Below are positions 1 through 32,729 of a DNA stretch of 32,729 bases, in pieces. Each line of letters begins with the position of its first letter. Within the stretch, counting starts at the first letter, position 1. The DNA lies in assembly GCA_902787835.1 (NCBI GenBank), contig CADAHU010000011.1, positions 1-32,729 on the forward strand, written 5' to 3'. The notes beneath the pieces were generated by a model. That model had not been told where the DNA came from and searched no databases. It saw nothing but the letters and a program-made list of their open reading frames with translations. The stretch comes from an uncultured Eubacteriales bacterium (GTDB lineage: Bacteria; Bacillota; Clostridia; Christensenellales; Aristaeellaceae). The translations under genes were made by a program, and so were the position numbers.

Positions 1-49
1 GTTTGCTTTACGCTTTTTTTAGACTTCTTGTCTTTTTGTTTATAAGAAA

Positions 50-98
50 GGGGCTGTCCCTTCCGCCAAAGATTTATTTGGCGTTTTGAGACAGCCCC
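50..98 (-). terminator. Nested-hairpin intrinsic terminator of the CofE-like gene
   Basis: Outer arms GGGGCTGTC (50-58) and GACAGCCCC (90-98) pair perfectly. An inner pair CGCCAAA (64-70) and TTTGGCG (77-83) forms a second stem inside the loop. Read on the minus strand, the outer stem is followed by TTTCTT. It lies 17 bases after the stop codon of the minus-strand gene at 116-1297, so it most likely ends that transcript. Confidence 0.75.
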
Positions 99-115
99 AA
101 TTATTTACAGTTTGT

Positions 116-1297
116 TTATTCCGTGGCAAAGTTGGTAAAGTACCCCTGGATCAGCACCACGGGGGTGCCGCGGTCGCCGCTGCCGCTGGTCAGATCGCAC
201 AGGCTGCCCAGCAGATCGGTAAAGCGCCGGGGCGTGGTGCCCTCGGACACCATTTGGCCTTTCAGGTTGCTGTCCTTCTTTTTGATCTGCTCCCGCATGG
301 CCTGGGCCAGGGCTTCGCCGCTGAGATCGCTGAGCTCGTTATCGGCAAAATACTTCATTTTAAGCTCGTTGGGCGTGCCGATGAGCCCCTCGGTATAGGC
401 CGGGGAGACCACGGGATCCGCCAGCTCCCAGATGCCGCCCACCGGATCCTTGAAGCAGCCGTCGCCGTAGATCATGACCTCCATGTGCTTGCCGGTGGCC
501 TCCAGCAGGGATTGCTGCAGCTTTTTCACAAAGGCGTCGCAGTCCCTGGGGAAGAGCTTCACCTTGTCCTCGGTGGCCTTGTTGCTGCCCAGGATGCCGT
601 AATCGGGATTGCAGCCGCTGCCGTTGACGGGAGCGGTCATGATATCGTCCATGCCCAGCACCTGCGCGCCGCGGGCCCGGAGGATGCGCTTGGTGCGCTT
701 GCGGGTGTGGATATCGCAGGCAATGACCTTGTTGGTGTAATTGAGGATATAAGCCGGATCGTTGGAGAAGATCACCTGGGTATTGGGCGCGAAGGTGCGG
801 TAATACTCGATGTAATCCATGCCGGTAAAGGGGTGCACGGTGTTCATGCCAAACACTTTGCGGAAGCCCTCGTAATCAAAGCTGTCGCTGTAGGGATTGA
901 CGCCCTTTTCATCCAGCTGATCCCAGGAGAGCAGGGCGTTGCCCACCTCGTCCGAGGGGTAGCTCAGCTGCACGATCACGCCTTCAGGGGACGCCATGGT
1001 CATGGCCTTGAGCAATACGCTGAATCGGTTGCGGCTCAGGATGGGGAACACGATGCCGATGGGCCCCTCCCCCAGTTTATTGCGGATATCCGCGGCGATC
1101 TGATCGCAGGTGGCATAATTGCCCTGGGTGCGGCCCACCACCGCCTCGGTGACCGCCACGATATCGCGATCGTGCAGATCAAACCGTTCGGCCTGCGCCG
1201 CCTCGCAAACGCTCCTGGTGACCGCCGCCACCAGATCGTCGCCCTGCTGAAAAACCGGGGTCACGATGCCCCTTGCCGTTACGCCCGTGGTACGCAT
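116..1297 (-). CDS. Coenzyme F420-0:L-glutamate ligase family protein (CofE-like)
   Basis: A 393-residue protein that I recognise as the F420-0:gamma-glutamyl ligase family. In methanogens and actinobacteria that family adds glutamate to the F420 side chain using GTP. The opening RTTGVTARGIVTPVF, the following GRTQGN segment and the late NGSGCNPDYG stretch fit the long, stand-alone version common in Firmicutes. No other F420 gene is in the window, and F420 is not known from typical clostridia, so the true substrate may be another acid or amine; this part is inference. The ATG at 1295-1297 is preceded by a GAGGGGG site about 7 bases upstream. A sigma-A-type promoter lies upstream and a strong hairpin terminator downstream, so it is probably monocistronic. 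It is divergent from the DUF512 gene. Confidence 0.75.
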   Translation of the reverse strand: MRTTGVTARGIVTPVFQQGDDLVAAVTRSVCEAAQAERFDLHDRDIVAVTEAVVGRTQGNYATCDQIAADIRNKLGEGPIGIVFPILSRNRFSVLLKAMTMASPEGVIVQLSYPSDEVGNALLSWDQLDEKGVNPYSDSFDYEGFRKVFGMNTVHPFTGMDYIEYYRTFAPNTQVIFSNDPAYILNYTNKVIACDIHTRKRTKRILRARGAQVLGMDDIMTAPVNGSGCNPDYGILGSNKATEDKVKLFPRDCDAFVKKLQQSLLEATGKHMEVMIYGDGCFKDPVGGIWELADPVVSPAYTEGLIGTPNELKMKYFADNELSDLSGEALAQAMREQIKKKDSNLKGQMVSEGTTPRRFTDLLGSLCDLTSGSGDRGTPVVLIQGYFTNFATE

Positions 1298-1349
1298 ATA
1301 GGATCCCCCTCATTGTACTTGTTTCCTTTGTCTTTTCAGACAATGAATT

Positions 1350-1378
1350 ATTATAATACATTTTGCCGTCCTTGACAA
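1350..1378 (-). promoter_or_regulatory. Sigma-A-type promoter for the CofE-like gene
   Basis: On the minus strand, TTGTCA (1373-1378) is followed after exactly 17 bases by a perfect TATAAT (1350-1355). It lies about 53 bases upstream of the ATG at 1297. Its -35 box overlaps that of the divergent plus-strand promoter by five bases. Confidence 0.75.
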
Positions 1379-1400
1379 CAAAAACAAATTATACGATAAT
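1372..1400 (+). promoter_or_regulatory. Sigma-A-type promoter for the DUF512-der-plsY operon
   Basis: A perfect TTGACA (1372-1377) and GATAAT (1395-1400) are separated by 17 bases. The first codon of the DUF512 gene is at 1426, with GGAGGG at 1411-1416. The promoter is back to back with the minus-strand one, so the two should compete for RNA polymerase. Confidence 0.75.
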
Positions 1401-1425
1401 ATAGAAGAATGGAGGGTTATGCGCT

Positions 1426-2724
1426 TTGGAGCATTTGATTACCCATGTGGACAGCGGCAGCCCCGCCTGGCGCAGCGGCCTCAGGCCCGGCGACACGCTG
1501 CTGGAGATCAACGGCGAGGAGATCATCGACCAGATCGATTATCAATCGCTGTCCAGCCGCCGGCATGTGATATTGCACGTGCGCAAGGCCGACGGCCGGG
1601 ATTGGCACGTGGAATTGGTCAAGCCCGTGGGGCGCCCCCTGGGGCTGTCCTTTGGCGAAAGCATGGAGCTTACGCCCCGGGTATGCAAAAACAAGTGCGT
1701 ATTCTGCTTCATCGATCAGATGCCCCCGGCCTGCCGGGAATCGCTCTACGTCAAGGACGACGACTGGCGCATGAGCCTGCTGATGGGCAACTTTATCACC
1801 ATGACCAACATGAACGACCAGGAGTTTGACCGGGTGGTGCGCCGCCGGGTGAGCCCGCTGTTCATATCGGTGCATGCGGCGGAACCCGATCTGCGGGTAA
1901 AGCTGATGGCCAATCCCGAGGCCGCCAAGCTGCGGGAGCGCCTGGATATCCTCAAGGAAAACGGCATCCGCTTCCACTGCCAGATCGTGCTCTGCCCGGG
2001 GCTCAACGACGGCATCCACCTGGAGCGCACCCTGGAGGCGCTCTCCTCCTATCTGCCCGCCGCCCGGAGCGCCGCGCTGGTGCCCGTGGGGCTGACCAAA
2101 TACAGGGAGGGGCTTTATCCCCTGCGCCCCTATACCCGGGAGGAAGCGCGGCAGGTACTGGAAATCTGCGAAAAATGGCAGCGGCGCTTTCTGCGGGAGG
2201 CCGGAACGCGGTTCGTATTCCCCTCCGATGAGATGCTCTGCATCGCCGGGCACCCGATCCCGGAGGAAGCGTATTACGAAAACTATCCCCAGATCGAGAA
2301 CGGCGTGGGCCTGATGCGGCAGTTCCTGAACGGGCTGATCTCCGCCAGCCAGGCTAATACCGCCTCGGCTGTCCCCCGGCGGGTGGTGATCCCCTGCGGA
2401 GTGAGCATCGCGCCCTACCTGCAGCAGTGGGCCGATACCTACGGGCCCGCGGGCGTGAAGGTGCGGGTGCAGGCGATCCAAAACCGCTTTTTCGGGGAGA
2501 CCATCACCGTGACCGGTCTGCTCACCGGGCGGGATATCCTGGAGCAGCTGGATACCGACGGCGCCGACGAGGTGATCCTCTGCCAGGTGACGCTGCGGGA
2601 GGCGGGAGACCTTTTCCTGGATGATCTGCCGCTCAGCGAATTCCGGGCCGCGCTGCCCGTTCCCCTGACCATTACCCCCAACCGGGGCGACGCGCTGTTC
2701 GCCGCCCTGCTGGGATCACGATAA
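1426..2724 (+). CDS. DUF512-family radical SAM/PDZ protein
   Basis: A 432-residue protein of the DUF512 type, which joins an N-terminal PDZ-like domain (about residues 1-65, with GLRPGDTLLEING), a cysteine-rich radical-SAM-like core and a C-terminal DUF512 region. The iron-sulfur cysteines are C87, C91 and C94 in CKNKCVFCFIDQMP. The family landmarks YVKDDDWRMSLLMGNFIT, GLTKYREGLYPLRP and NRFFGETITVTGLLTGRD are all present, so the protein looks complete. The biochemical role of the family is not established. The start is a TTG at 1426, nine bases after GGAGGG. The ATG at 1419 is in another frame and too close to that site. The gene ends nine bases before der, the arrangement usual in clostridia, which suggests a link to ribosome or translation functions. 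Confidence 0.9.
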   Translation: MEHLITHVDSGSPAWRSGLRPGDTLLEINGEEIIDQIDYQSLSSRRHVILHVRKADGRDWHVELVKPVGRPLGLSFGESMELTPRVCKNKCVFCFIDQMPPACRESLYVKDDDWRMSLLMGNFITMTNMNDQEFDRVVRRRVSPLFISVHAAEPDLRVKLMANPEAAKLRERLDILKENGIRFHCQIVLCPGLNDGIHLERTLEALSSYLPAARSAALVPVGLTKYREGLYPLRPYTREEARQVLEICEKWQRRFLREAGTRFVFPSDEMLCIAGHPIPEEAYYENYPQIENGVGLMRQFLNGLISASQANTASAVPRRVVIPCGVSIAPYLQQWADTYGPAGVKVRVQAIQNRFFGETITVTGLLTGRDILEQLDTDGADEVILCQVTLREAGDLFLDDLPLSEFRAALPVPLTITPNRGDALFAALLGSR

Positions 2725-2733
2725 GGAGCATAA

Positions 2734-4083
2734 ATGAAGATCAAACCGCTTGTGGCCATCGTGGGCCGGCCCAACGTGGGCAAATCCACCTTTTTCAATA
2801 AAATTGCCGGGCACCGGGTCTCCATCGTGGAGGATACCCCCGGCGTCACCCGGGACCGCATCTACGCCGACGTGGAATGGACGGGACGGGAGTTTACGCT
2901 GATCGATACCGGCGGCATCGACCCTCGCAGCGAGGACGCGCTGCTAAGCCAGATGCGCCGCCAGGCGGAGATCGCCATCGATACCGCCGATGTGATCTGC
3001 TTCTTCTGCGACGCCCGGGAGGGCATGACCCCGGATGACGAAGAGGTATCCACCCTGCTGCGCAAAACCCGCAAGCCCGTGCTGCTGGTGGTCAACAAGC
3101 TGGATCACGGCGGGCTGAACGACGTGCTCTACGAGTTTTACGCCCTGGGCCTGGGCGATCCCATCGGCATCTCCGCCGCCAACATGCTGGGCCTGGGCGA
3201 TCTTCTGGATGAGATCGTCAAAAACCTGCCGCCCAAAGGCGAGGATGAGGAGGACGAGACCGACGCCCTGCACGAGATCCAGCTGGCGCTGGTGGGCCGC
3301 CCCAACGTGGGCAAAAGCAGCCTGACCAACCGGCTGCTGGGCCAGGAGCGGGTGATGGTCAGCGATATCCCCGGCACCACCCGGGACGCCATCGATACGC
3401 ACTTTGAGAGCGAGTGGGGCGGCCGGTACAACATCATCGATACCGCCGGCATCCGCCGCAAACGCGCCATCGAGGATGAATCGCTGGAACGGTACAGCGT
3501 GCTGCGCGCCATCGCCGCCATCCGCCGCTGCGATGTGGCGCTGCTGGTGATCGACGCCGTGGACGGCGTGACCGAGCAGGATACCAAAATCGCGGGCATC
3601 ATCGCCGACGAGGGCAAGGCCGTGATCGTGGTGGTCAACAAATGGGATATCCCCGAAAAGGACACCGGCACCCTGGAAAAATACCGCAAGGAAGTGCTGG
3701 AGGACCTCAAATTTATGGATTACGCGCCGGTGCTGTTCATCAGCGCCCTCACCGGCCAGCGGGTGCACACCGTGCTGGACGCGGTGGATCAGGCCTATGC
3801 CCAGGCCAGCAAGCGCGTGCCCACCGGCATGCTCAACGATGTGCTGGGCGACGCGCAGATCGCCCTGCAGCCGCCCATGGCCGGCGGGCGCAGACTCAAG
3901 ATCTACTACGGCACCCAGATCGGCGTCTGCCCGCCGCAGTTTGCCCTGTTCGTCAACGACGAGGATCTGATGCATTTTGCCTATCAGCGCTACCTGGAAA
4001 ACCAGCTGCGCAAGGCCTTTGACTTTTCTGGAACGCCCATACGCTTTGCGCTGCGTCAGCGCACCAAGGAGGGAAATCCATGA
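2734..4083 (+). CDS. der: Ribosome biogenesis GTPase Der (EngA)
   Basis: A 449-residue tandem GTPase that helps assemble the 50S ribosomal subunit. Two complete G domains are visible. The first has GRPNVGKS (11-18), DTPGVTRD and NKLD (121-124). The second has GRPNVGKS (188-195), DIPGTTRD, DTAG and NKWD (302-305). The acidic linker between them (about 169-178) is typical. The last hundred residues form the KH-like RNA-binding domain. Length and domain order are normal. An AAGGAG site lies just before the ATG. The stop codon overlaps the start of plsY (ATGA), so translation of the two is probably coupled. It shares the promoter at 1372-1400 with the DUF512 gene. Confidence 0.98.
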   Translation: MKIKPLVAIVGRPNVGKSTFFNKIAGHRVSIVEDTPGVTRDRIYADVEWTGREFTLIDTGGIDPRSEDALLSQMRRQAEIAIDTADVICFFCDAREGMTPDDEEVSTLLRKTRKPVLLVVNKLDHGGLNDVLYEFYALGLGDPIGISAANMLGLGDLLDEIVKNLPPKGEDEEDETDALHEIQLALVGRPNVGKSSLTNRLLGQERVMVSDIPGTTRDAIDTHFESEWGGRYNIIDTAGIRRKRAIEDESLERYSVLRAIAAIRRCDVALLVIDAVDGVTEQDTKIAGIIADEGKAVIVVVNKWDIPEKDTGTLEKYRKEVLEDLKFMDYAPVLFISALTGQRVHTVLDAVDQAYAQASKRVPTGMLNDVLGDAQIALQPPMAGGRRLKIYYGTQIGVCPPQFALFVNDEDLMHFAYQRYLENQLRKAFDFSGTPIRFALRQRTKEGNP

Positions 4084-4697
4084 ACAAGTATATAGCGCTG
4101 CTGCTGGCCGCCGTGATCGGCTACCTGCTGGGCAGCGTATCTACAGGCATCCTTTATTCCCGCTCCATGGGCCGGGATATCCGTACCGAGGGCAGCAAAA
4201 ACAGCGGCGCCACCAACATGACCCGGGTGCACGGCCTGGGCAAAGGGCTGCTGACCTTCCTGGGCGATTGCCTCAAGGGTGTGATCGCCTCGCTGATCGG
4301 TTTGTGGCTGGGCGGCCAGCTGGGCGCCTGCGTGGGCGGCACCTGCGCCGTGATCGGCCATATGTGGCCGGTGTTCTTCGGCTTTAAGGGCGGCAAGGGC
4401 GTGGCCACCTGCATCGGCGTGGGCTTCGCCACCTATCCCCTGCTGGTGAGCATCGCCACGGTGATCGGCGTGGCCGCCATGCTGATCACCCGATACGTAT
4501 CGGTGGGCAGCATGCTGGGGCTGATCGCCTTCGGCGTGGGCGTCACCATCGTCCATGGCATCTGGCCTGTGGGCGCATGGGGCCTGGCGTTGGCCGCGCT
4601 GGTGGTATGGCGGCACCGCGCCAACATCGGCCGGCTGATCCATCATACCGAAAGCCGCATCGATCAGATGCACCTGAACAAGCACGCAGATCAATAA
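4080..4697 (+). CDS. plsY: Acyl-phosphate:glycerol-3-phosphate acyltransferase PlsY
   Basis: A 205-residue integral membrane enzyme that moves an acyl group from acyl-phosphate to glycerol-3-phosphate, the first step of phospholipid synthesis in most Gram-positive bacteria. Visible motifs are GSVSTG (18-23), the TEGSKNSGATNMTRVHG loop (36-52) and GFKGGKGVAT (101-110). Several hydrophobic helices surround them, as in the five-helix PlsY fold. Length is normal. The ATG overlaps the der stop by four bases. The gpsA and spoIVA genes that often follow in clostridia are absent; a terminator at 4703-4732 ends the operon. Confidence 0.97.
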   Translation: MNKYIALLLAAVIGYLLGSVSTGILYSRSMGRDIRTEGSKNSGATNMTRVHGLGKGLLTFLGDCLKGVIASLIGLWLGGQLGACVGGTCAVIGHMWPVFFGFKGGKGVATCIGVGFATYPLLVSIATVIGVAAMLITRYVSVGSMLGLIAFGVGVTIVHGIWPVGAWGLALAALVVWRHRANIGRLIHHTESRIDQMHLNKHADQ

Positions 4698-4702
4698 ACA
4701 GG

Positions 4703-4732
4703 CGCGCCTTTCGCAAGAGAGGCGCGTTTTTT
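4703..4732 (+). terminator. Intrinsic terminator of the DUF512-der-plsY operon
   Basis: CGCGCCT (4703-4709) pairs perfectly with AGGCGCG (4720-4726) around a ten-base loop and is followed by six T residues (4727-4732). It begins six bases after the plsY stop codon. Confidence 0.9.
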
Positions 4733-4793
4733 CTGCTCACAGGGAACTTTTCCCATTTTTATCCGTCCAAGCAATATGAAAGGAGCTGATCCC

Positions 4794-5543
4794 ATGAAAA
4801 AGCTTTTGGTTTTATTGCTGGTTCTTCTCTCCCTGCTGCCCGCCGCCCAGGCGGAGGAGCTGCCCGATTTATGGACGCTCACCGGTTTGGACGCTATGCA
4901 GGAAGCGCTGGCAAACGGCGCAGAGCTGATCGAGATCGTCTATGATACGGGCACAAAGATCGAGCGCGGCTATACCCTGACCGATCCCGACGAAATGAAC
5001 CTGGTTTTATCCGCCGTCCTTGATCTGCAGATCGCAGATGTTACCGATCTGTTTGTCACCGATATGTATCCGTCGCTCCACTTCCATCTGGACGACGGCA
5101 GCCAATATACCCTGGCCTTCGACGGCAAATGGCTGGAGGCGGACGGTGTCAATTACGTGCTGAAAAACGACGATATGCTGTGGCAGGTGCTGCGCGATTT
5201 CTCTGACCAGTACGCCCCGCCCCTGCCCGAGCGGTACATCCCCAACAGCGTGGATCTCTACCTGCCCGCCAATCCCTCCACCGGCTATGCCTGGAGCTGG
5301 GCTGCCGATGAACCCTTTGTGGTCAGCGTCACCGAGCAATACTTTGCCGATTCCGCCGAGCTGGGCCTGGCCGGCGCGGGCGGCACCCACTGGTTCCATT
5401 TTGACGGCCTGTATCCCGGAACCACCGCTGTCACCCTGACCTATGGCCGCTCCTGGGAGGAGGAGCCCGCCTCCCGCATCATTTATCGCATCACCGTCAG
5501 CGATCAGCTGGACGTGATGATCTGGGGCGTGGAAATGCAGTAA
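4794..5543 (+). CDS. Secreted protein with C-terminal chagasin-like (I42) protease-inhibitor domain
   Basis: A 249-residue protein with a clear signal peptide: MKK, a long leucine-rich core, and probable cleavage after AQA (18-20). There is no lipobox, so it should be released or surface-associated. Residues about 25-140 form a domain I do not recognise. The C-terminal hundred residues carry the three loop signatures of chagasin/ICP inhibitors of papain-type cysteine peptidases: NPSTGYAW (160-167), GAGG (194-197) and GRSWEE (218-223, where the family usually has RPWE). Inhibition of a cysteine peptidase is inferred from these loops. The ATG at 4794 is chosen because AAAGGAG lies eight bases upstream; an in-frame ATG at 4776 lies before that site. 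No terminator is visible between this gene and the small peptide genes that follow, so co-transcription is possible. Confidence 0.75.
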   Translation: MKKLLVLLLVLLSLLPAAQAEELPDLWTLTGLDAMQEALANGAELIEIVYDTGTKIERGYTLTDPDEMNLVLSAVLDLQIADVTDLFVTDMYPSLHFHLDDGSQYTLAFDGKWLEADGVNYVLKNDDMLWQVLRDFSDQYAPPLPERYIPNSVDLYLPANPSTGYAWSWAADEPFVVSVTEQYFADSAELGLAGAGGTHWFHFDGLYPGTTAVTLTYGRSWEEEPASRIIYRITVSDQLDVMIWGVEMQ

Positions 5544-5814
5544 TCTTTTAGGAAGAGATCCAGCTATTATCCAAAAGAAGCCTGTACGATATAGAAGCAT
5601 GAACTGCTGTCCGGTAAAAGCATGATTGGGCAGAAATGATCTGCCGTATGGATGCAGCTGTCGCAAGCCCATCCCGCCCGCGCGCATCAAAAATCAAAAA
5701 AAGATTCTTTCATTACTGCCACCTCCCCATGCGGCTGCGTATATACAAGTGCACGGGGCAATGAGGCCCCTGCAAAAGAGCAAAAAAGCCCCAAGGGCAG
5801 GAGGATAAAAGGCC
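5544..5814 (+). other. 271-base leader region before the small peptide genes
   Basis: I see no convincing gene here. Open frames beginning at 5626 and 5652 lack a ribosome-binding site and run into the real peptide gene in another frame. A short hairpin, GGGGC (5755-5759) with GCCCC (5766-5770), has no T tract. I could not find a promoter with good -35 and -10 boxes, nor a terminator for the upstream gene. Confidence 0.4.
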
Positions 5815-5979
5815 ATGAATTGCAGCAAGGAAACAGGCGATCAGGAACTGAGCGTAAATGAACTGGATCAGGTAAGCGGCGGTCAGGTCATCCAGATATT
5901 AAAGCCCGACTTTCCCCGTCCCCTCCCCATGCCGCAGCCTCCCCTGCCGATCATCCTGGATCTCCTGGCGGACAACTGA
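5815..5979 (+). CDS. Small double-glycine leader peptide (RiPP/bacteriocin-type precursor candidate)
   Basis: A 54-residue open frame with a strong AGGAGG site (5799-5804) ten bases before the ATG. Residues 12-23 read LSVNELDQVSGG, an exact match to the double-glycine leader pattern LS-x2-EL-x2-[IV]-x-GG that C39 peptidase/ABC exporters cut after the second glycine. Cleavage there would release a 31-residue core (24-54) with eight prolines between residues 31 and 45 (including RPLPMPQPPLP) and an acidic LLADN end. The core has no cysteine; the only cysteine, C3, is in the leader. Lanthionine or disulfide chemistry is therefore unlikely; an unmodified or signalling peptide is possible. No modification enzyme or exporter gene lies in the window. 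It is followed 115 bases later by a second small peptide with a related leader. Confidence 0.65.
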   Translation: MNCSKETGDQELSVNELDQVSGGQVIQILKPDFPRPLPMPQPPLPIILDLLADN

Positions 5980-5997
5980 GAGCAGGGAAAGCAAGCG

Positions 5998-6017
5998 TCC
6001 GCCGATTGGGCGGCGGA
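5998..6017 (+). repeat. Inverted repeat between the two small peptide genes
   Basis: TCCGCCG (5998-6004) pairs perfectly with CGGCGGA (6011-6017) around a six-base loop. No T tract follows, so it is not a normal terminator. It could stabilise an mRNA end or set the ratio of the two peptides. Confidence 0.45.
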
Positions 6018-6094
6018 TGTGCCCGGCATTATCCTGGCAGCATATCAACGGAAATACTGTAATGGACCGATGGATTTGAAAGGAGAAACGAGCG

Positions 6095-6289
6095 ATGGAG
6101 AAAGCAATAACGGCGCTGTTTGGCTATCAGCGATTTGCGGGAAATGCGGATCTGCAAAGGGTGATCGATTCCGTTCACAGCCGCTGGGACTCGCGCAGCC
6201 TGAGCCTGGATGAAATGGAATGGGTGACGGCGGCAGGCGAGCCGCATACCCAGCGGAAAGAATGCACACCCTTTGGAAAGCAGCCATAA
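6095..6289 (+). CDS. Second small leader-type peptide with an AAG motif
   Basis: A 64-residue frame with AAAGGAG nine bases before the ATG, so translation is likely. Residues 36-48 read LSLDEMEWVTAAG. This aligns with LSVNELDQVSGG of the preceding peptide at every consensus position, with Ala-Ala(-Gly) replacing Gly-Gly. The longer N-terminal part (LFGYQRFAGNADLQRVIDSV, residues 8-27) looks helical and could be a recognition region. The part after the motif is about 16 residues and contains one cysteine (C57) and several charged residues. I know of similar short uncharacterised proteins in gut Firmicutes but cannot name the family. It is followed by an intrinsic terminator at 6298-6338. A precursor role is inferred from the shared motif and position. 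Confidence 0.6.
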   Translation: MEKAITALFGYQRFAGNADLQRVIDSVHSRWDSRSLSLDEMEWVTAAGEPHTQRKECTPFGKQP

Positions 6290-6297
6290 GCAAGAAC

Positions 6298-6338
6298 CAG
6301 CCCGACCGGATCAGCGCATCCCCGGCCGGGCTGTTTTT
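6298..6338 (+). terminator. Intrinsic terminator after the small peptide genes
   Basis: CAGCCCGACCGG (6298-6309) pairs with CCGGCCGGGCTG (6322-6333) with one mismatch and is followed by five T residues. It begins nine bases after the stop codon of the 64-residue peptide and is the first clear terminator after the chagasin-like gene. Confidence 0.85.
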
Positions 6339-6403
6339 ATCTTCATCGAAGCGATCCAAGAAAGCTCCATGTGTAGCTTGTTTTATCGTAATATATAATA
6401 AAG

Positions 6404-6438
6404 CGGCGGTGAGCGCCGTTTTTTTGCGTTCACCGCCG
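6404..6438. terminator. Bidirectional terminator between convergent transcripts
   Basis: CGGCGGTGA (6404-6412) pairs perfectly with TCACCGCCG (6430-6438). Read on the minus strand it is followed by CTTTATTATAT and would end the epimerase gene. On the plus strand a shorter stem, CGGCG (6404-6408) with CGCCG (6414-6418), is followed by seven T residues (6419-6425) and would be a back-up stop for the peptide transcript. Confidence 0.8.
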
Positions 6439-6454
6439 TTTTGATGGGGCAGGA

Positions 6455-8398
6455 TCACATCTGCACCGTCTGATCGCTGACCTCGCGCATTTCCTCGGCG
6501 TCGAGGGCCTTCTCGTTGACCTCCTCCGGGGTATGATAGGTGGGCACCACCCGATGCAGCGCCTCCCGCACCGCGCGGTTGCTGCAGGTGGCCAGCGCCT
6601 GGCGCAGGATATCCAGCTTTTCCCCCATCTCCTGCGCGGTCAGGGGCTTGTCCCGCTCCACAAAGATCATATCGTTATCGGTCTTATCCAGCTCCTCGGT
6701 TTTGATCAGCAGCTCCTCATAGAGCTTTTCGCCGGGGCGCAGGCCGGTCTCCACGATATCGATATCCTGATAAGGCTCCAGCCCCGACAGGCGGATCATA
6801 TTCTCCGCCAGATCCAGGATCTTGACCGGCTTGCCCATATCCAGGGCGTACAGATCGCCGCCCCGGGCGATCACGCCGGACATCAGCACCAGCTGGCTGG
6901 CCTCCGGGATGGTCATAAAGTAACGGATGATGCGCTTATCCGTGATGGTGACCGGGCCGCCCATGGCGATCTGCCGCCGGAACAGCGGGATCACCGAGCC
7001 GTTGCTGCCCAGCACGTTGCCAAACCGGGTGGCGCTGAAGGAGGTTTTCTCCCCGCCGCGGCTCTGCACGATCATCTCGCACACGCGCTTGGTGGCGCCC
7101 ATCACGTTGGTGGGGTTCACCACGCCGTATTTTTCGCAAGCCTCCACCAGGGTCAGCGTGCCAAACACGTTATTGCGCACCGCCTCGCAGCAGTTGCGCT
7201 CCATCAGCGGCACGTGCTTATGCGCCGCGGCATGCAGCACGATATGGGGCGTATGGCGAGAGAGGATCTTTTCCATCTCCTCCCGGTTGCAGATGTTGGC
7301 GATCTCCACCCGCATGTTCAGCTGATCGCCGTACTTGAGCCGCAGCTCCTGCTCGATATCGTATGCGCCGTTCTCATAGATATCCAGGATCACCAGCCGC
7401 TCGGGGCGCATGCGGGCCACCTGGCGCGCCAGCTCGCTGCCGATGCTGCCGCCGCCGCCGGTGATCAGCACCCGCTTGCCGCTGTACCATTCCGCCGCCT
7501 CCGGGGTGATCAGATCGGCGGTACGGCGGAAGAGCAGCTCCTCAATATCAAACTCGCGCAGGTGCCGCCGTCCCCCATCCTGGCTTTCCACCGCGGGATA
7601 ATCGTATACCTTGATCTTGTACCCCATGCGGGTATACACATCGTATAGCTCCTGCTTGCGCTCCGCCGTTATATTGGGCAGGGCGATGATCACTTCCTGC
7701 ACGCCCATGGCGGCAAGCTCCTTCTCATGCAGGCGGGTGCCGTCCACCACCTCGATGCCCGCAATGCTGCGGCCCACCTTTTCCTGGCTCACATCCACGA
7801 AGCACACCGGATAATAAACCGCCTTGGGGTTGCGCTGCAGTTCATCCGCCAGCATGGCGCCGATGCTGCCCGCGCCGATGATGGCCACCTTGATGCGCTG
7901 ATCCATTTTCAGCATGCTCTCCTCCTGGAAGGAGACGCCGGTGACCAGCTTCAGCAGCTTCAGAGCCGTGCGCTCAAACACATTGCGGCGGCTGCGCATC
8001 TGGTAAAGATACTGATAGGCCAACCGCATCATGATGGCGCCCAGCAGATCCAGGCAGAACAGAGATACCGCCCGGATGGTCATCAACCGGGCCGGCAGCG
8101 CCTCCCTGAGCAGCAGAAAAACAAGCCCGGCCAGGAAGTTGGACAGGATCAGCCGGATATATTCCTTGGGCCCGGCATAGCGCCAGATAAACCGATAAAT
8201 ACCCAGGGACATGCGCGCCGCCATCAGCGATGCAAAGCCCAGGCCGGCATAGATCAGCGCCACGCTGCCGGTGATGGTATCCACGCTGGAACGGTAGAAT
8301 ACCAAAATAGCCACGCAGGCCACCGCGTAGCAGAGCAGATCAAACACAGTCAGCATCCAGCGGATGCGCTTTTTATTTTTCACTTGCGGTGTTTTCAA
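6455..8398 (-). CDS. Membrane nucleotide-sugar epimerase/dehydratase (CapD/PglF/EpsC type) lacking the TDK segment
   Basis: A 647-residue protein of the polysaccharide family that converts UDP-sugars, usually by 4,6-dehydration, for capsule, exopolysaccharide or glycan synthesis. Four hydrophobic helices fill residues about 15-125. A first Rossmann domain has GAGSIGAMLADEL (175-187). The catalytic SDR domain has LITGGGGSIGSELA (311-324), HAAAHKHVPLME (389-400), NPTNVMGATKR (428-438) and LRPGEKLYEELL. Homologues have about eleven residues between KYGV and VNPTN, ending in TDKA, the catalytic Thr-Asp-Lys. Here KYGV (423-426) runs directly into VNPTN at 7120/7121, so strand and triad are missing while the frame is kept. 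The enzyme is therefore probably inactive in the classical reaction, or the sequence has a 33-base error. The start is TTG (8396-8398) with GGAGG five bases upstream. Confidence 0.85.
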   Translation of the reverse strand: MKTPQVKNKKRIRWMLTVFDLLCYAVACVAILVFYRSSVDTITGSVALIYAGLGFASLMAARMSLGIYRFIWRYAGPKEYIRLILSNFLAGLVFLLLREALPARLMTIRAVSLFCLDLLGAIMMRLAYQYLYQMRSRRNVFERTALKLLKLVTGVSFQEESMLKMDQRIKVAIIGAGSIGAMLADELQRNPKAVYYPVCFVDVSQEKVGRSIAGIEVVDGTRLHEKELAAMGVQEVIIALPNITAERKQELYDVYTRMGYKIKVYDYPAVESQDGGRRHLREFDIEELLFRRTADLITPEAAEWYSGKRVLITGGGGSIGSELARQVARMRPERLVILDIYENGAYDIEQELRLKYGDQLNMRVEIANICNREEMEKILSRHTPHIVLHAAAHKHVPLMERNCCEAVRNNVFGTLTLVEACEKYGVVNPTNVMGATKRVCEMIVQSRGGEKTSFSATRFGNVLGSNGSVIPLFRRQIAMGGPVTITDKRIIRYFMTIPEASQLVLMSGVIARGGDLYALDMGKPVKILDLAENMIRLSGLEPYQDIDIVETGLRPGEKLYEELLIKTEELDKTDNDMIFVERDKPLTAQEMGEKLDILRQALATCSNRAVREALHRVVPTYHTPEEVNEKALDAEEMREVSDQTVQM

Positions 8399-8477
8399 GA
8401 AAACCTCCAGCAGACGGAAGGTGTTTTATCCTATCCCATTTTGGGGTGCCGTAAAAAGCGGCGAATATACCAGGTTC

Positions 8478-8506
8478 ATTTTAGCATGGATGCGGCGTTC
8501 TGTCCA
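8478..8506 (-). promoter_or_regulatory. Sigma-A-type promoter for the epimerase-like gene
   Basis: On the minus strand TGGACA (8501-8506) is followed after 17 bases by TAAAAT (8478-8483); each box differs from consensus at one position. The gene starts at 8398, giving a leader of about 70 bases. Confidence 0.65.
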
Positions 8507-8552
8507 CAAAAAATAACCGCCGCTGCCCGCGCGTATCAGGCAGGCGGCGGCG
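8507..8552 (-). terminator. Intrinsic terminator of the ECF/SH3 gene cluster
   Basis: On the minus strand a GC-rich imperfect stem (about 8540-8552 with 8517-8528) is followed by TTATTTTTT. It lies roughly 70 bases after the stop of the SH3-domain gene and just upstream of the next promoter. Confidence 0.7.
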
Positions 8553-8619
8553 CATGGGGAGAGATATATGCCAGGAACGATCTTTGCGATCACCTTCTCT
8601 TTTAATACAGGCCCGATCC

Positions 8620-9957
8620 TCACCCGTTTCCTTCGTTCATGGCGGTGGAGGCGCAGTATTCGATCTCCCGGGTGTAGGCGTTGATGATGATCTCGTAGGC
8701 CAGCATCTCCGCCATGCCGTCGAAAACGTAGTAATCAAACTGATAATAGGGCACCTGGAAACCCGCCCCCTCGGTGGGATCCACGGCATGGCGGCAGCGC
8801 ACGCGGCTGAATTCCACGCCGGAAAACCGGGGATAGCGGGCGGCCAGATACCGATCCGCAATGGAGCGGGCGGCGTCCTCGCCAATATCCGTGCCAGTCA
8901 GCGGCTCCGGCGTGGGGCCGTCCCAGAGCACCTCGCCGTTTGCCCCGTACACAAAGGAAGGGACCTGGGTTTTGCGCGGGGCTGCCGTGCGCAGATCCCC
9001 AATGTCCTGATCATACTCGAAGCCGGAATAATCGCCGGTATAGAGCACCTCGCCGGTATAGGCATGCACATATGCGCTGTACAGGGTGTGCCCGGCCTTG
9101 TTTTTATAATGGAAACGGTACATGGGGCCGCGGATGCCGTCGGTGGAGAGCGCCGTATCCTGGCTGCGGGCCAGCCGCTTTGCGCTGAAGCCGGGGTATT
9201 GGGCCAGCGCTTTTTCCGCGATGCTCCGCGCCCGGGCCGCGGGGATAAACTGTGAATCATCCACCGCCTCCGTCTGCCGTGGCAGGACGGTTAAACGGAC
9301 GCTCTCCTGCCGTGCGAATCCGCAGCCGTCCTCATCCGCCGCCTGCACCAGCAGCCAGCCTTCGCTGTATTCGCATACCGTTACGCCCGATCCCTGGGCG
9401 CATTCAAAAGCGATCTCCGCGCCCTCGTCCGGTTCCCTGTACAGCGTGACCGCCTGCTGCAGCGTGCCCTCCGCCCAGCGGTTATCGGCCGCCGCCGCAG
9501 GCCCGCTGTTCAGCCTATCGATTTCCGCCGTGGGCACATAGCCCCGGGACGCGCCGAAGGAGACCAGCGCCCAGCTTTCATCGATCTGCTCCACGGTCAT
9601 GGCTTGCTGGGCATGGGCCATGCCCACGATGCGGGCATCCGGCTCCGGCGATTCCCGCAGGTACACGGTGGCCCCGTTGGTATAGACCGCCTGGCCCGCC
9701 GCCTCGGAGAGCAGCCGCACATACTGCGCCATCACAAAGCCCTCCCGGCCATCATAGCGGACATGGTACCACCCGTCCAGCGCCTCCAGCACCTCCACCT
9801 CATCCCCATTGCGGATGCGCAGCAGCACCGCGCCGTCAGCCTCCGGGGCCTGCCGCAGGATCAGCCTGCCACCGCCGGTTTCCACCCGCCCGGGCTCCGC
9901 CAGGGCCGCGCAGGCCAGCAGGCAGATCATCAGCAGTATACCTAAAATTTTTCGCAT
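8620..9957 (-). CDS. Exported protein with SH3b repeats and PepSY-like C-terminal region
   Basis: A 445-residue exported protein. The N-terminus has a hydrophobic signal (about 4-20); either signal peptidase I cleavage after ALA or lipid attachment at C16 (LLAC) is possible. Three bacterial SH3-type repeats follow, at about 25-83 (LRIRNGDEVEVLEALDGWYHV), 90-145 and 165-225. Such domains commonly bind peptidoglycan or peptide ligands. The C-terminal half holds two related segments, ARSIAEKALAQYPGFSAKRL and ARSIADRYLAARYPRFSG, each followed by aromatic strands as in PepSY/YcdB-like proteins. No catalytic motif is recognised. The ATG is preceded by AAGGAAGG. It starts 18 bases after the membrane anti-sigma-like gene, so it is probably the third gene of that operon and may be its envelope effector or sensor. 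Confidence 0.7.
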   Translation of the reverse strand: MRKILGILLMICLLACAALAEPGRVETGGGRLILRQAPEADGAVLLRIRNGDEVEVLEALDGWYHVRYDGREGFVMAQYVRLLSEAAGQAVYTNGATVYLRESPEPDARIVGMAHAQQAMTVEQIDESWALVSFGASRGYVPTAEIDRLNSGPAAAADNRWAEGTLQQAVTLYREPDEGAEIAFECAQGSGVTVCEYSEGWLLVQAADEDGCGFARQESVRLTVLPRQTEAVDDSQFIPAARARSIAEKALAQYPGFSAKRLARSQDTALSTDGIRGPMYRFHYKNKAGHTLYSAYVHAYTGEVLYTGDYSGFEYDQDIGDLRTAAPRKTQVPSFVYGANGEVLWDGPTPEPLTGTDIGEDAARSIADRYLAARYPRFSGVEFSRVRCRHAVDPTEGAGFQVPYYQFDYYVFDGMAEMLAYEIIINAYTREIEYCASTAMNEGNG

Positions 9958-9975
9958 TTTCTTTATCTTCCTTCC

Positions 9976-10908
9976 TTATCCAACGTCCGGCGGGATGGGC
10001 CGCTGCATCACGATGATCAGTTCATCGGGCGCATCAGCCGCCGCCTGCACCGTAAACCAGTTTTCCAGCTCATCATTGCGGAAATGCACCCGCCAGTAAT
10101 GCGCGCCGTCCTCGGGGTATACATAACCGTAAAACAGATAGGCTGTCCACTCTTCCACCTCCGCCGCGCTGTCGCCATACAGCTCCCGGGCCAGCGCCCA
10201 GGCGCGGCGCAGCAGGGCCGCCTCGGTCTCCCCGCTGTCCTCCGGCGGATCATCGCAGACAAACGTCCCGGCGGATACCTCGCCGTTCTCGATCAGCAGG
10301 CGGTAAAACCAGGCCTTGTCCTGCAGGCTCCAGCCGTCCAGCAGCCCCCGGGCCTTGATCAGCAGGTTATAAAACCCGTCGGACACCGCGCCGTCCATCT
10401 GCCTTTTGATCCATTGGGTCAGGACGGCGTCCTGCGCATCATAGCTCAGGCTGTCCATCGCTGGCAGGGTATCCATATCGTACCCCGCGCTTTCCAGCAG
10501 GGATACGATCTGCCGCCGCTGCTCCGGCGTCCAGTCCTCCACCCGGCTTTCCCGCCGCTCCAGGTGATGCACGCTTTCAAATACCTGGTGCCAATCGATC
10601 ATCGCCAGCGCCGCGCCTGTCAGCAGTAGCGCCAGCAGGAAGGCCAGCAGGGCGGTACCCTGCCGGGACAGGGTGCGCCGGGGCTCCGCCAGGCGTGCGG
10701 TGATCCGCCGCCAGACCAGCTCCCGGTGAGGCGCTGCCTCCTCGTCCGGCCGCTCGTCCAGAGCGCGCGCCGTTTCCGCCAGCAGCGCAGCGTCCATGCG
10801 CTTTGCGCCGCGGAACACCTGCTCCGCAAATACGCCGTACAGCTCCGCCCGGGTATAGCAATCGTCCATTCCGGGACGCAGAGGACGCAGGATCGTTTTT
10901 CTTTTCAT
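9976..10908 (-). CDS. Single-pass membrane protein, probable anti-sigma factor
   Basis: A 310-residue protein with a cytoplasmic N-terminal part (1-80), one transmembrane helix (about 84-103, GTALLAFLLALLLTGAALAM) and a 200-residue external domain rich in tryptophan and tyrosine. It starts twelve bases after the end of the ECF sigma gene, which is where a cognate anti-sigma factor usually sits. I see no zinc-binding HxxxCxxC anti-sigma motif, so that role rests on position and topology. The external region has a late PepSY-like stretch (ALARELYGDSAAEVEEW). The ATG at 10906-10908 has AAGGAGGGG just upstream. The open frame extends further upstream to 11100, but that part overlaps the sigma gene and lacks a start signal. 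Confidence 0.65.
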   Translation of the reverse strand: MKRKTILRPLRPGMDDCYTRAELYGVFAEQVFRGAKRMDAALLAETARALDERPDEEAAPHRELVWRRITARLAEPRRTLSRQGTALLAFLLALLLTGAALAMIDWHQVFESVHHLERRESRVEDWTPEQRRQIVSLLESAGYDMDTLPAMDSLSYDAQDAVLTQWIKRQMDGAVSDGFYNLLIKARGLLDGWSLQDKAWFYRLLIENGEVSAGTFVCDDPPEDSGETEAALLRRAWALARELYGDSAAEVEEWTAYLFYGYVYPEDGAHYWRVHFRNDELENWFTVQAAADAPDELIIVMQRPIPPDVG

Positions 10909-10919
10909 GAGCCCCTCCT

Positions 10920-11368
10920 TCACCGCAGCCCCAGCAGGCACAGCCAGACCAGGCAGGCAAACAGCTCCCGGTTTTGCAGGAGAAGAGCTCCGCATCCTCC
11001 GCCCCCAGCAGCCGATGCAGCAGCTCGATCTGCTCCCGGGATTTGGCGTAATCATCAGGTGAGAGCCGCGCCGTATCAGCCAGGGGCGGCGCGTCCTCAT
11101 GATCCACGGAAAAGGCCTGCCGCCGCCACTCCCGCCCCTGCTTGCGCAGGGCGTTCATCAGGCACTTGCGGAAGCACTCCACCAGCCAGCCGTCCGGATT
11201 CGGGTGCCGCTGCAGGCTGGCGCGCTTCTGCCAGGCCCGCAGGAAGGCCTCCTGGATCTGATCCTCGATCAGCCCTTCCCGGGCTGCGTCATAGCCCAAA
11301 AACACCCGCCCCACCCGGTACAGCAGGGCGTAATCCCGCTCATAGAGCGCGCTGAACCATGTTTCCAT
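10920..11368 (-). pseudogene. ECF-type sigma factor gene, region 4 lost with a frameshift
   Basis: The ATG at 11366-11368 opens a sigma-70-family protein with intact region 2 (FLGYDAAREGLIEDQIQEAF, then WLVECFRKCLMNALRK) and a linker up to AEDAELF at residue 129. The frame then runs into cysteine-rich nonsense across the whole start of the next gene. In another frame, beginning at 10979, a natural-looking tail (LQNRELFACLVWLCLLGLR) ends in TGA at 10920-10922, directly before the ribosome-binding site of the membrane protein. A frame change near 10980 restores this operon spacing. The helix-turn-helix of region 4, which reads the -35 box, is in neither frame, so a non-triplet internal deletion is more likely than one missing base. 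The product probably cannot work as a normal sigma factor. Confidence 0.65.
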
Positions 11369-11421
11369 TCCCTGCCTCCTTTCACCCTTCTATGTCCCCA
11401 GCGGGGCAAAACGTAACGCCC

Positions 11422-11454
11422 ATAAAAAGAAAAGCACCGTGGAAATCGCGGTGC
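11422..11454 (-). terminator. Intrinsic terminator of the sigK/TIM-barrel transcript
   Basis: On the minus strand GCACCG (11449-11454) pairs with CGGTGC (11434-11439) around a nine-base loop, followed by TTTTCTTTTTAT. It lies about 70 bases after the stop of the TIM-barrel gene. Confidence 0.8.
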
Positions 11455-11524
11455 CGGAGATATACAGCGGTCATATAGTCACGGTCATCCCCCAATTCGA
11501 TGGCCGGAATGGCCAAGGGGATCA

Positions 11525-12409
11525 TCAGCATAAAGGCTTTTCTTCCTGTGCTTTCTCTTTTGCGCGGTCCAGCGTCTCCCACATTTTAAGCATGGCCCGG
11601 GCGTCATCCGCCTGGGTGCCCTTGCACTCGCAGATCACGGTACCATGGTAGCCCCGGGCATGCAGCTGCGGGGCCAGCAGCTCGAACCGCGGGCCGTATT
11701 TTTCCTCGGCGAAGGTGCGGTGGCGCTTTTCCCCGGCAGGGGTGAACTCGATGGTGGAAAAATGCATGTGCATCCGGCGGGCGCGCTCCAGGCCCAGCGT
11801 TTGCTCAATGGTATCCAGAACAGCGGTAAAATCCTCTACGGTCTGCAGTCCGCCGCCGGTCAGGGCATGCAGATGGGCAAAATCCACGCAGGGCAGCATG
11901 CGATCATCCAGCGTGACCAGCTCCAGCGTTTCCCGCAGATCGCCGATCTGGCTTTTGCAGCCCATGGTTTCCGGGCACAGGATGGTTTCCCCCAGTCCCT
12001 GATCCGAAAGGCGGCGGTATGCCTCCCGCAGGCCCTCCGCGCAGTTTGCCAGCGCCTCCCTCCGATCCAGCTTCAGCACCGCGCCCACATGCACCACCAC
12101 CCGCTCACCGCCCAGCCATTGCACGGCCCGGGCGGCCTCCAGGATGTAGCGGAAGCTGTTTTCCCGCTTTTCCGGATCGGGGTTGGCCAGATTGATAAAG
12201 TAGGGCGCGTGCACGCTGACGGCAATATGATGGGCCCGGGCCTCCTCCCGCACCCTGGCCGCCGTCTCGGGCGAGATGGATACGCCGCGGCCGAAGGAAT
12301 ATTCATAGGCCGTCAGGCCCATGTTTTGCAGCCACTCCGGCGCCTGAACGCTGGATTTGTAGCCCTCCTCATAGAATCGATCGGAATTGCCCGCCGGTCC
12401 AAAGAACAT
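11525..12409 (-). CDS. Xylose-isomerase-like TIM-barrel protein (AP endonuclease family 2 / endonuclease IV-like)
   Basis: A 294-residue TIM-barrel protein of the AP endonuclease 2 superfamily. Candidate metal ligands match the endonuclease IV order: VHAPYFINLA, VVVHVGA, CPETMG, CVDFAHLHA, MHMHFS and ICECKG supply His, His, Glu, Asp/His, His and Glu. True endonuclease IV proteins are about 280 residues, so size fits. A role in abasic-site repair is plausible, but sugar-phosphate isomerase activity cannot be excluded. The ATG at 12407-12409 lies one base after the sigK stop codon, with AAAGGGGAAG inside the end of sigK, so it is translationally coupled to sigK. If transcribed only with sigK it would be made in the mother cell during sporulation. 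A terminator follows at 11422-11454. Confidence 0.75.
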   Translation of the reverse strand: MFFGPAGNSDRFYEEGYKSSVQAPEWLQNMGLTAYEYSFGRGVSISPETAARVREEARAHHIAVSVHAPYFINLANPDPEKRENSFRYILEAARAVQWLGGERVVVHVGAVLKLDRREALANCAEGLREAYRRLSDQGLGETILCPETMGCKSQIGDLRETLELVTLDDRMLPCVDFAHLHALTGGGLQTVEDFTAVLDTIEQTLGLERARRMHMHFSTIEFTPAGEKRHRTFAEEKYGPRFELLAPQLHARGYHGTVICECKGTQADDARAMLKMWETLDRAKEKAQEEKPLC

Positions 12410-12410
12410 A

Positions 12411-13112
12411 TCAGTCTTCCCCTTTGTGGTTTTTCATCAGTTCATCCCGGATGCGCCGGATGGCCCGGGTCTCGATGCGCGATATATAGCTGCGGGAAAT
12501 GCCCAGCTTTTCCGCCGCCTCGTGCTGCATCATGGGGCGGTCTCCCAGCAGGCCGTAGCGCATCTCCAGCACCATCCGCTCCCGATCCGGCAGGGTGCGC
12601 AGGGCCGCCCGCACCTGCTGCATATTGACCCGGCGGATGGCCTCATCCTCCACAAGGTCCGCCGGCGTGCCCAGGATATCCTGAAAGGAGATGTCGTTTC
12701 CCTCGCCATCCATGCCGATGGGATCGCTGAGCGATACCTCGTTCCTGCGCTTTTTGGAGGCGCGCAGCAGCATGAGCACTTCATTTTCGATGCACCGGGC
12801 GGCATAGGTGGACAGGGGCGTGGCGCCGCCGGGCTTATAGGTATTGACGGCCTTGATCAGCCCCAGCGTGCCCACCGATACCAGATCATCGGGCGTATGG
12901 CCGGGCACGGTGTACTTGCGCACCACATGGGCCACCAGCCGCAGGTTATGCTCGATCAATTTGGCCCGCGCCTCCTCGTCCCCCCGGGCCATGGCGGCCA
13001 GCGCCTCCGCCTCCTCCGCCTTGGTCAGGGGCTTGGGAAAGCTGCCGCCGCCGGAAACATAGCCCAGCAGGAGCAGCGCGTCGCGCACCAGGAAAAGCAA
13101 AAAATGAAGCAT
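12411..13112 (-). CDS. sigK: Sporulation RNA polymerase sigma factor SigK
   Basis: A 233-residue sigma factor for late mother-cell genes. The N-terminus (MLHFLLFLVRDALLLLGYVS then GGGSFPKPL) matches the pro-sequence and first mature residues of pro-SigK, which is cleaved by SpoIVFB at the membrane. Region 2 shows LIEHNLRLVAHVVRKY and DDLVSVGTLGLIKAVNTY. Region 4 shows LPDRERMVLEMRYGL and the helix-turn-helix AAEKLGISRSYISRIETRAI. The gene is continuous, so no skin-type element interrupts it. I choose the ATG at 13112 because GGGGAGG lies eight bases upstream; a GTG at 13121 overlaps that site. A sigma-E-like promoter may lie just upstream. The downstream TIM-barrel gene starts one base after its stop. 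Confidence 0.93.
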   Translation of the reverse strand: MLHFLLFLVRDALLLLGYVSGGGSFPKPLTKAEEAEALAAMARGDEEARAKLIEHNLRLVAHVVRKYTVPGHTPDDLVSVGTLGLIKAVNTYKPGGATPLSTYAARCIENEVLMLLRASKKRRNEVSLSDPIGMDGEGNDISFQDILGTPADLVEDEAIRRVNMQQVRAALRTLPDRERMVLEMRYGLLGDRPMMQHEAAEKLGISRSYISRIETRAIRRIRDELMKNHKGED

Positions 13113-13132
13113 ACAGCACACCTCCCCTCCAG

Positions 13133-13160
13133 AAAGTATGCCGAATGCCTCCGATTATGC
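13133..13160 (-). promoter_or_regulatory. Possible sigma-E promoter of sigK
   Basis: On the minus strand GCATAAT (13154-13160) is followed after 13 bases by CATACTTT (13133-13140), similar to the sigma-E pattern of an ATAnnT -35 box and a CATACAnT -10 box. In Bacillus subtilis sigK is a sigma-E target. The predicted start would leave a very short leader with the ribosome-binding site almost at the 5' end, which lowers confidence. Confidence 0.35.
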
Positions 13161-13165
13161 GCGCA

Positions 13166-13771
13166 TTATCCCGCCATGCGGCAGTCCATCTCCCGGGCGC
13201 AGTCCCGCATCAGCGCCTCCGGATCGGCGCCGCGGTCCAGCCAGCGCTCCCCATCGGTAAAGATCACCGGCATGCGCGGATGGATAAAGGCGATGCCGGG
13301 AGCCGCGTCCCGGGTCAGGATGGAGAACACCGGCAGCCGCAGCCCTTCCTCATAGCGGTAGATCGCCGCCAGATACATGAGCGGCTCCCGCCGCGGATGG
13401 ATGGCAAACTTGCGCCTGGCCGCGCCGGGGGCCTCCGCCGCCTGCCATTCAAAATAATGGCTGGCCGGGATCAGGCAGCGGCGGTTTTCCATGCTCTCCC
13501 GAAACATGGGCCGCCGGCAGGCCGTCTCGCTGCGGGCGTTGATGATCAGCCCGCCGCCCTCCGGGCGATGGAACCCCCATTGCATGGGAAAATAGCCGGG
13601 CGTGCCGTCCTTGCCCAATGCCACCGCCGCCACCCGGGCGTCCGGGAACACCTCGCCCACCGCCACGCCGGATTGGCCGGTGAGCAGCTGCAGCCGTCGG
13701 GAGGCCTCCCGGATCATCATGGCCAGCAGCTCGTTCTGCTCGTCCTCGGGCACATAAAACCGTCCGCACAT
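13166..13771 (-). CDS. SOS response-associated peptidase family protein (SRAP, YedK/HMCES type)
   Basis: A 201-residue SRAP-domain protein. The family covalently traps abasic sites in single-stranded DNA through a thiazolidine link made by the N-terminal cysteine. The essential C2 (MCGRF), N78 in NARSET, E108 in YFEW and H164 in HPRMPVI are all present, so it should be active. Length is close to the bacterial average. An AAAGGCAG site precedes the ATG. It sits in a tight minus-strand run with the 71-residue protein upstream and sigK downstream. Together with the endonuclease IV-like protein two genes on, it may give the cell two responses to abasic DNA; that pairing is inference. Confidence 0.93.
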   Translation of the reverse strand: MCGRFYVPEDEQNELLAMMIREASRRLQLLTGQSGVAVGEVFPDARVAAVALGKDGTPGYFPMQWGFHRPEGGGLIINARSETACRRPMFRESMENRRCLIPASHYFEWQAAEAPGAARRKFAIHPRREPLMYLAAIYRYEEGLRLPVFSILTRDAAPGIAFIHPRMPVIFTDGERWLDRGADPEALMRDCAREMDCRMAG

Positions 13772-13781
13772 AGGCTGCCTT

Positions 13782-13997
13782 TCAATAAATGGTCTTGATC
13801 TTTTCCGCGCCGATGCGGCGGCAGAAGGCCTCCAGCTCCGCCTGATCCTCCACGCGCATCAGATCCTGAAATCTGCCGGTCTTTTTATCGATCAGCCCCA
13901 CGGTCATCTCCCCCGTGCAGATGCTTTTGCGCACGGCAGGCTCCTGGGTTTCCGGATCGTATGCCGGCGCGGCGGGTTTTTTATGGAACAATGCCAT
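13782..13997 (-). CDS. Conserved small protein of unknown function (71 aa)
   Basis: A 71-residue protein with a strong GGGAGGG site before its ATG. The pattern YDPETQEPAVRKSICTGEMTV (in part) and GLIDKKTGRFQD followed by an acidic-basic C-terminus matches a short protein family I recall from many Firmicutes. Those proteins are sometimes labelled aspartate dehydrogenase in databases, but at this size there is no Rossmann domain and that name cannot be right. No signal peptide, membrane helix or metal motif is seen; there is one cysteine, in SICTGE. It starts three bases after the GNAT gene ends and lies ten bases before the SRAP gene, so it is part of the same transcript. Function unknown. Confidence 0.75.
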   Translation of the reverse strand: MALFHKKPAAPAYDPETQEPAVRKSICTGEMTVGLIDKKTGRFQDLMRVEDQAELEAFCRRIGAEKIKTIY

Positions 13998-14000
13998 GGC

Positions 14001-14513
14001 TTATCCCTCCCGGATGTTCTCGGATTTTTCGTAGGCGATGCGGGGATCGTTATCCTCCACCACATGGATGATGCCGCACTGCACAAAGCCCAGCTTTTTG
14101 AGCAGGCCCTGCATCACGGTATTATCCCCATGGGTATCGATGCGCAGATGTCCGCACTGGGCATAGGCCCAATCGATGCAGAACGCGCCGGCGCCGCGCA
14201 CGGTGCCGTCGGTTGCAATGCGGTGCACCACGCCGTAGGGGCTGTCATCCCGCCAGCGGCCATCGGCGATATGGGCATAGGTGGGCTCGATTTCTTTCCC
14301 CTGGATAAAGTAGAAGGTGCCGATCACCCGCCCGTCCTGCTCGCATACATAGCTGCTGCCCGCGGCGATATCGGCGTGGATCAGCGCCTCCGGCGGCCAA
14401 TGGGTGGGGCCCCACTGGTTGGGGTTGCCATGGGCGGCCATGAAGGCCCGGGCATGGGCGTAAATGGCCATCACCCGGTCAAAATCCTGCTCTGCGGTAT
14501 GCCGTATTTTCAT
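14001..14513 (-). CDS. GNAT-family N-acetyltransferase
   Basis: A 170-residue acetyltransferase-fold protein. The start (MKIRHTAEQDFDRVMAIYAH) is the usual GNAT N-terminal strand and helix. The middle has VIGTFYFIQG, and the acetyl-CoA region is around VVHRIATDGTVRGAGAFCID. The late LRIDTHGDNTVMQGLLKKLG (in part) and GFVQCGII complete the fold. The QWGPTHWPP segment near residue 33 is typical of a subfamily in Firmicutes whose substrate is unknown. The ATG at 14511-14513 overlaps the stop of the methyltransferase gene (ATGA) and has GAGG eight bases upstream. A longer frame to 14633 only overlaps the previous gene. The substrate cannot be read from sequence. Confidence 0.88.
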   Translation of the reverse strand: MKIRHTAEQDFDRVMAIYAHARAFMAAHGNPNQWGPTHWPPEALIHADIAAGSSYVCEQDGRVIGTFYFIQGKEIEPTYAHIADGRWRDDSPYGVVHRIATDGTVRGAGAFCIDWAYAQCGHLRIDTHGDNTVMQGLLKKLGFVQCGIIHVVEDNDPRIAYEKSENIREG

Positions 14514-15325
14514 CTTTTGTACCTCAATTGCCAGAAGGCAACGGCGGCGGCCGCCGCCACGTTCAGGGAGTCGATGCCCGGGGCCATGGGGATCTTGACG
14601 ATATGATCGCACAGGCTGATCGTCCGCTCGCACAGGCCGGTATCCTCAGTGCCCAGGTAGATGGCCAGCTTATCATAGGCCTGCAGCCGTTCGTCATCCA
14701 GCGTCAGGCAATCCTCCCTGAGCGCCATGCCCACGGCCGTAAAGCCATTCTCCCGCAGCTCCGCAAAGCCCGCATCCTCCCCCGTCCAGGCCCAGGGAAC
14801 GGTGAACACCGCGCCCATGCACACCCGCACCGACCGGCGGTGCAGCGGATCGCAGCAGGCGGGCGTCAGCAGGATGGCGTCCGCGCCCAGCGCCGCGGCG
14901 GAGCGGAAGATAGCCCCCACGTTGCTGGGCTCGTTGATGCCCTCCAGCACCGCCACCCGATGGGCGTCCCGCAATACATCGCCGATCTGCCGCGGCGCGG
15001 GCCGCCGCATGGCGCACAGCACCCAAGAGCGCTGCAGCTTGAAGCCCGTCAGCTCCGCCAGCAGATCATCGGAGGCGGTATACACGGGCACATCCCCGCA
15101 GCGGGAAATGATGGTCTCCCCTAGGGCGTTATTGATGAATTTGCGCCGCATCAGCAGCGAAACCGGCGTATAGCCCGCATCCAGCGCCGTATGCACCACC
15201 TTGGGCCCCTCGGCGATGAAGATGCCCTTTTCCGGCTCCTGCCTGCTGCGCAGCTGGGCGTCGGTCAGGTGATAGAAGAGCCCGGCCCCGGGCTGGGCAA
15301 GATCGGCAAGTTCAATGACCGGCAT
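14510..15325 (-). CDS. SpoU/TrmH-family RNA 2'-O-methyltransferase
   Basis: A 271-residue SPOUT-class methyltransferase that would methylate a ribose 2'-OH in rRNA or tRNA using S-adenosylmethionine. The three SpoU motifs are in order: NEPSNVGAIFRSAAALGAD, AIYLGTEDTGL, and IPMAPGIDSLNVAAAAAVAF. The N-terminal part (about 1-100) is the substrate-binding extension, with FIAEGPKVVHTALDAG. I place the start at 15323-15325, where GGGAGAG precedes the ATG; a longer frame to 15487 lies inside the U32 gene. It overlaps the U32 gene by 14 bases upstream and the GNAT gene by four bases downstream. The exact RNA target is unknown. Confidence 0.92.
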   Translation of the reverse strand: MPVIELADLAQPGAGLFYHLTDAQLRSRQEPEKGIFIAEGPKVVHTALDAGYTPVSLLMRRKFINNALGETIISRCGDVPVYTASDDLLAELTGFKLQRSWVLCAMRRPAPRQIGDVLRDAHRVAVLEGINEPSNVGAIFRSAAALGADAILLTPACCDPLHRRSVRVCMGAVFTVPWAWTGEDAGFAELRENGFTAVGMALREDCLTLDDERLQAYDKLAIYLGTEDTGLCERTISLCDHIVKIPMAPGIDSLNVAAAAAVAFWQLRYKR

Positions 15326-16568
15326 CGTTTTTCTCTCCCGTATCCATGCGATGGTTGCGGTTGGGCCCGCGCAGGTAATCCCCCGCCCCGGCGGTAAATT
15401 CCACCGGCAGCAGCACCCGCTGCCCGGCCACCGAAACAAAATCCACGCTCTCCCCGGTATCCTCCCGGATGATGCGCGAAACAGCAAAGGCCCTGGGGCC
15501 TTCCGGCGTCAGCGCCTCAAGCGGATCGCCCACGTGGAAGCGGTTTTTGACCTCCACCAGCAGCGCGCCTTCCCGCATGCCCAATATCCGGCCGGAAAAC
15601 TCCATGGTCTGGCTGAAGCCGTCTGCGCCGGAGCTCGGCTGCGGCGCGCCGAAATAGAAGCCCGTGTTGCTGGCCCGGTGGCTGACCTTGCGCAGCTCTC
15701 GCTGCAGCTCCGGCAGGGCGGCGCGATAGGCTTCTTCGCTTTCATAAAGCAGATCCAGCGCCCGGCGGTACACGCCTGTGACGCCCGCCACATAATAGCC
15801 GGTTTTCATGCGTCCCTCGATTTTAAGCGAGGAAACGCCGGCCTCCCGCAGCTCCGGCAGGTGGGACAGCATGTTGAGATCATAGGCGGAAAACAGATAG
15901 GTCCCGCGCTCGTCCTCGAGCACCGGGATGTTTTCGCCGGGACGCTTGGCCTCCACCACGGTGTACTGCCACCGGCAGGGCTGGGCGCAGGCGCCGCGGT
16001 TGCCGCCCCGGCCCGCCAGATGATCGCTGAGCATGCAGCGCCCGGAATGGGCCATGCACATAGCGCCATGGACAAAGGCTTCGATCTGCACTTCCGGCGG
16101 CAGCTGCTTTTTCAAGGCGGCAATGCGCCCAAGCGACAACTCCCGGGAAACCACGATGCGCTGCGCGCCCATATCCACAAACACCTGGGCCGCCGCGGCG
16201 TTCATCACGTTGGCCTGGGTGCTTACATGCAGGGCCAGCCCGGGCACGCGCTGCCGCAGCAGGGCAAACGCGCCCAGATCGCTGACGATGGCGGCGTCCA
16301 CGCCCATATCGCAGGCGCGGGCGGCGTCGGCTGCCAGATCCTCCAGCTCATCATCATAGGGCAGGATATTGAGGGTCAGATAAAACCTTTTGCCCGCGCC
16401 ATGGACGATGGACAGCGTCTCCTCCAGCTGTTCCCAGCTGAAGTTGCCCGCGGCGGCGCGCAGGCCAAACCGGTTCAGCCCGCCATAGACCGCGTCCGCC
16501 CCAAAGCGCACAGCGGCCCGCAGCTGCTCCATGCCCCCCGCCGGGGACAGCAATTCCATTCCGGGCAT
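15312..16568 (-). CDS. U32-family peptidase-like protein (TrhP/RlhA class RNA hydroxylation)
   Basis: A 418-residue U32-family protein. Members studied in E. coli and Bacillus hydroxylate tRNA or rRNA bases rather than cutting proteins. The family start MELLSPAGGMEQLRAAVRFG and the signature EAFVHGAMCMAHSGRC are present. Cysteines C171, C178, C194 and C198 (in CMAHSGRC and GACAQPC) match the likely iron-sulfur site. A C-terminal barrel domain (about 315-405) is included. The start MPGMELL at 16568 has AGGAG seven bases upstream and overlaps the stop of mltG; the frame continues to 16604 but without a ribosome site. Position beside a SpoU methyltransferase supports an RNA-modification role. 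Confidence 0.9.
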   Translation of the reverse strand: MPGMELLSPAGGMEQLRAAVRFGADAVYGGLNRFGLRAAAGNFSWEQLEETLSIVHGAGKRFYLTLNILPYDDELEDLAADAARACDMGVDAAIVSDLGAFALLRQRVPGLALHVSTQANVMNAAAAQVFVDMGAQRIVVSRELSLGRIAALKKQLPPEVQIEAFVHGAMCMAHSGRCMLSDHLAGRGGNRGACAQPCRWQYTVVEAKRPGENIPVLEDERGTYLFSAYDLNMLSHLPELREAGVSSLKIEGRMKTGYYVAGVTGVYRRALDLLYESEEAYRAALPELQRELRKVSHRASNTGFYFGAPQPSSGADGFSQTMEFSGRILGMREGALLVEVKNRFHVGDPLEALTPEGPRAFAVSRIIREDTGESVDFVSVAGQRVLLPVEFTAGAGDYLRGPNRNHRMDTGEKNDAGH

Positions 16569-17770
16569 CACTGCGCTCCTGTCTTTTGATCGTAGGCCTG
16601 CCACAGCGGCGCGTAGATCTGCACCGCAGCATTATGCTCCTCCAGCGTCCGGGAGAAATACAATTCGCCGGTGTCCGGATCCTTGGAGCAGAAATAGAGA
16701 TAATTCTGGGCGATGAAATCCCCATCGGGATAGAGCGCCGCCTCGATGGCCGCCGCGGAGGGATTGCAGATGGGTCCCAGGGGCAGGCCGCGGTTCTGAT
16801 AGGTGTTGTAGGGGGAGGAAACGGAAAGATCGCTCTGGGTCAGGCTCATGCGGGTGGTGCCCGTTATATACTTGACCGTCACGTCGCTGCCCAGGGTCAT
16901 GCCGCTCTTGAGCCGGTTATGGAACACGGCGGAAACCCGGGCAAAATCGGCCTCCTTGGCCTCTTTTTCGATCATGGAGGCCAGGGTGATCACCTGATCC
17001 ATGGTCATGCCCAGCTCCTCCGCCCGGTCATGCCAGTCGTCCCGGAATACTGCTTCTGTCTGGGCCAGAAGCTTTTTGACGATCTCCTCCGGGGTGGCGG
17101 CGGTGTAGATCTCATAGGTATCGGGGGCCAGGTAGCCCTCCAGGGCATAGAAGCGGCCGGAAGCGCCCGGGGTGGCCAGCACATCGGCCACATAGTAGAA
17201 CTGGGAAAAGCGCTCGCCCGTGCGGCACAGGGAAAGGAAGGATTCCGCATCGGGGATCACCTGCTCCCGGGCCAGATACGCGGCAATGTTTTCCACCGTC
17301 CAGCCCTCGATCACGGTGATATTGCGCACCAGCGGCACGCCGTCGCCCGCGGTGAGCTGCTCGGCGATCTCCCGCATGGACATGGATTTGTTCAGCTGAT
17401 AGGTGCCCGCCTGGATCTTTTGCCCAAAGCCCAAAAAATCGGCGTAATACTTGAACACCGAGCGGTTGCGCACCAGGCCCGCGGCCTCCAGGTTATTGGC
17501 AACCCGGGTCAGGCTGCTGCCGCTCTTGACCTCGAAGGTCACCGGCGCGGTGTTGCCCGGCTCCATGGGGGCCACGTAATGGCGGTCAATATATCCCCAG
17601 CCCATGGAGAGGATGCCCACCACGATGACGATCACGCTGAGGAACACTAAAATGGGCCGGCCGATATGCCACAGCCAGCTGTACCAGTACAGGCCGTATT
17701 CCCGCTCCTCCCGCAGGCGCTCATAGCTGTAATCATCCGGGGACGAACGGTATCTTTTCTTCTTTTTCAA
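16568..17770 (-). CDS. mltG: Endolytic murein transglycosylase MltG
   Basis: A 400-residue membrane-anchored enzyme that cuts nascent peptidoglycan and so ends glycan strands. A basic cytoplasmic tail (MKKKKRYRSS) is followed by one transmembrane helix (about 38-58), a LysM-like region (about 76-140) and the YceG catalytic domain. ITLASMIEKEAK (261-272) holds the probable catalytic glutamate E268. GSDVTVKYITG and SPYNTYQNRGLPLGPICNPS are the other family signatures. Length is slightly above the E. coli enzyme because of the long cytoplasmic tail. Its start overlaps the stop of the ASCH gene by four bases and its stop overlaps the U32 gene, so this is one transcript. Confidence 0.95.
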   Translation of the reverse strand: MKKKKRYRSSPDDYSYERLREEREYGLYWYSWLWHIGRPILVFLSVIVIVVGILSMGWGYIDRHYVAPMEPGNTAPVTFEVKSGSSLTRVANNLEAAGLVRNRSVFKYYADFLGFGQKIQAGTYQLNKSMSMREIAEQLTAGDGVPLVRNITVIEGWTVENIAAYLAREQVIPDAESFLSLCRTGERFSQFYYVADVLATPGASGRFYALEGYLAPDTYEIYTAATPEEIVKKLLAQTEAVFRDDWHDRAEELGMTMDQVITLASMIEKEAKEADFARVSAVFHNRLKSGMTLGSDVTVKYITGTTRMSLTQSDLSVSSPYNTYQNRGLPLGPICNPSAAAIEAALYPDGDFIAQNYLYFCSKDPDTGELYFSRTLEEHNAAVQIYAPLWQAYDQKTGAQ

Positions 17771-18201
17771 GGCTCCTCCTTGGGATAAACCAATTCAAAT
17801 GTTTCCAGAACCACCGGCATATGCCCGTCAAACGACAGCCCTGCCTGCGCCATTTCCTTTTGGAAAAAGGCCCGGTGCGCCCGCCGCCAATATTCCAGCG
17901 ACAGATCGCCCTCCCCTTCCGCGGCTGCATGATCCGCCGTTACCTGATCAAAGGGCGTCACCCGCACGGCAACCGTGCGGATCACGCAAACGGCCTCCTC
18001 CCGGGCATTCAGGATCACGCTGTACTGCCCCGGCTCCGGCAGGGGCTCGCACTCTGCGGCATAGACCGGATAAGCCGAAGCGGTGGCCGTCTTTTTGCCG
18101 CAAAGCACCAGCGCGGCCAGGCCGTCCGGATCCTCGCCGAAGCTCCAGGCGTCAAACGTACCCGCGATGCCGCTGGCGCGCCACATTTCCGCCGCGTTCA
18201 T
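17767..18201 (-). CDS. ASCH-domain protein
   Basis: A 144-residue ASCH-fold protein, a small beta-barrel related to PUA that binds RNA or nucleotides. GKKTATAS near residue 36 and EGEGDLSLEYWRRAHRAFF near residue 95 are the family landmarks. Some relatives hydrolyse N4-acetylcytidine; whether this one does is unknown. I begin at the ATG at 18199-18201 because the longer frame to 18300 lies within the ylbF-like gene and shows no ribosome site. The gene lies two bases after the ylbF-like stop and overlaps mltG by four bases. Confidence 0.85.
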   Translation of the reverse strand: MNAAEMWRASGIAGTFDAWSFGEDPDGLAALVLCGKKTATASAYPVYAAECEPLPEPGQYSVILNAREEAVCVIRTVAVRVTPFDQVTADHAAAEGEGDLSLEYWRRAHRAFFQKEMAQAGLSFDGHMPVVLETFELVYPKEEP

Positions 18202-18203
18202 CC

Positions 18204-18557
18204 TCAGCCGCCCATGCCGGGGATCTCCATATCCAGACCGGCGGCGGAGCTGATGGTCTTGTACACATCGGCCATCATCTGCTGCACGCGCATCTCGCAC
18301 AGCAAAAACTGGGAGGTGGCGGGCTGGGCAAAGAGCAGCGCCCCGATCTGCTGAAAGCGCTGGACATCCGCGTCCTGGGTATCCGCGCCGGAGACCGCCG
18401 CCAGCTGCAGTTGCATCTGCAGCTTTTTATACTCCTTGATCAGCGCGCGGTTGGTCTCGTTGCCGTCGATCTCTTCCTTGAGCTGCCGGTACTCCCGGCA
18501 GACGTCGCTCTCCCGGATGGCCCGCGCCAGGGCGTTCGCTTCATCGTATACCTGCAT
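18204..18557 (-). CDS. YlbF/YmcA-family regulator protein
   Basis: A 117-residue helical protein. MQVYDEANALARAIRESD (1-18) and the following EYRQLKEEI helix match the Com_YlbF family. In Bacillus subtilis YlbF, YmcA and YaaT form a complex that works with RNase Y in mRNA maturation and affects competence, biofilm and sporulation. The end is methionine- and glycine-rich (MEIPGMGG). The ATG at 18557 has AAAGGGG upstream; a start at 18587 would precede that site. It is the first gene of the long minus-strand run down to the TIM-barrel gene, and lies just downstream of the RNase J gene, which fits an RNA-processing theme. Confidence 0.88.
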   Translation of the reverse strand: MQVYDEANALARAIRESDVCREYRQLKEEIDGNETNRALIKEYKKLQMQLQLAAVSGADTQDADVQRFQQIGALLFAQPATSQFLLCEMRVQQMMADVYKTISSAAGLDMEIPGMGG

Positions 18558-18590
18558 TGTTTCCCCTTTCCGCGCGTTCATACGCACAGC

Positions 18591-18617
18591 AAAACGGCGG
18601 CCGGAAACCCGACCGCC
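18591..18617 (-). terminator. Hairpin after the RNase J gene
   Basis: On the minus strand a GC-rich stem, GGCGGTCGG (18609-18617) with CCGGCCGCC (18596-18604), has one mismatch and a four-base loop, followed by GTTTTG. The T tract is short, so read-through into the ylbF-like gene is possible. Confidence 0.6.
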
Positions 18618-18632
18618 TTCAGTATATCACAT

Positions 18633-20297
18633 TTATCCCAAATCCACAATCACAGGAAGGATCATGGGATTGCGCTTGATCTTTTCGTAGATGTAATGGT
18701 GCAGCTCGTCCTTGATGCGGGTTTTGATGCTGGGCCAATCGCTGCCCTCGATGCGCCCGTAGCTGGCAATGATATTGCGCACGCTGCTGCGGATGCCCTC
18801 GATCAGATCCTCGTTCTCCCGCACATACACGAAGCCGCGGCTGATCACATCGGGGCCGGAGACCAGCACGCAATTGGTGCGGTCAAAGGCCATGGCCACG
18901 ATGATCAGGCCATCCTGGCTCAGGTGCTTGCGGTCCCGCAGCACCACGTTGCCCACATCGCCGATGCCCAGGCCATCCACCAGCACCGTGCCGGTGGGCA
19001 CCTCGCCCGCGATGCTCACGCTGTCGGGGCCCAGTTCAATCACCTGGCCGTTCTCCGGCAGGATGATGTTCTGCCGGGGCATGCCCATACTTTCGGCCAT
19101 CTCGCCATGCTTCCACAGCATGCGGTATTCGCCGTGGACGGGGATGAAATACCGCGGGTTGACCAGGGCATGGAAGAGCTTGATCTCCTCCTGGCAGGCG
19201 TGGCCGGATACGTGTACGGCGGCCATGGCGTCATAGATGACCTCCGCCCCGCAGCGGTACAGCTGGTTGATGACCCGGGAAACGAAGATCTCGTTGCCCG
19301 GAATGGCGGAAGCGCTGATGATCACCTTGTCGGAGGTCTTGATCTGCAGCTTGCGGTGCTCGGAGAAGGCCATGCGGGTCAGGCCGGCCAGCGGCTCGCC
19401 CTGGCTGCCGGTGGTCAGGATCACCAGCTCATCATCGCGGAAGCGGTCCAGATCATCCAGCTCCAGCAGATAGCCCTCCGGCACCTGCAGTTCGCCCAGC
19501 TCCATGGCGATCTGGGATACGTTTACCATGCTGCGGCCCACGAAGCACACCTTGCGGCCAAAGCGCACCGCGCAGTCCACCACCTGCTGCAGGCGGCCCA
19601 CGTTGCTGGAGAACATGGCGATGATCACCCGGCCCCGGGCGTTGCTCATCTGGGCGTTGAAGGTATCGTCGATCTTGCACTCGCTCATGGTATAGCCCGG
19701 GCGCTCCACGTTGGTGCTCTCGCACAGCAGGGCCAGCACGCCCTCATCCCCCAGCGCCGCCAGGGAATGCAGGTCGGTCATCTCGCCGTCCAGGGGCGTA
19801 AAATCGATCTTGAAGTCGCCGGAGCACACCACCGTGCCCACCGGGCAGGTGATGGCCAGGGCGAAAGCGCCGGGAATGGAGTGGGTCACCTTGATGAAGC
19901 GCACGGTAAAGCAGCCCAGCTGGATGACCTGCCGGGGCTCCACGGTGTTGAGGGTGACGTTGTTTACATGATGCTCCTTGAGCTTGTTGTCGATCAGGGC
20001 CATGGTGAGCCGGCTGCCGTACAGCGGGGCCGGCACCTGCGCCGCCACATAGGGAATGGCGCCGATATGATCCTCGTGCCCGTGGGTGAACACATAGCCG
20101 CGCACCCGATCCTTATTGGCCACCAGGTAACTGGCGTCCGGGATCACCAGATCGATGCCCAGCATGTCATCCTTGGGGAACATGGAACCGCAGTCCACCA
20201 CGATGATATCCTTATCGTACTCGAATACCGTGATGTTCTTGCCGAATTCGTCTATGCCGCCCAAGGGAATGATGCGTAATTTTGGATGATTAGCCAT
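18633..20297 (-). CDS. rnj: Ribonuclease J
   Basis: A 554-residue metallo-beta-lactamase/beta-CASP nuclease that matures and degrades RNA as a 5'-3' exonuclease and endonuclease. The metal motif THGHEDHIGA (71-80) is complete. Other landmarks are GDFKIDFTP, the CASP-domain ESTNVERPG and MFSSNVGR, TTGSQGEPLAGLTRMA and the histidine motif HVSGHACQEE. The C-terminal domain reaches NPMILPVIVDLG. Length equals the Bacillus enzymes. AAGGAAAGAAGG precedes the ATG. A TATAAT at 20349-20354 on the minus strand may be its -10 box, although I find no good -35 box. It lies between trxA and the ylbF-like gene on the same strand. Confidence 0.96.
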   Translation of the reverse strand: MANHPKLRIIPLGGIDEFGKNITVFEYDKDIIVVDCGSMFPKDDMLGIDLVIPDASYLVANKDRVRGYVFTHGHEDHIGAIPYVAAQVPAPLYGSRLTMALIDNKLKEHHVNNVTLNTVEPRQVIQLGCFTVRFIKVTHSIPGAFALAITCPVGTVVCSGDFKIDFTPLDGEMTDLHSLAALGDEGVLALLCESTNVERPGYTMSECKIDDTFNAQMSNARGRVIIAMFSSNVGRLQQVVDCAVRFGRKVCFVGRSMVNVSQIAMELGELQVPEGYLLELDDLDRFRDDELVILTTGSQGEPLAGLTRMAFSEHRKLQIKTSDKVIISASAIPGNEIFVSRVINQLYRCGAEVIYDAMAAVHVSGHACQEEIKLFHALVNPRYFIPVHGEYRMLWKHGEMAESMGMPRQNIILPENGQVIELGPDSVSIAGEVPTGTVLVDGLGIGDVGNVVLRDRKHLSQDGLIIVAMAFDRTNCVLVSGPDVISRGFVYVRENEDLIEGIRSSVRNIIASYGRIEGSDWPSIKTRIKDELHHYIYEKIKRNPMILPVIVDLG

Positions 20298-20396
20298 ACG
20301 AACCTTCTTTCCTTGAGTCTCGCCTGTTTTGCGGGCGGTATAAGAAATATTATATAGAACATTTATCGTCCTCTAATAAGAGAGCATATTAACCTG

Positions 20397-20428
20397 AATA
20401 AAGCATACCACAGATTGCTGCGGAATGC
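20397..20428 (-). terminator. Probable terminator of the trxA transcript
   Basis: On the minus strand GCATTCC (20422-20428) pairs with GGTATGC (20403-20409) with one mismatch and is followed by TTTATT. It lies about 55 bases after the trxA stop. The stem is modest. Confidence 0.45.
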
Positions 20429-20481
20429 TATATCAAATTATAACGAATTTTGAGAAGATTTATTGTGCGGTGTCCTTAATA

Positions 20482-20796
20482 TCAAAGGTCCAGCAATTCC
20501 AAAATATCTTCCTTTTCCACAACACCCACGCTGCGGTTCACTTCCTGACCATTTTTGAAAACAATCAGCGTGGGGATGGACGCCACGCGGTATTTGCGGG
20601 CCAGGTCCATTTCGTCGTCCACGTTGATTTTGCCCACGATGGCGCGGCCCTCGGTCTCCTCGGCCACTTCCTCCACCACAGGGCCCAGCATGCGGCAGGG
20701 CGCGCACCAGGTGGCCCAGAAATCCACCAGCACGGGCAGATCAGCCTTGAGCACCTCGGCCTCAAAATTGGCCACAGTAAACTTCTTTTCGCTCAT
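20482..20796 (-). CDS. trxA: Thioredoxin
   Basis: A 104-residue thioredoxin that reduces protein disulfides in the cytoplasm. The active site is WCAPC (residues 30-34), the alanine variant of the classical WCGPC, within [12 protein letters not shown]. The cis-proline motif VASIPTL and the downstream FKNGQEV are present, and no signal peptide is seen. AAAGGATATATAAT precedes the ATG. It starts 13 bases after the RseC-like gene, so the two are probably co-transcribed; both concern redox or cysteine chemistry. Confidence 0.96.
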
Positions 20797-20809
20797 ATTA
20801 TATATCCTT

Positions 20810-21226
20810 TCATTGTTTGGAATCCTTGGGAGGGCGGACGTTCACCACGGCGGGCCGCCAGCGGTCCTGGGCGCGCAGACGCCGATCCACCGTTTTTACG
20901 GCTGCATACCCCAGCGCCAGTCCGGCCAGGGCCAGCAGCAGCGTCAGTCCATCGGATAAATGCAGCGCGTACCCGCCGGCAAGCCCCGCCAGCAGCAGAA
21001 CCAGCGGCACGGCGTACACCAGCATGGAGGCCTTCAGCGTCTGCGCCTCGGGCATCCGCACATCCACGATATCGCCGACCTCCGCCTGGCCGTACACGGT
21101 CAAAAGCTCCTGCTTGGGCAGCAGTCCCTTGGCGCAGCCCTTGCAGCCCTCGCAGGCCTCCGGGCGCTCAAAGCAGACGCGCAGCGTATCGCCTTTTTTT
21201 TCCTTTACGAAACCGGTCCTGACCAT
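20810..21226 (-). CDS. RseC/MucC-family (SoxR-reducing system) membrane protein
   Basis: A 138-residue protein with the RseC layout: an N-terminal domain with cysteines C18, C25, C28 and C31 (in CEGCKGC), a short beta region ending in [10 protein letters not shown], and two transmembrane helices (about 72-90 and 96-114) before a basic cytoplasmic tail. In proteobacteria RseC affects sigma-E and helps reduce SoxR; stand-alone clostridial copies are often near electron-transport or sporulation genes, and their role is unclear. The start is the ATG at 21226, with GGAAAGGG upstream; a longer frame to 21328 would run into spoIIIAH. It lies 46 bases after spoIIIAH with no terminator visible, so it may be an extra gene of the spoIIIA transcript. 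Confidence 0.8.
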
Positions 21227-21272
21227 AACGCGCCCTTTCCGCCCTTTGGCATAAGTATTCCCGTATATCTTA

Positions 21273-21734
21273 TCACAAATACGCGCATTCGTCCAGTACA
21301 AACACATTTTCCGCGTCCACCCCGGCAATGCGGGCGCACAGCGCGATGATCGTCTGGGCCAGGTCGGCCTCCAATGCGCCGGGCAAGCATACGGTAACGG
21401 CGTTCGCGCGGATGGCGCAGACCGCCCCTTTCTGCCCCAGGGCGTCCAGCGCCTGCTCCACCGCCAGCTCGTTCTCCGCCCGGGCGATCAGCTGCTCCAG
21501 CCTTTCCCCTGCCCCGGCGTCCGATTGCGCCAGAGCGGTCAGCGCCTCAATTTCCTCGGAGCGCTGGGCGTTGCGCTGCGCGCGGCCATCCGGGGCGGGC
21601 GCAGCCTGGATAAATACCCGCTCCACCTGCAGCGCGCTCGCCGGGCGGTCGCCATCGCCCCGGAGATAATAGGCGCTGAGCACCGCCAGCAGCATCAGCG
21701 CCGTCATGACGCCCCGGGAGATCCTTGCCCGCAT
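21273..21734 (-). CDS. spoIIIAH: Stage III sporulation protein AH (SpoIIIAH-like)
   Basis: A 153-residue protein with one N-terminal transmembrane helix (about 8-24, GVMTALMLLAVLSAYYL) and an external domain. SpoIIIAH from the mother cell binds SpoIIQ from the forespore across the intermembrane space and forms part of the feeding channel. The C-terminal fold (EQALDALGQKGAVCAI then VTVCLP) corresponds to the YscJ-like ring-building motif. It is shorter than the 218-residue Bacillus protein; the linker after the helix is reduced. GGAGGGG lies five bases before the ATG, which overlaps the end of spoIIIAG by 31 bases. It is last in the operon. Confidence 0.85.
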   Translation of the reverse strand: MRARISRGVMTALMLLAVLSAYYLRGDGDRPASALQVERVFIQAAPAPDGRAQRNAQRSEEIEALTALAQSDAGAGERLEQLIARAENELAVEQALDALGQKGAVCAIRANAVTVCLPGALEADLAQTIIALCARIAGVDAENVFVLDECAYL

Positions 21735-22081
21735 GTATTCCCCTCCATTTCCAGCACCATCACGCTGCCCGGCGGCAGGGAAAGCAGCGTTTCCACCGCC
21801 TCGGTGAGCCGCAGCCGCACCGCCGCGTTCTTCGCGCCCTGGGCCACCACCAGCGCGCCAGTCAGCTTTCTGGATGCGCCGGTCAGCGCGCCGCCGCTCT
21901 CCGCGTAATACAGCGTGACCCGCACCCGGCCCGCCCCCTGCACGCAGGAGAGCGTCTCCGCCACCCGCCTTTCCTCATTGGTCATGCCGCCGCTCCCCGA
22001 ACCCGTATTCAGCGCCAGCAGAATCAGAAGAATCAGCGGCAATAGCAGCAGCAGCGGCCGTCCAAGCAGCGCTTTTTTCAG
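21704..22081 (-). CDS. spoIIIAG: Stage III sporulation protein AG, short form, probable CTG start
   Basis: A protein of about 125 residues with a transmembrane helix (RPLLLLLPLILLILLALN) and a C-terminal domain (ETLSCVQGAGRVRVTLYY and later LPPGSVMVLEME). In Bacillus SpoIIIAG forms a large ring in the intermembrane space. The frame has no ATG near the expected start. The best candidate is CTG at 22079-22081, which overlaps the spoIIIAF stop as CTGA, the same geometry as the ATGA overlaps elsewhere in this operon. A GTG far upstream (22256-22258) would make it overlap all of spoIIIAF in another frame. It is about half the length of the Bacillus protein (229). Confidence 0.7.
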   Translation of the reverse strand: MKKALLGRPLLLLLPLILLILLALNTGSGSGGMTNEERRVAETLSCVQGAGRVRVTLYYAESGGALTGASRKLTGALVVAQGAKNAAVRLRLTEAVETLLSLPPGSVMVLEMEGNTCGQGSPGAS

Positions 22082-22248
22082 AGATGCCAGCCGGTCAGCA
22101 GCCGCCTGAAGGCGTTCAGCGTACCCAGCATGACCACCATCCCCAGCAGCAAATCGCACAGCCTCCGGACGCCGCCCTCGGGCAGTAGCAGGCCCACCGT
22201 CATGCGCAGCAGGGCCAGCAGGCTCACGCTCCGCAGAAAACCATTCAT
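22078..22248 (-). CDS. spoIIIAF: Stage III sporulation protein AF, minimal 56-residue form
   Basis: A 56-residue frame exactly where spoIIIAF belongs, between AE and AG. It contains two hydrophobic helices (LLALLRMTVGLLLPEGGV and LLGMVVMLGTLNAF in part) separated by a short turn, matching the N-terminal membrane part of SpoIIIAF (LLP followed by a hydrophobic helix). The external C-terminal domain of about 140 residues found in Bacillus is absent; the frame stops at TGA (22078-22080). AGGTG lies seven bases before the ATG at 22246-22248, overlapping the end of spoIIIAE. Either this lineage has a minimal AF or a deletion removed its C-terminal part together with the normal AG start. Confidence 0.6.
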   Translation of the reverse strand: MNGFLRSVSLLALLRMTVGLLLPEGGVRRLCDLLLGMVVMLGTLNAFRRLLTGWHL

Positions 22249-22254
22249 TCCCCT

Positions 22255-23367
22255 TCACCTCAGCCCCACCGCCAGGTTCCCCACCGCCAGCATCTGGGCC
22301 ACCAGCAAGATAAACATGGCCCCCACCGACAGCTCGATCACAAACAAAAGCATCAGCACATCGGAAAAAGACTGGATCATCCCAGACGCCCGGGAAGGCG
22401 CGGCCGGCTGCAGCAGCGCCGCGCAAAGCCGATAGCACAGGGCGGCGATCAGCAGCCGCAGCATGGGCAGCCCGGCCACCGACAGCAGCAGGAAAAGGCC
22501 GGTGACGCCCAGGGCGTTTTTGATCAGCATGGCGCAGCCCACCAACGTATCCATGGTATCGGCAAACATGCCGCCCACCACGGGCACCAGGTTATCCACA
22601 GCGTATTTGGCCGCCCGGATGCCGATGCCGTCCGCCGCCGCCGCGGTGAGCCCCTGCAGGGCGGTGACGCCGATAAACACCGTAAAGGCGATGCCCAGCG
22701 TCCAGGCCGCCGCCTCCCGCAGCAGCGAGGCCAGGCGGGACAGCCGCGTTTCCGGCGACAGGTGATCCAGCAGCGACACCGTGGCCACGCCCATGGCCAG
22801 GGGCAGGGATACCCGCTGCACCAGCGCCGTCATGGTGCCGCTGGCCGCCGATACGGCGGGCTTGAACAGCGCCGCCCCGCTGGTGGCCCCCACCGCCGCC
22901 AGCAGCGTCAGCAGCATGGGGAAGAGCGTCTGCATCAGCCGGGCCATGTGGGTAATGGTATCCGACGCCTCGGCCAGGAACAGCCGCATATCGGCTGCCA
23001 GCGCGGCAGCCAGCACCAGAAAGCAGGTGCTCTCCGCCATTTTTGCCACCGTTCCATGGCCGCCCAATGCTCCTGCCAGGGCGCAGAGCAGCGCCGGCGC
23101 GGCCAGACCCAGGGCGCGGACGCCGGTATGGCGCAGGATCCCCAGCGCCTGATCCGCCAGGGCGGAGAGGGTCTGCCCCGCATCCCACACCGCTTCCCCC
23201 CGGGCCAGGCGCAGGATCAAGTCATGAAGCCCCGTCTGGCCGGAGGCCTCCTCCAGCGCGGCGGTATCCACGCCCTCCAGCGACTGCATAAGGCCGCTTT
23301 CCAGCTCCTCGGCTTGTCCCGGCAGGACGGCCAGCAAAAGCAGCAGAAAAACCGCCAGCCGCCTCAT
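22255..23367 (-). CDS. spoIIIAE: Stage III sporulation protein AE
   Basis: A 370-residue polytopic membrane protein with a signal-like N-terminus (MRRLAVFLLLLLAVLPGQAE), an external amphipathic segment, then multiple membrane helices. FPMLLTLLAAVGATSGAALF, KYAVDNLVPVVGGMFADTMD and GVTGLFLLLSVAGLPMLRLL are the conserved family stretches. SpoIIIAE is part of the mother-cell membrane complex that keeps the engulfed forespore active and resembles components of type III secretion systems. Its ATG overlaps the stop of spoIIIAD (ATGA). Length is close to the Bacillus protein (399). Confidence 0.95.
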   Translation of the reverse strand: MRRLAVFLLLLLAVLPGQAEELESGLMQSLEGVDTAALEEASGQTGLHDLILRLARGEAVWDAGQTLSALADQALGILRHTGVRALGLAAPALLCALAGALGGHGTVAKMAESTCFLVLAAALAADMRLFLAEASDTITHMARLMQTLFPMLLTLLAAVGATSGAALFKPAVSAASGTMTALVQRVSLPLAMGVATVSLLDHLSPETRLSRLASLLREAAAWTLGIAFTVFIGVTALQGLTAAAADGIGIRAAKYAVDNLVPVVGGMFADTMDTLVGCAMLIKNALGVTGLFLLLSVAGLPMLRLLIAALCYRLCAALLQPAAPSRASGMIQSFSDVLMLLFVIELSVGAMFILLVAQMLAVGNLAVGLR

Positions 23368-23753
23368 GCGGTCAGCTCCAGGATCAGCCGGGTCAGCTCC
23401 TCCAGCACCGGCGCGGCCAGCACTGCCAGCATCACCTTGGCCGCCGTTTCGATGCGCAGGGCGATGCCGTTTTCCCCCGCGTCCCGGCAGGCCTGGGCGG
23501 CAAACTCCGACGCAAAGGATACCCCCAGCATTTTAAGCAGCAGGCCGGTATGCTCCTCTCCGATCTGCGCCGCCCCGGCCATATCCAGCAGCGCCCGCAT
23601 CGCCCGCCGCAGCGGCTCCAGGAGCAAAAGCAGCAGCAATACCCCCGCGGCCAGCGAGAACGCCATGCCGAAGGAGCGGTCGGCCGCGCGCAACGTCAGG
23701 GCCATCAGCGCGGCGGCCACGGCAAGGGCGATGTATTTCCAGAACGCCTCCAT
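23364..23753 (-). CDS. spoIIIAD: Stage III sporulation protein AD
   Basis: A 129-residue membrane protein with helices at about 5-22 and 33-50 (MAFSLAAGVLLLLLLLEPLR) and one near the C-terminus. The family motif KMLGVSFASEFAAQACRDAG (near residue 75) and the following ENGIALRIETAAKVMLAVLA are complete. It works with SpoIIIAC in the membrane base of the channel. I begin at the ATG at 23751-23753, which shares its A with the spoIIIAC stop codon. A longer frame to 24053 overlaps spoIIIAC and spoIIIAB and is rejected. Confidence 0.95.
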   Translation of the reverse strand: MEAFWKYIALAVAAALMALTLRAADRSFGMAFSLAAGVLLLLLLLEPLRRAMRALLDMAGAAQIGEEHTGLLLKMLGVSFASEFAAQACRDAGENGIALRIETAAKVMLAVLAAPVLEELTRLILELTA

Positions 23754-23950
23754 CAATACAGCCCAAAGAGGCTCTGCACGCTGGAGATCAGTTCCGCCAC
23801 CAGCGAAACCACCAGCATCAGCACCAGGGCCAGCCCCGCAATGGCGGTGAGCGTGGCCATATCCTCCCGGCCTGCCCGGGTGAGGATCTGGGCGATCACC
23901 GTGACCAGCACGCCAATGCCCGCGATGCGCAGCAGCTGCTGCACCTGCAT
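23753..23950 (-). CDS. spoIIIAC: Stage III sporulation protein AC
   Basis: A 65-residue protein made of two membrane helices, the normal size for SpoIIIAC. LLRIAGIGVLVTVIAQILTR (6-25) and AGREDMATLTAIAGLALVL (in part) are strongly family-like. It forms the membrane base with SpoIIIAD. GGGAGGG precedes the ATG. The stop overlaps the start of spoIIIAD by one base, so their translation is coupled. Confidence 0.95.
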   Translation of the reverse strand: MQVQQLLRIAGIGVLVTVIAQILTRAGREDMATLTAIAGLALVLMLVVSLVAELISSVQSLFGLY

Positions 23951-23965
23951 GTTCCATCCCTCCCA

Positions 23966-24445
23966 TCATTCCAGTATCAAAAAAACGCACAGCCCGGACA
24001 GCACCCCCAGGGTCATGTACATCCGCGCGTCCGCATCCCGCCTGCGGTCGCAATCCGCGCAGAACTGCCGGAAGCGCTCGATGGCATAGGCCAGCGCCGC
24101 GCCGATCTCCTCCCGGCCGCCGGAGGACAGCGCCCGCATCACCGACAGGAGCACCGTGCGCTCCTCCGCCTTCAGGGGCTGGCGGGCGGAGGTGTCAAGA
24201 TAGCGTTTTTCGGCGTCCGCCCCTTCCAGCTCCACCGCCCGGGCAACAGGGATCAGCTCCCGCGCCTCCGACGCTCCGGCCCGCAGGATCTGGGCGCAGT
24301 TGGCCCTGGCATAGGCGCTGGCGGCATGCATGGCGATCAGCGCCCGCTGCCAGGCGCGCAAATACGCGCTGCGCCTTTGCAGCCTGCGGGCAGCCAATGC
24401 GCCGATCAGGGCGCAGGCCAGCCCCAGCATCAGCGGCACAGACAT
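23966..24445 (-). CDS. spoIIIAB: Stage III sporulation protein AB
   Basis: A 159-residue protein with one N-terminal membrane helix (VPLMLGLACALIGALAA), a cytoplasmic helical domain and a C-terminal helix (MYMTLGVLSGLCVFLILE). SpoIIIAB resembles GspF-type secretion proteins and is thought to link the SpoIIIAA ATPase to the membrane complex. The start is the ATG at 24443-24445 with GGAGG four bases upstream, inside the last codons of spoIIIAA, giving a 16-base overlap. A longer frame to 24685 lies over spoIIIAA and is rejected. Confidence 0.93.
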   Translation of the reverse strand: MSVPLMLGLACALIGALAARRLQRRSAYLRAWQRALIAMHAASAYARANCAQILRAGASEARELIPVARAVELEGADAEKRYLDTSARQPLKAEERTVLLSVMRALSSGGREEIGAALAYAIERFRQFCADCDRRRDADARMYMTLGVLSGLCVFLILE

Positions 24446-25296
24446 GACGCCTCCAGCACCTCCCGGGCTTCCGCCGCCACCAATACGCTCCGCCGGTGCA
24501 GAAACACCACCCGGCGCACCGCGCCCTCCTCCAGCAAGGCGCGGATCCCCTGCCGGGCGCACAGCTCCGCCGCGCAGCCCGCGTGCACCGTGGCCAATAC
24601 CGGCACGCCGCAGGCCGCCGCCTCCCGCACCGCCCGGCAGTCCTCCGGGCCGTACAGCTCGTCGGTGGCCAGCAGCTGCGGACACATGGCGCGCAGCAGC
24701 CAGCGAAGGCCGTCGGCTTTTTTACAGCCGTCCACCACGTGGGTGCGCATGCCCACGTCCAGCTGGGGCACGCCATCCAGGCAGGCCGCCACCTCGCCCC
24801 GCTCGTCCGCCAGGCCCACGGCCCAGCCGCCGTCGGAGAGCAGCCGCAGGGCATCCCGCAGCATGGTGGTTTTGCCGCTGCCCGGCGCGCCGGCCACCAG
24901 CACGCCGCCGCCCCGGCGCACCGTGGCCGCCAGCGAGCGTCCGCATCCCGGCGCCTCCCGGGCCACGCGGATGCACAGGCTGCCCAGCCCGTGCAGCAGC
25001 AGCCCTTCCGGCTCCTGGGTCACCTGTCCGCACAGGCCCATGCGGTGCCCGCCGGCCAGGGTGATAAAGCCCTCCGAAACGCCCGGCGACAGCCGCAGCA
25101 TGCGCCTGCTGAGCGCCTGGGCCAGGCCGTCGAGCTCCCCGGCATCCAGGATAAAATCGGTCATGTATTCCCCGTCCATCGTGCGCACGGCGCAGGGCCG
25201 CCCGGCAAATAAACGGATATCGCAGATCCGGTCGGGATCCACCGCCGCCTCCAGCTCCTGCCGCAGAAGAGGCGGAAAGCATCTGAGCATTTCCAT
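24430..25296 (-). CDS. spoIIIAA: Stage III sporulation protein AA (ATPase)
   Basis: A 288-residue ATPase of the SpoIIIA channel, related to secretion ATPases. Walker A is GAPGSGKTT (136-144) and Walker B is LLATDE (208-213). ADERGEVAACLDG and the ATVHAG motif near residue 236 are also typical. The N-terminal part (1-125) is the domain with ICDIRLFAGRP. I see no strong ribosome site before the ATG at 25296, and no convincing sigma-E promoter in the 32 bases before it. The gene may be expressed from a promoter ahead of the L,D-transpeptidase gene, which is immediately upstream on the same strand. Confidence 0.95.
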   Translation of the reverse strand: MEMLRCFPPLLRQELEAAVDPDRICDIRLFAGRPCAVRTMDGEYMTDFILDAGELDGLAQALSRRMLRLSPGVSEGFITLAGGHRMGLCGQVTQEPEGLLLHGLGSLCIRVAREAPGCGRSLAATVRRGGGVLVAGAPGSGKTTMLRDALRLLSDGGWAVGLADERGEVAACLDGVPQLDVGMRTHVVDGCKKADGLRWLLRAMCPQLLATDELYGPEDCRAVREAAACGVPVLATVHAGCAAELCARQGIRALLEEGAVRRVVFLHRRSVLVAAEAREVLEASCLCR

Positions 25297-25328
25297 GGTA
25301 TCATTCTATGCGCGCCGTTTCCCCTCCA

Positions 25329-25994
25329 TTACTCAAACAGCAGGATGCCCAGCCGGTCATAAAGCGCATCATCCACGATATCCTGATCGCTGAGCCCGTA
25401 GGCCTTCCGCGCGGCCAGCACCGCCCGGGAGGTGCCCGCGCCGTACACCCCGTCGGCAGCGCCCCAATAGTAGCCCTGCTGGGCCAGGCGGATCTGCGCC
25501 AGCTGCACGGCGCTGCCCCGGTCCCCGGGATGGAGCGGGCGCAGGCCGTCCCCCAGCGGTCCGTAGGGGCCGCCGTCCACCACCACCCGCGCCCAGTTGC
25601 GCACCTGCCCATACAGCGCCTCGGCGTCCCTGACCCGCAGCCGGAAGCAGCCGTGGGAGGCGTTGCGCCCGATGGATTCCGGGCGGTTGGTGCCATGAAT
25701 GCCATACTGGCCCCAGGGCACGGTGAGGCCCAGGAACCGGGTGCCGAAGCCCGACATCTCGGTGGTAAAGCGGCTGCCGATATAAAAGACGCCGATGGGC
25801 GAGGGCGTATCCCGCGCGCCGGCGGCGATGGGATAGCGGCTGACCACCTCCGTGCCCCGGTACACCGTCAGCCGCTTCAGATCGGTCTCGATCAGGATCC
25901 AGGACTCCTCCGGCGTCCCCGCGGCCGCCTGCGCCGCCGCCGCGACGATCAGAACCGCCATGCAAAAAAAGAACAGCGCCGCACCCCGCCGCAT
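25329..25994 (-). CDS. L,D-transpeptidase (YkuD) with C-terminal peptidoglycan-binding domain
   Basis: A 221-residue exported enzyme. Signal peptide about 1-24 (FFFCMAVLIVAAAAQAAA). The YkuD domain (about 32-140) has the catalytic motif IHGTNRPESIG followed by SHGCFRL, with C116 the nucleophile and H100 and H114 near it. Such enzymes make 3-3 crosslinks or attach proteins to peptidoglycan. Residues about 155-221 form a PG_binding_1-like domain (LHPGDRGSAVQLAQIRL and GYYWGAADGVYG). The ATG at 25994 is chosen because GGGAGGGG lies five bases upstream; a GTG at 26000 overlaps that site. It ends 32 bases before spoIIIAA, so it may be an added first gene of the spoIIIA operon and act on spore peptidoglycan. 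Confidence 0.9.
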   Translation of the reverse strand: MRRGAALFFFCMAVLIVAAAAQAAAGTPEESWILIETDLKRLTVYRGTEVVSRYPIAAGARDTPSPIGVFYIGSRFTTEMSGFGTRFLGLTVPWGQYGIHGTNRPESIGRNASHGCFRLRVRDAEALYGQVRNWARVVVDGGPYGPLGDGLRPLHPGDRGSAVQLAQIRLAQQGYYWGAADGVYGAGTSRAVLAARKAYGLSDQDIVDDALYDRLGILLFE

Positions 25995-26074
25995 ACGCAC
26001 CCCTCCCAGTCCAGCCTATGCATTCCGGTGCTCCGAAAGTACCGAAAGAAAGTGAAACCCGGCAAGCGCGGCGC

Positions 26075-26103
26075 TTGACTTTGCGGTTTCCGTCATGTAT
26101 ACT
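26075..26103 (+). promoter_or_regulatory. Strong sigma-A-type promoter of the ABC importer
   Basis: TTGACT (26075-26080) and TATACT (26098-26103) are separated by 17 bases; each differs from consensus at one position. A short hairpin, GGCTGG (26121-26126) with CCAGCC (26136-26141), lies in the leader, and AGGAGG (26159-26164) precedes the ATG at 26172. Confidence 0.85.
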
Positions 26104-26171
26104 TTATGATAGAAATAAGCGGCTGGCACAGGTTTCCAGCCCAAATATGAAAAACACAGGAGGAATGATCT

Positions 26172-27359
26172 ATGAAACGATTGCTGTCCCTGATCCTGGC
26201 GCTGACGTTTGTCCTTTCCTTCGCCATGACCGCTTCCGCGGAAACCGTGGAGGAGGCCCTGCAGGCTGCCAGCACCATGACCAATGAAGAGCTCTATGCC
26301 CTGGCCCAGCAGGAAGCGGCCGCCGGCGCCACGCTGAACTTCTATTCCACCACCTCCTTTGCCGAGAAGGCGGCCGCCAACTTTATGGAAGCCTATCCCG
26401 CCCTGGCCGGCAAGGTGGTTTACGCCGAGATCGATGACGGCGAGACCTACTCCAAGCTGACCAACCAGATCGGCTCCGGCGTGAAGGACAGCCCCGATAT
26501 GGCGCTGGTGCAGAACGGCCCCGATCTGAAGGTCAACCTGCTGGACGAAGGCCTGAGCTATAACTACTTCCCCGCCGCCCTGGCGGACGTGGTGCCCGAG
26601 GCTTACCAGAACCCCACCGTGGTCACCTTCATCAACAGCCTGATGATCTACAACAACAAGGAAGGCTCCGTGGGCGTGAACAACGTATGGCAGCTGGTGG
26701 AGCCCGAATGGGCCGGCAAGGTCTTCTTCAAGGATCCCACCAACGAGACCGTGAACCTGAACTTCCTGATCATGCTGACCAGCCCCGAATGGACCGAAAA
26801 GATGGCCGCGGCCTACGAAGCCTACTACGGCAAGGCCTGGGAATCCACCGAGTTTGAAAGCGCCAGCTATCAGTGGATCGACGGCTTCCTCAAGAACGTG
26901 AACTACACCTTCACCTCCGCATCCAAGATCGCCAGCGGCATTGCCCAGGGCAGCGCCGGCAACATGGGCATTTTCGTGTTCTCCAAGCTGCGCAAGGTGG
27001 ATGAGAATGACCGTCCCAACCTGACCGTGCTGCAGTTCGAGAACGACGTGAACTGCTTCAGCGGCTTTATGTACAACGTATACGCCACCGTCTGCAGCGA
27101 TACCGACTGCCCCTACACCTGCGCCCTGTTCATCAACTGGCTGCTGAGCGAAGAGGGCTTCGGCGGCCCCAAGAGCTGGAACTCCAGCCAGGGCTATTAC
27201 AGCCCCAACACCACGATCAACAAGCCCGAGGGCCTGGAAGATCAGGCGTACACCTACTGGGCGGACAAGCTGGTGTTTGAGGATCTGGATTACATCGACG
27301 GCCTGGGCGAAAACTACGGCCCCATCTACCGCTTCATCAACGTGCGCGTGAGCAAATAA
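26172..27359 (+). CDS. ABC transporter extracellular solute-binding protein
   Basis: A 395-residue periplasmic-type binding protein of the iron(III)/polyamine/phosphonate cluster (family 1-like). The signal peptide (MKRLLSLILALTFVLSFAMT then ASA) has no lipobox cysteine, which is unusual for a Gram-positive importer protein, normally lipid-anchored. The mature protein starts ETVEEALQAAS, and ATLNFYSTTSFAEKAAANF is the first strand-helix of the fold. I do not see the twin tyrosines of ferric-binding proteins clearly, so iron is not certain. Codon use is strongly biased to C- and G-ending codons, suggesting high expression. It is the first gene after a strong promoter and is followed by a terminator-like hairpin, so more of it than of the permease should be made. 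Confidence 0.85.
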   Translation: MKRLLSLILALTFVLSFAMTASAETVEEALQAASTMTNEELYALAQQEAAAGATLNFYSTTSFAEKAAANFMEAYPALAGKVVYAEIDDGETYSKLTNQIGSGVKDSPDMALVQNGPDLKVNLLDEGLSYNYFPAALADVVPEAYQNPTVVTFINSLMIYNNKEGSVGVNNVWQLVEPEWAGKVFFKDPTNETVNLNFLIMLTSPEWTEKMAAAYEAYYGKAWESTEFESASYQWIDGFLKNVNYTFTSASKIASGIAQGSAGNMGIFVFSKLRKVDENDRPNLTVLQFENDVNCFSGFMYNVYATVCSDTDCPYTCALFINWLLSEEGFGGPKSWNSSQGYYSPNTTINKPEGLEDQAYTYWADKLVFEDLDYIDGLGENYGPIYRFINVRVSK

Positions 27360-27370
27360 ATATCAATCGG

Positions 27371-27405
27371 CAGGGGCAGAGGAAAGCTCTGCCCCTGTTT
27401 GTTCT
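27371..27405 (+). terminator. Attenuating terminator between binding-protein and permease genes
   Basis: CAGGGGCAGAG (27371-27381) and CTCTGCCCCTG (27387-27397) form a perfect 11-bp stem with a five-base loop, followed by TTTGTTCT. It lies 11 bases after the binding-protein stop. The interrupted T tract suggests partial read-through to the permease. Confidence 0.85.
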
Positions 27406-27429
27406 GTCTGACCCTTGGGAGGCGTTGCC

Positions 27430-29253
27430 ATGACATCCATACAACCGGATCTGCGGCGGGAACCGCTCCGATACCGCCTGAAGGCCTTCTTCTCCAAGCC
27501 GGCCAACCTGATCCTGCTGGCCTTTTTGATCGCGCTGACGGTGCTGTCGCTGTTCCCCATGATCACCATGCTGACCAACATGTTTACGGTGCACGCGGGC
27601 ACGGAGAAGAAAATGCTGCGCATATCGGTGGGCAGCTGGACGATGAACCATTTCCAGATGCTGTTTGCCGACAGGGAATGGAGCCAGGCCAACTTCTGGA
27701 CGCCGCTGCTCAACTCCCTGATCGTGGCCTCGGGCTCCGGCCTGCTGGGGATCCTGATCGGCGGCACGGTGGCCTGGTTCATCACCCGGTCTGATCTGAA
27801 ATGCAAAAAATTCATCAGCGCCGTGTTCGTATTCCCCTACATGATGCCGGCCTGGACGCTGGCCCTGTTCTGGACCAACATGTTCCAGAACAGCAAGGTA
27901 GGCGGCGGCGTGGTGGGCATGATGGAATCACTCTTTGGCCTCTGCATGCCGGAGTGGTTCGTGTTTGGCCTGTTCCCCATGATCATGGTGATCGGCCTGC
28001 ACTACTCGCCCTTCGCCTATCTGCTGATCGGCGGCATCCTGAAAAACATGGACGCCACCCTGGAGGAGAGCGCCACCATCCTGAAGGCCAGCCGGTTTAC
28101 CATTATCCGGCGGGTGACCATCCCCATCGTGATGCCAGCCATCCTCTCCACCTTCCTGCTGATCTTCTCCTCCGGCTTTGCCAGCTATACCGTGCCGGTG
28201 TTCCTGGGCTCGGCCACGCGCACCTTTACCCTTTCCACCAAAATGCGCGCGCTGATCCAAGCGGGCTATGAGGGGCAGGGCTACATCATCGCCTTTGTCT
28301 CCATCCTGCTGGGCACGCTGATCCTGGGCGTCAACCAGTACTTTACCGGCAAGCGCAAATCCTTTACCACCGTCACCGGCAAGAGCGGCCAGGTATCGCT
28401 GGTCAAGCTGCGGGGCGCCAACGGCGTGATCTCCGCCGTGCTGATCCTCCTGACGCTGTTCTTTGCCATCATGCCGCTGGTATCCTTCGCGCTGGAGAGC
28501 GTGATCAAGCAGCCGGGCAATTACTCCTTCAGCAATATGACGCTGGATTTCTGGATCGGCACGGAGGCCTCGGCCTACGAGACCGGCATGCCGGACGGCA
28601 TCCTGATGAACAGCACCATGTGGATGGGCCTGTTCCGTCAGGTGGGTCTGGCGCTGGCGGTGGCCATGATCGTGGGCACCTGCGGCATGCTGATCGGCTA
28701 CGCCTGCGTGCGCCGCCGGGGCAGCTGGCTCAGCCAGATCGTGGAAAACCTGGCCTTCTTCCCCTACCTGATGCCCGCCATGGCCTTTGGCACCATCTAT
28801 CTGGCGGTGGCCACCAGCGCCTCCTTCAAATGGATGTACGGCAGCTTCTTCCTGCTGGGGCTGGTGGCGTCGGTCAAATTCCTGCCCTTCGCCTCGCGCT
28901 CCGGCGTAAACAGCATGATGCAGATCGCCCCGGAGATCGAGGAGGCCGCCACCATCTTCGGCGTGCCCTGGGTGGCCCGCATGCGCCGCATCCTTTTCCC
29001 CATCCAGAAGAGCGCCATCATATCCGGCTATCTGCTGCCGGTGATCAACGTGATGCGCGAGGTGGCGCTGTTTACCCTGCTGGTGCCCTATCCCCGCTAC
29101 CTGCTCACCACCATGCTGTTCTCCTTCAACGAGACCGGCTACGCCCAGTACGGCAGCGCCGTAACGCTGCTGATCATCCTAATCATCATTGCCATCAACA
29201 CGCTGGTCAACAAGCTGACGGGCGCATCGTTCGACAAGGGAATCGGAGGTTAA
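27430..29253 (+). CDS. ABC transporter permease, two permease domains fused (FbpB type)
   Basis: A 607-residue integral membrane protein with about twelve helices, formed from two binding-protein-dependent permease domains in tandem, as in ferric-iron FbpB/AfuB systems. Each half has a cytoplasmic EAA loop that contacts the ATPase: ATLEESATILKASRFTIIRR in the first and IEEAATIFGVPWVARMRRI in the second. The ATG at 27430 is chosen because GGGAGG lies eight bases upstream; an in-frame ATG/GTG further up precedes it. It ends three bases before the ATPase gene. Together with the binding protein and ATPase it would make a complete importer. The substrate cannot be fixed from sequence: iron, phosphonate or polyamine are all possible. 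Confidence 0.92.
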   Translation: MTSIQPDLRREPLRYRLKAFFSKPANLILLAFLIALTVLSLFPMITMLTNMFTVHAGTEKKMLRISVGSWTMNHFQMLFADREWSQANFWTPLLNSLIVASGSGLLGILIGGTVAWFITRSDLKCKKFISAVFVFPYMMPAWTLALFWTNMFQNSKVGGGVVGMMESLFGLCMPEWFVFGLFPMIMVIGLHYSPFAYLLIGGILKNMDATLEESATILKASRFTIIRRVTIPIVMPAILSTFLLIFSSGFASYTVPVFLGSATRTFTLSTKMRALIQAGYEGQGYIIAFVSILLGTLILGVNQYFTGKRKSFTTVTGKSGQVSLVKLRGANGVISAVLILLTLFFAIMPLVSFALESVIKQPGNYSFSNMTLDFWIGTEASAYETGMPDGILMNSTMWMGLFRQVGLALAVAMIVGTCGMLIGYACVRRRGSWLSQIVENLAFFPYLMPAMAFGTIYLAVATSASFKWMYGSFFLLGLVASVKFLPFASRSGVNSMMQIAPEIEEAATIFGVPWVARMRRILFPIQKSAIISGYLLPVINVMREVALFTLLVPYPRYLLTTMLFSFNETGYAQYGSAVTLLIILIIIAINTLVNKLTGASFDKGIGG

Positions 29254-29256
29254 GCC

Positions 29257-30369
<1,113 letters not shown>

Positions 30370-30384
30370 CCCCGGAACCCCTTC

Positions 30385-30421
30385 GGGCTGTCCGGCCCAG
30401 CGCCGGCAGCCCTTTCCTTTT
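30385..30421 (+). terminator. Intrinsic terminator of the ABC importer operon
   Basis: GGGCTG (30385-30390) pairs with CAGCCC (30407-30412). Inside, CCGGC (30392-30396) pairs with GCCGG (30402-30406), giving a nearly continuous stem. It is followed by TTTCCTTTT. Confidence 0.85.
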
Positions 30422-30426
30422 GCCGC

Positions 30427-30455
30427 TTGACAAGCGCGCGGCGATGGGATTAAAT
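30427..30455 (+). promoter_or_regulatory. Probable promoter of the hydrolase-tex pair
   Basis: A perfect TTGACA (30427-30432) is followed after 17 bases by TTAAAT (30450-30455), a weaker -10 box. It lies directly after the previous operon's terminator and about 36 bases before the hydrolase ATG. Confidence 0.6.
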
Positions 30456-30490
30456 AGTACAGAAGCTAAAAAAGCACAGGAGGACGCGCC

Positions 30491-31354
30491 ATGATACCCC
30501 AAATCCCCCATCTGCCCATGAATCCCACCCTGGCCGGCCAGGCCGAGATCAAGGAGCATATCCGCTATTCCCAAAACGGCCAGGAGCTGACGCTGATCCT
30601 GCCCTGGGCCGCGGGCGACGATTATTCCAAGGGCCCCAAACGGCCGCTGATCCTATTCGTGCAGGGCAGCTCCTGGACCACGCCCAATCTGGGCTATGAG
30701 ATCCCCATGCTGTCCCATTTTGCCGAGGAAGGCTGCATTGTGGCCACGGTATCCCACCGCAGCGCCCAGGACGGCTTCCCCTTCCCCGCCTTTCTGGAGG
30801 ATGTGAAGTGCGCCATCCGCTTCCTGCGCGCCAACGCGGTAACGTACAGCATCGATCCTGAACGCATCATGGCCTTTGGCACCTCCTCCGGCGGCAATAC
30901 GGTTTGCCTGCTGGGGCTGACCGGCGATGATCCCGCGCTTAAAACAGCGGAATACGCCGATCAGAGCGACGCGGTCTGCGCCGTGGCGGCTTGCTTTGCC
31001 CCCACCGATCTGCCCGCGCTGTTCGATTACCTGAAGGCCATGCCCAATATCACGGCGGTGATGGCCGCTTACTTCGGCGCGGATCCGGCCCAGTGGGACA
31101 GCGTGATGCGCCGCTGGAGCCCGGTATACCGGGTGGAGGCGGGCAAAGCCTATCCGCCCTTCCTGCTGCTGCACGGCACCGCCGATCCCGTGGTGCCCTG
31201 CGATCAGATGGACAAGCTTTACACCCGTCTGGCCGAAGCGGGCGCCGACGTGCAGGCCTACTATGTGGACGGCGCGGAGCATGAGGGCAACTTCTGGAGC
31301 CCGGATGTGCGGCGGGTCATCCGCGACCAGATCATCCGCTGGCTCAATAACTGA
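30491..31354 (+). CDS. Alpha/beta hydrolase (acetyl-esterase/BD-FAE type)
   Basis: A 287-residue alpha/beta hydrolase of the acyl-esterase group (Aes-like, BD-FAE). The nucleophile elbow is FGTSSGG (129-135), with S132 in the GxSxG pattern. The acid is D232 in HGTADPVVP and the base H264 in AEHEGNFW. The oxyanion region reads VQGSSW (57-62) where many relatives have HGGG/W. Such enzymes remove acetyl or feruloyl groups from polysaccharides or small esters; the substrate here is unknown. There is no signal peptide, so it acts in the cytoplasm. AGGAGG-like sequence (CACAGGAGG) lies before the ATG. The gene ends 17 bases before tex. Confidence 0.88.
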   Translation: MIPQIPHLPMNPTLAGQAEIKEHIRYSQNGQELTLILPWAAGDDYSKGPKRPLILFVQGSSWTTPNLGYEIPMLSHFAEEGCIVATVSHRSAQDGFPFPAFLEDVKCAIRFLRANAVTYSIDPERIMAFGTSSGGNTVCLLGLTGDDPALKTAEYADQSDAVCAVAACFAPTDLPALFDYLKAMPNITAVMAAYFGADPAQWDSVMRRWSPVYRVEAGKAYPPFLLLHGTADPVVPCDQMDKLYTRLAEAGADVQAYYVDGAEHEGNFWSPDVRRVIRDQIIRWLNN

Positions 31355-31371
31355 AAAGAGAGAGAAAACCC

Positions 31372-32729
<1,358 letters not shown>

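Follow-up and report, generated by a model that had tools for sequence, protein, structure and literature searches.

A proline-rich double-glycine peptide behind an ECF-type promoter: a probable member of a regulated export system of rumen and gut Clostridia

Introduction

Double-glycine (GG) leader peptides and NHLM-type exporters are already known. Substrates cut by C39 peptidases share a leader consensus, against which the leader motif LSVNELDQVSGG of the peptide described here was judged. With class II bacteriocins and other C39-exported GG peptides (TIGR01847, TIGR01193) this peptide has the leader motif and the GG site in common, but its TIGR01847 score lies just under the cut-off, no exporter or immunity gene is identified beside it, and its core is net-negative, proline-rich and without cysteine. 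Nif11-like RiPP precursors (TIGR03798) offer a second comparison: a Nif11-like GG open reading frame (ORF) of a related locus (L102; 28.3 bits, cut-off 32.3) lies behind the same promoter as our peptide, which itself gives no Nif11 match and has a leader of 23 residues. The nearest known exporters are those of the NHLM system (TIGR03794, TIGR03796, TIGR03797; Haft et al. 2010, PMC2887384), and the exporters linked to our small-protein family in relatives are of the same type. Our peptide differs in having neither an NHLP nor a Nif11 leader, and the related loci contain additional parts, namely an ECF sigma factor, a small protein that we call AAG and a promoter. The word 'sigma' is absent from the main text of the NHLM paper, and the main text of a bacteriocin survey of the Hungate1000 collection (PMC13289728) is without 'sigma factor', NHLM or LysM. 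Among open-licence papers, whose silence is weak evidence of absence, none was found that links ECF sigma factors to NHLM or C39 exporters in this way, or that brings the AAG family together with an ECF sigma, a promoter in common and GG cargo.

Here we analyse a window of 32,729 nt (the whole stretch of DNA studied), which is contig C11 of a 2.57 Mb assembly of an uncultured Eubacteriales bacterium (206 contigs, 83.4% complete). An earlier note, made from the letters of the window, had picked out a short ORF in it as a double-glycine precursor.

Results

A short ORF with a GG leader and a proline-rich core

The ORF and the signals in front of it are as follows.

5716–5743, plus strand: ECF-type promoter CTGCCA-N16-CGTATA, 71 nt before the start of the GG peptide; the motif also precedes many AAG genes of relatives
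5799–5804, plus strand: ribosome-binding site AGGAGG, 10 nt 5' of the ATG, read from the sequence
5815–5979, plus strand: putative GG-leader precursor of 54 aa, leader residues 1–23 and proline-rich core 24–54 (from translation, shuffles, codon score and TIGR01847)

Translation of 5815–5979 gives MNCSKETGDQELSVNELDQVSGGQVIQILKPDFPRPLPMPQPPLPIILDLLADN, in which Gly-Gly occupies residues 22–23 at the end of the leader motif. Translation also bears out the earlier description of 54 residues with a 31-residue core (residues 24–54, QVIQ...LADN) that holds eight prolines inside 15 residues and no cysteine; the core is net negative and becomes hydrophobic toward its end. The hydrophobic and acidic leader positions, the GG pair and the short core are those of a C39-exporter substrate. 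The ribosome-binding site, which had been called ideal, is strong in sequence, but its spacing of 10 nt is slightly long. Against the NCBIfam model bacteriocin_sig (TIGR01847) the peptide scores 15.2 bits, just below the cut-off of 15.7, and against Pfam L_biotic_typeA it scores 11.6 (cut-off 21.7). Neither TIGR03793 (NHLP) nor TIGR03798 (Nif11) of NCBIfam was matched at E ≤ 0.1, and the peptide thus lacks the leader of an NHLM precursor.

Chance was assessed with 60 dinucleotide shuffles of the window, a ribosome-binding site and the motif both being required. One such ORF is present in the window, compared with a mean of 0.017 (loose motif) or 0 (strict motif) per shuffled window. The codon score is 0.26 in frame, −0.77 and −1.30 in the remaining plus-strand frames and 0.07, −0.71 and −1.54 on the opposite strand; it exceeds that of 31 of 32 spurious ORFs located within known genes, and all 10 known genes score higher (0.43–0.78). 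A chance origin of the peptide is unlikely. The reading as a double-glycine precursor is therefore backed by the motif, the shuffles and the codon test, with independent support from the ECF-type promoter and from the AAG gene next to it, both described below.

Gene neighbourhood

The genes and signals on either side of the ORF are as follows.

4080–4697, upstream of the GG peptide: PlsY-type acyltransferase gene (Pfam)
4776–5543, just upstream of the GG peptide: I42 (chagasin-type) peptidase-inhibitor domain protein (Pfam)
6095–6289, plus strand: AAG-family small protein of 64 aa, MEKAITALFGYQRF...LSLDEMEWVTAAGEP... (from relatives and alignments)
6290–6345, plus strand: terminator-like hairpin with a U run after it (folding energy −22.3 kcal/mol, z −3.33)
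6455–8398, minus strand: polysaccharide biosynthesis gene, convergent on the GG/AAG pair (Pfam)

Between the I42 gene and the polysaccharide gene, only the GG peptide and the 64-aa AAG ORF are recognised. The hairpin at 6290–6345 is probably the end of a two-gene unit; it is missing from the plus-strand list of a consensus terminator scanner, whose terminator-like stems on that strand fall at 6400–6422. A Pfam scan of 29 window translations gave families for 19, mostly housekeeping or sporulation proteins, and none for 10 at the E-value limits used. Neither a C39 exporter nor an immunity gene was recognised among these 29, and the single radical-SAM protein (1426–2724, with DUF512 and PDZ domains) we take to be a housekeeping protein, so that the earlier claim of no exporter or modification gene beside the ORF holds for the translations scanned. 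Three features had escaped the earlier reading: the promoter, the AAG gene linked to the peptide, and another GG-motif ORF elsewhere in the genome.

The AAG family retains the pattern of a leader

We use 'AAG family' as our own label for the small-protein family that includes the product of 6095–6289, with the aligned consensus MExxLKxLFDFQKFEGN...ELSxDELxxVxAAGxP. A single-sequence search recovered the family from 8 of 60 genomes (E < 1e-4; own genome included) and a 73-member profile from 13 of 100 (E ≤ 1e-5), the latter threshold being reached in 2 of the 11 genomes of the own genus. Searches of Pfam and NCBIfam with 73 of the 86 distinct members returned no convincing match; the best Pfam hit, Topoisom_I (E 0.00087, 9 of 73 members), was taken as spurious. 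An AlphaFold model (mean pLDDT 64.8, pTM 0.32, helices only) was too poor for a fold search.

The leader-like motif ends in AAG in 80 of the 86 distinct members, in A[AS]GG in five (L129, L149, L151, L152 and L154) and in neither in one. In the 73-member alignment, which leaves out 13 of the 86, 66 sequences fit the leader expression (Gly also being allowed) and seven do not; all 66 have Ala-Ala in place of Gly-Gly. Judged from these patterns, the family retains a predicted leader-like helix and most of its members are without a GG site. The AAG gene in the window has a low codon score of 0.06, a value reached by 4 of 32 spurious ORFs, so that the case for its being a real gene rests on conservation.

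Two members (L154 7992–8351 and L156 8001–8363) carry a long C-terminal extension past the AAG/GG motif, which suggests that the family can also serve as a leader.

AAG genes of relatives adjoin ECF sigma and NHLM-type exporter genes

AAG loci were collected from genome_contigs (84,980 species), where 155 stretches matched one degenerate peptide pattern, 100 were confirmed and the best 80 were kept; since a single pattern was scanned, the sample is biased toward pattern-bearing members. Many of the loci are from rumen or gut, and their sources include uncultured Clostridia, Clostridiales and 'Christensenella sp.'. In 66 of the 80 loci the AAG gene has an ECF sigma gene no more than 1 kb away, often directly 3' of it; of 48 close pairs, 22 show a 4-nt overlap between the stop codon of the AAG gene and the start codon of the sigma gene. 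A C39 domain was found in 30 of the 80 loci, and a C39 domain or an NHLM-type permease in 37, many of the fetched stretches ending at contig ends. Downstream of the sigma gene, where an ORF was picked in 50 of 64 loci, no conserved anti-sigma gene was found: the largest cluster (10) was the AAG family itself, at least 11 other ORFs had a GG motif, and the rest were singletons or groups of two to three. The AAG protein is the only conserved partner of the ECF sigma that was found.

In relatives, the same promoter, the AAG gene and the ECF sigma gene are linked to an exporter of the NHLM type, composed of a C39 peptidase/ABC protein, a permease/ABC protein and an HlyD-like protein. The exporter of genome G019 passes the NHLM model TIGR03796 (915.7 bits, cut-off 853.3), its partner, at 708.1 bits, falls just below the TIGR03797 cut-off of 709.4, and only a weak likeness to TIGR03794 (E 0.0032) is seen in the HlyD-like protein of G016. 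Of the 13 AAG-positive genomes among 100 relatives, 11 have a strong match to C39 (E < 1e-20, a threshold chosen in this analysis), as against 13 of the 87 that are AAG-negative (Fisher p 1e-6, genomes being counted without kinship correction).

Eight AAG loci (L131, L132, L137, L138, L140, L145, L147 and L150) come from Treponema or Spirochaetaceae MAGs; seven of them have an ECF sigma gene and five have exporter genes, which suggests transfer of the system between phyla. In one further locus (L063 16918–17340) a repetitive QSTRPTRGET-type translation was noted, presumably a typical spurious ORF over a CRISPR array.

GG-leader proteins cluster around AAG genes

Within 1 kb of the AAG genes, 17 GG-motif ORFs were found in 169.8 kb (13 of 80 loci), compared with one in 413.4 kb at a distance of 4–8 kb, the density in the latter zone of the 80 loci serving as the empirical background. 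One of the 17 (L134) has SAG in place of GG. Since the copies in L107, L108, L114 and L119 are near-identical and L120 resembles L113, about 13 of the 17 are independent. The arrangement of the window, in which a GG-type ORF shortly precedes a same-strand AAG gene, recurs in L130, L134, L136 and L141. Several GG-leader proteins that adjoin these genes or sit behind the same promoter have LysM, SH3 or NlpC/P60 domains.

L062 2260–2493 and 2542–2757, L065 377–625, L085 2955–3215, L151 9092–9367: LysM GG-leader proteins near AAG genes
L071 6787–7059 and 7180–7464: two bacterial SH3 GG-leader proteins of genome G020, directly before a C39 exporter gene (Pfam, above cut-off)
L130 5542–5949: GG leader fused to an NlpC/P60 domain, adjoining AAG and ECF sigma genes (Pfam, above cut-off)

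The LysM assignments that exceed the Pfam cut-off are two in G016 and one each in G014, L085 and L151, and these proteins are apparently wall-binding cargo exported by means of the GG leader. Two other GG cargo proteins tested against Pfam gave no family.

A shared promoter

A strict form of the promoter was defined as CTGCCA, a spacer of 15–17 nt and CGTATA or CGTATC. It is present in 24 of 84 stretches of 180 nt upstream of AAG genes (absent from 60) and in none of 285 controls; the -10 part alone occurs in 52 of 84 and in 5 of 285, respectively. Within 200 nt of the GG ORFs of AAG loci, the strict form was found in 4 of 27 cases (L083, L085, L102 and L104; absent from 23) and in none of 78 control pieces, and the -10 part alone precedes 9 of 27 as compared with 6 of 78. 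The sequence CTGCCA-N16-CGTATA upstream of the GG peptide is thus what is expected of a member of the AAG-linked ECF regulon. The window holds the pattern once, at 5716–5743, and since it is not repeated before the AAG gene of the window, the GG peptide gene stands between the promoter and the AAG gene.

In the own assembly (2.57 Mb), CTGCCAN{15,17}CGTATA has two matches and the reversed pattern has none. Both matches precede GG-motif ORFs, one in the window and one on contig C140. A census of 60 relatives showed no excess (52 matches, 56 for the reversed control). When matches were read individually, 5 of 51 preceded a GG or AAG ORF, namely the two of the own genome, a match on contig C82 of G019 that precedes a GG ORF, and those before AAG genes of G005 and G027. 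Since there is no excess in the 60 relatives, the motif by itself is not enough to mark out the regulon in them, and the promoter argument rests on the upstream enrichment and the two matches of the own genome.

Relatives of the GG peptide

tblastn searches of 100 relatives, genome_contigs, viral contigs, plasmids and phages returned no homologue of the GG peptide. It matched itself and, weakly (E 0.09), a second ORF of its own genome; further weak matches in the 100 relatives (best E 0.017) were script-scanned for the motif.

Contig C140 of the own assembly (G000), 1908–2036, minus strand, locus L066: second GG-motif ORF, LSMDELEGVSGGW..., found by tblastn behind the other promoter match of the genome (2140–2166)

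This ORF starts at an internal ATG, while the ATG placed after an RBS-like sequence reads into another frame; this fits either decay of the ORF or an error of sequence or assembly. As a synteny anchor, the I42 gene has a match in 4 of 11 genomes of the genus, own included, and in G005, the sole synteny contig read, the contig ends about 120 bases past the gene. The earlier note had named the lack of a GG-bearing homologue in related genomes as grounds for rejecting its claim; no homologue of the peptide itself was found, but analogues in position and regulation that carry GG motifs do exist in relatives. Among these, a protein in four near-identical copies (L107, L108, L114 and L119) adjoins AAG and ECF sigma genes, its motif LSDDDLDQVAGG resembles LSVNELDQVSGG, and it too has a proline-rich tail. 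It differs in its leader of about 54 residues and in the absence of the strict promoter directly upstream, and the genome_contigs search with the window peptide did not return it.

Discussion

From the ORF, its motif, the promoter sequence, the gene neighbourhood and the co-occurrence of genes in relatives, all of which are shown here, we infer transcription by an AAG-linked sigma, cleavage, export and an extracellular role for the peptide. The GG ORF is probably a real precursor in an ECF-sigma regulon of GG-leader proteins that are served by an NHLM-type exporter. An ECF sigma would transcribe a two-gene unit with the GG peptide first and the AAG-family protein second. The GG leader would dock on the C39 domain of the exporter, which would cut the precursor after Gly23, and a 31-residue proline-rich peptide, unmodified as far as the scanned genes indicate, would leave the cell.

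Several results weaken this reading. The peptide has no homologue, there is no promoter excess in relatives, and the strict promoter is absent before most AAG genes and GG ORFs. The codon score is below those of all 10 known genes, and the C140 ORF, being out of frame with its RBS-linked ATG, is a hint of decay. In addition, the parts that would act on the peptide are absent from the assembly. The earlier note had proposed an orphan precursor served in trans and advised a search for a C39-type exporter elsewhere in the genome. The peptide is indeed an orphan at its locus, but the search of the 83% complete assembly found no C39 domain over the cut-off (best PF03412 E 3.23), nothing beyond 26% identity over 77 residues for an NHLM permease, and no AAG-type ECF sigma. 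The best sigma of the assembly is 32% identical (55 bits) to the query used, whereas identity to the same query is 35.9% or more, with a median of 47.7%, for the AAG-linked sigmas of 66 loci.

These absences bear most directly on a different explanation, which we regard as doubtful though worth keeping in view, namely that the lineage has lost the sigma and the exporter, leaving behind the genes for the GG peptide and the AAG protein as non-working remnants. Besides the missing C39, permease and sigma, the own AAG gene stands without the sigma that 66 of 80 loci have at a distance of 1 kb or less, its codon score is low, the gene reaches E ≤ 1e-5 in only 2 of 11 genomes of the genus, and the second GG ORF is out of frame with its RBS-linked start. 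Against decay, none of the ORF, the ribosome-binding site, the promoter or the AAG frame is disrupted, and the GG peptide has a frame-specific codon score. Missing contigs also explain the absence: among the 100 genomes only one other, G014 (75% complete), has an AAG gene but no strong match to C39, and since exporter and sigma parts often lie close together and about 17% of the own assembly is missing, one lost contig could account for it.

It is improbable that the GG peptide is retained in the cell and competes for docking or acts as a regulator, as may be the case for the AAG protein. The adjacent AAG family does keep the leader pattern with Ala-Ala-Gly for Gly-Gly in 80 of 86 distinct members, and since it is leader-like without GG, proteins of this kind with a regulatory, non-precursor role may exist in the system; the peptide, however, shows a regular GG site, and its core is distinct, being hydrophobic and rich in proline. 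A fortuitous ORF with a leader-like stretch is very improbable, for although the peptide has no homologue and a modest codon score, such ORFs arise at a mean of 0.017 per shuffled window and both promoter matches of the genome precede GG-motif ORFs.

If the peptide is a secreted member of the regulon, as we favour, an antimicrobial or signalling role for it is guesswork. Since other GG proteins of AAG loci carry LysM, SH3 or NlpC/P60 domains, the peptide may equally well act at the cell wall. Proline-rich antimicrobial peptides were considered as a family for the core and set aside, the core being net negative.

As for the AAG protein, we tentatively suggest that it may be an anti-sigma factor or sigma regulator whose motif for docking on C39 has an Ala-Ala site that cannot be cut, such that docking on or passage through the exporter would free the sigma. 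FlgM and sigma-28 follow a comparable logic; the proposed circuit would instead be built on a peptidase ABC exporter. If this is true, GG cargo genes such as that of the window peptide would be transcribed only once the exporter is ready, in an export-coupled sigma circuit.

With these results, a lone 54-codon ORF becomes a member of a definable regulon, and the peptide is probably a real secreted product of a regulated export system that has drawn little notice. Clostridia of rumen and gut combine a small-protein family still without a name with an ECF sigma, a promoter that can be recognised and exporters of the NHLM type; the family, sigma and exporter are also seen in Treponema. The promoter provides a lead toward unannotated exported peptides, and the system as a whole gives a testable idea, that a peptidase ABC exporter may control the transcription of its own cargo.
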